A stretch of 60,002 nt of DNA, taken from Candidatus Altimarinota bacterium (lineage in GTDB: Bacteria; Patescibacteriota; Gracilibacteria; UBA1369; 2-02-FULL-48-14). Positions 1 through 60,002 of the stretch are shown here, piece after piece. Every line of letters starts with the position of its first letter. The first letter of the stretch is position 1. Where the stretch lies: assembly GCA_015485665.1 (NCBI GenBank), contig WFTC01000018.1:1-60002 (forward strand), read 5' to 3'. The notes beneath the pieces were generated by a model, which saw only the letters and a list, made by a program, of their open reading frames with translations, searched no databases and was not told where the DNA came from. The translations under genes were made by a program, and so were the position numbers.

Positions 1-70
1 CAGGTGTTTTCATAACCTCAAATGTCGATTCTTGTGTTTCTATATTATTTTGTGGATTTTCAAAACTCAT
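1..70 (-). CDS. Partial hypothetical protein (N-terminus only, runs off the left edge)
   Basis: An open frame on the minus strand begins with ATG at 70-68 and stays open to the window edge, giving 23 codons that start MSFENPQNNIETQ. The peptide is polar and has no recognisable motif. It is listed because it continues the pattern of the neighbouring accessory region: a minus-strand gene, then a repeat-rich spacer of a few hundred bases, then the next minus-strand gene. If the pattern holds, this is the first exon-like stretch of a third cassette gene. No ribosome binding site is evident. It could equally be chance; the sequence left of the window would decide. Confidence 0.4.
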   Translation of the reverse strand, partial: MSFENPQNNIETQESTFEVMKTP

Positions 71-382
71 GATGTGTGGATATAAAAATAAATTTTGCCC
101 AAATAATTTTTCAACGATAGCTGAAAAGAATTTATTTATTTCAGCTAATGTTTAGGTGCATCTGAAGTTTCAGATACTTTTTTGTATCCCTCATTATTAA
201 GTTTATCATAAAAGAATATAAAAAAGGAGCTAAAATTTACGCGAGCCCCGAGCCGAGGAGTGAACCAGATATACCGTGTTAGGCGAGGGTGAGCGGATCC
301 GCCAGCTGGCGGAGGAGTGAAAGCGCAGCGTCCCCTTGAGTTGAGTTTGAGCATTTCAATTTTAAAAAAATAATTTCCCGTT
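71..382. other. Repeat-rich spacer with GC-rich patch and attC-like half-site
   Basis: No convincing gene. The stretch 240-335 is much richer in G and C than its surroundings and is built of gcgag/gcagcg-type words, like the patch at 890-1010. It contains GTTAGGCG at 278-285, the same core as the palindrome at 855-954, three bases after GATATAC (268-274), but I find no matching second arm, so it is at best a half-site. It also holds a perfect 16-nt palindrome TCCGCCAGCTGGCGGA at 298-313, a 7-bp inverted repeat at 160-175, and the left arm of the inverted repeat that brackets the ParB-like gene (341-377). Confidence 0.6.
341..377 (+). repeat. Left arm of inverted repeat around the ParB-like gene
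   Basis: Two perfectly conserved blocks, TTGAGTTTGAGCA (341-353) and AAAAAAATAATTTC (364-377), are separated by 10 bases. Both recur in inverted orientation at 838-850 and 813-826, there separated by 11 bases. The pair encloses the gene at 383-769 and gives a roughly 510-bp unit, 341-850. Confidence 0.8.
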
Positions 383-769
383 TTATTTCTCAATTTCTGG
401 AATTTTACTTCTTGGCACTTTTCTAACCTCTACTTCAGTTTTACCAAGTATTTTGGCTTTGACGAGTCTATGCAAACCATCAAGAATTAACCAACGACCT
501 TTATTTTCCATAATATCAATAGGATATGATAAATCTGCTTTCATTGTCCTGTCATATTCTTCTTGATGGTTTTCGGGAAAATTGATTACATCATTTGGCT
601 TTAAATCATAATATCCATTTTTGGTACTCCAAAATGGAATTTCAAAATGCCATTCTAATTCTTTAATATCAATTTTTTCAACAGGTATATCTAAAGCCCA
701 AACTTTCTTTTCAGACCAACTAAAGTCAAAGCCAACTTCTTCAATTATTTTTGGTAAAACTTTTTCCAT
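383..769 (-). CDS. ParB/sulfiredoxin-fold domain protein
   Basis: A 128-aa protein. The C-terminal third contains GRWLILDGLHRLVKAKILG, which matches the 'DG.HR..A' box of ParB N-terminal / sulfiredoxin-fold domains. In ParB and ParB-like nucleases this box forms the nucleotide- or phosphate-binding site. The region before it lacks an obvious helix-turn-helix, so this is a stand-alone domain rather than a chromosome-partitioning ParB. Such single-domain proteins are common in mobile and defence-associated DNA. The start is ATG at 769-767. The gene sits alone between two repeat-rich spacers, is enclosed by an inverted repeat, and lies on the minus strand like the radical SAM gene beside it. The biochemical role is unknown; the fold assignment is the only part I would defend. 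Confidence 0.65.
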   Translation of the reverse strand: MEKVLPKIIEEVGFDFSWSEKKVWALDIPVEKIDIKELEWHFEIPFWSTKNGYYDLKPNDVINFPENHQEEYDRTMKADLSYPIDIMENKGRWLILDGLHRLVKAKILGKTEVEVRKVPRSKIPEIEK

Positions 770-812
770 AATTTTTTAGAAAAGTGCTAAATTTTTATAT
801 ATCTTACGAAGA

Positions 813-850
813 GAAATTATTTTTTTATCCTTATTTTTGCTCAAACTCAA
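813..850 (-). repeat. Right arm of inverted repeat around the ParB-like gene
   Basis: GAAATTATTTTTTT (813-826) and TGCTCAAACTCAA (838-850) are the exact reverse complements of the two blocks at 364-377 and 341-353. The arm ends four bases before the attC-like palindrome. Confidence 0.8.
819..835 (+). repeat. 17-bp direct repeat, copy 1
   Basis: ATTTTTTTATCCTTATT is repeated exactly at 1015-1031. The two copies flank the attC-like palindrome and GC-rich patch, giving a 196-bp period. Confidence 0.75.
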
Positions 851-854
851 TTTC

Positions 855-954
855 GCCTAACGTTAGGGATATACGAAGTTTTTCTGGAACGAAGTGGAAG
901 AAAAATTTGGAGAAATGGCGAGCCGAGCCATTTCTCGTATATCCCTTGTTATGT
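855..954 (-). repeat. attC-like imperfect palindrome (candidate recombination site)
   Basis: The outer ends are GCCTAAC (855-861) and GTTATGT (948-954). The first fits the integron attC box consensus RYYYAAC exactly; the second fits GTTRRRY at all but one position. Inside, AGGGATATACGA (865-876) and TCGTATATCCCT (935-946) are exact reverse complements. A second hairpin is nested: GAGAAATGGC (910-919) with GCCATTTCTC (927-936). Length and layout (short conserved ends, paired inner boxes, variable loop) are those of attC sites. Read on the minus strand, it lies 3' of the radical SAM gene with the conserved GTTAGGC box facing the next gene, as expected for a cassette array. The identification rests on form only. 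Confidence 0.5.
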
Positions 955-1014
955 GTCCCGAGCGTAACGCAGTGAAGCGAGAGCGCAGCGTGGTCGGAGC
1001 GAAGCGGAGAAGTC

Positions 1015-1031
1015 ATTTTTTTATCCTTATT
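1015..1031 (+). repeat. 17-bp direct repeat, copy 2
   Basis: This is identical to 819-835. It runs directly into the left arm of the radical-SAM inverted repeat. Confidence 0.75.
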
Positions 1032-1036
1032 ATTCT

Positions 1037-1084
1037 TTTGCAGAGAGATTTTTTTCATTATTATTAGAAAATTTAATTTTTTTC
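1037..1084 (-). repeat. Left arm of 48-bp inverted repeat around the radical SAM gene
   Basis: The outer block TTTGCAGAGAGATT (1037-1050) and inner block GAAAATTTAATTTTTTTC (1067-1084) are exact reverse complements of 2399-2412 and 2365-2382. Both arms have the same 16-base spacing. This looks like the terminal inverted repeat of a mobile element of about 1.38 kb (1037-2412). Confidence 0.85.
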
Positions 1085-1133
1085 GTTTTTATTTTTCCAA
1101 GAGGGGTTAGGGGTGAATTGGAAAAATAAAAAC
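1085..1133 (-). terminator. 16-bp perfect hairpin just after the radical SAM gene
   Basis: GTTTTTATTTTTCCAA (1085-1100) and TTGGAAAAATAAAAAC (1118-1133) are perfect reverse complements around a 17-base loop. The hairpin begins 3 bases past the radical SAM stop codon and abuts the left arm of the 48-bp repeat. It may end transcription, but the stem is A/T-rich and no clean U-run follows, so it could instead be part of the mobile unit. Confidence 0.45.
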
Positions 1134-1136
1134 ACC

Positions 1137-2279
1137 TTATTGTTCACAATCTTTACTACCCATTTCCATAATTTCTTTTTCTTCGGGCGGTATTGTATAC
1201 CCTAACTTTTTCGCTTCTTCAATTCTAGGAATACAACCAACACCTACTTGTTCTATTCTTTCTCTTATTGTCTTTGAAAGCATATCTGTATTTGGTTCAT
1301 ATTTTCCATATATATGACCTGTACCAACGCAGGATAAAATATCGCCATTAATTGTAATATATAATGCTCCTGCACTTTGAGTACAAAATCCTCCTTGAGG
1401 ATATATAACGCCCATGGGATTATTTCCAAATTCTTCTTTATCAATCGTTTCTATTCTTTTTCTTAATTGAGCAAATTCATCAGGTTTTACTTTATCAGCG
1501 ACTAATTGTTTTTGTTCTTCTTCTGATAATCCTTCAAAAGTTCCACTTTCATGATCTAACTTTGTTGGACCTTGGGGAATATATGTTTTTATTTCTGGCA
1601 TTATGTTATTTCTACGACAAAATCTAAAAATATCTGGAATTTCTTCTAGATTACTTTGCATTACCAGAATATCTGCACCAACGCGAGTTGTTGTTTTTTG
1701 AATTCCATCAATTTCAATATTTTCTCCGTCCATAAATCCAAGCTCCCTAAGATTTTCTATAGCTTCATCTCTAAGTTGTGCGTAATTTTGTAATGAACCA
1801 CGAACATAATGATTCATTTTTTCTGGATTTAGACTCCATAGTTTTATGAAGAAACTGATAGGTTTATCTTTATATTTTGCTAAGTTTTCTCTTTGAAAAA
1901 ATCTTGTCGCTCCATGTGTAAAGACCACTGCTTGCATCCCAAGTTCTTCAATTTTATCAATTAAATCACTAAAATGAGGGTCTAAAGTTGGTTCTCCTGC
2001 TCCAACAATATCTACTGTTTTAACTCCCATTCTCTTTGCTTCTTCAAGAAGTTGAATTTGTGTTTCAAAACTCATTTCATCTTTTCCACGTGCCTTACGT
2101 TTTTCTGAAACATCATCTCCTGGTCTATTAACAAAACAACCTGGGCAAGAAAGATTACACACATTAGAAGTATGAGTGACTAATTTTAGTAATTCTCCTT
2201 TTTTATGGGCTGTTATATATTCTTGCATTGAATGATTCCAACCCTCAACAATGCTTGGTTTTGGCTTTTCCATATTCAT
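1137..2279 (-). CDS. Radical SAM protein with Cys-containing C-terminal (SPASM-like) region
   Basis: A 380-aa protein. The radical SAM cluster motif CNLSCPGC (Cys41, Cys45, Cys48) binds the [4Fe-4S] cluster that cleaves S-adenosylmethionine. The glycine-rich GAGEPTL near residue 94 is the typical SAM-binding GGE-like motif. The C-terminal part has further Cys residues in GGFCTQSAG, ILSCVGTG and GCIP, suggesting a SPASM/twitch-type auxiliary cluster domain, as in peptide-modifying and dehydrogenase radical SAM enzymes. No peptide substrate gene is visible nearby. The start may be ATG 2279 or the in-frame ATG two codons later. The gene stands alone, enclosed by a 48-bp inverted repeat with no transposase inside, so it looks like cargo. 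The substrate is unknown. Confidence 0.8.
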   Translation of the reverse strand: MNMEKPKPSIVEGWNHSMQEYITAHKKGELLKLVTHTSNVCNLSCPGCFVNRPGDDVSEKRKARGKDEMSFETQIQLLEEAKRMGVKTVDIVGAGEPTLDPHFSDLIDKIEELGMQAVVFTHGATRFFQRENLAKYKDKPISFFIKLWSLNPEKMNHYVRGSLQNYAQLRDEAIENLRELGFMDGENIEIDGIQKTTTRVGADILVMQSNLEEIPDIFRFCRRNNIMPEIKTYIPQGPTKLDHESGTFEGLSEEEQKQLVADKVKPDEFAQLRKRIETIDKEEFGNNPMGVIYPQGGFCTQSAGALYITINGDILSCVGTGHIYGKYEPNTDMLSKTIRERIEQVGVGCIPRIEEAKKLGYTIPPEEKEIMEMGSKDCEQ

Positions 2280-2364
2280 TATTATTCACTAAATATTTAT
2301 AAATAAATCGTTTTCTGGAGCGATAGCAGAAGAAAACACAATATTATTCCCCTCTATAAATAAA

Positions 2365-2412
2365 GAAAAAAATTAAATTTTCCATTCCTTATTTTAAAAA
2401 TCTCTCTGCAAA
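2365..2412 (+). repeat. Right arm of 48-bp inverted repeat around the radical SAM gene
   Basis: GAAAAAAATTAAATTTTC (2365-2382) and AATCTCTCTGCAAA (2399-2412) mirror the left arm exactly, with the intervening 16 bases diverged. No target-site duplication is obvious in the flanks. Confidence 0.85.
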
Positions 2413-2659
2413 TCATTAAATTGTTAAAAAAATGATTATACATAACTCAAGTATATATGAATTGTGGATAAGTGTAAAAGTACTTCTTGTCTGTTGGTTT
2501 TTTAAAAATATAAAAATGGATTCCTCAAAACATTTATCTTCATATCTTTTGAGTGTAGTCATTTTATCTTATGAGTGGCTTTTTTGTGTGTGCAAGTATG
2601 AATGACTGTAAAGCTAATTGTCTAAGTTTTCAGATTTAGTGCTGTCTGTATTTTTTATG

Positions 2660-2697
2660 AACTACCGTCAAACCTTCTGCGTAAGCTGGCGGTAGTT
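2660..2697 (+). repeat. Hairpin upstream of the integrase
   Basis: AACTACCGTCA (2660-2670) pairs with TGGCGGTAGTT (2687-2697) with one G-T wobble around a 16-base loop. It shares the word AGCTGGCGG with the palindrome at 298-313. It lies 45 bases before the integrase start and is a candidate recombinase-binding or regulatory site. Confidence 0.5.
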
Positions 2698-2741
2698 TAC
2701 AGAAAAAATTCAGGAAAATGTCAGTTTATTTTGTGTAGTTT

Positions 2742-3557
2742 GTGAATATGAAAATTTTACTCAATCATTTAAGGGAGGCATTGATACTTAGAGGCTATAG
2801 TGGAAAGACTATCAAGGTTTATGTGTCGGCTACAATGGCTTTTATTAAATGGTGCAAGGGGGATTTGGATGCAAATATGGTAAAACCATATCTATTACAT
2901 TTGAAGAAACAAGGTAAGGCGGTGCAGACTATTAATTTGCATTTGAATGCGCTTAAATTTTTCTTTCAAGAAGTTTTAGGTGATAAGAGTGCATGGAACA
3001 TTAAAACTCTTAAAAAGATTAAAAAATTGCCTGTTATTTTAAGTAGGAAAGAGATTGAACAAATAATTGATTCAACTAATTCTAAAAAGCATCGTTTATC
3101 TTTAGCTTTATGTTATGGTGCCGGACTTAGGGTAAGTGAATTAATTGCTTTAAAAGTAAAAGATTTGGATTTTGAAAGGGGTACTGTATTTATTAGGCAT
3201 GGCAAAGGGGCTAAAGATCGTTTAACGCTTTTACCGAAGCGTTTGGAGGATGAGCTTTATTTGTGGATTAAAGCTAAAGATAAAAATACAGGAGATTATC
3301 TCTTTGAGAGTAGAAGGGGAGGGTGTTTGACGACTAGATGTATACAAAAAGTGTTCAAGAAGGCTTGTGAGAGAGCCGGAATTTCAAAAGATGTTGGGAT
3401 TCATGCTTTAAGGCATAGTTTTGCAACGCATTTAATAGAGAATGGAGTAAATTTAAGGCATGTGCAATTTTTACTGGGCCATCAAAGCATTTTGACAACA
3501 CAGCGTTATACTCAAGTAAGTATGGATAGTTTCAATTTCATGGAGAGTCCTTATTGA
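2742..3557 (+). CDS. Tyrosine recombinase / integrase (XerC/D-like)
   Basis: A 271-aa protein (GTG start at 2742; ATG at 2748 is equally possible). It has the SAM-like N-terminal core-binding domain (residues about 5-85) and the tyrosine recombinase catalytic domain (about 97-265). The catalytic set is complete: Arg130 (GAGLR), Lys155 (GKGAKDR), His221-x-x-Arg224 (HALRHSFATH), His247 (LLGHQ) and nucleophile Tyr256 (TTQRYTQ). Length and order are those of Xer-type and integron-type enzymes. It lacks the extra EW.WQYVFPS-type segment between motifs II and III that marks classical integron integrases, so it is not a standard IntI. It is transcribed away from minus-strand single-gene units, as an integron integrase would be. 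It could instead be the chromosomal Xer protein or a mobile-element integrase; dif was not identified. Confidence 0.85.
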   Translation: MNMKILLNHLREALILRGYSGKTIKVYVSATMAFIKWCKGDLDANMVKPYLLHLKKQGKAVQTINLHLNALKFFFQEVLGDKSAWNIKTLKKIKKLPVILSRKEIEQIIDSTNSKKHRLSLALCYGAGLRVSELIALKVKDLDFERGTVFIRHGKGAKDRLTLLPKRLEDELYLWIKAKDKNTGDYLFESRRGGCLTTRCIQKVFKKACERAGISKDVGIHALRHSFATHLIENGVNLRHVQFLLGHQSILTTQRYTQVSMDSFNFMESPY

Positions 3558-3570
3558 GTTTGGACTTATT

Positions 3571-4545
3571 TTAATTGAGCTGAAGTAAAATTTTTTCTAT
3601 TGCGAGCAAATATTGATCTTCTTCATGAGGTCTGAAGTGTATTTTACCCTTTTTTAGGCGCTTGTCTATTGTTAGTAGTTTTTGCAATATGGAGTGTAGT
3701 TCTTGTTCTGAAAAATTATAGCAAGATTTTAGTGTTTTGCTTACAACAAAAGGGTGAATTTTCATGTGAGAAGCAATTTCTTTTGCTTTGAGACCTTTTT
3801 TGTTTAAGTCTTTCATTTCCATTATTAGTCTGAATTGGCGCAAAATCATTGCAAACAGATGTGGTGCTTTATAACCTTGAAGGTGTAGCATTTTGAATAG
3901 TCGTAGAGCTTCGGTTTTATTTTTTTGTGCCAGTTTATCTGTCATTTCAAATATATTTTCTTTATATGATCGGCTTATAAGTTCTTCTATCATCTCTTTA
4001 GTAACAGGTTTATTTGCCGCATAAAGACTTAATTTTTGTATTTCATTTTCCAATTGCCAAAGATCTCCGCATAGCAAGATGGATAGCTTTGTTGCCAGAT
4101 TTGCATTTATGCTGATGCCATGTTTGGCGGCTCGTTTAATTATCCATTGAATCAGTGCTGTTCCTTCCGGCTTTGAAAAATTTTTGATTGTGGCATTTTG
4201 AACAAGAAATTTATACAAAGTGCTGCGTTTATCTACCTGACCTTGTTCGTATAAGACCAAAATGCTTGAGTCTGGGATTTGATTGAGTATGTTCTTTAGT
4301 GCTTTTCTTTTTTCGGTGCTATTTTGTTTTTGGAAATTTTTTAGAATAATCAATCTTTTCTCTCCTAGAAAAGGGGAGCTCATTATTAGACTTTGCAAAT
4401 CTGAAACTGAGCAATTTAATCCATCCAGTATCTCCAAATTTATATCACCGTATTTTTGACTGAATGCCTTTATCCAGCGGTGAATTTCTTCTTTCAAAGA
4501 AAGAGTGTCTTCTCCAAACATCATAACCAAATTGGGCTTTTTCAT
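3571..4545 (-). CDS. holA: DNA polymerase III delta subunit
   Basis: A 324-aa protein of normal family length. It starts MKKPNLVMMFGEDTLSLKEE, matching the HolA N-terminus where the clamp-loader delta subunit has its degenerate nucleotide-binding fold (the YGEDxYL-type motif). The following regions SSPFLGEKRLIILKNF and the helical C-terminal collar (FAMILRQFRLIMEMKDL) also fit. HolA opens the sliding clamp during replication in the cytoplasm. It is the last gene of a minus-strand run behind a large secreted protein (4-base gap), so it is probably co-transcribed with it. It converges with the integrase, whose stop lies 13 bases away. Confidence 0.9.
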   Translation of the reverse strand: MKKPNLVMMFGEDTLSLKEEIHRWIKAFSQKYGDINLEILDGLNCSVSDLQSLIMSSPFLGEKRLIILKNFQKQNSTEKRKALKNILNQIPDSSILVLYEQGQVDKRSTLYKFLVQNATIKNFSKPEGTALIQWIIKRAAKHGISINANLATKLSILLCGDLWQLENEIQKLSLYAANKPVTKEMIEELISRSYKENIFEMTDKLAQKNKTEALRLFKMLHLQGYKAPHLFAMILRQFRLIMEMKDLNKKGLKAKEIASHMKIHPFVVSKTLKSCYNFSEQELHSILQKLLTIDKRLKKGKIHFRPHEEDQYLLAIEKILLQLN

Positions 4546-4549
4546 AAGC

Positions 4550-7500
4550 CTAATTTACCGTTTCTTCACTATAAATGTCGACCTTTTCATTCAAATATGG
4601 GGGTGTATTTAGGATTATTGTTTCGTCATAGTAAATGACCAGTCCTCCGCCGGGAATATTTGTTGAAGGAGATCCTACATAGCGGGCACTATTGAAAAGT
4701 TCTTGAACATTTCCATAGAGAGAACCCCTGATTACAAGCTGTTGATCAACTTCAGAGCGAGCTTCACCTGTAAATTTCTGGTCTGTAACCATGAATGCGT
4801 TTATTTCACTTACATTTGCGGAAATATCTATATCACCGCCTTCCACAATTATAGCGAAAGAGGGAAGGTTTCTGTAGTCGGTACCGGCACCCGCATCTTC
4901 ATAAAGAATATTGCCAGTAATGTGAAGATCTGCATTTGTGACTATCAATGTCCAAGCACCATTTGGCACATTAAGATTGCCAAGTGTCAGGCTTTCACCT
5001 GATCCTTGGTAGTATAACACACCGCTTTCTGGGTTATTGTTATTACTGAGTGCATTGACAAGAGTTTCCCAGCTGCTTACAGTTCCGTTTAAAGTAGACT
5101 GTCTTGTTTCCGCATTACGCACAGCTTGAGATATTTGACTGGAAGTTGTACTTTCCACTGTTGAAGATTTCCATAAATCAGCCACACTGACTACGATTTC
5201 ACATACATAAGAGCTTAAATTAGCAATTATTCCTCCTGTATTTGATTCTGTATCATCACAAAAAGATACGCTAAACTCGCTATATCCACTGCTGTAGCTT
5301 ACACCCTCACTTTCTTCATAGTCGTAATTTATAATTGTTTCATCTTCTTCACTTTGCTCCTTTTCATCATCATAAACTACCAGTGAGTCTACATTTCTGT
5401 AATCTTCAACGTCAAACTCACTTCCATCATATATACATGCAATGTCAGAGCCTCCGTCAATCTGCTGTTCTAAGAATACATCTCCTGCATTTCTTGTTAC
5501 AAGATACTGGCAAAGTGAAGCCAGCATCGCTTCAGCTTGAGCACTTTCACCTCCGTTTACTGTAACTTCTGCTTCATTGACAAATTTTTCCGTCAGACAA
5601 GGATCGCTGCCGTTTGAACAGTCAAGAGCATTATTTACAATTGCAACATAGCGCAGGCGGATACGAATATTTCCATCTTCAATTTCATTCGCATATTCCT
5701 GAGCAAAGTCATCTAAATTTAAAAGGCGTACAGCTCCTTCATACTCAAGAGTATTTTCAAGATTATCAACGCAAATCTCGCCTGAAACCTCTGCTCCTTC
5801 TGCATCATAAATACAATCTTCAATGCGTACAGCTTTTTTCCCGTCTTCAAAAGTTAAATATGGAATAACCGGCGCAAAAGCACCATTTTGTATGTCATCT
5901 CCTATTTTGTCGGCATTTTCATCAAATTCTTTGCTGTCAAAGCCCATTCTTTCTATAAGCTCGTAGCGATAAACTCCGTATTGATCTACATCATTATCTT
6001 TATCAATATCGGCACTTAACATTGTAGCATCAGTCACAAAAATCAAACTTCCACCAAGGTCGCTTTGTGTTCCCGCACTTGACCAAAGTCCGTCTGTAAA
6101 ATATAACTCACTTTCACTTCCATTCGGAATATAATCCAAAGTGTAAAATGCACGATCTGCATTATGAGTAAAGAATGTGTCGTAAAAATCATTACCATCT
6201 TGTTCCGGACTAAAATTGAAGGTGTAAATGAACTTGTCAAATTTTCCTATTTCTCCATTTTCTTTGTTGTCTATATCACCTGAGTTACCTCCATTATCAC
6301 CTTCTACGCCGCCTGATCCACTGCCACCTCCACTGCCACCTCCATTTCCACCACCTCCACCAGGATTTCCAGGTTCATCTTCACATATTTCACCTGTGTT
6401 GTCATCAATTCCATCTCCATCTTCATCAACGCATGCACCACCGCTTTCAAAGCTGAATTCATATTCGGCCGAGCAATATGTGGCTTCTCCTTCTACAAAA
6501 GCATCCAAGTATTCATTTTCTTCAAAACCTGTCCAACAAATGCTTCCTGTGTATATGGGCAGGCCGTTAAGATTTACAGATGCACTTCCGCTGCCTGAAG
6601 CGCTTGGACCCGCATCTACTGAAATTTCAATTGAGTCTGTAGTTAGAGCTCCACCATTGCTTTCATAAGCGTAGGCAGACAGGCTTGGAGTGTATAGGGG
6701 GTCACCTGTAGGAACATTTAATTCAAAATTCCAACACATAATTTCATTTCCGTCCAATCTTGCAACATCATCTTGATTATTCGGATCAAAAGATGAACCG
6801 TCTGCAAAATAAGGATCTCCAATGCTTAGTGATTCACATATTGCTGCTTGTGTAATTGTCAGATTTATTGATGCGCTGCAAAATCCCGCTACATCATCCA
6901 ATGCTTTCACATCTATTTGACTTGACTCGCTACTTTCATATGTGACATTCCATCCACCGGATGCAAGATCGCTTTGGTAAGGTGGAGTATTACCATCAAA
7001 GAGTGAATTTTCATCAGTTGAGTCCCATTCAATGGTGTATGGCCAGTCTTCGCCGGTTGAAGCTTCCACATCTATACTGATTTCTTGGCTTGATGGTGCG
7101 CTTGTAGGCATTACAATACTTGGACTTGTTATATCTAGATTTACGCAGTAGGGGAGCTGAATAGCAGCTTCACAAACTCCAGGAGCACTGCCATCTACTT
7201 TTGCTAAAATCCAATCTCCTGCGCTTTGGTTGAAGTAAGAAATTTCTTTTGTTGCTTTTGTTATTAGGTCATTCATACGACCTAAGCTATCCCAAAGACC
7301 ATATCTGAAATCACCGTTTGCGTTTGCCGTATCACCAAAGTCAGGTTGAGTCTCTTGATAGCTGAAAGCCTTCCAATTTATTTCTGAATCTGCTGTGATA
7401 TCTGCGCCGCTTGTATCGGTAACTTGCGTATTTATACTTATAAAGGCACTCCCAAGATCATCTACTCCTATATTTTCGCTGTTTATATCCATAGTCAGGC

Positions 7501-8311
7501 TCTGGCATTCAGGTTTGTCACAAGTGTATTCTGTATAATTTGTGAATGTATCGTTATCGTTCCAATGTTTTTCAGCTGTTCCATCTTCAACGGAAGCACT
7601 CCAACAAGAGGAATCTCCGTAATCTCCACAGTTTTGATCAAATATCCAAAATTGCACATAAAGTGAAGATGTTGTAGTTGCAGATCCAAATGCTTGTCCA
7701 TCTTTGAACTGCCAATACACGGCTTCCGCCATATCACGATCATCACCTTCATCTTCAGTATCTCCGTCTCCGTCGTAATCATTAAACCCTGGAATTAGAG
7801 GTTTGCCTGAAGCATCATCCATCCCATAGTTCCATTCAACATAATCAGGATATACGGCATCAGCAGAGTTATCGTTTTGAACTAACTTGACTTCCACGCC
7901 ACCATAACTTGTTGAACTTCCGCCATTACATGGAACAAGACCGTCATTAACTCCGTCACTTTCTTTTCCTCCGTAAGGTACCGTACATTCCAAAGTGCTT
8001 AAATTTACGGATTGCATGAAATCATCATGTAGATAAATCCTAAGTTTGTGAGCTACAAAATAAGACTCATAACCTTCATCCGGTTTTGTTGTATTTTCGT
8101 AGCCGTGTGCATGCCAAGCGTCCAGAGGCTCTTCACAAGCTATTGTTTGAGAGAGACTGTCACCATAGAAACTCAAAGAAGATTCATCCGAAGAGAAAGG
8201 TTCATACGTCTCTACATTGCGTGCAGCTGAGCTTACGCCGATTATAAGCATACTCAGAATAAATCCGAATACAAATGAAGTTAGAGCGGATCTTGTGAAT
8301 TTTTTATACAT
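4550..8311 (-). CDS. Very large secreted surface protein (1253 aa)
   Basis: The start is placed at ATG 8311, because the protein then begins with a clean signal peptide (MYKKFTRS followed by a hydrophobic core ending near VSSAARN). A TTG six codons upstream is possible but less likely. The protein is Ser/Asp/Glu/Gly-rich with many Cys. It includes D-rich calcium-binding-like stretches (DYDGDGDTEDEGDD, DEDGDGIDD, DIDKDNDVD) and a glycine linker (GGGGGNGGGSGGGSGSGG) near the middle. The C-terminal 150 residues (LHITGNILYED to the end) have an alternating beta pattern and no membrane anchor. No catalytic motif is recognised. It follows the 49-aa lipoprotein by one base and precedes holA by four. 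A role as a surface or pilus-tip-like structural protein is inference from composition. Confidence 0.75.
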   Translation of the reverse strand: MYKKFTRSALTSFVFGFILSMLIIGVSSAARNVETYEPFSSDESSLSFYGDSLSQTIACEEPLDAWHAHGYENTTKPDEGYESYFVAHKLRIYLHDDFMQSVNLSTLECTVPYGGKESDGVNDGLVPCNGGSSTSYGGVEVKLVQNDNSADAVYPDYVEWNYGMDDASGKPLIPGFNDYDGDGDTEDEGDDRDMAEAVYWQFKDGQAFGSATTTSSLYVQFWIFDQNCGDYGDSSCWSASVEDGTAEKHWNDNDTFTNYTEYTCDKPECQSLTMDINSENIGVDDLGSAFISINTQVTDTSGADITADSEINWKAFSYQETQPDFGDTANANGDFRYGLWDSLGRMNDLITKATKEISYFNQSAGDWILAKVDGSAPGVCEAAIQLPYCVNLDITSPSIVMPTSAPSSQEISIDVEASTGEDWPYTIEWDSTDENSLFDGNTPPYQSDLASGGWNVTYESSESSQIDVKALDDVAGFCSASINLTITQAAICESLSIGDPYFADGSSFDPNNQDDVARLDGNEIMCWNFELNVPTGDPLYTPSLSAYAYESNGGALTTDSIEISVDAGPSASGSGSASVNLNGLPIYTGSICWTGFEENEYLDAFVEGEATYCSAEYEFSFESGGACVDEDGDGIDDNTGEICEDEPGNPGGGGGNGGGSGGGSGSGGVEGDNGGNSGDIDNKENGEIGKFDKFIYTFNFSPEQDGNDFYDTFFTHNADRAFYTLDYIPNGSESELYFTDGLWSSAGTQSDLGGSLIFVTDATMLSADIDKDNDVDQYGVYRYELIERMGFDSKEFDENADKIGDDIQNGAFAPVIPYLTFEDGKKAVRIEDCIYDAEGAEVSGEICVDNLENTLEYEGAVRLLNLDDFAQEYANEIEDGNIRIRLRYVAIVNNALDCSNGSDPCLTEKFVNEAEVTVNGGESAQAEAMLASLCQYLVTRNAGDVFLEQQIDGGSDIACIYDGSEFDVEDYRNVDSLVVYDDEKEQSEEDETIINYDYEESEGVSYSSGYSEFSVSFCDDTESNTGGIIANLSSYVCEIVVSVADLWKSSTVESTTSSQISQAVRNAETRQSTLNGTVSSWETLVNALSNNNNPESGVLYYQGSGESLTLGNLNVPNGAWTLIVTNADLHITGNILYEDAGAGTDYRNLPSFAIIVEGGDIDISANVSEINAFMVTDQKFTGEARSEVDQQLVIRGSLYGNVQELFNSARYVGSPSTNIPGGGLVIYYDETIILNTPPYLNEKVDIYSEETVN

Positions 8312-8312
8312 A

Positions 8313-8462
8313 TTAATTGAATATTTCAATATTTGCGGGAGTGCTTGAATCTATTGTATTTTGAGGTACTTCCTGACGAGAAGGATAATTCATATTTCTA
8401 TCTTGGATAGTGCAAGATAATAGCATAGTTGTCAAGAGCATCAGTAGAATATTTTTTTTCAT
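8313..8462 (-). CDS. Small lipoprotein (49 aa)
   Basis: This short frame reads MKKNILLMLLTTMLLSC, then a polar tail of 32 residues ending in IEIFN. The N-terminus is a textbook lipoprotein signal: two lysines, a hydrophobic core and the lipobox LLSC with Cys17 as the lipidation site. The mature peptide would be about 33 residues. It lies 20 bases behind the 1650-aa gene, and its TAA stop is one base before the ATG of the 1253-aa secreted protein, so translation is probably coupled. An lgt-like gene is present in the window. Homologues cannot be judged at this length; the signal and the spacing are the evidence. Confidence 0.75.
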   Translation of the reverse strand: MKKNILLMLLTTMLLSCTIQDRNMNYPSRQEVPQNTIDSSTPANIEIFN

Positions 8463-8482
8463 ATTTTTTTAATTATTTATAT

Positions 8483-11400
8483 TCAATTTCTTCTTCCACC
8501 TCTTCTTCTGCCGAATATGCCACTGTTTCCGCTATTTGTACCATTTGCTCCATTTTGACTCCCTCCTGTACCGTCAAAATTTCCATCTGTGATTTCGCTT
8601 CTGTTTTCTCCAAGTGCATTTTGACCGCTCTTACTTGATTCGTCTTCAGGAGGAGTTTCTTCTTCAGGTACTGGCTCGGATTGATTTTGATTGTGTATTC
8701 TATCCGCATTTCTGATTCCTCCAACAGCTTCTGCTCCATACATTTTGGCAGCGGCATTAGCTGAAACAGAATCCATACTGCGTGTAGTCGCACCACTGAA
8801 TCCGCTTAGTCGTTCAGCTTTGTAGGTGCTTGTGAAATTGCGACATTTATGAATGTAACCTACTTGCATTCTTACTTTTATATAAATTCTACGACCACCA
8901 TAGCTTGCTATTCTTATGCCGCTTCCACTTTGATTGCCAAGTTGATTCATAACATCTTCAAATGCGGTATATGCTTTAATCTGCTCATCTGAAAGTGATG
9001 TTTTATCTGTAATCTTTTCTTTTCCTATTTCAGCCAAAGCTTCTGCATATTTCGGACCGAAAATCATTGCTCCGGATTCCAGAATTTGCAATGCTATAGG
9101 ATTTTGGAATGCCAATCTTGGATTATCCAGATCAAAAGGCGCCATTTGCCCCTCCAAAGCCTTCAAAAAGTCATATACCTCTTGATCTGTCATTTTGAAA
9201 TTTGCCTTCATTACATCCGGAGTGAGAGTCATTGCTCCTTCCAAATTTACGCTGTCTTGCAGACCATTTAAAAATTCCATTACATTTCCTTGCGGTAATC
9301 CGCCTATGTGAGTGTGTACCAATGTACTTTGCTCCACACTGCTTTCAGGGAGATGGAAATCTCCGTTTGCAAGTGCATGACGCATTTTAAGTCCGTAATA
9401 AGAGGATATTTTTCCTGCGATAGTTTCATAATTTTCTACGCCGGCTTTTTTAAGGGATTGCTCAATTGATGCACGGTTCCAGTTTGTGATGTGCTCTATG
9501 AAAGCCATGGGATTTTCAGGTGCATCTGAACGGTCTTCAATTAGCAATAATTGCAGGAATGCAGTGACTTCAATTGGATTCTTTTCATCAATGCCAAACT
9601 CTTCCATTAAGGGTTTTGCAGTGTCAAGCAGTGCCTTTGCATATTCTTCATTGTTTGCTCCGAGAGAAGCTTTTTGAATAGAGATTGCGTTTTTAATTCT
9701 CAGGGAATTGTTTTTTACGAAATTCTCCATTTCTTTGAATCTTGCACTATCAATACTGCCGGATGCCCTGCTTCCCAAAACGGAATCCAGTTTTTCTTGT
9801 GCCTTTTGTACATCTGCATAATTCCATTCAAGAATATTTTGATCATTTTTAATAACTTCTTCTGCCAGCATGTGAAGGCGCATTTCCGCTTTGGAATTAC
9901 GTCCACCTTCACGTTGAGAAACATAAGCTTCCACATGTTTTTCATTGCTATGACGTATTTGCTCTGGATTTTTATTTGGATTGTCAGTGATATATATGCG
10001 AGTTACTTCTTGAACACCTCCGTTTGGAAGCGGAGTTGCATGAGTATGTCTTTGTATTGCCAAACTTTTACCCGCAGGCATGCTGAAATAAAATTCGCCA
10101 TCTTGTCCGGGATAAGCATAAATACCTGCATTTTTATCTCCGTAAACTTCAACAAGTCCATCAACTTGCAATGGCAATAGTTTGAATTCACCTGCGTTTT
10201 CTATACGTTCAATTTTGACTCCAAGTTTATTCATGAAATAATCGCTGGCTGCTTCAAGGTCATTATAAGGATCAAATGTTTCCGCTCCTTTGCGTCTGTA
10301 AACTCTCTCTCCTTGATTTGTTATATTCAGATCTCCGGAAACAGTTATAACTTTGTATCCTTCCGCACCGGATTGTCTAGCTTTTTCAGCAAGATCTCTA
10401 TCTGCAAATTCAGTTGTATCAAAATGATCAGGTTTAACATAAATCATTTGAGTTTTGCCTTTTATTGCAACCCCTATGCGAAGCATGAAATAAGGAGGGA
10501 ATGCAATAGCTTCCACACCTATTTTATCAAAGCGTAAAGTACTTAGATCATCCAATGCTTCAAAGCTCATTTGTCTTTTGAAATATTCCTTCAGCGACTC
10601 TTTCAATTGAGCTTTCTGACGAGCATTCAACTGATCCAAGTCGCCTGATATTTCATCAAACCTTTGATCTATAATCTTTAGTTGACGATCAATTTCCACT
10701 TTACTTTCAGTGTATAATTCAGAAGCACGTTGCGCTACTACATTTTCTTGATTTATGTCAATCAGGTTTACACCTGCATGTATCAAGGCTAGATTTTCCA
10801 TAAAGCCATGTTCAGCGGAAGTTTGAGCTCCTATGCTCATTTGAATGCCGGAAGACCAAGTTTGATATTCGCCCCAGTTATGTTTTATGCTGAGCGATCC
10901 TGCAGATCCCCATGTCATTTCTCCTGGGAATGGGCCTGCAAAGCCAACTCCGGCACTTATTTCATTTCTTTCTTCCGTTCCAAATTTCTTTTGATAAGAT
11001 GGTCCAAGGTGAAAACTAAAATTTTCTTCAAAGCTATTCGGAATTGCTTTATCACCTCTATTATTGTAATTGAACCCCATACTCAAATTTATTGAATTCC
11101 CATCTTTTTCAAAAATTGTGAAACTTTTGCTTGCTCCAATATTTACATCACGTCCGTTTACTTCGCGCCTTCTTTTGTCATTTTTAGGTGTGCGTCCTTT
11201 CGCATTTCTATGTTGAACTTCATTTTTAGTGAAATGCAGCATTGCAATTTGTGCATTTTTTATATTTTCACCTATTTCTTGTAGTTCTTCCGCTGAAAAT
11301 TCATAGCGTCCATTCATAGCTTCAAGCGGAGCAGCTATGTCTTTTGGGAAAGAATTAATTACTTTTTCTTTCAACTTTGAATATTCTTTCATCTGTTCAA

Positions 11401-13435
11401 TCATCATTCCGTGTTGAATCAATTGTATTGTCAGAGGGCTTAGCTCTTGCATATTTTTCAAGCTTTCAACATTGATTGTTTCATTTGGATAAATAATGCG
11501 ATCCTTACTTTGCCGCCTATTTGTCTGCATTTTTCTATTCATAAGCAGATATCCTTGTTGTCTGTATTTTTCCAATTCTTGAGCGAGTTTATTCAGATCT
11601 ACCACTTCCATGCCATTTTCAATTCGTGTTACTTTTGATCTGATTTGATTGTAAGCATAAAGACTTGTAAAGAGTTGTTCATAACTTTGTCCCTCATCAT
11701 ATTTTATGTACTCTCCCATATTTCCCATACTTGCGTTTTTTCCAACTCTTCGTGTGATGTTTTTCCACAGACCCGCTCGTGATAAAGGTGCATTTTGTTC
11801 CGGAGGGAAAATTGCAGCTATTGCTGGTTCAGCTATTTGACTCAAGTCATCACTTTTAGCAATGCCTCTATCAATTTTCGTATCCACATAATTTGCACTC
11901 TTCATCAAAGGCACGACTTTAAGCAGGCGATGAGCTCCAAGTAAAAACTTTTCATTCATTGACTGCTCTGCAAAGAGAGTGTGTATTTTGGGGGTGCGAT
12001 GAATTACTCCTGATTCAGACTCGGTAAACATTTTACGAATTTCATTTTCATATTTGTAAAGAACTTTTCTTTGCTCATTGTCATTCATTAATTGAGCTAC
12101 TTCTTTGCTAAAAAATTCATCAGCCGTCATATCTTTATTTTCCGCTTTAGCGCTAATAATTGATGCTTCAAGTTTTTTTAAATTTTCCGTTTCATTTTTG
12201 ATCTCTTTATATTTTTCTATGAAAGTTTTACCATTCATTCCAAGAATTACTTGAGTAATTTCTTTCAGAGATATTTTTTTTCTATTTCCTCTTTCCATTA
12301 TTTCAATGAAAAGCGCAGTTCCGTTTTTATCGGAGGCTATGGATTTTTCCAGGTCCGCCAGTTGTTCACAAATTTCAACAACATAATCTCCCATATCCAT
12401 AGCCAGCAAATCAGTTTCAAGATCTGCTCCTTTCATCTTGGCTACATCTAAAGGTATATCAACTTTATAAGATCCATGTAGAATTTCTTCAGCTTCTTTT
12501 AAGGCTGAACTTTCATTATTTCTTTTCATGGTTTCAAATTTTCTTTCTGCGTTGCGTGCCGCAATTTCGTTTTCATAAATTATTTTTTCCACCCCATTTT
12601 CTTCTGCTGCATTTTGAGTGTTTTTATAACTGTCTTTTAAGACAGTGAATGTGTCTCCGGATACTATTGGAATATAATTGCCTTTGTTTTTTTCCCAAGG
12701 TGGATTTGTATAAGTTTTTCCATCTGGCCAAAGATAGGCGTATCCTTCAAAACCGTTTACTCGCTTTACTTGCACTTTTGTAAGACCGGTTGCTGTCATT
12801 ATATGTCCGAGCCTTACGTTTTGGTGTGCATATAGATTTAAATTGCCATCAGTATCATGAAAGTCAACTTTATACACTGCGCCTTCTTTTAGTTTTTTTG
12901 CTTCAACTTTTATTGCTTCGCCATTTGTTTCTTTTCTCACAAATGCAAGAGAAAGCTTTTCAAGCTCGGAAAGATTGCGTGTTTCGTGTGCCTCACTTAT
13001 GCGTTTCATATTTTTTTCAAGAGCATCTAAACGATCTTCCACTTGTTTTTGCAAAAGATTTATTTCATTTTGATCAAGTATAAGATCTGCATATTTTGTT
13101 GTAAAACTATCAAGAAGTTTTACATAGTCATCTTCGCTCAGTTCCTTATTTTTACGTTTTTCGGTGATTTCATTTAATGAATTTAATGCCTTATCCATCT
13201 GTTCAAGCTGAGATCTGTTTAATTCACCTTTTTCCTTTTTAGCTTCAATTAAATCAATAAGGCTTTGAGCCTTTGGATTGCCATTTAAAAGCTCTCGTAC
13301 TTTTTCAGTCATTTTTTCACTTATGTGCCTTTGATACTCCTTTGAGTTTTCAGCTACATTTATTTGCGCTCTTTCAATTCCCGAAGCAGGATCTTCTTTT
13401 GGTATTGTTTTATTTTTGCGTTTAAATATTGCCAT
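8483..13435 (-). CDS. Giant protein of unknown function (1650 aa)
   Basis: Not recognised. The start is set at ATG 13435 (MAIFKRKNK), 30 bases downstream of a good promoter -10 box. A longer frame opens at 13510, but its first 25 codons overlap that promoter. There is no signal peptide or membrane segment. Residues about 1-190 are Lys/Glu-rich and helical with coiled-coil character. A segment near 770-885 is Gly/Ser/aromatic and beta-rich (SFTIFEKDGNSINLSMGF, GVGFAGPFPGEMTWGSAG). The C-terminal 100 residues are low-complexity (SEPVPEEETPPEDESS, then Gly/Asn-rich) and end in GRRRGGRRN. It heads a minus-strand run with a lipoprotein, a secreted protein and holA. It may be cytoplasmic, or exported by a route without a classical signal. 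The basic tail could bind nucleic acid or the envelope; that is speculation. Confidence 0.7.
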   Translation of the reverse strand: MAIFKRKNKTIPKEDPASGIERAQINVAENSKEYQRHISEKMTEKVRELLNGNPKAQSLIDLIEAKKEKGELNRSQLEQMDKALNSLNEITEKRKNKELSEDDYVKLLDSFTTKYADLILDQNEINLLQKQVEDRLDALEKNMKRISEAHETRNLSELEKLSLAFVRKETNGEAIKVEAKKLKEGAVYKVDFHDTDGNLNLYAHQNVRLGHIMTATGLTKVQVKRVNGFEGYAYLWPDGKTYTNPPWEKNKGNYIPIVSGDTFTVLKDSYKNTQNAAEENGVEKIIYENEIAARNAERKFETMKRNNESSALKEAEEILHGSYKVDIPLDVAKMKGADLETDLLAMDMGDYVVEICEQLADLEKSIASDKNGTALFIEIMERGNRKKISLKEITQVILGMNGKTFIEKYKEIKNETENLKKLEASIISAKAENKDMTADEFFSKEVAQLMNDNEQRKVLYKYENEIRKMFTESESGVIHRTPKIHTLFAEQSMNEKFLLGAHRLLKVVPLMKSANYVDTKIDRGIAKSDDLSQIAEPAIAAIFPPEQNAPLSRAGLWKNITRRVGKNASMGNMGEYIKYDEGQSYEQLFTSLYAYNQIRSKVTRIENGMEVVDLNKLAQELEKYRQQGYLLMNRKMQTNRRQSKDRIIYPNETINVESLKNMQELSPLTIQLIQHGMMIEQMKEYSKLKEKVINSFPKDIAAPLEAMNGRYEFSAEELQEIGENIKNAQIAMLHFTKNEVQHRNAKGRTPKNDKRRREVNGRDVNIGASKSFTIFEKDGNSINLSMGFNYNNRGDKAIPNSFEENFSFHLGPSYQKKFGTEERNEISAGVGFAGPFPGEMTWGSAGSLSIKHNWGEYQTWSSGIQMSIGAQTSAEHGFMENLALIHAGVNLIDINQENVVAQRASELYTESKVEIDRQLKIIDQRFDEISGDLDQLNARQKAQLKESLKEYFKRQMSFEALDDLSTLRFDKIGVEAIAFPPYFMLRIGVAIKGKTQMIYVKPDHFDTTEFADRDLAEKARQSGAEGYKVITVSGDLNITNQGERVYRRKGAETFDPYNDLEAASDYFMNKLGVKIERIENAGEFKLLPLQVDGLVEVYGDKNAGIYAYPGQDGEFYFSMPAGKSLAIQRHTHATPLPNGGVQEVTRIYITDNPNKNPEQIRHSNEKHVEAYVSQREGGRNSKAEMRLHMLAEEVIKNDQNILEWNYADVQKAQEKLDSVLGSRASGSIDSARFKEMENFVKNNSLRIKNAISIQKASLGANNEEYAKALLDTAKPLMEEFGIDEKNPIEVTAFLQLLLIEDRSDAPENPMAFIEHITNWNRASIEQSLKKAGVENYETIAGKISSYYGLKMRHALANGDFHLPESSVEQSTLVHTHIGGLPQGNVMEFLNGLQDSVNLEGAMTLTPDVMKANFKMTDQEVYDFLKALEGQMAPFDLDNPRLAFQNPIALQILESGAMIFGPKYAEALAEIGKEKITDKTSLSDEQIKAYTAFEDVMNQLGNQSGSGIRIASYGGRRIYIKVRMQVGYIHKCRNFTSTYKAERLSGFSGATTRSMDSVSANAAAKMYGAEAVGGIRNADRIHNQNQSEPVPEEETPPEDESSKSGQNALGENRSEITDGNFDGTGGSQNGANGTNSGNSGIFGRRRGGRRN

Positions 13436-13464
13436 ACGTGATTGGTTTTTTTGTAAATCTTTAT

Positions 13465-13493
13465 ATTCTAGCATAAATTTAGGGTCTTTACAA
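13465..13493 (-). promoter_or_regulatory. Promoter of the 1650-aa gene operon
   Basis: On the minus strand, TTGTAA (13493-13488), a 17-base spacer and TAGAAT (13470-13465) form a sigma-70-type promoter. Transcription should start near 13458, leaving a leader of about 23 bases before ATG 13435. This placement decides the start codon chosen for the gene. Confidence 0.65.
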
Positions 13494-13538
13494 GAGTCTC
13501 TGCTTGGCATTTTCTTTGACTACTGGAAAAGTAGGAAT

Positions 13539-14210
13539 ATGAATTTCAGACCTCCGATTTTAGTCACAAACTTCAAAGCTTATAAACAAGCAACCGGTAT
13601 TAATGCGGTTGAACTTGCTAAAACTCACGAGCTGATTGTAAAAGAGCTCGGTGTGAATATTGCCATTGCAGGCCAAGCTATGGATTTGCAAATGTTGGCA
13701 GCTTCGGTCTCTTTGCCTGTTTTAGCTCAACATGTTGATGGCTGCGGTTATGGAGCTTATACGGGACATGTGCCTGTGGAAATTGCTCATGGAATGGGGG
13801 TTGATGGAGCGCTTTTGAATCACTCGGAAAGGCGGCTTTCAGATACTCAGATTCAAATGGCTGTGGATGACATGAAACGTTTGGGTATGCTTTCCGTGAT
13901 TTGTTCTGAAAGTGTGGAGGAAGCACATCGTTTTATTGAGATGGGTGCTGATTTTGTTGCAATTGAGCCGCCTGAATTGATTGGAGGAGAAATATCGGTT
14001 TCAACAGCACGTCCTGAATTGATTACAGAGGCCGTTGAAAAAATTGGATCTGATAATGTTTTGATAGGAGCTGGTATTAAAACCGGAGAGGATGTGCGAA
14101 TTGCAATGGAACTTGGAGCCGGTGGCGTATTGGTGGCAAGCGGTGTGGTGTGTTCAGATAATCCTGCGCAAGCCTTACGCAATCTATGTCAAGGTTTGAA
14201 GGCGCTGTAA
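13539..14210 (+). CDS. tpiA: Triosephosphate isomerase, archaeal-type (short form)
   Basis: Interconverts dihydroxyacetone phosphate and glyceraldehyde 3-phosphate in glycolysis. The protein is 223 aa, the length of the tetrameric archaeal class rather than the roughly 250 aa of usual bacterial enzymes. Catalytic residues are present: Lys13 in NFKAY, His95 in LLNHSERR and Glu143 in AIEPPELIG. The phosphate-binding IGAGIKTGEDV and GVLVASGVV match archaeal enzymes closely. The start is ATG 13539 with AGGA just before it; upstream in-frame codons overlap the divergent gene's promoter. It opens a long plus-strand gene run. Pyruvate kinase is also encoded in the window, at 43442-44839, so lower glycolysis is at least partly present. 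Confidence 0.93.
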   Translation: MNFRPPILVTNFKAYKQATGINAVELAKTHELIVKELGVNIAIAGQAMDLQMLAASVSLPVLAQHVDGCGYGAYTGHVPVEIAHGMGVDGALLNHSERRLSDTQIQMAVDDMKRLGMLSVICSESVEEAHRFIEMGADFVAIEPPELIGGEISVSTARPELITEAVEKIGSDNVLIGAGIKTGEDVRIAMELGAGGVLVASGVVCSDNPAQALRNLCQGLKAL

Positions 14211-14240
14211 AAAAGCACTTCCACTAATTTATAAATCCGA

Positions 14241-15473
14241 ATGAGTGATTTGAAGTCAAAGTATCTTCCATATTTGATTGCATTTTTACCGGCATTTTTC
14301 CCTTTATATTTGTTTAAAGCCACATGGTTTGCTGTGCCGGTCAATCTTTTAGAGGTGATGCTTGTATTTATATTCGTGATTTTTTTCTTTACGGAATCCT
14401 TGTGGAAGCCAAAGTGGTGGGCACGTTATTCCGTGGAATGGAAACTGTGGCATGTGTTTTTGTTTCTTGCAGCTGCCATATTGAGCACAATTTTTATTCA
14501 AAAAGATCTCACTTTCATTGATGGCAGACCCTTTGATGCTTCAATAAGAGCGCTAGGTATTTTAAAGGGCTGGATTTTAATGCCCATGCTGTATTTCTTT
14601 ATGGCTCGCCATACTTTCAGGCAAAGACCTTCAATGATTCTTTTAAGTTTGGATGCTCTGCTGTTAGGCGCTGGTATTTTATCTCTTTTAGCTTTAAAAC
14701 AGGTATTATATGCCGATTTTATTACTTTTGATTCTCGTGCATCCGGACCCTTTGAATCTGCCAATTATCTTTCTTTGTATATAGGTCCGGCTGTTTTGTA
14801 TGGCTTTGTGCAAAGTATGGAAGATCCTTCATTGAAAGCGATATCACTTTTCAGACTTTTTCTTACTGTGATTAGCGCTGCCGCACTTTATTTTACTCAA
14901 TCTTATGCTGCTTACTTGGCTTTATTGGCAGCTTTGATTATTTGGCTAATATTTTCTTTCCGATCTCTGCCAAAGTCATTTAAAAAAGCTCTGACTGCAT
15001 TCAGCTTTTTTATTTTGATTTTTCTTATTTTGACTCAAGTTAATTCCGCTAAATTTCAGCAGTTTTTGGAGTTTTCCGAACGTTCTTCCACAAGTGTGCG
15101 CTTGCAAGTTTATGAAATTAGTTTAAATCTTATTACACAAAAGCCCTTTTTAGGTTGGGGTCTGGGTTCTTTTGAATGGGCATATCAAAATCAAGCAGCT
15201 GAAATTTTAGGGAAAGCTCCTTTTGAATGGGTTATGCTTCATCCTCATAATATTTTTTTGGCTATGTGGTTAAACATGGGCATATTGGGCTTGGCTGCTT
15301 TTATTTGGATGCTTGTTTCAGCTTTGGCTTGGCTCTTTGAACCTGATAAAAAAGGGCGGCGTATTGCAGCGTTATTATTGGTAATGATTTTGATTCACGG
15401 TATCTTTGATACACCTTATTTTAAAAATGATCTGGCTTTTGAATTTTGGTTGCTTATGGCTATTTTATTGTAA
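14241..15473 (+). CDS. O-antigen ligase / polymerase-like membrane protein
   Basis: A 410-aa protein with about ten or more hydrophobic segments throughout. The signature region LITQKPFLGWGLGSFEWAYQ followed by MLHPHNIFLAMWLNMG matches the periplasmic loop and following helix of the O-antigen ligase family (WaaL/Wzy-like). There, a conserved G.G...F motif and HN(I/L)(F/Y)L contribute to glycan transfer or polymerisation from undecaprenyl carriers. It lies 30 bases after tpiA in a run that also encodes a WecA-like phosphotransferase. Together they suggest assembly of a surface polysaccharide, or glycosylation of surface proteins. Which glycan, and whether it ligates or polymerises, cannot be told. 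Confidence 0.8.
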   Translation: MSDLKSKYLPYLIAFLPAFFPLYLFKATWFAVPVNLLEVMLVFIFVIFFFTESLWKPKWWARYSVEWKLWHVFLFLAAAILSTIFIQKDLTFIDGRPFDASIRALGILKGWILMPMLYFFMARHTFRQRPSMILLSLDALLLGAGILSLLALKQVLYADFITFDSRASGPFESANYLSLYIGPAVLYGFVQSMEDPSLKAISLFRLFLTVISAAALYFTQSYAAYLALLAALIIWLIFSFRSLPKSFKKALTAFSFFILIFLILTQVNSAKFQQFLEFSERSSTSVRLQVYEISLNLITQKPFLGWGLGSFEWAYQNQAAEILGKAPFEWVMLHPHNIFLAMWLNMGILGLAAFIWMLVSALAWLFEPDKKGRRIAALLLVMILIHGIFDTPYFKNDLAFEFWLLMAILL

Positions 15474-15475
15474 AT

Positions 15476-15865
15476 ATGAAAAATATGAGGCTTAAAGCGA
15501 AAGTAATTCAAGGGTCCGGCAGGGGGCGTGGGATGTCTATTCCAACACTTAATTTGGATTATGAGCCTGATTTAAAATATGGAGTTTATGCTGCAAGGGT
15601 ATATTTTGATGAAATAGCGTATGCAGGCGCTATGAATTGGGGGCCAAGACCAACTTTTTTAGAGGAAGAGGCTGTGATGGAGATTCATTTATTGGATTTT
15701 TCAGGAGATTTATATGGTAGAGATGTGGAAGTTGAGGTTCTCGGATTCATTCGTAATATACAAACTTTTAAAAATATTCATGATTTAAAGAAGCAGATTA
15801 AATCGGATATTACCCAAGTTAAAAAAATTCTGTATAATTCTGGCAATGAAAGATTTTTTACGTAA
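15476..15865 (+). CDS. Stand-alone riboflavin kinase
   Basis: Phosphorylates riboflavin to FMN. The 129-aa protein corresponds to the C-terminal kinase domain of bifunctional RibF: GSGRGRGMSIPTLNLDY (nucleotide- and flavin-binding loop with the conserved PT), YGVYAARVYFDEIAYAGAMNWGPRPTF, and EIHLLDFSGDLYGRDVEVEVLGFIR. The N-terminal FAD synthetase (adenylyltransferase) domain is absent, so FAD must come from another enzyme or from outside. The start is ATG 15476, three bases after the previous stop; a longer frame from 15446 overlaps the upstream gene. Its last 20 bases overlap the murE-like start, so translation is coupled. A flavoprotein gene (50947-52857) is in the window. Confidence 0.88.
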   Translation: MKNMRLKAKVIQGSGRGRGMSIPTLNLDYEPDLKYGVYAARVYFDEIAYAGAMNWGPRPTFLEEEAVMEIHLLDFSGDLYGRDVEVEVLGFIRNIQTFKNIHDLKKQIKSDITQVKKILYNSGNERFFT

Positions 15866-17159
15866 TATAATTCCGGATAGGCATCCGATTCGCCTTTTGT
15901 ATCATAAAATTGTAGCGGTTTTAGCTGCGCTCAGATATCGCTTTCCTGCAGAAAGGATGCTTATAATTGCTGTTACCGGCACAAACGGTAAAACCACTAC
16001 CTGTAATATGATTCACCATATTTTTATGGAGGCAGGTAGAAAGTGTGGTTTGCTTACAACTGTGAATTTTAAGATTGGTGATCAGGAGGAAGCAAATTTA
16101 CACAAACAAACCACCATCAGTCCTTTTTTGCTTCAAGGTAAACTCAAGGAAATGAAAGATGCAGGTTGTGAAGTTGTTGTTGTGGAGGCAACAAGTATAG
16201 GAATCCTACAGTCCAGATTGTGGGGTGTGAATGTAGATACTGCAGTATTTACAAATCTGACTCAGGATCATTTGTCTTATCATGGTAGCATGGAGAATTA
16301 TAAAGAGGCAAAAGGACGCTTATTTGCTCGTCTTAATATTTCAAGAAGAAAGTCCGGTATTCATAAAATCTCAGTTATAAATGCAGACGATCCCGAGTCT
16401 GATTATTTTTCCCAATTTCCGGTTGATCAACTCTTTGAATATGGAATTTTGCGGGGAACTTATAGGGCGCAAAATATTATGACCACTCCGGATGTAACGG
16501 ATTTTGAAATCAGGGTTCCAAATGGAGAAGCTCAGGTCCATTTACATATACCGGGGCGCTTTAACGTTTATAACGCAATGGCTGCCGCAACTGTTGCTGT
16601 GGCGCATCGTATAAATGTGAGTAGCATCGCTTCCGCTTTAAACAAACTAAAGTCTGTGCCAGGCAGAATGGAACCTATTTATGCAGGGCAAAATTATAGT
16701 ATTATTGTTGATTATGCTCACTCTGAAGATTCCTTGCAAAAATTACTTTCCATGTTGAAAGAGCTTACAAAAGGTCGTTTAATTACTGTTTTCGGCGCAA
16801 CAGGTGGAGGGCGAGATCAAAGTAAAAGGCCCAAAATGGGAGCTGTTGCTCATCGTTACTCTGATTGTATAATCCTTACGGATGATGATCCTTATGAAGA
16901 AAATCCACGTATAATTGCAAAGATGCTACGTCTTGGTATTCCAAGAGAGGAGGGTGATGGGTTTTGGCAGGTTTTGGATAGGCGTGAAGCAATCAGATTA
17001 GCTCTTGCAATAGCAAAAGAAGGAGATACGGTTGTTATTTGCGGTAAAGGAGCCGAGACATTTCAAGTTGTGGGCAAGGAGAGAGTGCCGCATGATGACA
17101 GAAATGTTGTAAGAGAAATGCTTTCCAGAACTTTTGATGTTGAATTACCTGTAAACTGA
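15846..17159 (+). CDS. murE: Mur ligase, MurE-like, lacking the N-terminal UDP-binding domain
   Basis: ATP-dependent amide ligase of peptidoglycan precursor synthesis. The ATP-binding GTNGKTTT begins near residue 45, against about residue 110 in E. coli MurE. The 437-aa protein therefore lacks domain 1, and starts with a hydrophobic stretch instead (LLYHKIVAVLAALRYRFP). The central and C-terminal domains are intact: NLTQDHLSYHGSMENY, the HIPGRFNVYNAMAAA motif, and DYAHSEDSL. The amino-acid-selecting motif, DNPR in diaminopimelate enzymes, reads DDPY here (TDDDPYEENPR). The Arg that holds diaminopimelate is thus missing, and the third residue added is uncertain. The gene overlaps riboflavin kinase by 20 bases and truB by one (TGATG). 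Assignment to MurE rather than another Mur ligase rests on the motif context. Confidence 0.82.
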   Translation: MKDFLRNIIPDRHPIRLLYHKIVAVLAALRYRFPAERMLIIAVTGTNGKTTTCNMIHHIFMEAGRKCGLLTTVNFKIGDQEEANLHKQTTISPFLLQGKLKEMKDAGCEVVVVEATSIGILQSRLWGVNVDTAVFTNLTQDHLSYHGSMENYKEAKGRLFARLNISRRKSGIHKISVINADDPESDYFSQFPVDQLFEYGILRGTYRAQNIMTTPDVTDFEIRVPNGEAQVHLHIPGRFNVYNAMAAATVAVAHRINVSSIASALNKLKSVPGRMEPIYAGQNYSIIVDYAHSEDSLQKLLSMLKELTKGRLITVFGATGGGRDQSKRPKMGAVAHRYSDCIILTDDDPYEENPRIIAKMLRLGIPREEGDGFWQVLDRREAIRLALAIAKEGDTVVICGKGAETFQVVGKERVPHDDRNVVREMLSRTFDVELPVN

Positions 17160-17839
17160 TGTATCAAGAAGGGGCTTTTCTTATTATTGATAAACCGCAA
17201 GCTTGGACCAGTCATGATGTGGTTGCAAAATGCAGGGGTATTTTGGGTATTCGCAAGATAGGTCATTTGGGTACTTTGGATCCTTTGGCGACAGGCGTTT
17301 TGGTTTTGGCGGTGGGGCGAGGAGCTACAAAACAAGTTTCAAAATATATGGGGCTTGAGAAAGAATATGAAGTTGAAATGGAGCTTTGGAAGAGTTCCGA
17401 TACATATGATAGGGAAGGGCTTATTGTTGAACATAGCCATTCATCAGGCATTAATGAAGATCGTATTAAAAATGAAATGCAAAAATTTTGGGGTTTAAGT
17501 ATGCAAACTCCACCACCTTTTTCGGCAAAAAAAGTAAATGGAAGGCGAGCTTATACTTTAGCTCGCTCAGGTAAATTACCTAAATTAAAGGCGAGAGAGG
17601 TAAGGATGTATGGAGAAAATATTGAAGTAGATCTTCCCTTTGTAAGATTTAAAGTAAGAGTATCAAGCGGAACTTATATTCGCAGTTTGGTTCATGATAT
17701 AGGTGTGAATCTTGGCACTGGTGCTCTAATGACAGATTTAAGAAGGACTTGCGTAGGTGATTTTTGTTTGGAGGATGCAATCAGCATTGAAGAGCTGTCA
17801 AAAAATCCTTCAGAAGCTCCTTTTATTCTTGTAAAATAG
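17159..17839 (+). CDS. truB: tRNA pseudouridine-55 synthase
   Basis: Makes pseudouridine 55 in the T-loop of tRNAs. The 226-aa protein has the family N-terminus GAFLIIDKPQAWTSHDVV and the catalytic motif GHLGTLDPLATGVLVLAVG with nucleophile Asp41. The Tyr-containing KEYEVEMELW region and RVSSGTYIRSLVHDIG complete the core. The C-terminal PUA extension of the E. coli enzyme is missing, as in many short TruB proteins. The start ATG overlaps the murE stop by one base. It sits inside the mixed envelope and housekeeping run. Confidence 0.93.
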   Translation: MYQEGAFLIIDKPQAWTSHDVVAKCRGILGIRKIGHLGTLDPLATGVLVLAVGRGATKQVSKYMGLEKEYEVEMELWKSSDTYDREGLIVEHSHSSGINEDRIKNEMQKFWGLSMQTPPPFSAKKVNGRRAYTLARSGKLPKLKAREVRMYGENIEVDLPFVRFKVRVSSGTYIRSLVHDIGVNLGTGALMTDLRRTCVGDFCLEDAISIEELSKNPSEAPFILVK

Positions 17840-17843
17840 CCGC

Positions 17844-18881
17844 ATGTTTATTCAGGCGATTTCTTTGGCTTTCATTTTATCTCTCATTTTAAGTTTGGGA
17901 GTACTTCGTTTCTTCCCGAATTGGAATCTTTTGGACAAGCCTGAGCTTTACGGGCATAAGCGTAAGCCCATTCCTTATCCTGGTGGAGTGGCACCTCTTT
18001 TTGCAATTTTGATTACTTTACTTGTGTTTTTGCCACTGGAAGGGACATTGTTTTCACTTGTGCTGGGTGCTTTGCTTTTAGCTTTTATTTGTTTTTTGGA
18101 TGATAGGTTTTCTTTATCTCCAGTCTTGAGGTTGGGAGTGCAGTTTTTTGTAGCTTTGCTTTTGGTTATTGGCGGGATTGGTATGAGCTCCATTTCCGGA
18201 CCTTTTGGTACTATTATCGCTTTGGACCAATGGTCATGGATTATTAATGTTGGGGAGTTTTCTTTCACATTCACACTTTTTGCAGATTTGCTTACGGTGA
18301 TTTGGGTTATGGTTATGATTAATGCATTTAATTGGATAGACGGAGTGCCCGGCATGACAGCGAGCGTATCTTCCGTAGCCGCATTTGTTTTATTGCTACT
18401 AAGTTTGAGGCCCGAATTTCATTATTTGGATCAAAGCTTGGCAATAACGCTTTCTTCTGTGATTTTGGGTGCCTCTTTGGCTTTTTTGATTTTTGATTTT
18501 CCGCCGCCAAAAATTTTAATGGGAGATACTGGGTCTATGTTACTTGGATTTTTCTTGGCTGTTACCGCAATTATTTCAGGAGGGAAAATAGCTACCACTG
18601 TTTTAGTTTTGGGTTTTCCAATTTTGGATTTTGCATGGGTGATTTTGCGTAGAATTTTAAAAGGACAATCACCTTTTAAAGGTGATCTTTGGCATTTTCA
18701 TCATAGGCTTTTAAATGCCGGATTTACGTCAAGGCAGGTAGTACTATTTTTTTCTGTAACATCAGCTCTTTTTGGAGCACTTGCTTTATTTCTGCAAACA
18801 GAAGGTAAAGTATTTGTATTTATTGTGATTTTATTTCTTATGAGCGCTCTTTCCGGACTGTTGTATTTTAAGAGAGAATGA
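17844..18881 (+). CDS. Undecaprenyl-phosphate sugar-1-phosphate transferase (WecA/TagO-like)
   Basis: A multi-pass membrane enzyme (345 aa) that starts lipid-linked glycan synthesis by moving a sugar-1-phosphate (usually GlcNAc-1-P) from a UDP-sugar to undecaprenyl phosphate. Family motifs seen: HKRKPIPYPGGVA near the start, the Mg-binding DDRF near residue 90, NAFNWIDGVPGM, KILMGDTGSMLLGF, and the cytoplasmic WHFHHRLLNAGF. The last is the HHR-type motif that separates WecA/TagO enzymes from MraY. It lies 4 bases after truB and 4 before dnaG. With the O-antigen-ligase-like gene upstream it points to a surface polysaccharide. The sugar specificity is inferred only from the family. Confidence 0.88.
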   Translation: MFIQAISLAFILSLILSLGVLRFFPNWNLLDKPELYGHKRKPIPYPGGVAPLFAILITLLVFLPLEGTLFSLVLGALLLAFICFLDDRFSLSPVLRLGVQFFVALLLVIGGIGMSSISGPFGTIIALDQWSWIINVGEFSFTFTLFADLLTVIWVMVMINAFNWIDGVPGMTASVSSVAAFVLLLLSLRPEFHYLDQSLAITLSSVILGASLAFLIFDFPPPKILMGDTGSMLLGFFLAVTAIISGGKIATTVLVLGFPILDFAWVILRRILKGQSPFKGDLWHFHHRLLNAGFTSRQVVLFFSVTSALFGALALFLQTEGKVFVFIVILFLMSALSGLLYFKRE

Positions 18882-18885
18882 TACA

Positions 18886-20667
18886 ATGCGGGCATCTAAT
18901 ATCAGGGCTTTGGATCCGGTTCAAGAAATTAAAACTCGTTTGAATATTGAAGATGTTGTTGCGGAGTACTTTCCTTTAAAGAAGTCAGGAAAATATTTAA
19001 AGGCCACTTGTCCTTTTCATCAGGAAAAAACACCAAGTTTTTTTGTAAATCCGGAGCGTCAAATTGCTTATTGTTTTTCTTGCCATAAAGGTGGAGATTT
19101 ATTTGAGTTTATTCAGGAAATTGAAGGCCTTTCTTTTAGAGAAGCTTTGCAGCTTATGGCTGAAAAAGCCGGCATAGATTTACCAAAACATTCTGGGACT
19201 CCAAATGCTTCCAAAGATGAAAAGGCACGGCTTTTGGCTGCAGTTGCCGATGCGAATAATTTTTTTATTCAAAACCTATGGAGTGGAGAAGATGCTAAAA
19301 AAGTTTTGTCTTATTTGCATTCTCGCGGGTTTATGGATGAGAGTATTAAACATTTTCAAGTTGGATTGGCGCCTGACTGCAGGGATGGACTTTATAAATA
19401 TTTACTTGATAGGCAACATAGGAAAGAAGATATTTTAAAAAGCACGGTTGTTTTGGCTCGTGATATGGCTTCTGAAGAGGTTAGAGATCGTTTTCGTTTA
19501 CGTTTGATGTTGCCAATACAAGATTCGCAAGGGCGTATTGTTGCTTTTGGTGGAAGGGCTTTGAAAAAAGGGGATCAGCCCAAATATCTTAATTCACCTG
19601 AGTATTTGCTCTACAATAAAAGTGCAATTTTATATAACTTGGCGGCTGCAAAGGCTGCAATTCGTGAATTGCAATTTGTGGTTGTTGTGGAAGGTTACTT
19701 TGATGTTATGGCATCTTATCAGGCCGGAGTTAAAAATGTGGTTGCAAGTTGCGGTACCGCATTGACGACTGAGCAATTTAAATTGATGAAGCGTTATTGT
19801 AAAAAGATTTTTTTGGCTTTTGATTCGGATTCAGCAGGGGAGGCTGCTTTGCGCAGAGCTGTGGAAGTTGCTCAGCCTATGGACTTGGAACTTTTTGTGG
19901 TGCAAATTCCGCAAGGCAAAGATGCGGCGGATGCGGTTAAAGAAGATCCTGCAGTTTGGAGAAAAGCTGTGGATGAAGCTTTACCATATTTGCAATTTTA
20001 TTTTGATTTTTATGCACTCAAATATGATTTGACAAGTGCTTCTGGGAAAAAAGATTATGCAGACGCAATTGTGGAACTTTTAAGTGCCGTTAAACATCCT
20101 GTGGAAATAGACCATTATTTGAAATTATTGGCACAAAAGGTAGATGTGCCTTTAAAATCTTTGTATGAGCATTTGAGCTCTTACAAGAAAAAAACTCCTC
20201 GTTTAAAGTCTGGTACTTGTACATCTAAAAACAATACCGATTTAAAATACCGTTCAGCTTTGCAGTTGATTTTACTTATGCTGGTTTATCCTGATGTTTT
20301 TTTTGATTTATGGAAAGAGTTTGAATCTTTTACCGCCTTTTCTTCTGCGATAAAAGCTCTGCCTTTAAAAGCACGTTTTGATCTTATTACAGAAGAAAAG
20401 TACAAAGATTTTTATGAAAATTTCCAATCTGCTTTGAATTCCGAATATCCTGGTGAATGGAAAAATTTATCTTCCATTTACAAACATATTGGCACTTACT
20501 ATAATCACCGTGGTCAATTGGACTCTGAATTCTTTCATCAGATTGAAGAAGGTGAAAAATTAAATAAACTAGCCTTTGAAATGGAGCTAAATACAAATGG
20601 AGAAGCTTGGGTAAGAGAAGAATTCAAAAAGATTTTGGCAAGACTTTACTTCCTTCATTCTACTTAA
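18886..20667 (+). CDS. dnaG: DNA primase
   Basis: Synthesises RNA primers for replication. The 593-aa protein has the N-terminal CHC2 zinc finger (Cys42, His45, Cys63, Cys66 in CPFH and CFSCH) and the core with [20 protein letters not shown]. It also has the Toprim metal centre: [12 protein letters not shown] with Glu269, and [10 protein letters not shown] with two Asp near residues 313-315. The C-terminal helicase-binding region is present but divergent. It is followed by the primary sigma factor gene, a dnaG-rpoD order kept in many bacteria (the old macromolecular synthesis operon). The 3' end lies only 14 bases before rpoD. Confidence 0.95.
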
Positions 20668-20681
20668 TATCAAGCTCGTTT

Positions 20682-21956
20682 ATGGCACGTACCAAGAAAT
20701 TTATTGCTCATTTTTCAGAAGATCATTTGAAGAAGTATCCTCAAAAAGTACGTGATCTTGTTCAAAGAGGAAGGCAAAGAGGTTTTGTGACTCAACAGGA
20801 GCTTATGGCTGCATTGCCTAATTTGGAAGAAGATGTTGAGTTTGCTGATGAAGTTTATTCTTTACTTCTTGATCTTGGAATTGACCTTATTGATAAAAAA
20901 GATGAGATGATTTGGGGAAAGAAAGGTAAAAAAAATGTCATTGAGGAAGAAAAACCTCAAGATATTGACCTTGCCGATCTTGAAGCATTGGTTTTGGAAG
21001 AGGAAGATATATCAAAAGATTCAAAAGTTCCAAAAGAGAAAAAACAAGAGGAAGTGCAAAAAGGACGAGCTGCAAGTGATGCTCGTGCCAAGCGTGAACG
21101 TAAAGAGAAAAAGCATGTGGAATTATCTGAAATTGCTAATGATTCAATACGAATGTATCTTTGTGAAATAGGTAAAGTTGATCTTCTTACCGCAAAAGAG
21201 GAGGCGGATTTGGCACATAGAATCGCAAAGGGAGATCAGTCCGCAAAAGCTCAATTGGCTGAGGCAAATTTACGTTTGGTAGTCTCCATTGCTAAAAAAT
21301 ATATAGGTAGAGGATTGAGTTTTCTTGATCTGATTCAGGAGGGTAATATTGGACTGTTTCGTGCAGTTGAGAAATTTGATCCTAATAGAGGCTTTAAATT
21401 TTCCACTTATGCCACTTGGTGGATTCGTCAAGCAATAACACGTGCAATTGCGGATCAGGCACGTACTATTCGCATTCCTGTTCATATGGTAGAGACCATA
21501 AATAAACTTACTCATACGCAAAGGCGTTTGGTTCAAGAGCTTGGGCGTGAACCTACGATTGATGAGTTGGCGGCTGAAATGGAAATGGATGAGAAGAAGG
21601 TGCGTCATATTAAGAAAATATCTCAAGATATAGTTTCTCTTGAGGCGCCGGTTGGAGCTGAAGAAGATAGTAAGCTTGGTGATTTCATTGAAGATGAAGA
21701 AGCTCTTTCACCTGCAGAACAGACAAATCGTCAATTAATTAAGGAAAATATTCATGAGATGCTTCAATATCTCTCTGCCAGAGAACGCAAGATCATTGAG
21801 ATGCGTTTTGGATTAAAAGATGGTATAGGTCATACCCTTGAAGAGGTTGGTAATGAGTTTGGAGTGACACGTGAACGTATTCGTCAAATTGAAGCAAAGG
21901 TGCTTCATAAGCTCAGGGAACACCCAAAGAGCGTTAAAATTAAATCTTACTTCTAA
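20682..21956 (+). CDS. rpoD: RNA polymerase primary sigma factor
   Basis: A 424-aa sigma-70 of the RpoD/SigA type. Region 1.1 is recognisable ([19 protein letters not shown]), followed by a charged linker rich in Lys and Glu. Region 1.2 is [17 protein letters not shown], and region 2 includes [17 protein letters not shown] and the promoter-melting [16 protein letters not shown]. Region 3 follows, then region 4.2 with the helix-turn-helix [20 protein letters not shown]. The start is ATG 20682 after the dnaG stop; an upstream in-frame start would lie inside dnaG. The TTGnnn-17-TAnnAT promoters visible elsewhere in the window fit this factor. Confidence 0.96.
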
Positions 21957-21972
21957 TTAAACCCTTATAAAG

Positions 21973-22470
21973 ATGCCTTATAAAGATGATTCTTTAATCA
22001 CAGAAGATGTTTTACTGGTTACCAAGGACGGACTGAAAAAACTTGAAGATGAGCTTGATAATCTGAAAAATGTTAGACGTAAAGAAGTTGCTCAGCGTTT
22101 GAAAGAAGCCATAAGTTATGGAGATCTTTCAGAGAATTCCGAATATGAAGAAGCAAAAAATGAGCAAGCTTTTGTTGAAGGTAGGATTTTGGAGCTTGAG
22201 CATATGATTAAGAATGCAAAAGTGGTTGATGAAAAACATCATTCAAAGAAAGTTGTTGAGATAGGAACTCATGTAACTGTTAAAAGCGGCAAGAAGAAAG
22301 AGGAATTTAAAATTACCATTGTAGGTGCTACGGAAGCTGACCCATTTAACAACCGCATTTCCAATGAATCCCCAATGGGACAAGCTCTTATGGGTGCAAA
22401 AAAAGGTGATATTATTGAAGTAATGGCACCCGGAGGCAAAGAAAGTTATGAAGTTTTGAACTTAGCGTGA
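21973..22470 (+). CDS. greA: Transcription elongation factor GreA
   Basis: Rescues backtracked RNA polymerase by stimulating cleavage of the nascent RNA. The 165-aa protein is of normal length. The N-terminal coiled coil carries the tip acidic motif within YGDLSENSEYEEAKNEQA (the Asp and Glu that coordinate the catalytic metal). The C-terminal domain includes VGATEADPFNNRISNESPMG and GDIIEVMAPGGKESYEV. It ends the plus-strand run and overlaps the convergent membrane protein gene by 9 bases, so no terminator fits between them. Confidence 0.95.
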   Translation: MPYKDDSLITEDVLLVTKDGLKKLEDELDNLKNVRRKEVAQRLKEAISYGDLSENSEYEEAKNEQAFVEGRILELEHMIKNAKVVDEKHHSKKVVEIGTHVTVKSGKKKEEFKITIVGATEADPFNNRISNESPMGQALMGAKKGDIIEVMAPGGKESYEVLNLA

Positions 22471-22899
22471 TTTCTTCTTTCTTCTAGCTTTTTTCTTAGG
22501 TTTTGGTAGGTATTTGTCTTGATAGCCCTCTTTGAGGTCTTTATTTTTAAAGTTTTCTCTTTTTAAGATATATTTTCTCCATGTAAATGCAAGATAAGCA
22601 GGTAGAGATAAAATTAGTGTAAGAAGCCAAATACGCATTCCAAGTAAAGGAATATTTTGATCTCTAAAAAAATTTAATAGAATTCCAAGTAGAGCCCATC
22701 TTCGCATGAAAGATGGTATTCCGGCGAAAAAAGTGGATTCAATTTTTGCATCACCTCTGTTTTTGAGTAAAGCAGATACTTTAAAACTGGCTATGAAAAT
22801 CAATATAAATAATACGAGCAAGTACTCGTTATATGCATAATTATATCCCGGAGTCAGGTCAAAAAGGTATTTAAGACTTAATAATTTTAGAGGGTTCAT
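22462..22899 (-). CDS. Small membrane protein with basic tail (unknown function)
   Basis: A 145-aa protein. It has a hydrophobic helix near residues 27-45 (LLVLFILIFIASFKVSALL), a second hydrophobic region near 65-80, a third near 88-106 (WLLTLILSLPAYLAFTW), and a Lys/Arg-rich C-terminus (PKPKKKARRKKKSR) that is probably cytoplasmic. It is not recognised as a known family. It starts one base after the lgt-like stop, so it is likely translationally coupled with it, and its 3' end overlaps greA by 9 bases. A function linked to lipoprotein processing or the envelope is guessed from position only. Confidence 0.65.
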   Translation of the reverse strand: MNPLKLLSLKYLFDLTPGYNYAYNEYLLVLFILIFIASFKVSALLKNRGDAKIESTFFAGIPSFMRRWALLGILLNFFRDQNIPLLGMRIWLLTLILSLPAYLAFTWRKYILKRENFKNKDLKEGYQDKYLPKPKKKARRKKKSR

Positions 22900-22900
22900 A

Positions 22901-23689
22901 TTATTTATTTAAAGATATTTTGTAAGCTCTGATGCGTTTGAATAATAGACTGCAGCTTGCTATTAGCAAAGTGGCGTAAATAAATATTGGAAGTCGCCAC
23001 TTTAAGATGAGGATTGTAGCGTCTCCTCTTATAAATTCAAAGAAAAAAGCTATAAAAAAGAATATGCTTGAGAAAAATAAAGTTGTATTTCCATCTTTGT
23101 CAAAAAAATTATTGCGCTTTTTAATTTCTTTTCTTATTCGTATTGCGGAAAAAATTGCAATTATGTAATAGATTTGAACTGGATGTATAGGTACTGTGTA
23201 GCGTACATTGAAAGTTTCATATCTAACAGCCCAAGGCAACTTAGAAGGTGTTCCATAAACATAACCTCCAAGAAATGCTCCCAGTAACATTATTGCCAAG
23301 GCAGTTAAAAAAGGCAACGATAAAGCATCTGTCCATTTCCAAAAAGATTCTCCGGATTTTTTAAGTCTGTAAGTCATGGCTGCTCCAAAACCTAAAAGTG
23401 CTCCCCAAAAAGAAAAACCTTTATCCCATATTGCAAAAAAGTTTTTTAAAGTTCTTAGATCCAGAGCCGGAAAGTATCTGTCAAAATGAGTCATGAAGAA
23501 TACAATTCTGGATAAAATCAAAGCGCTGATAAAAAATCCGCTTGAATACTTGATTAAGATTGTGAAATCCAAGCGAGCTCTTTTTAAATGTTTTATTGCC
23601 ATAGCACTACCTGTGATCATTGCTAAAGCTACAAAGACCCACAGAGTTTGTATGGAAATGAAGCCGGCTTCAAATAAAATTGGAATCAC
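22901..23689 (-). CDS. lgt: Prolipoprotein diacylglyceryl transferase-like protein (divergent)
   Basis: Lgt attaches diacylglycerol to the lipobox Cys of prolipoproteins. The 262-aa multi-pass protein follows the Lgt pattern: an early RIVFFMTHFDRYF, then KGFSFWGALLGFGAAMTYRLKKS, LLGAFLGGYVYGTPSKLPWAV, VPIHPVQIYYI, and FEFIRGD near the end, which supplies the conserved Arg. It departs from classical Lgt at two places. The His-Gly-Gly motif is replaced by FSFWGA, and the GRxGNFxNGE signature is reduced to LGAFLGGYVYG without its Arg. It may have an altered mechanism or a related transferase role. The start is GTG 23689. At least one lipobox protein (8313-8462) is encoded in the window. Confidence 0.72.
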   Translation of the reverse strand: MIPILFEAGFISIQTLWVFVALAMITGSAMAIKHLKRARLDFTILIKYSSGFFISALILSRIVFFMTHFDRYFPALDLRTLKNFFAIWDKGFSFWGALLGFGAAMTYRLKKSGESFWKWTDALSLPFLTALAIMLLGAFLGGYVYGTPSKLPWAVRYETFNVRYTVPIHPVQIYYIIAIFSAIRIRKEIKKRNNFFDKDGNTTLFFSSIFFFIAFFFEFIRGDATILILKWRLPIFIYATLLIASCSLLFKRIRAYKISLNK

Positions 23690-23696
23690 AAGCGAA

Positions 23697-25079
23697 CTAG
23701 AAATTAAATAAAATGATTGCGTTCATAAGTATACCTATAGGAAGTAAAATTAATGTGCCTCCCTTTCTATTTCTAAAAAATTCAATATGTATGCTAAGGA
23801 GTGTATACCATAAAAACACGCTCATAAGTAGAGCTCTTAATGTTGCTGAATTTAAAAGATTAAATTCATTTGGCAGTGGATTGCCGCCTGCAAAAGATTT
23901 TGTTAAGGCATAATAGCTGAAGAAATATGCAAGTAAGTAAAAAGCCAAGAGCCATCCCAAAAAATATGTAATTTCTTCTGTTATGAGAGGCTCGGTCATT
24001 TCTGTATCTTGCTCTTTTTTATTCTTTTTCTCTTTGCGTAGATTTTTGAGAATGTGCTTATGTCGCTTTTTATCTTCTTTTAGCTCATTGATGCTGCTTA
24101 TCAGTGAAGCTCTAGAGCTTTTAGGCGTTTTAAACCATATTCTGTAGTAAGTAAAAATTTGGGTATTTAATGTGGCGATTTTAGATTTTAGCCTTTTCTC
24201 TTCTTCAGATGGCAAGAAAGAGTTTATAAATTGTCCAAATCCTCGTAATATTCTGCTGTTGCTTAGCATAAGTTTTTCTTGCAAATTTGCCAGATCATCG
24301 CTTAAATCTTTATTTTCAGCCGGACCGGAGTGTAGTTCAGCCATAAGTTTTTGAGTTTCCAATGTTAGAGCTTCTCTTTTGCTCTTCATTTTTTCTTTGT
24401 GTAAAAACAGTTCTTGATCTTGCACTTTTTTAAGTAATTCTTCAGAAGTATGAGCTATGTAATCTAAGTTTGTACTGCTTTTTATGCGTAAAAGTTTATC
24501 TATATAACTTTGTATAATACGACGATTTTCAGCTTTAATTTCATCTTTATATTCTTCCAGCAATGCTTTGATTTTTGTAAGGATTTGGTCAACTTTCACA
24601 AGTAAAAGATCACGCTTTTTTTGAAATGCTATGTAAGATGGATCTTCCTCTTTAGATATAAATTTACCTTCTTTTTTCATTTGTTCTTCATATTCAGCTT
24701 TTAACATGCTCAGGTCTTCTTCTTTGGCTTTCATTTTTTCTTCTTGAGAAGCACCTGTCTTCACAACATAAGACACTTCAAAACGATATTCTTCCATCAG
24801 CCTTTTAAAGGCTTTATAACGACTGCCTGCCGGGATTGTCCCTATTACTTTTCGTCCTGTTTTGTCATATGCTTCAAATTCAAATTTCGGTAATTCTTTG
24901 CTTGTACCCGCCTCTTTCGTAACGCTTTTTTCATCTGTTTTTGCAATTTGTTTCATCGCCAAAACAGAAATACCCAATGCATTAAGCTCTTTTCTAGCTT
25001 CCTCTTCAGAGGTTGCACCTATTACTCCTGAAAGTTTTTTTCCAGCGCCGTTAACCGCTGTGTACTGGAACTGTGCCAT
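23697..25079 (-). CDS. Membrane protein with two PilC-N-like domains and a coiled coil
   Basis: A 460-aa protein. Residues 1-45 (MAQFQYTAVNGAGKKLSGVI, then EEEARKELNALGISVLAM) match the N-terminal signature of type IV pilus / type II secretion platform proteins PilC/GspF. A second copy of the same pattern follows at about 66-107 (FEFEAYDKTGRKVIGTIPAG). The rest is not PilC: a long Lys/Glu-rich coiled coil (about 110-365) leads to three or four hydrophobic helices (about 367-460). The T2SSF membrane domain itself is absent. It overlaps pyrG by 29 bases and precedes the lgt-like gene by 7. A role in a pilus or secretion platform is plausible, since a prepilin peptidase is encoded at 40796-41536, but it is inference. 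Confidence 0.7.
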   Translation of the reverse strand: MAQFQYTAVNGAGKKLSGVIGATSEEEARKELNALGISVLAMKQIAKTDEKSVTKEAGTSKELPKFEFEAYDKTGRKVIGTIPAGSRYKAFKRLMEEYRFEVSYVVKTGASQEEKMKAKEEDLSMLKAEYEEQMKKEGKFISKEEDPSYIAFQKKRDLLLVKVDQILTKIKALLEEYKDEIKAENRRIIQSYIDKLLRIKSSTNLDYIAHTSEELLKKVQDQELFLHKEKMKSKREALTLETQKLMAELHSGPAENKDLSDDLANLQEKLMLSNSRILRGFGQFINSFLPSEEEKRLKSKIATLNTQIFTYYRIWFKTPKSSRASLISSINELKEDKKRHKHILKNLRKEKKNKKEQDTEMTEPLITEEITYFLGWLLAFYLLAYFFSYYALTKSFAGGNPLPNEFNLLNSATLRALLMSVFLWYTLLSIHIEFFRNRKGGTLILLPIGILMNAIILFNF

Positions 25080-26718
25080 GAGAGTACGTGGCTTTAATAT
25101 TTTGATATTTACGGCTTGCTTGAATTAATCCAAAGAACAGAGGATGTGCTTTGTGAGGTCTTGAAAGGAATTCAGGATGAGATTGAGTTCCTATCATGTA
25201 AGGATGATTTCTCAGCTCAGCCATCTCAACCAAATTTCCCCCTTCATAAAGACCTGAAGCTATCCAATCGCTATGCTTTAATTTTTCCCAAATTGCATTG
25301 TTTATTTCATAACGATGACGGTGGCGTTCAAATACTTCATCTTCACCGTAAAGCTCATATGCCAAACTGCCTTTTTTAAGTTTACAGGGGTAAGCTCCCA
25401 ATCTCAGTGTTGCGCCTTTTTCTTTTCCATGATGTTGTCCGGGTAGAAAATGAATTACATATTTGCTTTTATCAAAAACAGCATCTTCATCAAATTCTTC
25501 AGATGTAAGTTGTATATCTTTAAGATAATGACGAGCATATTCAATTGTCATTATTTGAAGTCCGAGACAAATTCCAAGATAAGGAATTTTATTTTCACGG
25601 GCATATTTAGCTGCTCGTATCATGCCTTCCGTGCCACGAATACCAAATCCGCCTGGAATAATTATTCCATCAGCCGGTTTTAATTGATTCCATACTTTTT
25701 CATCATTCTTTTCCAATTTCTCCGAGTCAACCCAAATCAGATCCAGTTCCAAATCTTGGTGATAAGATGCAATTTTCAGTGACTCTATTACAGATAAATA
25801 CGCATCATCCAGTCCTGTATATTTGCCAACTAGGGCAATGCGCACAGATTCTCTTTTGGAATTTATTTTTCCAACCAATGTTTCCCAATCCTCAAGCATT
25901 GGATTTACTTTACCCAAGTGCATCTTATTGGCTATCAGCTGGGCTACATTATATTTGTTGTAGTGAAGAGGCACTTCGTAAATTGATTTACATGTTATTG
26001 CAGGAATGACATGATCCTCATCCACATCACAAAATACAGATATTTTTTTAATCAGATCTTGAGGAATATTTTTATCCGCACGTGCGATTATCAGATCAGG
26101 TTGAATGCCTATGCTTCTCAATTCTCTTACAGAAGCTTGAGTCGGTTTGGTCTTCAGTTCTTTTGCAGCTTTTAAATAAGGTAGTAAGGTTAGATGAACA
26201 TAAAGAGTGTTTTCCTTCCCGTGTTCATGGCGCATTTGGCGAATCGCTTCCAAGTAAGGAAGACCTTCAATATCTCCAACGGTTCCTCCTATTTCAACAA
26301 GCATTATGGCTGCACCACTCTTTTCAGACGCATTTGTAATACGTTTTTTTATTTCATCTGTTATGTGAGGAATTATTTGTATTGTGCCTCCAAGGAAATC
26401 ACCACGCCGCTCTTTCTTTAGCACTTCCGTGTAGATTTTTCCTGTTGTAACTGAGGATAAACTGTTTAGATTTTCGTCTATAAAACGTTCGTAATGACCA
26501 AGGTCCAAATCTGTTTCCGCTCCATCATTGGTTACAAATACTTCTCCATGTTGAAAGGGGCTCATTGTGCCTGGGTCAACATTCAGATAAGGATCCAATT
26601 TCATTGTGAAAACCTTGAATCCTGCATTTTTTAAGAGTGCACCTATGGAAGCCGTTGTAATGCCCTTTCCGAGCGAGGAGCATACCCCACCTGTAATGAA
26701 GATGTATTTCGTAGGCAC
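25051..26718 (-). CDS. pyrG: CTP synthase
   Basis: Converts UTP to CTP using glutamine. The 555-aa protein has the amidoligase domain (KYIFITGGVCSSLGKGITTAS, DPYLNVDPGTMSPFQHGEVFV, DLGHYERF). It also has the class I glutamine amidotransferase domain: IPGGFGIRGTEGMI, nucleophile Cys in YLGICLGLQ, and a His/Glu pair near GTQSHPEF. Length and order are normal. The start is GTG 26718, about 21 bases after the predicted transcription start. It overlaps the next gene by 29 bases, so at least four genes (pyrG to 22462) should be co-transcribed. Confidence 0.96.
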   Translation of the reverse strand: MPTKYIFITGGVCSSLGKGITTASIGALLKNAGFKVFTMKLDPYLNVDPGTMSPFQHGEVFVTNDGAETDLDLGHYERFIDENLNSLSSVTTGKIYTEVLKKERRGDFLGGTIQIIPHITDEIKKRITNASEKSGAAIMLVEIGGTVGDIEGLPYLEAIRQMRHEHGKENTLYVHLTLLPYLKAAKELKTKPTQASVRELRSIGIQPDLIIARADKNIPQDLIKKISVFCDVDEDHVIPAITCKSIYEVPLHYNKYNVAQLIANKMHLGKVNPMLEDWETLVGKINSKRESVRIALVGKYTGLDDAYLSVIESLKIASYHQDLELDLIWVDSEKLEKNDEKVWNQLKPADGIIIPGGFGIRGTEGMIRAAKYARENKIPYLGICLGLQIMTIEYARHYLKDIQLTSEEFDEDAVFDKSKYVIHFLPGQHHGKEKGATLRLGAYPCKLKKGSLAYELYGEDEVFERHRHRYEINNAIWEKLKHSDWIASGLYEGGNLVEMAELRNHPYMIGTQSHPEFLSRPHKAHPLFFGLIQASRKYQNIKATYSHGTVPVHSG

Positions 26719-26745
26719 TGTGGGAAGGTGATTTATAACGGTGAC

Positions 26746-26774
26746 ATTATAAATTATTCCTCTGTGGTGCTCAA
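26746..26774 (-). promoter_or_regulatory. Promoter of pyrG
   Basis: On the minus strand, TTGAGC (26774-26769), a 17-base spacer and a perfect TATAAT (26751-26746). Transcription would begin near 26739, about 21 bases before the GTG start. Confidence 0.7.
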
Positions 26775-26798
26775 GAAAAAAGCTGTTTTAAACAGTGC
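26772..26798 (-). terminator. Weak terminator after the SLH protein gene
   Basis: Read on the minus strand, a short inverted repeat (CTGTTT/AAACAG, 26783-26795) is followed at once by CTTTTTT. It lies directly behind the stop at 26799 and runs into the pyrG promoter. The stem is short and A/T-rich, so termination may be partial. Confidence 0.45.
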
Positions 26799-29525
26799 TT
26801 AAAATAGGTCTTCAGCGAACCATGCGTAGAATGCACGTATAAGCATTGCTGCGGCTTCATCTCGGCGTATATTATTTTCTCCTCGGAAGGTATTATCTGA
26901 ATATCCTTCCAATATGTATTCACCGTTAATTTTTTCAATTTCGCTTTCCGCTTGAGCTTCAGACTCCAATATGACGGCATAGGCATAATAATCGTAGATT
27001 GTAACATCTCTGAACGGAATATCACTTTCGTCCCATCCCCATAGTGTCTGATTTGCTGCTCTTGCAAGCAGTACAGCGAGGTAGCCGCGAGTTGCGGGTT
27101 CATCCGGACGGAAATAAACATTTTCACGTGGACGAGCTATATCCAAAGCTTCCGCTGTTTTAATATAGGCTTCAGCCCAATGCCCTTCTATATCAAGGAA
27201 TTCGGTTGGACTATCTGTATCGACCAGTGGTGTGCCAGTCATCGCCACAACTACTTTAACCAGTTCGGCATTTGTCATATTGTTTGCTGGTCCATATGTT
27301 CCATCTCCATATCCTTGAACTGCACCGGTTGATGCCAAACAGCTTATGTATAAATACATGTCATCACCTTTTTTAACATCTGTAAATGGAGCCGCTTCAC
27401 ATATTTTTTCAATTTTTGTAAAGTCTATCTTTTTATTATCAGATTCTGTTTGGTCTGCACTTGTTGTGGCGTCATATTCGGTGTCATTTTCTTGACTTAA
27501 AGTGATGGAATCGGAGCAGGCATTGTCACTTGAATTAACATAGAGTGAATCTCCGGCATTTGCACCCATGTAGTAGAAAGTTATGGAATTTGTTTCCGGA
27601 GCTGTAATTTCATAAGTCAATTCGCTGTAAGCTGTGTTTAGGTCATCTGCATAGTAAAGGCTGCCATTGCCGGTTGTTGAAAGTGTGAAAGTTATAGGGT
27701 CATATTCTGTCATTTCTGTTGTATCATCTGAGCTTGCCAAGCTTATGAAGGGATTATTCATATATTTTAATGCAAAACTGCGTCTTATCCAATCCGGTGC
27801 GTTTTGTACCGCTATTAGCTCTTCAATTACGTTCCATTCCAATTCAAATTGATACAGTGTGTTTGAAGTTGTATCAGAGCTTATTTCATAAATATCCGGA
27901 GAAATGTTAATGCCGCTACACGTAAGTTGGTATTGGGTATCGTCCGGAGTATCACTTATAGGTTCTTCTTCTTGAGTTACTTCCAAGCTATCGCCATCAC
28001 AATAATTTGAGCTCACAGTCATAACATCACCTACTGATGCATCACTCCATAAAATGTTTTTTGTATTGAAATCACCTCTTGCTTCATAACTGTAAGTGTC
28101 CAAATTACCTCCAGTAACGCTGAACTCAAGGGTTTCACTGTAATCTTCACTGAAAGCTATGACTTCCAGTTCAACATCTAAAGTGCCAACTTCATTTGCA
28201 TCCCAAGCGAGAGGCAGGTCGGATGAGCTTAGCGTAAGAGTATCACAGTAGTTTGCTGGGTCTGTATTTACAGTTTTTGTAAGTGTAACTTTCTGATTCA
28301 CACCTGGGCTATTTTGTGAGGTGCGAGTTTCATCAAAAGTTCCTGAAACCGTATTATAGCTTTCAAGGCTTACCTCATAAGTCGGATAATCCTCCCCAGA
28401 AGAGGAGTAATAACTGTTTCCGCTACACCAATATAATTCTTGTTCTGATTCATAATCACAATTAAAGTTTCCATCTGGTGTACTCATTTTTACTCTTGCA
28501 TCTTTTATAGTATTGTTTCCATCATTTACATAGACTGTCCATGCAAATTCATCCATTACAACATCAGCTTGAATACTCTCATTTCCGGATTCACTGAACG
28601 ATTCATAACTTACATTTCCATTTGCTATTACCGTTTTACTGTTATTGTCACTATTATCCTTATTGTCGTTCACAACGCTGCCAGCTATACCTGAATCTGT
28701 ATATGTTGCATCCGAAGAGCCGAATAGGTTTGCCCTTCCAAGGCTTGCAAGCAATCCATTTTGCAAGAAAGAAGTGCGTGAAATAGGCAAGAAATCTCCG
28801 GTTTTTGATACATATCCTTCAAGGCTTACTTGATAAATACTGCTTTCCAAGTCGGGTGTGGCACATAGGTATAAATCGCTCTCATCCCAATAATTACATT
28901 TTGTCCCGTAATTATCACCTGATTCAACCAGTGCATTTTTTACGCTATTGCCTTCATGATCTTTTACGCTCATAGCGTATTTGTAATTCAATGTAAGTGT
29001 GTAATTGTATCGTAGGTCGGAGCAGCTGTCATTTACACTCATTTCTATGCTGCCGTCTTGATAGCCATTCGGATCAACTGAAATTGTATAGTTATTTTCA
29101 GGTTTTCCTGATCCAATGTAAGTAAATTCATATTCGCCATTCCCTTCATTACTGAAATTAAATTCTGAAGGCAGGTCAAATTCTGATTCTGAAATATTTG
29201 CTAGAGCTGTACCGTCTTGAGCTGCTACATAAAGATTAATGAAATACTCAGCTTCGCAATCATTGTCACCACCTCCACCTGGGTTCCCTACGTTGATTGT
29301 ATCAACAGGGAAATCAGGATCATCAAGGTTGCCGGATCCGTAATTAGGTCCATCGTTATTAATTGTTGGTGTGTCATCTACCGGCGGTGTTGTATTAATG
29401 CTGTCAAAGGAAGGACCGTCATCAATTGAATAAAAGTTTCCTTTCAATAAATCTCTTTGAGTAATTGCAAATGAAAGGCCTCCAATAAGTATTAAAGCGA
29501 TTGCCGCATATATGCTTTTTTTCAT
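26799..29525 (-). CDS. Secreted surface protein with C-terminal SLH domains (908 aa)
   Basis: A signal peptide (MKKSIYAAIALILIGGLSFA) is followed by a Thr/Ser/Asp-rich region with tandem beta-sandwich-like repeats. Several contain paired Cys and a G.GEYEFTY or Y.VSLEGY pattern, resembling carboxypeptidase-regulatory or Ig-like folds. The C-terminal 200 residues form three S-layer homology units: FTDVKKGDDMYLYISCLAS with GYGDGTYGPANNMTNAELV; FLDIEGHWAEAYIKTAEAL with FRPDEPATRGYLAVLLARA; and FRDVTIYDYYAYAVILE with GYSDNTFRGENNIRRDEAA. SLH units bind secondary cell-wall glycans. It has its own promoter upstream and a weak terminator downstream. It is probably an S-layer or outer-surface component. 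Confidence 0.85.
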   Translation of the reverse strand: MKKSIYAAIALILIGGLSFAITQRDLLKGNFYSIDDGPSFDSINTTPPVDDTPTINNDGPNYGSGNLDDPDFPVDTINVGNPGGGGDNDCEAEYFINLYVAAQDGTALANISESEFDLPSEFNFSNEGNGEYEFTYIGSGKPENNYTISVDPNGYQDGSIEMSVNDSCSDLRYNYTLTLNYKYAMSVKDHEGNSVKNALVESGDNYGTKCNYWDESDLYLCATPDLESSIYQVSLEGYVSKTGDFLPISRTSFLQNGLLASLGRANLFGSSDATYTDSGIAGSVVNDNKDNSDNNSKTVIANGNVSYESFSESGNESIQADVVMDEFAWTVYVNDGNNTIKDARVKMSTPDGNFNCDYESEQELYWCSGNSYYSSSGEDYPTYEVSLESYNTVSGTFDETRTSQNSPGVNQKVTLTKTVNTDPANYCDTLTLSSSDLPLAWDANEVGTLDVELEVIAFSEDYSETLEFSVTGGNLDTYSYEARGDFNTKNILWSDASVGDVMTVSSNYCDGDSLEVTQEEEPISDTPDDTQYQLTCSGINISPDIYEISSDTTSNTLYQFELEWNVIEELIAVQNAPDWIRRSFALKYMNNPFISLASSDDTTEMTEYDPITFTLSTTGNGSLYYADDLNTAYSELTYEITAPETNSITFYYMGANAGDSLYVNSSDNACSDSITLSQENDTEYDATTSADQTESDNKKIDFTKIEKICEAAPFTDVKKGDDMYLYISCLASTGAVQGYGDGTYGPANNMTNAELVKVVVAMTGTPLVDTDSPTEFLDIEGHWAEAYIKTAEALDIARPRENVYFRPDEPATRGYLAVLLARAANQTLWGWDESDIPFRDVTIYDYYAYAVILESEAQAESEIEKINGEYILEGYSDNTFRGENNIRRDEAAAMLIRAFYAWFAEDLF

Positions 29526-29547
29526 TTTTGTTTTTTATTTTCTCCCC

Positions 29548-29576
29548 ATTGTATCATGAAAATCTGCTTTCTTCAA
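29548..29576 (-). promoter_or_regulatory. Promoter of the 908-aa SLH protein gene
   Basis: On the minus strand, TTGAAG (29576-29571), a 17-base spacer and TACAAT (29553-29548). The start codon at 29525 follows about 15-18 bases after the expected transcription start. Confidence 0.65.
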
Positions 29577-29646
29577 TAGCAGGAATACAAAAAAAGCGTG
29601 CAAAGCTCTAAATTGACAAGTTGTAAATTATTGCGGCACAAATCTT

Positions 29647-30615
29647 TTAAGGTAGTAAACCTGTTTTTTCGTAAACCTTATTCATTGTTTTTCTTGCGGT
29701 AGCTTGAGCTTTTTTTGCACCTCTATTCATAATTTCATTCAATTTCTCTGATTTTTCCAATCTATTTCTGCGTTCACGTGCATCTGCAAAAAAATCTAGT
29801 ATTCTATCAAGTAAAACTTTTTTTGCTTTGCCATATCCGAAACCACCGGTTTTATATTTTTGCTTTAATTCCATTACTTCATCCGGCGTGGCAAAATGTT
29901 CGTAAAGTTGAAGTATTATGTCTCCTTCAATTGGCATTGGATCTTCCAATTTCAAGCTTGCTGTTTGTATGCTCATAATTTGTTTCTTCAAAGTGGCTTC
30001 ATCTGCAAAAATTGATATTGTATTATTATAGCTTTTACTCATTTTTTGACCATCCGTGCCTATAATTGTTGCAACTGACGCCTCTACCTTGGCTTCGGGT
30101 AATTTAAATGTTTCGCCGAAAACATGATTGAATTTCTTTGCGATATCGCGAGCAATTTCAAGATGTTGAATCTGGTCTTTGCCAACAGGGACAAAATCAG
30201 GTTGATACATTAGTATGTCTGCAGCCATTAAAACAGGATAAGTAAACAGCCCAACATTCAGTTCTCTTTTACCTTTTGCAATTGCATCCTTCCAAGCGTG
30301 AGCTCTTTCAAGCAGTCCATGAGGTGTAAGCGTGGAAAGTATCCATGCCAGTTCTGCATGCTGAATCACATCACTTTGGAAAAAGAAAGTGCTTTTTTCA
30401 GGGTCAAGCCCCAAAGCCAGATAATCCAAAACTACTCCACGTCTAAATTCATACATTTTTTTTGAGTCATGCAGAGTTGTAAGTGCGTGATAATCAGCGA
30501 TAAAGTAAAAACACTCATTCTCTTCATTTTGCATGGCGATGTGCTGACGCATTGCACCAAGATAGTTTCCGAGGTGTGGTCTTCCACTTGGTTTTATGCC
30601 TGAAAGTATTCGCAT
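29647..30615 (-). CDS. trpS: Tryptophanyl-tRNA synthetase
   Basis: Charges tRNA-Trp. The 322-aa class I synthetase has the HIGH-type motif PHLGN (His14-Asn17) after GIKPSGRP, the KMSKS loop GTDGQKMSKSYNN near residue 195, and the family hallmark MAADILMYQPDFVPVGKDQ that binds tryptophan and adenylate. Length is normal for bacterial TrpS. It follows priA by 19 bases on the same strand and probably shares its transcript. Confidence 0.96.
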   Translation of the reverse strand: MRILSGIKPSGRPHLGNYLGAMRQHIAMQNEENECFYFIADYHALTTLHDSKKMYEFRRGVVLDYLALGLDPEKSTFFFQSDVIQHAELAWILSTLTPHGLLERAHAWKDAIAKGKRELNVGLFTYPVLMAADILMYQPDFVPVGKDQIQHLEIARDIAKKFNHVFGETFKLPEAKVEASVATIIGTDGQKMSKSYNNTISIFADEATLKKQIMSIQTASLKLEDPMPIEGDIILQLYEHFATPDEVMELKQKYKTGGFGYGKAKKVLLDRILDFFADARERRNRLEKSEKLNEIMNRGAKKAQATARKTMNKVYEKTGLLP

Positions 30616-30634
30616 TGAAAATTTTTATATTTCT

Positions 30635-32596
30635 TTATGCGCATTGTAGCGGATCTACGTCAATACGCCAGTCTTTTAAAAGTGCAGCATTCATATTTTC
30701 AATTAATAATCTTGGATGTGGACCATGAATCAGTATATTCCAATGATATTTCTTATTAAGTCTCGGCATTAATGCAGGTGCAGCAAATATATGATGACCT
30801 TTTGCGTCTTCTTTCAATGCTTTTAGTAGCTTGTCTGAGGCAAATTTACACTTTTCTTCGCTCGGATGGCTGAAAAGTAATTTCAGTATTTTACTGAAAG
30901 GAGGATAGTTTAACTTTTTTCGTGAACTAATTTCTTGTTCATAAAAACCGAGATAGTCATGATTTTTACTGAAATGTATGGCTGGATGTTCAGGATTATA
31001 AGTTTGGATTATAACTTCACCTCGCTTTAACCTGCGTCCGCTACGTCCAGCAACTTGAGTGAGCAGTTGAAAACTGCGCTCGGATGCACGGAAATCCGGA
31101 ATATGCAAACCCAAATCAGCCAATACCACTCCAACCAGAGAAACTTCCGGCAAGTCAAAGCCTTTTCCTATCATTTGAGTTCCTATGAGTATGTCAATTT
31201 CTTTATTGTTTAAAGCTTCATGCAGTTCATAATGACTATTTTTTTTGTTCATTGTGTCTTTGTCAGCTCTTGCAATTTTTGCTTTTGGGAAGGTTCTTTT
31301 TAAGGCTTCTTCTACAGCCTCTGTTCCAATACCGAAATGTTTTATTTTATGGCTTCCGCAATGTGAACAAGAATCTGGTAATATTTCAATTTTTCCACAA
31401 TGGTGGCATAGCAAAGTTTTTTTTCTGAAGTTAGTGTTGTGATATGTCATTTTTACAAAACAATTTGGGCATTCCATTGCCATACCGCAATCACGGCATA
31501 CGGTTGAAGAAGCACTTCCACGGCGATTGAGGAAAAGTATGACTTGCTCTTTTGCAGCCAATGTTGATCTAATTTTTTGCTCAAGTGCTGTACTTAAAAT
31601 TGAATAATTGCCTGATTTCAGCTCTTCTCTTAAATCAATAACTTTAACTTTTGGTAATTCTACTCCGGATATTCTTTCTTTTAAACTGAAAAGTTTTGTA
31701 TCTCCATTTAATGCCTCATGCATGCTTTCAATTGATGGAGTTGCAGATCCGAGAATAAGTTTTGCGCCGGTGAGTTTGCTGATTTTTTTCGCCACTTCAC
31801 GGGCGTGGTATCGTGGATTTGAATCTTGTTTATAGCTCCATTCATGCTCTTCATCCATTATTATTATTCCAAGATTTTTAAAAGGAGAAAAGAGTGCGGA
31901 GCGAGATCCTATCAATAAAGAAATTTTACCATTTTTTATCTCTTTCCAAGCTGCCGCTCTTTGACCATCGCTAACACGGCTGTGAAGTACAGCTATATTT
32001 TGAAAATGCCCTTGGAAATAAGCAAGTAATTGAGGTGTAAGTGCGATTTCCGGCACCAAAAGTAATGCTTGCTTGCCTTTAGACACAATATCCTCAATAA
32101 GATGCCTGTATATTTCAGTTTTCCCTGCTCCGGTTACGCCATGTATTAGAGAGTGAGTAATTTTTTTATTCAATATTTCTTTTACTATATGCTTTTGACT
32201 TTCATTCAAGCTATGGCGTTTTTTAAGTTTTCCACCTGAAAAATTCTTAAAAGATATTGTACGGCTTTTAGCCTTTCGCCATATATGTTTAGGTAGCATT
32301 AAGCGGTAAGCATCAAATTTTGAACAAAAATAGTATTCAGATATCCATTCGGCAACCTGCATTTGCCAAGGTTCTAAGAGAGGGGAGTCTTGCAGACTGT
32401 TTAATATCATTTTGCTTTCAAATTCCGGTTTATTTGTATGTATTTTTAAAATCAGGCCGGCTTTTTCTTGATTTTGGAAAGGGACCAAAACGCCATGTCC
32501 AGCTTGCAGATTTAGTGAATCCGGCAGCTTATATGTGAAATCTGCTTTATGTCTGGAGTAGGGATGGTTTATCAGCACTTGTGCAAACAGACTCAT
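30635..32596 (-). CDS. priA: Primosomal replication protein N' (PriA helicase)
   Basis: Restarts stalled replication forks. The 653-aa protein has an N-terminal fork-binding domain (FTYKLPDSLNLQAGHGVLVPF) and the helicase core with Walker A GVTGAGKTEIYRH and Walker B IIIMDEEHEWSYKQ. PriA-specific PRYHAREVA follows, and the Cys-rich zinc-binding insertion is complete (CRDCGMAMECPNC, CHHCGK, CSHCGSHK). Helicase motifs V and VI are in GTQMIGKGFDLPEV and QVAGRSGR. It is somewhat shorter than E. coli PriA (732 aa), mainly in the N-terminal region. It diverges from the metalloprotease gene, with 53 bases between the two starts. Confidence 0.95.
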   Translation of the reverse strand: MSLFAQVLINHPYSRHKADFTYKLPDSLNLQAGHGVLVPFQNQEKAGLILKIHTNKPEFESKMILNSLQDSPLLEPWQMQVAEWISEYYFCSKFDAYRLMLPKHIWRKAKSRTISFKNFSGGKLKKRHSLNESQKHIVKEILNKKITHSLIHGVTGAGKTEIYRHLIEDIVSKGKQALLLVPEIALTPQLLAYFQGHFQNIAVLHSRVSDGQRAAAWKEIKNGKISLLIGSRSALFSPFKNLGIIIMDEEHEWSYKQDSNPRYHAREVAKKISKLTGAKLILGSATPSIESMHEALNGDTKLFSLKERISGVELPKVKVIDLREELKSGNYSILSTALEQKIRSTLAAKEQVILFLNRRGSASSTVCRDCGMAMECPNCFVKMTYHNTNFRKKTLLCHHCGKIEILPDSCSHCGSHKIKHFGIGTEAVEEALKRTFPKAKIARADKDTMNKKNSHYELHEALNNKEIDILIGTQMIGKGFDLPEVSLVGVVLADLGLHIPDFRASERSFQLLTQVAGRSGRRLKRGEVIIQTYNPEHPAIHFSKNHDYLGFYEQEISSRKKLNYPPFSKILKLLFSHPSEEKCKFASDKLLKALKEDAKGHHIFAAPALMPRLNKKYHWNILIHGPHPRLLIENMNAALLKDWRIDVDPLQCA

Positions 32597-32597
32597 T

Positions 32598-32626
32598 TTG
32601 AAAATATGAAAGAGGGTGTATAGTAT
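32598..32626 (+). promoter_or_regulatory. Candidate promoter of the metalloprotease gene
   Basis: TTGAAA (32598-32603), a 17-base spacer and TAGTAT (32621-32626), 23 bases before the ATG at 32650. The minus strand over the same bases offers TATACT as a -10 for priA, so the two divergent promoters may overlap. Confidence 0.5.
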
Positions 32627-32649
32627 AGCCTGACTTTGATTTTAAGAAC

Positions 32650-34836
32650 ATGAAACTATCTCATTTTTTTACAGCTGCCTTTTTGGGGCTTTTTCTTGCT
32701 GCTCCCGGATTGGCAATTTCTTTTGAAAGCGAGGTGCAACAAGGTTTTTTAAAAAAAAATGCTATTCTGACAGAAAATTTTCGCTTTGAATTTTCAGATT
32801 TAATTGAGGATCAAGCGGATAGTAATGGTGATGGCATTTCAGATACAATAGAGATTATTGCGGAAGCGGCTGAACATGCTTTTGATGTTTTGGTTGCTGA
32901 AATGGGATATCCTGAGCCAAATTCAGATGTGGATAGGCGCATCATGGTGATTTTGGATGATAGAAACAGCTATCTTGCTTCAGGTTCTTTGGGAAGTACT
33001 TCAGTTTTGAGTAATGGAGATCCTTATGTCGCCATTGATCCTTTTTTATCAGAAGAATTATTGAAAGTTACCATGGCTCATGAATTTTATCATGTGATTC
33101 AATTTGATATGGGGGTTGAATTTGCTTATACCGATCAAGGAGTAAATTTGGCTGAGTCTACTGCAACTTGGAGTGAAGAAGAAACTTATGATTCAATTGA
33201 TGATTATATAAATTATTTGCAGGATTTTTTTGATTATCCGGATTATTCAATATTGGCTTCTTATGTGCCAACAGGGACTTTATATGAATATGCTCTCAGC
33301 ATTTGGCCTATTTTCTTATCTGAAGAATATGGAAGTGACATAATAAAATGGATTTGGATGGATTATCAAAGCAAGGTCCAAGATTATTATGACCCTTTGG
33401 AGTTACATACACTTTTAAGTGATCTGCTTGATGAAGAAGGTAGTAGTTTAAACGAGGCTTATGCCGACTTTGCTCTATGGAATTTGGATTTGGATTTTTA
33501 TTCGGAAGGGGAGAATTATCCGGATGTTTTTCTTCTTGATGCAAGTGCAGATGGACAACTCAATTTGATTGGAGAGGCTTATGCACCTGCACTTTACGGT
33601 TCAAACTATCTTTATTTTGAAAATATTGACAATGAGGAAGATTTTTATTTCCAAATTGTTAAGCCTGACGGCATTGCTTATTCCATAACTTTGGTTCCTG
33701 TGAAAGATGCTGACTATTTGGGGGATATGTCGCAGCGTATATATTTGGATGCTTATGAAAGCATGGATGGTGCAATGCTTTTTGACACTTCGGATTATGA
33801 CTCCATTGTTGCCATTGTTTCCGCTTTGGATGCTGATTTTGACAGTGTATCCAGTCCAGATGCTATTTTTGATGAAGGTTTTTTATATTATTATGCAGCC
33901 AGTTACGGAGAGGATCTTCAAGTTTTCATGGATGAAGTCAATATTGATGTAAGTGATGAGAAAGAAGGTGAGGAGGCTTCCGGAGAAGACGTAAAGAATA
34001 TTGAATCTTTATTATTGGATTTAAATGAATATGATGAAGATTCGGTAGTGCTGTCTTGGAATAGACCAGATGCCAATATAATGGCTTATGATATTTTTTA
34101 TTGGGAAGAAGGTAGTGAAGAAGATATACAGATTAAAAGTCTTGATAAAGGTTATATAACAACTGCGGCACTGACAGATTTGGAGGAAGGTATTAATTAT
34201 AGTTTTCAACTTTACGCTTATGATGAGAATGAAGCTCAGATAGGAGATGAAAGTAATGTTATTTCAGTGACAACCAAGGAGTGGCTTTTTACTGATCTTT
34301 CTTATTTGGACAAGTATTACGATGCTATATCAAGTTTGGTTGAAATGGGAATTTTTCAAGGTTATCCGGATGGCAGCTTTCAAGCAAGCGGAGTAATTAA
34401 CAGAGCTGAATTGCTCAAAATTTTAATTGAAGCCCGTGGGATTGAAATAGACACTAATCTTTATAAAAATTGTTTTCCGGATGTGAGAGAGGATTGGTAT
34501 GCCCCCTATGTATGTTATGCCAAATACAGTGATTGGGTGGAGGGTTATCCTGACGGATATTTCAGACCCGGTGATACCGTTAATAAAGTGGAAGCTTTAA
34601 AAATACTCTTTAATGTATATGAAGCTGATCTTCAGTCAGGTGATGTAGAAATGGTTTATCCTGATTTGAATGGACTTGAATGGTATGCCCCTTATGTTAA
34701 GGAAGCTTCTTCATTGGGTATTCTTGAAGAGGGTGCAGGTGAAGACTTCAATCCAACTGAAGGTCGTACCAGAGGAGCTATGGCGGAAATTCTTTATAGA
34801 TATTTAACACAATTCACTTCAGATATTTCTATATGA
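32650..34836 (+). CDS. Secreted metalloprotease with FnIII and three SLH domains
   Basis: A 728-aa protein. A signal peptide (MKLSHFFTAAFLGLFLAAPG) is followed by an EF-hand-like DSNGDGISDTIE and a zinc-peptidase core. That core has HEFYH (His144, Glu145, His148) and a downstream Glu in NLAESTATWSEE near residue 169, the layout of gluzincin metalloproteases of the MXAN_6640 type. A fibronectin type III-like domain follows (near 455-545: LLLDLNEYDEDSVVLSWNRP). Three SLH units follow (near 547-725: GYPDGSFQASGVINRAELLK, GYPDGYFRPGDTVNKVEALK, and a third, weaker one). The SLH units should hold it to the cell-wall glycan, so this is a surface-anchored protease. It may process S-layer proteins or prey/host proteins. 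Its stop overlaps the ATG of a 38-aa membrane peptide. Confidence 0.85.
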   Translation: MKLSHFFTAAFLGLFLAAPGLAISFESEVQQGFLKKNAILTENFRFEFSDLIEDQADSNGDGISDTIEIIAEAAEHAFDVLVAEMGYPEPNSDVDRRIMVILDDRNSYLASGSLGSTSVLSNGDPYVAIDPFLSEELLKVTMAHEFYHVIQFDMGVEFAYTDQGVNLAESTATWSEEETYDSIDDYINYLQDFFDYPDYSILASYVPTGTLYEYALSIWPIFLSEEYGSDIIKWIWMDYQSKVQDYYDPLELHTLLSDLLDEEGSSLNEAYADFALWNLDLDFYSEGENYPDVFLLDASADGQLNLIGEAYAPALYGSNYLYFENIDNEEDFYFQIVKPDGIAYSITLVPVKDADYLGDMSQRIYLDAYESMDGAMLFDTSDYDSIVAIVSALDADFDSVSSPDAIFDEGFLYYYAASYGEDLQVFMDEVNIDVSDEKEGEEASGEDVKNIESLLLDLNEYDEDSVVLSWNRPDANIMAYDIFYWEEGSEEDIQIKSLDKGYITTAALTDLEEGINYSFQLYAYDENEAQIGDESNVISVTTKEWLFTDLSYLDKYYDAISSLVEMGIFQGYPDGSFQASGVINRAELLKILIEARGIEIDTNLYKNCFPDVREDWYAPYVCYAKYSDWVEGYPDGYFRPGDTVNKVEALKILFNVYEADLQSGDVEMVYPDLNGLEWYAPYVKEASSLGILEEGAGEDFNPTEGRTRGAMAEILYRYLTQFTSDISI

Positions 34837-34949
34837 AATATATAAAATATTTCTTTTGTATTGTTATAATCCTTATTTTGTTGATTCAATTATATGTTAT
34901 ATATTGGTTTTGGGCTTTTAGCAATACAGGTCCTATTTGGATTGACTGA
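34833..34949 (+). CDS. 38-aa single-pass membrane peptide, translationally coupled
   Basis: The ATG at 34833 overlaps the metalloprotease stop as ATGA. The frame gives MKYIKYFFCIVIILILLIQ, continuing as a hydrophobic, aromatic stretch and ending in GPIWID. Two Lys at the N-terminus and one hydrophobic helix of about 22 residues make it an inner-membrane peptide with the short tail outside. The 4-base overlap is the usual sign of coupled translation. Its role is unknown; an accessory of the metalloprotease is one guess. A chance frame is possible at this length. Confidence 0.55.
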   Translation: MKYIKYFFCIVIILILLIQLYVIYWFWAFSNTGPIWID

Positions 34950-34977
34950 GTTTTATAGCTATTTTTATTCAACAAAG

Positions 34978-35054
34978 TGGTACACCCGATAGGATTCGAA
35001 CCTATAACCCTCGGTTCCGAAGACCGATGCTCTATCCAGTTGAGCTACGGGTGC
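34978..35054 (-). tRNA. tRNA-Arg (anticodon UCG)
   Basis: Read on the minus strand, the acceptor stem GCACCCG pairs with CGGGTGT. The D-stem is GCTC/GAGC, and the anticodon stem TCGGT/ACCGA encloses the loop CTTCGGA with anticodon TCG. The T-arm ATAGG/CCTAT encloses TTCGAAT. The CCA end is encoded. The tRNA reads CGA (and by wobble CGG). A strong promoter lies just upstream. Confidence 0.95.
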
Positions 35055-35065
35055 ATACGGGCGCG

Positions 35066-35094
35066 ATTTTAATTTATCTCTTTAGATTTGACAA
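35066..35094 (-). promoter_or_regulatory. Promoter of tRNA-Arg
   Basis: On the minus strand, TTGTCA (35094-35089), a 17-base spacer and TAAAAT (35071-35066), then a GC-rich stretch (CGCGCCC) before the start. A GC-rich discriminator is typical of stringently controlled stable-RNA promoters. Confidence 0.7.
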
Positions 35095-35148
35095 GTAGAG
35101 TTCTTGATAAGTATTCTTATTTTTTGAGCTAAAGATTTTAGATACAGT

Positions 35149-35994
35149 TTATTTGAATCTTTTATATTTATTGATTATGTCTAGAAAAGTTGCTTCCATT
35201 TTCTCCTGTAAATCTTCCAAAGATTCAATCACAAAAAGCTGTGGTTGCATGTGTGTGTAATCAAATGGTGTATTCATGCATACTTGAGGGTCAAAGGGGT
35301 GGTGAGGGACTTCAAAAGCATGAGTCATTTCCCCAATGGACCCAAGTAGCCCCGCTCCAAAAACTTTGGTTTCACCGTCTTCCTTGATAAGTCCGTATTC
35401 AACAGTCCACCAGTAGATACGATCAAGTTTTTCTACTCCTTCATCTGTACATAGGGATATGACTTCACCAAAACGTTCTAGAAATTGAACAAAGGCTTCA
35501 TCAGTAAAGGCAGGAACATGGCCAATCACTTCATGAATGATGTCGGGTTCAGGTGTGTATTCAGGCTTAGAGTGATGACGAATATACTGAGTACAAAGCA
35601 TGGTTCGCTCTGTAAAATTTACAAGGAAATTACGTGAGTCCACCAATCCTTCGATAGGTAGAAGTCGAAAGCCTGTGAGTTCAGCAAGGTGAGCGTTTAA
35701 ATCGGTGAATTCAGGAATGTAATCTTCTGAAATATCCAACTTTTTGCGCCCCTCAAGGTATATTTTGCAGGCCTTTTCTTTATGAATGGGGGCTAGCTTC
35801 TGACAGATTTGTTGCCAGGTTTTATGCTCTAGATCGGTGTAGTTCACTCTAGGGAGTTTACCGGTTTGACGGAATCTAATCGCCGCTTTGGCAATCTCAT
35901 TCCGTCTGGCTATGTAGGCTGCGTCATTGGCTCCTGGATGTTCCAGATCAAGTATGGAGATGTTTTCGGTACTAATTGGAGTTTGAGTAATCAT
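35149..35994 (-). CDS. phhA: Phenylalanine 4-hydroxylase (pterin-dependent)
   Basis: Oxidises phenylalanine to tyrosine with O2, non-haem iron and a tetrahydropterin. The 281-aa protein is of the compact bacterial type, without the regulatory ACT domain of animals. The iron ligands are clear: His154 and His159 in DIIHEVIGHVP, and Glu199 in IYWWTVEYGLIKEDG. The conserved VDSRNFLVNFTERTMLCTQYIRHHS and GAGLLGSIGEMTHAF complete the active site. No pterin carbinolamine dehydratase lies nearby. Base composition and codon choice look more GC-rich than in neighbouring genes, suggesting transfer. It is preceded by its own leader and terminator (36013-36114), so it is probably regulated by attenuation. 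It is unusual in this type of genome; other aromatic hydroxylases (Tyr, Trp) are possible but less likely from the motifs. Confidence 0.93.
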   Translation of the reverse strand: MITQTPISTENISILDLEHPGANDAAYIARRNEIAKAAIRFRQTGKLPRVNYTDLEHKTWQQICQKLAPIHKEKACKIYLEGRKKLDISEDYIPEFTDLNAHLAELTGFRLLPIEGLVDSRNFLVNFTERTMLCTQYIRHHSKPEYTPEPDIIHEVIGHVPAFTDEAFVQFLERFGEVISLCTDEGVEKLDRIYWWTVEYGLIKEDGETKVFGAGLLGSIGEMTHAFEVPHHPFDPQVCMNTPFDYTHMQPQLFVIESLEDLQEKMEATFLDIINKYKRFK

Positions 35995-36012
35995 GATATA
36001 TGAATGAGAAAT

Positions 36013-36042
36013 AAAAAAACCGCTTCTTGTTATTAGAAGCGG
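36013..36042 (-). terminator. Attenuator terminator upstream of phhA
   Basis: On the minus strand, CCGCTTCT (36042-36035) and AGAAGCGG (36027-36020) form a perfect 8-bp GC-rich stem with a 7-base loop, followed by seven U (36019-36013). It lies between the leader peptide (36076-36114) and the phhA start at 35994. Read-through is therefore required to express phhA from an upstream promoter. Confidence 0.85.
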
Positions 36043-36075
36043 GCAAGGGGTAATCTCAGTTTGTTTAAACCTTAG

Positions 36076-36114
36076 TTACCGACCCGAAGATGCATAATAT
36101 GTGTTGAACATCAT
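36076..36114 (-). CDS. Leader peptide of the phhA attenuator (12 aa)
   Basis: The frame reads MMFNTYYASSGR and stops with TAA. One Phe codon and two adjacent Tyr codons lie in the middle, as expected of a ribosome-stalling control peptide for an aromatic amino acid gene. AGAGGG lies about 11 bases upstream as a possible binding site; TATAAT immediately before the ATG could alternatively be a -10 box. Downstream, CGGG and AAGG (in the CGGGTCGG...CTAAGG stretch) can pair with CCTT and CCCG at the 5' side of the terminator. That would give the alternative antiterminator when a ribosome stalls at the Tyr codons. Function is inferred from architecture. Confidence 0.6.
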   Translation of the reverse strand: MMFNTYYASSGR

Positions 36115-36166
36115 TATAAGTTTAATCCCTCTATCCCAAAAAGCAAGCGGATTTATTTATCAATAT

Positions 36167-36195
36167 AATAGAGCTCCTAACTTAGGAGCTCTATT
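36167..36195 (-). terminator. Palindromic terminator after secDF
   Basis: AATAGAGCTCCTAA (36167-36180) and TTAGGAGCTCTATT (36182-36195) are perfect 14-bp arms around one base. It begins 21 bases past the secDF stop. No strong U-run follows on the minus strand, so it may act as a bidirectional or partial terminator. Confidence 0.55.
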
Positions 36196-36216
36196 TGCTT
36201 TGAATGAATCATTATC

Positions 36217-39200
36217 CTATTTATTCGCTCTATCATTCCACCAGACTAGAAGTGGACTTGCTACAAAAATTGATGAATAAGTTCCAACAACAATCCCTGC
36301 TGCCAGAGCCAATACAAACCAAAAAGTGCTGTTTGCGCCCCAAATGAGCAATGCTAAAATTGTTATCAATGTGGAAATTGAAGTATTGAGTGAGCGAGCC
36401 ATTGTTTCATTTAAAGCTTTATTTGCACTGTCCGCCAAAGTATCTGCACTTTTTCTGAATTTAAGATTTTCACGCACTCTATCAAATACAACAATTGTGT
36501 CATGTACAGAAAAGCCCATAATCGTTAGAAGTGCCGTTATAAAAAGTGCATCCAGTTCCACACCTGCAAAACGTCCAAGTAAAACAAATATTCCAATAAT
36601 TATTACAATATCATGAACAAGAGCAGCTATAGCGCATATTCCAAAACGCCAAGGACTCACTTCTTTTGGTATTTTTCTGAAAGCAAATGCAATGTAAAGG
36701 ACAATCATTATCAGTGTAATGCCAAGCGCTATCAGAGCTTTTTGTTTAAGAGTTGCACCAATTGTAGGACCTACGCTGGTAAATCTTATTTCATTAACTG
36801 GAGCTATATCCCCGCCAAGTTCCGAAAGAATGGCATCATGTTCATCTTCATTTAGATCTCGGCTTCGGATTAAAAAGCTCTTTTGGTCTGTTTTGACAAT
36901 GCTAAGACTTCCAAGATCTTCTTGAAGGTCAATATCTTGCAAACTCATCTGGAGGTCTTCCACGGAGAATTCTTGAGAATTTGATGCTTCTTCTTCAGTT
37001 TTTGTGAAACTGACTTCCATCATTGCACCTCCTGTGAAATCCAAACCTAAATTTAACCCGAATATTAATGTGGACAGTACAGAAAGTATAACGAGTGATC
37101 CAGAAATGCCCGCCCATATTTTTGATTTTTTTATAATTTCAATACTTCTTGATGTTTTTTTCTTTCCGGTCCATAAAAATAAGTATTTTTCCAGTTTAGT
37201 TTCAGATGTGAAGCGAAGTAAGGTTCTGGTTAAAATAATTGCAGAGAACATTGAAATTAGAATTCCAAGTGCCAAATTCAATGCAAAGCCACGAATGATT
37301 GAGCTTCCAAAGTAAAATAAAATTGCGCAAGTAATCAGAGAAGAAAAATTAGAGTCTCTAATTGAATCCCAAGCTCGTTTAAATCCTTTTTCAATTGCAT
37401 CTTGCAAAGAAGCTCCTTCTCTCAATTCTTCTTTCATGCGTTCAAATATCAATACATTTGCATCCACAGCCATTCCTATGGATAAAATAACTCCTGCTAC
37501 GCCCGCCAAAGTTAGAGTTATGGGGTTGGAAAGGACAAAAGATATGAAAAACAGTACTATGCAAGATAAAATGAAAGTAAGGAATTTTTCCCCTCCCGAA
37601 TCATCATTTTTGATTAGAAGATGTATCAAGTAAATGAAGATTGACATGCTTATTAAAAGTGATAGCCATACAGGTAGGGTTGATTTAATTAAGAAAATTA
37701 TAAGTATTGAATAAATTGTCAGTGCCAATGAAGCCAATAAACCTGGGAGCCTGTAATAAAGGAGCATATAAACTCCAAGTATTAATAAACCTAAGAGTCC
37801 GGCAAAGATACTTTCATTCAATGCCTCCGAACCTAAAGATGCACTGATTGTATATTGTCCAACTAACTCAATTGGAGCCGGAATCGCTCCTGTATTTAGA
37901 TCTCTTGCCAATTCTTGAGCTTGTTCCAGTGTGTAATTACCGTTTATTTGTGCAGTTCCACCTGAAATTTTATTTTCAACTGTTGGAGCTGATATCAGCT
38001 GACCTCCAACAAAAATTGCTATGCGCTTACCAATGTTTTCTTCAGTTAGTTTTTCAAATAATTTAGCTCCTTCAGAGTCAAAAGTGATGCTTACATAAGG
38101 TTGATATGCATCATTGAGATAAACATCAGCCCGTTCAAAATTTTCTCCTGTAATAGCAGCTTCTTCACTCCAAGGATTAGGGCTTGTATTGAAGGTTATT
38201 TTATTTATTGCGTATTTATCAATTGTTTTTGTTTCGGTTGAAGATTGTGTTTTGTCATAAACTTCAATTATGTGATATCCAAATGGGCTTTTTATTACAT
38301 CTGATATTTCACCAGGTTCAAGTGCGAAAGCCGCTTCTTCAAATTCACTAACCATGCGACCTCTTTCAAAAGAGCCTAAATCGCCTCCTTTTTCTCCACT
38401 TCCTTTGTCGTCTGAGAATTCAGGAGCTAAATCCGCAAGTGATTCTCCCGCCAAGATGCGTTCACGAAGCTCCGTAGCAAGTGCAAGTGCCTCTTCATCA
38501 CTGCGTTCCAGATTTTCATCGGTTTCTTTTGAGGCGATAAGAATATGTCGAGCAGATACGCTCTCTTTGATTTCCTCTTCAACTTCTTCAGTACTTTTAT
38601 CTGTTATTTCTATTATAACCAATCCATTTGAAAGACGTATTTCATTGTTCACATCTAAAACATAAGATTCATCAACTTGAGTCGGACCAACAATATCACC
38701 TACATTTTTGTCTTTTATAAGATCTTGAATGACAGGCGCAAAAACGTCCAGTGCAACACTTTCAGTTTTTGTATATATTACATCTTCTTGCAACTCATCC
38801 ATTTTTTCTCGGGCTAAGATGTCAAAGTCTGCGCCTGATTGAATGGACAACAAAAATTCTTCTGCATTTTTGTTTGCAGCTTCAACTTTATCGTCATTTG
38901 GCTCTGAATTTTCAGTTTTAAATTCTAATTGTATGGTTTTACCGACAATATCTCGTGCTTCTTCAATATTATCTATGCCTGCAAGCTCAACAATTACATG
39001 ATATTCATTTGCTATATTTGAACTGTAAATGTTTGGCTCTGCAACTCCCAAGCTATCCACTCGGCGACGAATAACTTCTTGTACCCCTTCAATTATACTT
39101 TCCCTATCTGATTCAGGAACTTCACTTAAGTCAAGTTGATAGTCAAGTTGTGTCCCACCTTTAAGGTCAAGACCAAGTTTTAATTCAAGCATATTACTTG

Positions 39201-39273
39201 CGTATGCAAGACCAACTGCGGCTAGTAAAATCACCACTACTTGAGCCTTTAGAAATTTTTTAAGCTTTTTCAT
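36217..39273 (-). CDS. secDF: SecD-SecF fusion with parvulin-type prolyl isomerase inserted in SecD
   Basis: SecDF pulls secreted proteins through the SecYEG channel using the proton gradient. In this 1018-aa protein, SecD starts with one membrane helix (9-26) and [19 protein letters not shown]. Its exported domain is interrupted after about residue 120. A degenerate parvulin-like unit (about 131-227) is followed by a canonical PpiC domain (241-340: [40 protein letters not shown]). SecD then resumes ([34 protein letters not shown]) with its membrane block and [21 protein letters not shown]. Two additional hydrophobic helices (about 530-580) appear inserted in that block. SecF follows ([33 protein letters not shown]). 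A foldase built into the translocation motor would act on proteins as they emerge. It has its own promoter and terminator. Confidence 0.93.
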
Positions 39274-39312
39274 TGAGAGTTTTTGGCTAGATATAGAGAA
39301 AAAATCGCAGCA

Positions 39313-39340
39313 ATTATACGACCTTCAGATAAGAAGACAA
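39313..39340 (-). promoter_or_regulatory. Promoter of secDF
   Basis: On the minus strand, TTGTCT (39340-39335), a 16-base spacer and TATAAT (39318-39313), about 33 bases upstream of the expected leader end at the ATG (39273). Confidence 0.6.
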
Positions 39341-39367
39341 GTGGTGTGCTTTTGCTTCTCTTGACGA

Positions 39368-39781
39368 TTACCTTTTCTGTTGCTCTGCTAACTTTGCATC
39401 TTGTATGAAATTATTTCCTTTGCCTTTACGTCCGTAATCGTCAGCCAGCTTTACTACATCATCTAAGTTATTACTTGATACTTCCAGTATTTCCAGATCT
39501 TCAAGAGCTTGAGCCCTATGAATTATTCCTGGGTATATATCCAACTTATCTCCGGGGTTTAATATCACTTCTTTCAGATCTTCTTCCGCTCTTCCAAACA
39601 AAAACTTACATTTTCCTTTTAGAACATATTGAGTTTCAATTTTCTTCTCATGATATTGAAGAGAATAGCGATGACCTTTTTTTATAAATAGTATTTTGCC
39701 AACATAGTCGGCTTGCCTTGCGAACCAAATTTCTTTACCCCAAGGTTTTAAGATTTTTTTAATCGGTGTTTGTTCTTGCAT
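39368..39781 (-). CDS. Cupin protein, mannose-6-phosphate isomerase type II-like domain
   Basis: A 137-aa single cupin domain. KPWGKEIWFA at the start, KGHRYSLQYHEKKIETQYVLKG (metal-binding His and Glu of cupin motif 1) and NPGDKLDIYPGIIHRAQAL (motif 2) match the isomerase half of bifunctional ManC/AlgA proteins. There the domain converts fructose-6-P to mannose-6-P. Here it is a separate gene overlapping manC by 23 bases, so the bifunctional enzyme is split but kept together. It ends an operon of seven minus-strand genes. Confidence 0.82.
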   Translation of the reverse strand: MQEQTPIKKILKPWGKEIWFARQADYVGKILFIKKGHRYSLQYHEKKIETQYVLKGKCKFLFGRAEEDLKEVILNPGDKLDIYPGIIHRAQALEDLEILEVSSNNLDDVVKLADDYGRKGKGNNFIQDAKLAEQQKR

Positions 39782-40799
39782 TTAAGAAATGTTTTAAATC
39801 ATTGCTTTTGGTTCTTGGGCAGCATAGGTGATGATTCGGACTTTGCACAACAACCATATTTTTCAGTCCGTATACTGATAAAATAGTATCCCTTTCATTA
39901 TAAATTATGCATCCCTCACAATCGAGTGCATTCACATTTCCTTTTATAATATTTGATTTTGGAGAATCAGCTAAAGCTTCATAAAGTGTGTTCCATGTTC
40001 CTATGTCACTCCATCCGAGATCTGCCGGAATTATGCGAACTTGATTGGGATGAACCTTTTCCATAACGCCGTAGTCTATTGAAATTTTATCACACTTCGG
40101 ATAAAATTTTTCTATTGAGCCGCCATTTTGAATTTTCATAAGGCAACTGTGAGTGTTAGGCAAATGCTCTTTAATCGCTTTTAAAATAACATCCGCGCGC
40201 CAAACATAATAACCTGTATTCCATAGATACTTGTGTGAAGCTACAAATTCTTTTGCGGTTTTGATATCAGGTTTTTCAGTAAATTTTTTGAATTCATAAA
40301 TCTCCACGCCATCTTCAATTGAAAGATGTTTTCCTATTTTTACATATCCCAAGTTTGTGTTAGGATTTTTTGCTTTTACTTCAATTATATTCAAAGTTTT
40401 ATCTCGTTTGGCTATTGCGGCAGCAACTTTTAATTTGTGTTTCAATTCTTCTTTGTCTTTTACAAGATGGTCTGAAGATAGCATTGCGAGAACTGCATCG
40501 GGATCTTTTTTGGCAATAATTGCGGCAACAAGCCCCATGCAAGGACCGCTATCTTGCCTGCTTGGTTCGGCTATGATATTTGACGCAGGTATTTGTGGTA
40601 GTTGTTCTCTAACCAATTGTACATAGCGAGAATTTGTTGATACATAAATGTTTTCAGGATTTTCAAAACTTACTCTATCAAATGTTTCTTGAAGCATGCT
40701 TTTTTTTGACAATAGTCTTTGAAATTGTTTTGGTTTTTTTTCTGTACTCATTGGCCAGAGGCGTGTACCTGCTCCTCCGGCTAAAATTACGATTTTCAT
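39759..40799 (-). CDS. manC: Mannose-1-phosphate guanylyltransferase
   Basis: Makes GDP-mannose from mannose-1-P and GTP. The 346-aa nucleotidyltransferase opens with MKIVILAGGAGTRLWPMSTEKKPKQF, the nucleotide-binding signature with the pyrophosphorylase Arg and Lys. It continues with SSDHLV, FTEKPD, WNTGYYVW and ADLGWSDIGTW, all hallmarks of mannose-1-P guanylyltransferases. The isomerase cupin domain of long ManC proteins is encoded by the overlapping next gene. GDP-mannose would feed surface glycan synthesis or protein glycosylation. Its ATG overlaps the prepilin peptidase stop (ATGA). Confidence 0.92.
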   Translation of the reverse strand: MKIVILAGGAGTRLWPMSTEKKPKQFQRLLSKKSMLQETFDRVSFENPENIYVSTNSRYVQLVREQLPQIPASNIIAEPSRQDSGPCMGLVAAIIAKKDPDAVLAMLSSDHLVKDKEELKHKLKVAAAIAKRDKTLNIIEVKAKNPNTNLGYVKIGKHLSIEDGVEIYEFKKFTEKPDIKTAKEFVASHKYLWNTGYYVWRADVILKAIKEHLPNTHSCLMKIQNGGSIEKFYPKCDKISIDYGVMEKVHPNQVRIIPADLGWSDIGTWNTLYEALADSPKSNIIKGNVNALDCEGCIIYNERDTILSVYGLKNMVVVQSPNHHLCCPRTKSNDLKHFLNARTNTD

Positions 40800-41536
40800 A
40801 TTCCAAAATAAAGATTAATCAGTGTGTTGCCGTATTCTACGGCTATCATACTGCCTAAAACAAGAAAAGGCCCAAGTGGAAGAGCTGTTTTTTTGTCCGC
40901 TTTTTGAATGATAATCATAGAAATTCCAAATATGGATCCGGATAAATAGCCCAAAAATATTGCAAGTATTGTTAATTTCCATCCAAGCAATAAACCTATG
41001 AAAGTTCCTATAAGCATATCACCTGAGCCTAGCCATTTACCTTTTGTAGCTAAAAACTGTATTCCAAAAAAATTTAAAGCTCCAAGTGCTCCAACAATGC
41101 TGCTGTAAGGGTCGCCAATTATAAAGCTTGATAAGAATGCAGTCATTATTGCAGGAATCATTACTGCATCATGAATTTCTTTATAGATAAGATCATGGAA
41201 GAAAATATAAAGCAAAATCCACATCAAAATGGAGCTAATCCATATTTCCATAGGATTATCAAAATGAAAGCTCATCCATAAGAAAACAGCCGCGCTGCTT
41301 AGCTCCATTATCGGATAATAAATTGGAATTTTTTGATTGCAATTCCTGCAAAGACCTTTTTGAAGTAAAAAGCTGATTACAGGGATTAATTCCTTTGCAT
41401 TCAGTTTGTTTTTGCAGTTATTGCAATGACTACGTCCCATTAAAATACCTTTTTCTTCATTGTGTAAACGAGGAATAAGAACGCTTAAAAAGCTGCCCGC
41501 CATAAGTCCTATAAAAATTGCCAAGACATGTATCAT
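40796..41536 (-). CDS. pilD: Prepilin peptidase (type IV leader peptidase, A24 family)
   Basis: A membrane aspartic peptidase that cleaves and N-methylates type IV prepilins. The 246-aa protein has the N-terminal LPRLHNEEKG-type segment (GSFLSVLIPRLHNEE). Its cytoplasmic zinc-binding loop has four Cys (HCNNCKNKLNAKELIPVISF and CRNCNQKIPIYYPIMEL). The catalytic aspartates lie in FFHDLIYKEIHDAV and in GSGDMLIGTFIGLLLGW. It overlaps the TPR gene by 4 bases upstream and manC by 4 downstream. No pilin gene is recognised in the window. The PilC-N-like protein at 23697-25079 is a possible partner. Confidence 0.92.
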   Translation of the reverse strand: MIHVLAIFIGLMAGSFLSVLIPRLHNEEKGILMGRSHCNNCKNKLNAKELIPVISFLLQKGLCRNCNQKIPIYYPIMELSSAAVFLWMSFHFDNPMEIWISSILMWILLYIFFHDLIYKEIHDAVMIPAIMTAFLSSFIIGDPYSSIVGALGALNFFGIQFLATKGKWLGSGDMLIGTFIGLLLGWKLTILAIFLGYLSGSIFGISMIIIQKADKKTALPLGPFLVLGSMIAVEYGNTLINLYFGI

Positions 41537-42951
41537 TGAGATTTTTCTATGATAAGTCTATTGTAAGCTTCAGAAGCTTTTTCGCTTATATTGTCTCCCG
41601 CTTTTGACAGCTCATAAGCTTTTGCATATTCCTCAAGTGCGTCGTCTTTTTTTTCTTGAGCCTCTTTTAATAGACCTGCATTGTAGTGTGCTTCGGCTAA
41701 AGTTGGATCTATTTGCAAAGCTCTATTTAGAGATTTTTCAGCCAAGTTTAATTCACCTTGCTCCAAGTAAGTCCAAGCTAAAAGATTGTGGCTCATGGCT
41801 TGAGATGGATATTTGTTTTCTGCTTCCTTGGCAAGAGTGAGTGCTCTGTCTAAATCTTTCACTTTTTCAATTGCAAGCCATACTGGACGTACATAATCAT
41901 CCACATTTCCATTTTCAATTTTCAGTAAATATTCATAAGCTGATAAAGATTCTTCATATTGCTCAAGAAAGAGCTGACTTTCAGCTATTTTCCTATATAG
42001 CTCAGATTCAGGTTTGAATCCGTATAAAAGTGCCAGCTCAAAATATTTTACAGCTTGACTATAGTCTTCTAAGAAATAATTTGATAAAGCTAAGAAATAA
42101 TGGATTTCAGGCTTTAGTGGATCAATTTTTAAAGCTTTACTCAAAGACTCTCTGGCATCTTCATATTCTTTTAATTTAAGTTGAGAGTAGCCCAGTAAGG
42201 TCCATACATCACGATAATCTTCTTGCAGATTTAGAATTTTAAGCGCCATAGCTTGAGCAAGTTGATATTCTTCCACGTCCACCATGGCTTTTCCGAGTAA
42301 AGCTTGCAAGAAAATTTCTTGTCCATTCTGCTGAAGATCAAAATTTTGAAAAGCTTCATTAATGGCTTGCAGATAAGAAGGTTTTATATCGCCTCCGTAA
42401 TTTGCAGATTCTTGGATGTCCTCTCTACTTCCTTCATAATCACCTTTGTATGCCTTTAAAAGGCTTGAGTAAAATCTCACATCTTGACTTTCTTTGTTAA
42501 GGCTTTGGAAATGATCTAAAGCTTTATCAAACTCCTTTGTGCGGATTAGGCCTTTTCCATAGCTTATAGCATATTCCAAGTTATTTGGTGAAAGAGTATA
42601 TGCCTTGAAAAAATTTTGAGTTGCTTTGTCAAATTCTTGTGTTTGGAGATAGCTATTTCCCAATAAATGATAGGTTCTTGGGTTATTTGGATTCAACTTG
42701 GTGGCAGCATCATATTTTTCAGATGCAAGTTCATAATAGGCTGCGTCCATCAATGTATCTCCTTCCGCTATTAAAGTTTCATAATCTAAACTTTCAACGA
42801 TGTTTTTTGCTTCCGGAATTTCATCAAACTCCAAAAGATTTGCCTGAACGACATCACTTCCAATTTTTTCTATTAAGAATAGAGATCCTCCAACAAGGCC
42901 AAAGAACAAGATGACTATGCTTATGCTTAATTTGAATTTTGACATATTCAT
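41533..42951 (-). CDS. Membrane-anchored TPR protein
   Basis: A 472-aa protein. An N-terminal membrane helix (FKLSISIVILFFGLVGGSLFLI) is followed by about ten tetratricopeptide repeats. Examples are YYELASEKYDAATKLNPNNP, RTYHLLGNSYLQTQEFDKAT, VWTLLGYSQLKLKEYEDARE and AEAHYNAGLLKEAQEKKDDA. TPR arrays are protein-protein scaffolds. It lies 4 bases after ruvC and overlaps the prepilin peptidase start by 4. A role in pilus or envelope assembly is suggested by position, but the repeats give no specific function. ATG 42951 and an ATG two codons later are both possible starts. Confidence 0.85.
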   Translation of the reverse strand: MNMSKFKLSISIVILFFGLVGGSLFLIEKIGSDVVQANLLEFDEIPEAKNIVESLDYETLIAEGDTLMDAAYYELASEKYDAATKLNPNNPRTYHLLGNSYLQTQEFDKATQNFFKAYTLSPNNLEYAISYGKGLIRTKEFDKALDHFQSLNKESQDVRFYSSLLKAYKGDYEGSREDIQESANYGGDIKPSYLQAINEAFQNFDLQQNGQEIFLQALLGKAMVDVEEYQLAQAMALKILNLQEDYRDVWTLLGYSQLKLKEYEDARESLSKALKIDPLKPEIHYFLALSNYFLEDYSQAVKYFELALLYGFKPESELYRKIAESQLFLEQYEESLSAYEYLLKIENGNVDDYVRPVWLAIEKVKDLDRALTLAKEAENKYPSQAMSHNLLAWTYLEQGELNLAEKSLNRALQIDPTLAEAHYNAGLLKEAQEKKDDALEEYAKAYELSKAGDNISEKASEAYNRLIIEKSQ

Positions 42952-42955
42952 GTAT

Positions 42956-43426
42956 CTATCTTAATTGAAAGCTTAAAGTAAGAGCAAGGCTTAGAGCGTC
43001 CGCTGCGTCATCCGGTTTTGGTATTTCATTAAGTCTCAATTCCAATTTCAGCATTTTTTGAATTGCAGTTTTGTTTGCTTTGCCATCACCTGTAAGAGCC
43101 GCTTTCATTTCACTTGGAGAGTATTCCTTCGGATGAAGTCCGGCTTGGGCAAGAGCAAGCAATATAACTCCTTTTGCTTCTGATACTTGAATTCCGGTTG
43201 TGATGTTTTTAGAAAAAAATACCTTCTCAATAGCTACTGCTTGAGGTTTATATTTGGCAATGATATTTTGCATGTCAGTGTAAATTTCTTTCAGTCTTTC
43301 TCCGAAATAAGCATTTTTATCTGTCTTAATAACCCCGAGTTCCACAAGGTGTTTAGAACTGTCTTCAATATCCAGAATAGCAAAACCTATGGTGCCAAAA
43401 CCCGGATCTATCCCCAGTATGCGCAT
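42956..43426 (-). CDS. ruvC: Holliday junction resolvase RuvC
   Basis: Cuts Holliday junctions in recombination repair. The 156-aa protein has the acidic catalytic tetrad: Asp7 (MRILGIDPGFGTIGFAI), Glu67 (AVAIEKVFFSKN), and the Asp pair within KPDDAADALSLALT (Asp139/140 and Asp143). KEYSPSEMKAALTGDGKANK is the typical substrate loop. It lies between pyk and the TPR gene. RuvA is encoded at 53908-54456, separate from ruvC; ruvB is not in the window. Confidence 0.95.
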   Translation of the reverse strand: MRILGIDPGFGTIGFAILDIEDSSKHLVELGVIKTDKNAYFGERLKEIYTDMQNIIAKYKPQAVAIEKVFFSKNITTGIQVSEAKGVILLALAQAGLHPKEYSPSEMKAALTGDGKANKTAIQKMLKLELRLNEIPKPDDAADALSLALTLSFQLR

Positions 43427-43441
43427 AGCTTAAAATCAAAC

Positions 43442-44839
43442 TTAAATTTTACTGACCACAAGTGATCTTTTCTCTTGTGATAATTTTACGGTAACTACAT
43501 CTCCCGGCGCTTTGATTAATTTCATTTTTTTTAGAATATCCTTGGCTTCATCGGAATTTAGAGGTTTTTTTATGCAAACAATGTCATTGGAGCCCCACAT
43601 AAAATTCAATCTGCGAATTAAGTTTTCATTGTCAGTTACAACAATGAAAGGTGTTAAAGGTCTGTGTTTTATCACGGTTTGAGCTGTATATCCTTCACCT
43701 GTCATTATAACCAGAGCTTTTGCATTCGTGTCATCCGCCAGATAGCAAGCGTTTAATGCAATTGCTTCATCTTCTATTCTTTCATGACTTTCTTTTATTG
43801 GAATAGGGTAAAGTTCACGCTCTTTAAATATTGCTGCTTCAATTTCTTTTGCAACTCTAGCTAAAGTTTTTACAGCCTGTTTAGGGTATTTCCCAACCGC
43901 CGTTTCATTTGATAGCATGAAAGCGTCTGCAAGATCAAAGATGGCAGTGGCTGCATCACTGATTTCAGCACGTGTGGCGATGGGGGAGTTTACCATTGAT
44001 TGTAGAATTTGTGTTGCGATTATAACCGGCTTTCCCTCTCTGCGAGCCAATTTCAATATACGTTTTTGAACAATCGGTACTGCTTCCGTTTTACTTTCTA
44101 TTCCAAGATCTCCTCTTGCGACCATAATGCCATCCGCAACTTTGATTATTTCTTCCAGATGATTTAGAGCTTCTTTGCGCTCTATTTTTGCTATTATCAT
44201 CACCTTTCTCTTTGTATGCTTTAAAATTTCTTTATGCACTTTAATAATATCTTCAGGTCTTTCAACAAAAGATACAGCTACAGCATCCACTTTCAATTTT
44301 TTAATTCCAAATTCAAGATCCAGTTTGTCTTTTTTAGTTAGCTTACTTTGGCGTGGCATTATTGCATCTGGAATATTAACTCCTTTATGTTCTTTTATTA
44401 TTCCATCATTTAGCATTTTGACCGTGAGGCAAGTCTTACTTGTTTCAATTACTTTAGCTTGAAGTAAGCCATCCTCAATGAGCAGTGAATCACCTTTTTT
44501 TAGTATCTCAGGCAAAAGAGGGTAGGGGATGTGTATTGCACCTTTGTTTCTGGATTTATTTGAAAAAACTATTTCTTGATCTTTTTTCACTGACACTTCT
44601 TTGTCAAGTTTCCCAATGCGTATTTTCGGACCTTGCAAATCTTGCATTATGCTCACTATATTTCCGCTTTCTTTTTCAAGTTCTCGTATGTGATGTGACA
44701 TTTTCAGGTATGATTCTTGACTTCCATGCGAAAAATTGAAGCGGGCTATATTCATGCCCGCTTCAATTAAAGCTTTAATATTTTTTCTGCTTTCGCTTGC
44801 AGGACCGAGAGTAGCGACAATTTTTGTACGGCGTTTCAC
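43442..44839 (-). CDS. pyk: Pyruvate kinase
   Basis: Last step of glycolysis: phosphoenolpyruvate plus ADP gives pyruvate plus ATP. The 465-aa protein shows the N-terminal RTKIVATLGPAS, the substrate-binding MNIARFNFSHGSQESY, the catalytic Lys region KVMIIAKIERKEAL, and GIMVARGDLGIE with MVNSPIATRAEISDAATAI (nucleotide and metal site). It starts 4 bases after the 1355-aa surface protein gene, an odd pairing that puts a core glycolytic enzyme behind a surface protein. With archaeal-type tpiA it supports substrate-level ATP formation. Confidence 0.95.
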   Translation of the reverse strand: MKRRTKIVATLGPASESRKNIKALIEAGMNIARFNFSHGSQESYLKMSHHIRELEKESGNIVSIMQDLQGPKIRIGKLDKEVSVKKDQEIVFSNKSRNKGAIHIPYPLLPEILKKGDSLLIEDGLLQAKVIETSKTCLTVKMLNDGIIKEHKGVNIPDAIMPRQSKLTKKDKLDLEFGIKKLKVDAVAVSFVERPEDIIKVHKEILKHTKRKVMIIAKIERKEALNHLEEIIKVADGIMVARGDLGIESKTEAVPIVQKRILKLARREGKPVIIATQILQSMVNSPIATRAEISDAATAIFDLADAFMLSNETAVGKYPKQAVKTLARVAKEIEAAIFKERELYPIPIKESHERIEDEAIALNACYLADDTNAKALVIMTGEGYTAQTVIKHRPLTPFIVVTDNENLIRRLNFMWGSNDIVCIKKPLNSDEAKDILKKMKLIKAPGDVVTVKLSQEKRSLVVSKI

Positions 44840-44843
44840 GCTA

Positions 44844-47800
44844 CTAAGTTTTACGCTTTTTCATAAAGAAGGCAAGCGCTGTTAGTCCGAACAGGAATGC
44901 CAGAGCACTCGCAGCCGTTGCAGCAATATTTTTACTTTCCGTATTTTGTCCAGCAATAAATGCACTTGTTGTAGGATCAACCGTGAATTGAATTTCCATG
45001 GTATTACTTCTTTCATTTGTTTCAGTATCAATTGCCGCTATAGTTAAATTGTGAGTTCCGGGCTCTAAAGGTTCGGTTGGTTTTATACTTAAAGTTTGAC
45101 CACTTGCGTCCGCTATCAAAGTTTGAGATAGGACAACTGATTGGAAATGATAAACGATTTCCATTTGACGGTCGCTTTGCGGAAGGATTAGTTGAAAATC
45201 GTCTGCGTTTTGTACGTTTAAGGGATCTTGTATATTTAAGCCTTCAAAGACCGGAGAAGCTTTTTTTACTTTTACAGTTTTTGCAGGTGAGAAAGACAGA
45301 ATCTTTCCTTTTTTATCTGTAGTTGCTACAAAAATTTCATATTCACCTTCTTCCAAATTTTCTATCTTTATTAGCCCTTTTCCTACTTCATCCATTTTTG
45401 CTCTACCTATTTCAATGGGCGATCCACTTTCATCAATTCTGTACATAACGAGCTCCTCATTTGCTTTAGATTTTACAGTGAAGGCGTCAAAGCCGCTTGA
45501 TCTTGTTTGATTTAAGTTTTCAGTTATTGCCGGTTTTTCAAGTTCTTCTTTGCTTGTGATTGCATTTGGATTTGTACCGTAATTAAGAACTTCATCTCCA
45601 TCATCAATGCCATCACCATCCGAATCTGCCAGGTTTGGGTCTGTACCATCTCTTATTTCTTGATCATCACTGAGGCCGTCTCCATCTGTATCAACAGGCT
45701 TGGAATTAATACTTTCCATTACTTTGCTTGTAGGCGTAAGAGGTTCTTCATCAAGTGCATCTTCAATTCCGTCACCATCACTATCCCACGCTTGCGGATC
45801 TAGACCTTGATTTAATTCCTCAAGATCCTTAATTCCGTCTCTGTCTGAGTCATCTGAATTTGGATCCATTCCGTTCATGAATTCAAACAGATCACTAAGT
45901 CCGTCTTTGTCACTGTCTTCTTCATCTTTAGGCAAGTTTTCAATCAGATTCGGAGACAGCAATTCTTTTTCTTGAAGATTTTGGAATATTTCTATGTTCT
46001 TAAGCTTTTGATTGTTATCTGATTGATTTAAAACTTCTTGCACGGTTGTGAACTTACTTTCTTCTTCCTCATTTTTTTCCGGCATGAGTATAGGTTCTAT
46101 GATTTCAGGTCCAACAATCACATTTACAACTTGATTTTCATCATGAACGGGAAGGTGTTGTTGACTGTCTTGAATTATTTCTTCTTTTACTGATTCTTCT
46201 TGAGCAGTTTCTTCTGTATCAGTTTCTACTTTGGATTCTGCTGTTGAATTTTCTGTTGATATATCACCAATACTGCGCACTTCTTCTTTCTGATCTTCAA
46301 CATCTTTATCTTCCGCCTCTTTTACTTCATCCATACTTTCAACTTCTTCACTTTCATCTTTAATTACATCTTCCTCTTCGTCAATTTCTTCAGAATTCTC
46401 TTCTTCAGTACTTGCAGAATCATTTGATGTATTTCCTGAAGTACTTCCTGATGACACACTTCCGCCACCACCTCCACTGCTGCCTCCGCTTCCGCCGCCA
46501 CCTGAACCTATATTATCTTCATTTTTTGTAACAGTTACAGAGCTTGGCTCCGATGTGTTTCCCGCTCTATCTTGGATTTGAAAGCTTAAAGTGTTTAATC
46601 CATCATTTAGATTTACCATAACATCCACATATCCGTTTTCATCTGTGTCATATCCAGTATCTGTTCCATTAAGAAGTACGTTTGAATATGCTTCAGTATT
46701 TGATATTTGAATGCCAAGTGTGCTTTCCAGTGTAGTTCCATGGTCTTCAACCGTTGGTGCGGCAGGAATTGTTGTATCTACATTTAATGTTATTGTAAGT
46801 GGAGTACTTTCATTTCCAGCTCCATCTTTATTTATTATGTTTAAGGTATTTTCACCTTCATTAAGGCTTGCGTTCCATGTCCATGTACTTTCTCCATCAT
46901 GAGCGACTTTTTCTGAACCGTTCACAATAATACTTGAGTCTGCTTCTTTTGTTCCCAAAATACTTGGATTTGCAGTTGATATGTAGTCTCCGTTAGCATG
47001 TGAAGTCAGATTTGGCATGCTTGGAGCCGTGATGTCCGCATCAATTGAAGCACTGGAGCTTTTTTCACTTGTACTGCCATTTGTATTGCTTTGAGTTACC
47101 CATGCGTAGGTGGCGGCACCCATTGCTATAGACAGATCAAAATTCCCATTTGCATCAACTGTGGTAGAGCCAAGATAAGTTCCTTCTCCATAAATATCTA
47201 TTGTATTATTTGAACCGCCTGTTCCGGATATATGACCACTGTTTACCGCTGTGATGCTTGGAGCTGTCACTCCTTCATTTGAGCTACCTCGTCTTCCCAT
47301 AAAGACATAATTGTTTTCAGTTCCGAATTTATTCATACGTACTGTATTGAAATCACCTGCCGTATTTTCAATTAATGTACCTCTATTACCTTCTGCAGCT
47401 ATAATCTGATTAGCTGCGTCTGATGAAGTGCCTCCTATCATATTGTTTTGACCTGTTGATTCTACAACGATTCCATGAACGTCATTTGTAATTATGCCAC
47501 CATTAATTGCGTAGCCTATTGCATTACGTTCAACAATATTGTTATCTCCGCCATTAATCCAAATTCCGTGACTACCGTTCCCAGATACGTAGTTGCTACG
47601 TAGAACGTCTGTGTCATCACCGATTTGATTGTTATCGGAGAGGATTTCAATTCCGGCACTACCATTTCCAAGGTCTGTGTCTCCGTTGGCATTGAGTCCT
47701 ATATAATTCGCCCAAATATCTTGTGAATCCGCTCCGGATTGAAGGTCTATACCTGAGTTTGTGTTTCCTGAAATAATGTTTGACTGTATGATGTTATCAG

Positions 47801-48911
47801 TGGCATTGCTGCCTGTTACTGTAATACCTTTATTATTTGCACGGGCTACTGATCCTGTAGTGTCTGTACCTATATAATTGTATTGAACCGTATTCCCGTT
47901 TGCCATATTGATATTTCCGTCAATTTTCACACCTGCTTGTCCATTTCCGGAGATGATGTTTCTGAAAGCATCATTTCCTCCAATTATATTGCCCGCAGCT
48001 TCTATCAAAATTCCATTTTGGTCATTTGCAAGGGCGCTTCCATTACTTGAAAGTCCTATAATATTTCCTTGAATATTATGAGATCCGTTTTTGATATAAA
48101 TACCGTTTTGTGTATTTCCGGAAATTAAATTGTTTTTAATATTCAATCCATCAGCACTGCCACTTATGAAAATGCCGTTTTGACCGTTTCCGTTGTTTGT
48201 TGTCCCGTCTAAGGTTCCAATGTAGTTATTGTTGATTATGGTAGTGGATGTAGCTCCTTGTATGTCTATTCCGTTATTTGTATTCCCGTAAATAAAATTT
48301 CTTCCATTTGCAGTACCGTCTCCTATGCTGCTTGAGCTTGCACCATTAAGTGTAATACCTGTTGTATTTCCATTTAGAGTATTGCCTAAAATTGTTGCGG
48401 AACCTAAGATTTGAATGGCGGATCCGGAAATTCCTGTGATTATTAATCCTTCTCCTGCGTTGCTTCCACCGATTGTTACATTGACACCAGCTTCAACGTA
48501 AATTCCATCCGCTGCTCCTCCGCCGTTTATACTAATACCTTTCACTAGGCTGCCAGTTGAGCCTGTGGCAAATCTGAGTCCGTAATTTTCACCGGTAGTG
48601 TTAATTCCAAAATTAGATGCTTGTTGCGCGTTTATGGTTACAGGGTCAGTTATGGCTGGCAGATTGGAAGCCAAATCAACATTTCCTGTTAGATTGTCAA
48701 AATTTATAATATCCGCTCCGCTATTTGCATTTGCATCCAGCAAAGCTTGCCTTAAAGAGCCAGCTCCGTTGTCATTAAGGTTTGAAACAGTGTAAGTTGC
48801 AGCTTTTGATATTGGTACTGCACTGAAGAATCCAATAGGAAAACTTAGCACTATTACGAGAATGAATGTGCTCATACTTGCGACTAATCGCTTGAATGAG
48901 AATTTTGACAT
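44844..48911 (-). CDS. Giant beta-helix surface protein with TSP3-like repeats and C-terminal anchor (1355 aa)
   Basis: An N-terminal signal (about 1-38) is followed by VSNLNDNGAGSLRQALLDAN, the opening of many secreted right-handed beta-helix proteins. Parallel beta-helix coils follow to about residue 560 (repeated NxIxGN..NGI-type turns). Next come Ig-like domains (SATPLTITLNVDTTIPAAPT-type) and a Gly/Ser linker. A Glu-rich stretch follows, then a block of calcium-binding TSP3-type repeats near 1030-1140 (DSDKDGLSDLFE, DSDRDGIKDLEE, DTDGDGLSDDQE, DSDGDGIDDGDE). A further beta domain precedes the tail AATAASALAFLFGLTALAFFMKKRKT, a membrane helix with basic stop. It is probably an adhesin or surface fibre anchored in the membrane. 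It heads a seven-gene operon. Confidence 0.85.
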   Translation of the reverse strand: MSKFSFKRLVASMSTFILVIVLSFPIGFFSAVPISKAATYTVSNLNDNGAGSLRQALLDANANSGADIINFDNLTGNVDLASNLPAITDPVTINAQQASNFGINTTGENYGLRFATGSTGSLVKGISINGGGAADGIYVEAGVNVTIGGSNAGEGLIITGISGSAIQILGSATILGNTLNGNTTGITLNGASSSSIGDGTANGRNFIYGNTNNGIDIQGATSTTIINNNYIGTLDGTTNNGNGQNGIFISGSADGLNIKNNLISGNTQNGIYIKNGSHNIQGNIIGLSSNGSALANDQNGILIEAAGNIIGGNDAFRNIISGNGQAGVKIDGNINMANGNTVQYNYIGTDTTGSVARANNKGITVTGSNATDNIIQSNIISGNTNSGIDLQSGADSQDIWANYIGLNANGDTDLGNGSAGIEILSDNNQIGDDTDVLRSNYVSGNGSHGIWINGGDNNIVERNAIGYAINGGIITNDVHGIVVESTGQNNMIGGTSSDAANQIIAAEGNRGTLIENTAGDFNTVRMNKFGTENNYVFMGRRGSSNEGVTAPSITAVNSGHISGTGGSNNTIDIYGEGTYLGSTTVDANGNFDLSIAMGAATYAWVTQSNTNGSTSEKSSSASIDADITAPSMPNLTSHANGDYISTANPSILGTKEADSSIIVNGSEKVAHDGESTWTWNASLNEGENTLNIINKDGAGNESTPLTITLNVDTTIPAAPTVEDHGTTLESTLGIQISNTEAYSNVLLNGTDTGYDTDENGYVDVMVNLNDGLNTLSFQIQDRAGNTSEPSSVTVTKNEDNIGSGGGGSGGSSGGGGGSVSSGSTSGNTSNDSASTEEENSEEIDEEEDVIKDESEEVESMDEVKEAEDKDVEDQKEEVRSIGDISTENSTAESKVETDTEETAQEESVKEEIIQDSQQHLPVHDENQVVNVIVGPEIIEPILMPEKNEEEESKFTTVQEVLNQSDNNQKLKNIEIFQNLQEKELLSPNLIENLPKDEEDSDKDGLSDLFEFMNGMDPNSDDSDRDGIKDLEELNQGLDPQAWDSDGDGIEDALDEEPLTPTSKVMESINSKPVDTDGDGLSDDQEIRDGTDPNLADSDGDGIDDGDEVLNYGTNPNAITSKEELEKPAITENLNQTRSSGFDAFTVKSKANEELVMYRIDESGSPIEIGRAKMDEVGKGLIKIENLEEGEYEIFVATTDKKGKILSFSPAKTVKVKKASPVFEGLNIQDPLNVQNADDFQLILPQSDRQMEIVYHFQSVVLSQTLIADASGQTLSIKPTEPLEPGTHNLTIAAIDTETNERSNTMEIQFTVDPTTSAFIAGQNTESKNIAATAASALAFLFGLTALAFFMKKRKT

Positions 48912-48942
48912 GGTTTTGTTTTTTTTATTTTTAAATCTTGCA

Positions 48943-48971
48943 ATTTTATCATAAAATTACCCTGATTTCAA
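48943..48971 (-). promoter_or_regulatory. Promoter of the beta-helix protein / pyk operon
   Basis: On the minus strand, TTGAAA (48971-48966), a 17-base spacer and TAAAAT (48948-48943), about 32 bases before the ATG at 48911. Small gaps or overlaps down to 39368 imply that it drives seven genes. Confidence 0.7.
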
Positions 48972-48994
48972 GCATCCTTTTTATGTGGGATTTT

Positions 48995-50770
48995 TTATTT
49001 CACTGTAACTGATTTTGCCAAATTTCTTGGCATATCAGGATTATGCTGCCTGAGTACTGCAAGTTTATAAGCCAGAATTTGCAAAGGTATGATATGCGTT
49101 ATAGCATTTGCATGTTTTGCGGATGGAGTTTTTATCCAATAGTCAAACACTTCGGCGTTTTCCGGAGAAACGCCAATTATAAGCGCCCCTCTTGCTTTGA
49201 GTTCCATTGCATTTGATAAAATTTCATTTTTAAAATTGTCATCAGGAGCAATTACTACAGACGGAACCCCTTCTTCAATCAGTGCAATCGGACCATGTTT
49301 CAATTCACCTCCGGCGAAGCCTTCTGTGTGAATATAACTGACCTCTTTCATTTTCATTGCCGCTTCCATAGCAACCGGATGACTTATACCACGACCTATG
49401 ACCATTATATCTTGTACATTCATGATATTGCCCGCTATGCTTGTTATATGATCTTCATAACGAGGATTTAGCATGTCATTTATGCTTCCCATTGTTTGAA
49501 TAAGTAATTGACGACCTTCATCCAATTTATTTGCAGAGGCATGTGCCAGAAGAGTCAATATGGCAATTTGAGCAGTTGTTGCTTTTGTTGATGCTACGGC
49601 CTTTTCAGGTCCGGCTTTTATTGGAAGAATTTTATCCGAGATGCGAGCCATGGTGGAGCTTTCCACATTTACTATGCTTACTATTTTTGCACCCGCATTC
49701 ATTGCCAACTTCAGGGCTTCCAATGTATCTGCGGTTTCACCTGACTGTGAAATAGCTATAACAACGCTTTGCTCTGTTAGAAAACGAGCTGAAAGATGAA
49801 ATTCTGAAGCCGGACGCATAATAACCTCTTTATTTGCAATTTCCGCAAATAAATATTCACCTATATGAGCAACATACCCAGCTGTTCCGCATCCTATAAT
49901 ATAAGCTCTGTCAGATCTTGATATTAGCTTTGCAATTTCATTTAATTTTGCTTCAGCTGTATTTATTGTACGAGATAAGGTATCTTTTTGTTCCATGATT
50001 TCCTTAATCATAAAGTGAGGATACTCACCTTTTTCCGCTTCTTCGACCTCCCAATCAATGGAAATCAGCCGCTTCTTTATGGTCTTTCCACTTTCCAAAG
50101 AAGAGAATGTGGCACCATCTTTTGTTATCACCACCATTTGTTCATCATCCAAATACATCACTTCTTTTGTATATGCCAAAAAAGCCGGAACATCAGATGC
50201 TACGAAGTATGTATCTTCACCTTGTCCAATAATCAAAGGGGATCCACGGCGAGCCGCTATGAGCTTATCTTCATCTTCACAAATTGCAAGAACGGCATAA
50301 CGACCTTTCAGTCTTGAAATTGCCTTTTGGAAAGCTTTTTCAAAGCCTTCATCCATATTTTTTGCAATAAGATGCGCAAGTACTTCCGAATCTGTTTCAG
50401 AACTGAATAGGCAGGCGTCTTCAATAAGTTCTTGCTTTAATTCTGCATAATTTTCAAAAATGCCGTTGTGCACAATCACAACTTTATTGTTCTCATCTGC
50501 ATGAGGATGTGCATTGAATTGAGTTACGCCTCCGTGTGTTGCCCAGCGAGAATGACCAATGGCAAGATGAGAAGGAGAAGTGAGGGAGTCTTCAAGACTT
50601 ATTACTTCAGATATTTTCCCAACATGTTTTTCAATATATATACGACCATCTTTTTGTTTTGCCGCTATTCCCCAAGAATCATAACCGCGATATTCTAATT
50701 TCTTAAGTCCTTTAAGTACAATGTCTGCAGCTTTCTCTTTAGGTCCAAAATAAGCAAATATTCCACACAT
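48995..50770 (-). CDS. glmS: Glutamine-fructose-6-phosphate aminotransferase
   Basis: Makes glucosamine-6-phosphate, the first step to UDP-GlcNAc for peptidoglycan and surface glycans. The 591-aa protein begins MCGIFAYFG, with Cys2 as the glutaminase nucleophile after Met removal. YRGYDSWGIA, GHSRWATHGG and NAHPH mark the glutaminase domain. Two SIS sugar-isomerase domains follow (GCGTAGYVAHIGEYLF, AISQSGETADTLEAL, STKATTAQIAILTLLA) and the C-terminus is DMPRNLAKSVTVK. Its leader carries two palindromes and a promoter, suggesting repressor control. I see no glmS ribozyme core in this short leader. Confidence 0.96.
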   Translation of the reverse strand: MCGIFAYFGPKEKAADIVLKGLKKLEYRGYDSWGIAAKQKDGRIYIEKHVGKISEVISLEDSLTSPSHLAIGHSRWATHGGVTQFNAHPHADENNKVVIVHNGIFENYAELKQELIEDACLFSSETDSEVLAHLIAKNMDEGFEKAFQKAISRLKGRYAVLAICEDEDKLIAARRGSPLIIGQGEDTYFVASDVPAFLAYTKEVMYLDDEQMVVITKDGATFSSLESGKTIKKRLISIDWEVEEAEKGEYPHFMIKEIMEQKDTLSRTINTAEAKLNEIAKLISRSDRAYIIGCGTAGYVAHIGEYLFAEIANKEVIMRPASEFHLSARFLTEQSVVIAISQSGETADTLEALKLAMNAGAKIVSIVNVESSTMARISDKILPIKAGPEKAVASTKATTAQIAILTLLAHASANKLDEGRQLLIQTMGSINDMLNPRYEDHITSIAGNIMNVQDIMVIGRGISHPVAMEAAMKMKEVSYIHTEGFAGGELKHGPIALIEEGVPSVVIAPDDNFKNEILSNAMELKARGALIIGVSPENAEVFDYWIKTPSAKHANAITHIIPLQILAYKLAVLRQHNPDMPRNLAKSVTVK

Positions 50771-50778
50771 AAAATTTC

Positions 50779-50813
50779 AATTAATATGCCTGATATTATC
50801 AGGCATATTAATT
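50779..50813. promoter_or_regulatory. 16-bp perfect palindrome in the glmS leader
   Basis: AATTAATATGCCTGAT (50779-50794) and ATCAGGCATATTAATT (50798-50813) are perfect reverse complements around three bases. It ends 8 bases before the glmS ATG, inside the transcribed leader, and could be an operator or an RNA hairpin next to the start codon. No U-run follows, so it is unlikely to be a simple terminator. Confidence 0.7.
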
Positions 50814-50844
50814 TTGAGCAATTGCCAAATGTTGTTTTTGCTCT

Positions 50845-50872
50845 CTTATAAATGATGTTGAATGTATTTCAA
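50845..50872 (-). promoter_or_regulatory. Promoter of glmS, overlapped by a second palindrome
   Basis: On the minus strand, TTGAAA (50872-50867), a 16-base spacer and TATAAG (50850-50845). The inverted repeat GATGTTGAA (50854-50862) / TTCAACATC (50868-50876) covers the -35 box and most of the spacer, the typical place for a repressor operator. Confidence 0.65.
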
Positions 50873-50946
50873 CATCTACTCTTGCTTGAATATCTTTTCA
50901 TCAAAGCTTAAGGTCGCAGCGCTTGCTTAAATTACTCAATATAATT

Positions 50947-52857
50947 ATGGAGAGTCAAATTACTGAGGATCGTATAGATGTAGCTCTCTCTTGTCGTCCT
51001 TATTCTGCCATTGTGGATGCTATTAAAGATTGTAAGAAAGTACTTGTTTTAGGAGGGAAAACCAGTCGGGGTTTGTTTAGCTTGAATAACTTGGATGGAG
51101 ATGTTCGGATAATTAATATCCCTTTATTGACATCTGTGGCAGCACTTAAACAGCATGCACCTTCTGTTGATATTGAAAATGATATTCCAACTCATATTAC
51201 AGTTCCGGGTGGAGCCACTCTTGATGTAGTGAATGAATATTTAAGGGAAAAATATCCGGGTTATGCTGTATATTTTGATATTACAACTTCCGCTTCCTCA
51301 AGCCTTGCCGGCAATTTTGCAACTGGAGCTTTAGGTGATAACAGATTGGCTTTGCCTGTTACAGCTCTTGAGATGCTCATGCCTGACGGATCAGTTTTAT
51401 GGGTGGATGATATGGAGATCATAGAAGCATTGAGAGCTACGCAAGGTTATAGTGCTGTTTTTACAAAATTAAAATTGTCTTTAAGGAAAATACCTCCTAG
51501 AGAAGAGTTGCTTGTTGTCAATTTGGATGGGGAGAGTCATAGAAAAACCTTTACCGAGTCTTTGCCAACTTTGATTGCAAAACTTTATCCTTATTTACGC
51601 AAACGTGATGAAGATAGAATTTGGATTGATGGTATGGAAATATTGGATAAAACAGGTCTATCAACAATTATTCGTGTAAGTGGTAATAATCCTGAAACTT
51701 TACTGAAAGAGTGTTTGCAAAAAATGGGGGAGAAATCAGTCACATCAATATTGTTGAGAGTACGTCATAGTGAAGACACAAATCTTCAAGATTCTACATC
51801 GGATAATGCTAAAACTTTTCTTAAAAGTTTAGAAGATTTGCTTGATCCAAGTTTATGGCAAATATCATGTATATATAATCTTCTGAACAGTATTTATGAA
51901 GATTGTGATGATGACAAGGTTTTTTATGAAGAACTTGAAGCATATATTATGAGCGCTTATACCAGAATTTTTGGAGAGTATTTTACTCATATAGATAGAA
52001 TTGATGTGTGTAAATTTAAAAATTTTGTGATTAAAAATGTAAATAATTTTTATAGTTTTTTATCTGAAGAAGATAGAATTTTATTTGATGAGATTATCCA
52101 TATATGGGAAGGGGAGAATCCAAGTCGAGATGAAAGTTATTGCTTGCGTTCAATAGATTTTATTTCAGATCCTGATCGCATATTGGATTACAGAGCTTTA
52201 CGTGAAATGGTTCCGGCAATGCGGCGTGAAGAAAGAGTTGCATCGGGTTCAACCGATAGAGATATTCGTTTAACTTTTTTAGAAGCTCCTGAATCTGGAG
52301 ATATGGATGCAGTCCGTGCTGCAGTGCGTATTGCAGTGCGGCGTGTAATGTCTGTATTTTTAGATATAAATGAATCTGTTCAGGGATTGCATCCTATGTT
52401 TAATGGACATATGCTTTTTGTCCCACCGATATTTTCCGATTCACAAGAGAGTCAATTCAATGGTGGTGCAAATTGTCATTACGCCCTTAGTGCTGCTGAT
52501 GATAGTGATAGTTCTCGTAAATGTGTTGATCGTATTTTGCAAGATTTAAGTGCCAGACTTTCCGATTTACATGGTATTGTTGTAAATGGCGTACTCACAT
52601 TGGAAGTGACACCTGGTGAGAAACATTACCCTCCTTTAAAGTTGAAATGGATTAAAGAGTTTTTGCACTTTTTTGAAAATTATGAAGATCTTGCCATTAA
52701 GCAAATTGCCATGATTTATTTGTTTGGTGAGAATACAGCTTTCAATTTCCGTGCTCCTGATTATTTTTCTATTTTAGAGGATGCAGGTTATAATGGTGTG
52801 CGAGAAAAAGTTAATTTGATAATTGCCTATTTCAAGAATAAATTAGGCATTAATTAA
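50947..52857 (+). CDS. FAD-binding oxidase (GlcD/PCMH-type), extended
   Basis: A 636-aa protein. The N-terminal 190 residues follow the PCMH flavin-binding fold: VLVLGGKTSRGLF, ITVPGGATLDVVNEYLREK, then TTSASSSLAGNFATGALGDN and LEMLMPDGSVLWVDDME. These match glycolate oxidase subunit D and D-lactate dehydrogenase-like flavoproteins. The rest is long and mostly helical, with no Cys-rich iron-sulfur motif. The substrate cannot be read from the sequence. The start is ATG 50947; an upstream in-frame TTG at 50923 is less likely. It is divergent from glmS and convergent with the M24 peptidase. FAD would require an adenylyltransferase not present in the window. Confidence 0.78.
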   Translation: MESQITEDRIDVALSCRPYSAIVDAIKDCKKVLVLGGKTSRGLFSLNNLDGDVRIINIPLLTSVAALKQHAPSVDIENDIPTHITVPGGATLDVVNEYLREKYPGYAVYFDITTSASSSLAGNFATGALGDNRLALPVTALEMLMPDGSVLWVDDMEIIEALRATQGYSAVFTKLKLSLRKIPPREELLVVNLDGESHRKTFTESLPTLIAKLYPYLRKRDEDRIWIDGMEILDKTGLSTIIRVSGNNPETLLKECLQKMGEKSVTSILLRVRHSEDTNLQDSTSDNAKTFLKSLEDLLDPSLWQISCIYNLLNSIYEDCDDDKVFYEELEAYIMSAYTRIFGEYFTHIDRIDVCKFKNFVIKNVNNFYSFLSEEDRILFDEIIHIWEGENPSRDESYCLRSIDFISDPDRILDYRALREMVPAMRREERVASGSTDRDIRLTFLEAPESGDMDAVRAAVRIAVRRVMSVFLDINESVQGLHPMFNGHMLFVPPIFSDSQESQFNGGANCHYALSAADDSDSSRKCVDRILQDLSARLSDLHGIVVNGVLTLEVTPGEKHYPPLKLKWIKEFLHFFENYEDLAIKQIAMIYLFGENTAFNFRAPDYFSILEDAGYNGVREKVNLIIAYFKNKLGIN

Positions 52858-52881
52858 TTTTTTAAAATGCTGCTTTTTTGC

Positions 52882-53895
52882 TCAAATGTTTTTTATGATT
52901 TTTGTGAAATTATCAAATCCATTACTAAGCACTTCTCCCATATCTTCAATTCGTATCCCGAACTTCCCTGGCAGATAAATGCCTGGCTCTACTGTGACTA
53001 CCATGCCTTTTTGTAATACCTCCTTACTTTTTTGGCTTAAAGATGGTTTTTCATGTACTTCAAGTCCAATGCCATGTCCCAGAGAATGTTGGAAATCTTT
53101 TTCTAAATTACCCATTTTAAGACGTGCTTCATTGTCAATCACTTTTGTTTTAATTCCTGCTTTAATTTTAGAAATTGCAGCTTCTTGAGCTTCTAAGACA
53201 AGATTATAAACATTTGCTTGTTCAGAGCTTGCTTTGTTCATAAAAAAAGTTCGTGTCATGTCGCTACAATAACCTTTATATTTCATGCCCATGTCAATTA
53301 GTACTATATCTGTTTTCTTTAATTTTCTATCAGTATTTTGATGATGAGGAGCAGCGCTATGTTCGCCAAATGCTACAATAGGTTCAAAGGATATGTCATC
53401 GGCACCCATTTTGTATCCCAGCATTTTTATCTGCCAAGCTAGCTCCATTTCACTGATACCTATTTTTATTTCTTTGCGAATTTCTTCAAAAACAGATTCA
53501 TTTATTTTTTGTGATTTTCTAAGCATGTCGATTTCATATTCATTTTTGATCACCCTATCTAATTCAATTTTTTCTTTGATCGGTTTTAATTGATATCCTC
53601 TCAAGAGTTTTTTCCACTTTTTTAGCTCTGTTACACTGATGTGATCCGCCTCAAATTCAATAATTGAATCTTTTTCTATATATCTTTTAATTACTTCTTT
53701 TAAATCGGAATCTATTTTCACATATTCAAAGGGGATTCTGCTTTTGCCTGATTTTATAAGTTTTTTAGCAATTGCTTCATAACGGAAGTCTGTGAAAAAG
53801 TAGTTTTTTCTTCCCATGAATAAAAAGCCAAAACTGCCAGTGAAGCCAAGCAGATAGCGAAGGTGTATGTGATGAGTGATTAATTTTACAATCAT
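52882..53895 (-). CDS. M24 metallopeptidase (Xaa-Pro aminopeptidase/dipeptidase-like)
   Basis: A 337-aa protein. A short N-terminal creatinase-like domain (GFLFMGRKNYFFTDFRYEA) precedes the pita-bread peptidase domain. Metal ligands are visible: Asp in DIVLIDMGMKYKGYCSDMTRTFF (both Asp), His in HSLGHGIGLEVHEKP, Glu in VVTVEPGIYLPG and Glu in GIRIEDMGEV. This set is typical of proline-specific peptidases acting at Xaa-Pro bonds in the cytoplasm. It is the last gene of the gyrA run, 12 bases after ruvA. PepP and PepQ cannot be separated from the sequence alone. Confidence 0.9.
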   Translation of the reverse strand: MIVKLITHHIHLRYLLGFTGSFGFLFMGRKNYFFTDFRYEAIAKKLIKSGKSRIPFEYVKIDSDLKEVIKRYIEKDSIIEFEADHISVTELKKWKKLLRGYQLKPIKEKIELDRVIKNEYEIDMLRKSQKINESVFEEIRKEIKIGISEMELAWQIKMLGYKMGADDISFEPIVAFGEHSAAPHHQNTDRKLKKTDIVLIDMGMKYKGYCSDMTRTFFMNKASSEQANVYNLVLEAQEAAISKIKAGIKTKVIDNEARLKMGNLEKDFQHSLGHGIGLEVHEKPSLSQKSKEVLQKGMVVTVEPGIYLPGKFGIRIEDMGEVLSNGFDNFTKIIKNI

Positions 53896-53907
53896 GCTCT
53901 TTTCAGC

Positions 53908-54456
53908 TTAAACTCTTTGAAGGAAAATACGTATCCATTCTTCTGCATCTGTAATTTCTTCATCTACCTCAGATAGTATTGCTTGTATATGATGTCGTTT
54001 ATATCCAAGTGTCTCCAGTGTTATAAACACATCAGGATGAATTGCAGATGTTTCATTCTTTGCTATAGGATCAATTTTATTTTTAAGTTCAAGAATAATG
54101 CGTTCAGCCTTTTTTTTACCTATTCCCGGTACGGATGATAGAGTTTTTACATCTTCACTCACAATTGCGTTTTGAACTGTGGAAAGTGGCATATCTAAAA
54201 TGCATAAAGCCATTTTTGGACCTACTCCACTTATTCCAATCAGTTGTTCAAAGAAGTTTAATTCTTCTTTATTCTTAAAACCAAATAAAGTTAGTGAATC
54301 TTCTCGCACATGTGTATGAATATGTAAAGTTAGTTCTTTATCTTCGCATGCTAAAAGTGAGTTTGCTACAAAGACTTGATAACCTATGCCATTTATCATT
54401 AAAGTCAGACTTTGTTTTTCTTTAGCTATCAATGCTCCTTTAAGCAGCCTGATCAT
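53908..54456 (-). CDS. ruvA: Holliday junction DNA helicase subunit RuvA
   Basis: Binds Holliday junctions and loads RuvB. The 182-aa protein has the N-terminal OB domain (MIRLLKGALIAKEKQSLTLMI) and two helix-hairpin-helix motifs (LIGISGVGPKMALCIL and LSSVPGIGKKKAERIILELK). A short C-terminal domain that contacts RuvB follows. Length is near the family norm. Its start overlaps tgt by 17 bases, so translation is coupled. Confidence 0.94.
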   Translation of the reverse strand: MIRLLKGALIAKEKQSLTLMINGIGYQVFVANSLLACEDKELTLHIHTHVREDSLTLFGFKNKEELNFFEQLIGISGVGPKMALCILDMPLSTVQNAIVSEDVKTLSSVPGIGKKKAERIILELKNKIDPIAKNETSAIHPDVFITLETLGYKRHHIQAILSEVDEEITDAEEWIRIFLQRV

Positions 54457-55561
54457 AAGAGTGAAATTTTTTAAGGAATGTATTTTTAAAGCTCATGAAA
54501 GAGCCTTCTCTGATATGATAGCGAATTTCCTTCATTAATTGAAAGAGAAAGGCAATGTTATGCATGGAAAGTAAACGAATGCCAAGTATTTCATTTTCTT
54601 TAATCAGGTGATGTATATAGCTCTTGGAAAATTCTTTTGAAGCATAGTGCTCAACCCAATTACATAATGGGCTTAAATCTTCTTTGTATTGAGATGCTTT
54701 TATATTTTTACGTCCTTGAAGTGACCAAAAAGCCCCATGGCGTGCCAGACGAGTTGCTAAAACACAATCAAACATGTCAATACCGCATGCAACTGCTTCC
54801 AGTAAATCTCTAGGCGTTCCAACACCCATTAAATATCGTGGCTTATCTTTTGGAAGATAGGGTAGGGCATAATTTATGGCAGTAAATTTCTTTTCATGAT
54901 CTTCTCCAACGCTGACTCCTCCAATTGCAATTCCTGGTAAATCCAAGTCAGCCATGAATTTGGCTGACTCTTCTCTTAAATCTTTAAAGCAAGATCCTTG
55001 AACAATAGGGAAGAGAGCTTGATCTTCACGTGTTTTAGCTGAAATGCAGCGCTTTATCCAAGCATGAGTACGTTTCATTGCCATGCGTGCATATTCTTTA
55101 CTTACTCCTGCCGGTGCACATTCATCAAAAGCCATTATAATGTCTGCACCAAGACGTTCTTGTATCGCAATTGCATGCTCCGGTGTGAACATGTGTTTAT
55201 CTCCATTCAAATGCGATTTAAATTCCACACCTTCCTCTGTAATTTTCACATTGTTACTTAGTGAATATACTTGAAACCCACCTGAATCCGTTAAGATGGG
55301 AGCATCCCACTTCATCCATTTGTGAAGGCCACCCATTTTAGCAATAAGCTTTGAGCTTGGTCGCATTTCAAGATGATAGGTGTTGCATAAGAGAATTTCA
55401 GTTTTCAGAAGCTGAAGATCTTTGTAGTCCAAAGATTTTACAGTTGCTTTTGTACCTACAGGCATGAAAACTGGAGTTTTGATGTTTCCGTGTGGAGTGC
55501 TGAAAGAACCCAGCCGTGCTTGACATTCGGACGACTCAAATTCCAGTGAAAATTCAAACAT
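54440..55561 (-). CDS. tgt: tRNA-guanine transglycosylase, altered zinc site
   Basis: Exchanges guanine 34 of GUN-anticodon tRNAs for a queuine precursor. The 373-aa protein has the catalytic Asp in PILTDSGGFQVYSL and the second Asp region in GVGTPRDLLEAVACGIDMFDCVLATRLARHG, both highly conserved. The usual C-terminal zinc motif CxCxxC...H is reduced: the stretch reads EDLSPLCNWVEHYASKEF, with only one Cys and the later His in YIHHL. Zinc binding is therefore doubtful, though the fold may hold. The start is ATG 55561, overlapping the rpmE stop by one base (TGATG). A TTG one codon earlier is less likely. Confidence 0.92.
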   Translation of the reverse strand: MFEFSLEFESSECQARLGSFSTPHGNIKTPVFMPVGTKATVKSLDYKDLQLLKTEILLCNTYHLEMRPSSKLIAKMGGLHKWMKWDAPILTDSGGFQVYSLSNNVKITEEGVEFKSHLNGDKHMFTPEHAIAIQERLGADIIMAFDECAPAGVSKEYARMAMKRTHAWIKRCISAKTREDQALFPIVQGSCFKDLREESAKFMADLDLPGIAIGGVSVGEDHEKKFTAINYALPYLPKDKPRYLMGVGTPRDLLEAVACGIDMFDCVLATRLARHGAFWSLQGRKNIKASQYKEDLSPLCNWVEHYASKEFSKSYIHHLIKENEILGIRLLSMHNIAFLFQLMKEIRYHIREGSFMSFKNTFLKKFHSYDQAA

Positions 55562-55887
55562 CAATCCTCTTTTTTAGCTTTCGCTTTCGTAGTTTTTTTC
55601 TTTTCTTTTCCAAATTGAGAGGCAAGTTCTTCATTTACTTTTTCCTCCAGAGTTTTTTTCTTGCGCACTTTTTTCACTCGTCCTTTTGCAGATTCCATTT
55701 TCATTCTGAATTTATCTACTCGCCCTTCAGTATCAATAAGCACTTTCTTGCCCGTATAAAAAGGATGACACTGGCTGCAAATTTCAACTTGGATATCATC
55801 ACGAGTGCCACCGAAGTTATGCTGTGCGCCGCAATTTTGACATTTAATAACAGCTTCAGACTTATAATTTGGATGTATTCCTTTCAT
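55561..55887 (-). CDS. rpmE: Large ribosomal subunit protein bL31, zinc-binding, extended tail
   Basis: The first 70 residues match bL31: [20 protein letters not shown], then [27 protein letters not shown]. Four Cys (16, 19, 37, 40) form the zinc ribbon of the C+ form. The protein is 108 aa, longer than the usual 66-90, because of a Lys-rich tail ([17 protein letters not shown], then [13 protein letters not shown]). It overlaps the TSP3/PKD gene by 4 bases (ATGA) and tgt by one, placing a ribosomal protein inside a run headed by gyrA. Confidence 0.94.
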
Positions 55888-57146
55888 TTTTTCTTGGATT
55901 TCTTATTGAATGATTTTTTATTGCCTCTTTTCTCCGAAGCCCGCCGATTATAACGATAGATCAGGTAGAAGGCAAGAGAAATCAAGACTATTGTAAGCAG
56001 CAGTGTGAAGAGAATGAATTTATAGTTCAAAACACGCACTTTTATTTCAATGCTGTCTTCTTGACCACTATCATCAATTACGGTTAAAAGGGCATTCTTT
56101 ACGCCGCTTTCATTAAAACTTATTGAAACTTCTTCTCCGCTCAACTGTACATCGCCGAAATCCCATATGTATTTAACAATATTACCATCTGTATCAAATG
56201 ATTCCGAAGCATCAAAACTAACATCTTCATCAATTCCGGTAAGTATTACATTTTCACTTACCTGTGCTTGAGGAGCAGCATTGTCTGGAACTGAATCTTC
56301 TTTGTTGACTATTCCGTCTCCATCCATATCTTCATCTACATTATCTCCTATTCCATCTCCATCCAAATCACTGTTTTCTTCCGAATTTAAAGGAAATGGG
56401 TCTTGCATGTCATTTACACCATCATTATCACTATCAATATTTTGAGGGTCTGTACCTTTTTCACTTTCCTCATCATTTGTTAATCCGTCTCCATCAATAT
56501 CTTCGTCTTCTTGATCTGGAATGCCATCTCCATCAGTGTCCGACCAATATAGTGGGTTTTCAGGAAAGGCGTCATCACTGTCATTTACACCATCATTGTC
56601 ATCATCTTCATCTGCATTATTGCCTATGCCGTCTCCATCCGAATCTTTACTTTCATTTCCGTTATCTGGAAAGGCATCTTCTTCATTGAGTGTGCCATCT
56701 CCATCTCTATCTGTATCATCTGCGTCAGTTATCCCATCTCCATCCATATCTGCAAGTACAAGTATGTTTTTTGTAACCATATTGTTATCCGGGTTGTCCT
56801 CTGAAGAATCCCATGGAATTACACTTACTGTTATGGTGTATTCCCCGTCATAAGGGGGAATCCAATCTACAAATACGTCATCCGTATTGCCCGCCAATGC
56901 GGAAATAGGCTGATCACTGTCTAGATTTTCTCCGTTTGCCATGAAGCGAACCGAACCTAAAAGGTCATGCGGGCTATTGTTTTCAACTGAAGCCCAAATT
57001 CGCACACTGTAATTTTCCAAGAAATAATCCGTACTGAAGCTGACGCTATTTTCAGTTAGAGATAAATCTCCACTATTTGCTTTTGCAAGAGGGCTTATCA
57101 GTAAGATTCCTATAAGAATTGAAGCAAGGTAATTCCTGATTTTCAT
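55884..57146 (-). CDS. Secreted TSP3/PKD surface protein with C-terminal membrane anchor
   Basis: With ATG 57146 the protein (420 aa) begins with a signal peptide ([20 protein letters not shown]). An in-frame TTG six codons earlier overlaps gyrA. A CARDB-like beta domain (about 20-125) is followed by some twelve Asp-rich calcium-binding TSP3 repeats. Examples are [38 protein letters not shown] and [19 protein letters not shown]. Next is a PKD-like domain ([36 protein letters not shown]). Residues near 375-400 form a membrane helix ([21 protein letters not shown]), followed by a Lys/Arg-rich tail. A rigid, calcium-stiffened cell-surface stalk is a fair reading. It is sandwiched between gyrA and rpmE. 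Confidence 0.85.
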
Positions 57147-57156
57147 GTGGCGTGGG

Positions 57157-59709
57157 TTAAACAAGAGCTGCCTGTTTTTTCAGATTTGCGTTCGTTTCAG
57201 TCTCATTGTCTTTGATAATGAAGGACATTGAGCGAACAATATCTCCTTTTTTCGTTCTCATTATATACACACCTTGAGTTGCCCGTCCACGCCTTGGAAT
57301 ATCTTTTATAGCTGTGCGAATCATGATCCCTTTCTTTGAAAGTAGCATTATATCGCCTTGGGTGTCAGGTTCCAAAACTTTTGCTCCAACAAGCTTTCCC
57401 GTTTTGGAATTTAAATTTGCCGTTTTAACTCCTGATCCGCCACGTGTTTGCAGTCTGTATTCATCAATCCTTGTTCTTTTTCCAAGTCCGTTTTCCATAA
57501 TTACCAAAAGATCAGCATCCTTATTGCCTACAACATCCATTTCAACAACAATGTCTTCCTTTTTAAGTTTCATTCCACGCACACCCATTGAAGCGCGACC
57601 CATGGCACGCACATCTTCTTCTTTAAATTGAATACATTTTCCTTCTTTGGAAACCATCACAACTTTATTTCCCGGATTGGTTTGACGTACCCAGTTCAAT
57701 TCATCACCTTCACGTAGACGAATTGCAATAAGTCCTGACTTTCTAACTTTTGCAAATTGTTCAACGGTGGTTTTTTTTACTGTTCCTTGCTTAGTTGCCA
57801 TGAAAAGGAAGTCTCCTTTAAATTCTTCATTTTTAACAACAAGCATTGCGGTTACCGTTTCATTTTTGGAGAGCTGTATAAGGTTGATAAGAGGGGTACC
57901 CTTTGCTTGACGTGATGCTTTTGGCAGCTCGTAGACAGGCAGTTGAAAAACACGTCCCGTATTTGTAAAGAAAAGCAGCCTGTCATGATTGCGAGCCAGT
58001 CTCACGATTGCTATTTCATCTTCTTCTTTTGTGCTCATTGCAATTTTTCCTTGTCCTCCCCGTCCTTGACGTTTGAATGAAGAAGGTAAGACGCGTTTTA
58101 TATAATTTTCTTTTGTTAAGGTAACAACCATATCTTCATTCGGGATTGTATCTTTTACGGAAAATTTACCAAGTGCATGTGGGATAACTTCCGTACGTCT
58201 TTCATCTCCGTATTTTTCAATTATATCCAAGAATTCTTCTCGCATTATTGCGATTACTTTGCTTGCATCCGCTAAAATACTTTCCAATTCTTCAATTAGT
58301 TTCAATTTTTCCTTCAATTCATTCTCAATTTTTTCACGTTCCAAGCCTGCTAAAGTTTGTAGTCGCATATCAAGAATAGCTTGAGCTTGAAGTGCACTTA
58401 AATTGAATTTTTTAATTAAAGTCTCTTTTGCTTCCTCTTTTGTTTCGGAGGCACGAATACTTGCTATTACTTCATCTATGTTATCAAGTGCAATTTTGAG
58501 CCCTTCAAGAATATGAGCGCGCGCTTTTGCTATTTTAAGTTCATATTCGGTGCGTCTTGTTATAACCTTTTTTCTATGAGCTATGAAATGCTCCAAAACT
58601 TGCTTCAGGTTTAGAAGGCGAGGCTGTATTCCATCAACCAAAGCAATCATGTTCATGTTGAACCGTGTTTGCAGAGGAGTCATTTTGTAAAGCTGGTTTA
58701 AGACTTTATTTGGGTAAGCATCTTTTTTCAGCTCAATCACTACTCGTGTTCCTTCACGGTTGGATTCATCTCTGAGATCACTTATCTGAGTGATTTTTTT
58801 ATCACGCACTAAATCGGCAATTTTTTCAACAAGAGAGGCTTTGTTTACTTGGTAGGGTATTTCTGTCACAATAATTCTATTTTTCCCGCCTTTCATCTCC
58901 TCTATTTCAGCTCTCGCTCTGACCGTTATTCCCCCTCTGCCGGTGGTATACATTGTTTTAATTGCTTCCACGTCATAAATTATTCCGCGCGTAGGGAAGT
59001 CAGGACCTTTAATATATTCCATTAAGTCTTGAACATCCATTTCCGGATTGTCTGAAAGCGCAACAAGAGCATTCATAACTTCGTTTAAATTGTGTGGAGG
59101 AATATTTGTTGCCATACCAACTGCGATCCCCATTGTTCCGTTTAATAAGAGTTGAGGTATTTTGGTTGGAAGCACACGTGGCTCCTTGAATTTCCCATCA
59201 TAGTTGGGTTCAAAGTCCACTGTTTCTTTTTCTATGTCTGCCAGCATTTCATCGGAAATTTTTTCCATTTTGGCTTCCGTGTAACGCATGGCAGCAGCAT
59301 TGTCTCCGTCAATTGAACCGAAGTTTCCTTGCCCGCGAACCAAAGGATAACGAAGTGAAAAATCCTGAGCCAAGCGCACCATGGAATCATAAACCGCACT
59401 ATCTCCGTGAGGATGATATTTACCTAAAACTTCCCCCACAACGGTTGCGGATTTTCTGAAAGAAGCGCTTGAACGTAAGCCCAAATCATGCATTGCATAG
59501 AGGATCCTTCTGTGTACCGGCTTCATTCCGTCTCGCACATCCGGTAATGCTCGTGAAACAATAACGCTCATGGCGTAATCCAAATAGGATTCTTCCATTT
59601 CATTCACTACATTTCTGTTTTGTATATTTCCGGCATCAAAGAGACCTTCTTGCTCTACTGATTCATTATCTGTCTTACTTTCTTCTATTGGATTTTCATC
59701 ATCGGACAT
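57157..59709 (-). CDS. gyrA: DNA gyrase subunit A
   Basis: Cuts and rejoins DNA to introduce negative supercoils. In this 850-aa protein the N-terminal breakage-reunion domain has [17 protein letters not shown] and the catalytic Tyr143 in [12 protein letters not shown]. The quinolone-determining region [20 protein letters not shown] keeps the sensitive-type Ser104 and Asp108. The C-terminal beta-pinwheel has the GyrA box as QGRGGQGKI, which distinguishes it from ParC. It heads a minus-strand run of six closely spaced genes and has a clear promoter. Confidence 0.96.
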
Positions 59710-59738
59710 GGATAAATTTTGTTAGTTTAGCGAGGCGG

Positions 59739-59767
59739 ATTTTATCATAAGCCGGCTTTCATACCAA
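59739..59767 (-). promoter_or_regulatory. Promoter of the gyrA operon
   Basis: On the minus strand, TTGGTA (59767-59762), a 17-base spacer and TAAAAT (59744-59739), leaving about 25 bases of leader before ATG 59709. Genes down to 52882 follow without room for another terminator. Confidence 0.65.
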
Positions 59768-59795
59768 ATCATGATGGAAATTTTATTTATTTAAC

Positions 59796-60002
59796 ATGGA
59801 GGGTGCTACACCATTAGAAACATCTGAAGATTTGGATATGTTTTACAAAATGGGGTTGCGATCTATTGGAATAGCATGGAGAGGAAAAAATAGATATATA
59901 AAGGATGATAAATTATCTAAAGAAGGATTGATTTTGCTTAGTGAAATTGAAAAAAGGGAAATGATATTAGACATGGCGCACATGAGCGAATCTCTGTTTT
60001 GG
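59796..60002 (+). CDS. M19 dipeptidase-like frame, N-terminally short, runs off the right edge
   Basis: From ATG 59796 the frame is open to the window edge (69 codons). It begins MEGATPLETSEDLDMFYKMG and continues with LRSIGIAWRGKN, LSKEGLILLSEI and MILDMAHMSESLF. These match an internal stretch of membrane (renal-type) dipeptidases, from the metal-bridging Glu in the EGA motif to the DLSH-like box. In full M19 enzymes about 110-120 residues, with the first His-x-Asp metal ligands, precede this point. Here an in-frame TGA lies 22 bases upstream and gyrA begins just beyond, so the N-terminus is missing. It is either a truncated remnant or a short family variant. Confidence 0.55.
   Translation, partial: MEGATPLETSEDLDMFYKMGLRSIGIAWRGKNRYIKDDKLSKEGLILLSEIEKREMILDMAHMSESLFW

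Follow-up and report, generated by a model that had tools for sequence, protein, structure and literature searches.

In classical integrons (IntI1, IntI2, and V. cholerae IntI4/IntIA; TIGR02249), the integrase is divergent from the array and adjoins the attI site, the cassettes all run one way, and folded attC sites have R''/R' cores of the form RYYYAAC/GTTRRRY. Most classical attC sites also have a G after the AAC on the bottom strand (PMC2727003). All of these characters recur in the locus described here. The IntI insertion is held to be necessary for attC recombination, and Escudero et al. proposed that integrons arose when an Xer-like recombinase gained helix I2, a history for which intermediates are lacking (PMC7790495). 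Integrons of archaea resemble the present system in coming from uncultivated genomes and in having cassette arrays with attC, and differ from it in that archaeal IntI carries the additional domain and archaeal attC sites fold as the bacterial ones do; the IntegronFinder rule requires the IntI-specific domain (PMC9668308). Among recombinases outside the integrons, the XerA type (NF040815; PDB 4a8e and 5hxy) comes closest, being the best sequence family for the integrase studied here, of the same length and likewise without I2. We found no description of an integron in Patescibacteria in the open-access literature searched.

The window that we analyzed, a stretch of 60,002 nucleotides, is contig C18 from base 1, and its left edge is also the end of the contig. 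The host, a very small member of the Patescibacteria (Candidate Phyla Radiation) that has not been cultivated, has a genome assembly of 860 kb in 23 contigs with a completeness rating of 100%. An earlier note on the first 3557 bases had described a tyrosine recombinase reading rightward, single genes to its left all reading leftward, a 100-bp palindrome with attC-like ends, and a repeat of the core in the next spacer, and all of these are present as described (Table 1). The palindrome ends in GCCTAAC (855-861) and GTTATGT (948-954), and the repeated core, GTTAGGC at 278-284, is the end of a second site. The integron geometry proposed in that note also stands: further attC-like sites continue leftward on C13 and C9, two other contigs of this genome, and relatives do not carry a fixed set of genes at the locus. 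We put at roughly 0.9 the probability that the locus represents a chromosomal integron in a member of the Patescibacteria, with an integrase that would recombine attI with hairpin attC sites. Taken as a system, it appears from its sequence to have the features of an integron: an array, folded attC sites, discrete cassettes, an attI, and variable content. An Rfam search of the locus returned no matches.

Table 1. Features at the left end of the window (strand as read in the window).
Feature	Position	Strand	Evidence
Part of next cassette, cut by contig end	1..148	-	Window begins at base 1 of C18
attC site of cassette 2, degenerate on outer (143-149) side	143..284	-	R1 38.0 bits, E 9.5e-7
Cassette 2, with 128-aa gene	149..860	-	GTTAGGC (278-284) complementary to GCCTAAC (855-861); distal attC 143-284
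128-aa protein, cassette gene	383..769	-	48% identical relative in G010
attC site of cassette 1	855..954	-	R1 61.9 bits, E 8.1e-13; fold z -4.6
Cassette 1, first beside attI, with radical SAM gene	861..2445	-	Ends TTATGT / ACATAAC match; attC at 3' end
Radical SAM protein, 380 aa, cassette gene	1137..2279	-	Pfam Radical_SAM E 1.3e-12
attI-like site, core ACATAAC 2440-2446 then TCAAGTATATATGAATTG	2440..2470	-	Complementary to GTTATGT 948-954; motif also in relatives
Integrase gene, tyrosine recombinase, 271 aa, without IntI-specific insertion (I2)	2742..3557	+	Pfam, NCBIfam, alignment

The attC-like sites fold into a conserved hairpin. A site finder that used only core plus stem returned 52 sites in 16 loci compared with one in the reversed sequence, and 89 compared with four in a larger set. 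In an alignment of 36 sites, the AAC/GTT core and a 12-bp stem are paired nearly throughout, with 96.1% of cells paired over 22 pairs, and the covariation of the two arms is 0.610, as opposed to 0.144 when shuffled and 0.03 to 0.10 for slid partners. Pairing rather than sequence is thus what is conserved in the attC hairpin. The palindrome of cassette 1, one of the 36 sites from which we built the covariance model R1, folds as DNA with -21.6 kcal/mol against -11 for shuffled versions (0/200), whereas the site of cassette 2 was outside the R1 training set. We rejected the idea that every site forms a three-way junction, given that the P2 insertion clearly beats shuffled folds in only 15 of 36 sites, and we treat this segment as a variable insertion.

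Read in gene direction, the sites follow the layout RYYYAAC-A-P1(12)-insertion(17-54 nt)-CCCAWRTT-P3-AACWTC-P1'-RRAC-GTTRRRY. The C preceding GTT is invariant and corresponds to the G after AAC on the bottom strand. Classical attC is marked by an unpaired central spacer together with extrahelical bases in its R''-L'' arm. Unlike classical attC, these sites have a 4-against-1 spacer, a large insertion of 17 to 54 nt on the R'' arm, and a 12-bp stem free of single extrahelical bases; R1 run on class 1 and class 2 integron regions gave no matches, that is, it does not detect canonical attC. Other matches to GTTAGGCG, on C1, C15, C17, and C23 and at window position 14663, were treated as chance, and the regions read on those four contigs contain no R1 match below E = 0.018.

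Because pairing and not sequence has been kept, recombination most likely acts on the bottom strand of attC in its folded form, as in classical integrons. Alternatively, the integrase might act on double-stranded sites in the manner of Xer, with hairpins that serve some other purpose such as transcription termination. This idea draws on the Xer-like, I2-less enzyme and on an AAC...CGAA-like half-site common to attI and attC, but it leaves stem pairing that is maintained while the letters change, which a double-stranded site does not need, as well as core ends that are exchanged cassette by cassette, and we consider it unlikely.

The outer bases of an integron core belong to the cassette, so that the start of a cassette (TTRRRY) is expected to complement the cassette's own R'' and not the other half-site. 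Consecutive sites behave in this way: their ends match within the cassette in 39 of 56 cases, compared with 6.0 ± 2.3 under permutation (maximum 15 in 10,000), and ends match across one site in only 4 of 89. The genome G222, which belongs to a different class, has 17 listed sites on one contig, chosen by the covariance model, and 15 of the 16 cassettes there have matching ends. For some of the 17/56 pairs lacking a match, an intervening site has probably been missed or has decayed. These patterns indicate that the sites are boundaries of discrete cassettes, cut within the core; for cassette 1, the exact cut points in Table 1 are taken by analogy from classical integrons. They also bear on whether the repeats could be REP-like intergenic elements or terminators that lie near a Xer gene by chance. 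Bacterial genes are often followed by GC-rich repeats, but here the ends match within cassettes and not within repeats, contrary to what that explanation predicts; moreover, an attI partner is present, and a single orientation and adjacency to an integrase hold across many lineages. We therefore regard chance repeats as extremely improbable.

The attI-like core is 302 bp upstream of the integrase and is the partner of the first cassette's other end. In 11 of 19 loci, a partner of this kind occurs upstream of the integrase at a distance of 89 to 593 bp (982 bp in a twelfth), and these partners sit in a common motif close to RYYYAACTCGTTTTTATNCGAA. A promoter-like TTTACA-17-TATACT is present at 2478-2450 on the minus strand, promoter-like sites being no commoner than in shuffled sequence.

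Beyond the window, R1 finds 11 sites (E < 1e-5) in the stretches of the host genome that were read, all on the minus strand and all oriented with the genes. The terminal 50 bases of C13 are identical to the initial 50 bases of C9, and the contig order is likely C13-C9-(gap)-C18-integrase, C9 and C18 not being joined in the assembly. The integrases of about 20 relatives read inward from a position no more than about 1 kb from the end of a contig, which is what a variable array that breaks assemblies would produce. With the array contigs of this genome and its relatives included, the arrangement goes far beyond chance. Within the array region on C13, a degenerate attC (L009 9007-9186; R1 E 7.9e-6) adjoins a tRNA-Thr(GGT) gene at its 3' end and lies on that gene's strand.

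The integrase has a complete catalytic domain (Pfam Phage_integrase, E 9.2e-42). Against the XerA family NF040815 (NCBIfam) it scores 220.9 bits, only just above the cut-off of 220, and against IntI (TIGR02249) 195.8 bits in two stretches, below the curated cut-off of 265. Alignment with IntI and with E. coli XerC and XerD agrees with the earlier note that the integron-specific extra segment is missing: the insertion of about 40 residues that includes helix I2 is absent from this protein and from 24 relatives, or 25 of 25 Patescibacteria integrases aligned. Judged by its sequence, the integrase is therefore not a member of the IntI family under the usual definition, which demands the IntI-specific domain. 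An AlphaFold model (mean pLDDT 87.8) has as its best PDB match the V. cholerae IntI bound to attC (2a3v, E 1.0e-17), followed by XerA. In a 93-row tree, IntI forms a single clade (support 100) within a larger clade (99) that also holds the Patescibacteria and archaeal recombinases. The description "new or Xer-derived type" given earlier fits this placement in an XerA/IntI group without the insertion. Two related integrases contain in-frame TGA codons, eight in G127:C13:24236-24991, from a genome that has attC sites too, and two in G097:C25:28835-29515. In-frame TGA is expected in code-25 Gracilibacteria/Absconditabacteria.

The absence of I2 could have arisen in two ways. A classical integron lineage may have lost I2 and rebuilt its attC, or the branch may never have had I2. 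Loss gains some room from the tree, which leaves the branching order among the IntI, archaeal, and Patescibacteria recombinases unresolved. Against it, none of the aligned Patescibacteria integrases retains the insertion, the outgroup recombinases align with the integrase along its full length without it, and IntI is a compact clade inside an I2-less radiation, which makes a single gain of I2 on the IntI branch the simpler course. Loss thus seems to us rather unlikely. That the Patescibacteria integron lineage never had I2, and that folded-strand recombination arose or persisted with an Xer-like enzyme and an attC of different construction, is a proposal to which we give even odds.

These data suggest how the system might operate. 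The integrase would itself carry out recombination between the adjoining attI and the attC that ends each circular cassette of one to a few genes. Incoming cassettes would be inserted beside the integrase with their genes pointing away from it, and cassettes would be excised and reshuffled at RYYYAA^C / G^TTRRRY. The enzyme probably works without the I2 helix, aided by the differently built attC, in which the 4-against-1 spacer and the R''-arm insertion could give strand choice, as extrahelical bases do in classical sites. We regard the system as a new integron variant, one that probably recombines folded single strands without I2.

Another possibility is that a canonical IntI encoded elsewhere in the genome moves the sites. 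In its favor, 14 of 39 site-positive genomes have no integrase match at E ≤ 1e-40. The sole other relative of the integrase in the host genome, however, is a 38% match on C5, and TIGR02249 found no canonical IntI above the cut-off over 140 genomes of the class, which is weak evidence as no control matched either. We judge the involvement of a canonical IntI to be very unlikely and continue to assign recombination to the I2-less integrase, which is present in 25 of the 39 site-positive genomes compared with 2 of 20 listed site-negative ones (Fisher p 6e-5).

The system is spread over the phylum and is not a local oddity. Integrase relatives (E ≤ 1e-40) occur in 60 of 148 related genomes, and R1 sites in at least 64 of 145 genomes of the class and at least 40 of 240 genomes of the phylum. 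An alignment query, where a single-protein query gave no matches, located named hosts across a number of Patescibacteria lineages, among them Wolfebacteria with the complete genome CP011209; wherever a named Patescibacteria locus has matches, the sites are upstream of the integrase on the opposite (minus) strand. Some named Peregrinibacteria integrases are identical to those in genomes of the window's own order, and the host therefore probably resembles Peregrinibacteria. Around XerA-like relatives in archaea, Paenibacillus, and Flavobacteria, the flanks contained no convincing attC matches, and a whole-genome R1 search of four archaeal, Paenibacillaceae, and Flavobacteria genomes with such relatives found none. 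The system may reach past Patescibacteria. Weak R1 matches upstream of a related recombinase were seen in the Spirochaetes GWE1_32_154 (L203 2268-2402) and Treponema sp. Co333_bin15 (L195 428-600); we do not claim an extension to Spirochaetes on one weak site each, the whole-genome search having found one and none.

If the lineage never had I2, it would stand either as a surviving intermediate form of the classical integron or as its independent sister. A cassette system that is widespread, appears to be active, and lacks I2 makes the origin model of Escudero et al. directly testable. Surveys that require the IntI-specific domain will not score such arrays as complete integrons and may overlook them entirely, and the arrays affected lie in one of the largest bacterial radiations. 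For bacteria with very small genomes, the cassette system would provide a mechanism of gene acquisition.

Gene content varies among relatives, as the first reading of the sequence had led us to look for. None of the five same-family genomes searched has the radical SAM gene, whose relatives are only 32 to 33% identical and occur in 3 of 99 genomes, one of these counted as the host genome itself; 11 of 13 cassette proteins tested have no match in about 1.9 Mb of relatives' loci. The radical SAM protein resembles prokaryotic viperins only weakly (PADLOC pVip, E 1.4e-8) and is far under the NCBIfam viperin cut-off (32.2 versus 180 bits). The 128-aa protein matches no protein family, and its relative in G010, a genome of another family, sits between two attC sites (contig C12), which makes this a shared cassette type. 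On the other side of the integrase, past a holA-like gene, are two very large proteins of 1259 and 1675 aa (window 4550-8329 and 8483-13510) with no Pfam match at E ≤ 1e-5. Other cassettes of the host genome encode an FAD oxidoreductase, a C39-like peptidase, a P-loop kinase, response regulators, a second radical SAM protein, an FGE/sulfotransferase protein, and a cytidine deaminase. In several cassettes, the GC-rich stretch GAGGGTGAGCGAGGTACGAGCGAAAGTGCAACGTCCCC and variants of it recur directly before attC in gene direction (window 285-331; L009 7747-7790 and 12813-12850; L010 6966-7000); similar to the insertion within attC, this stretch may be left over from an earlier site.
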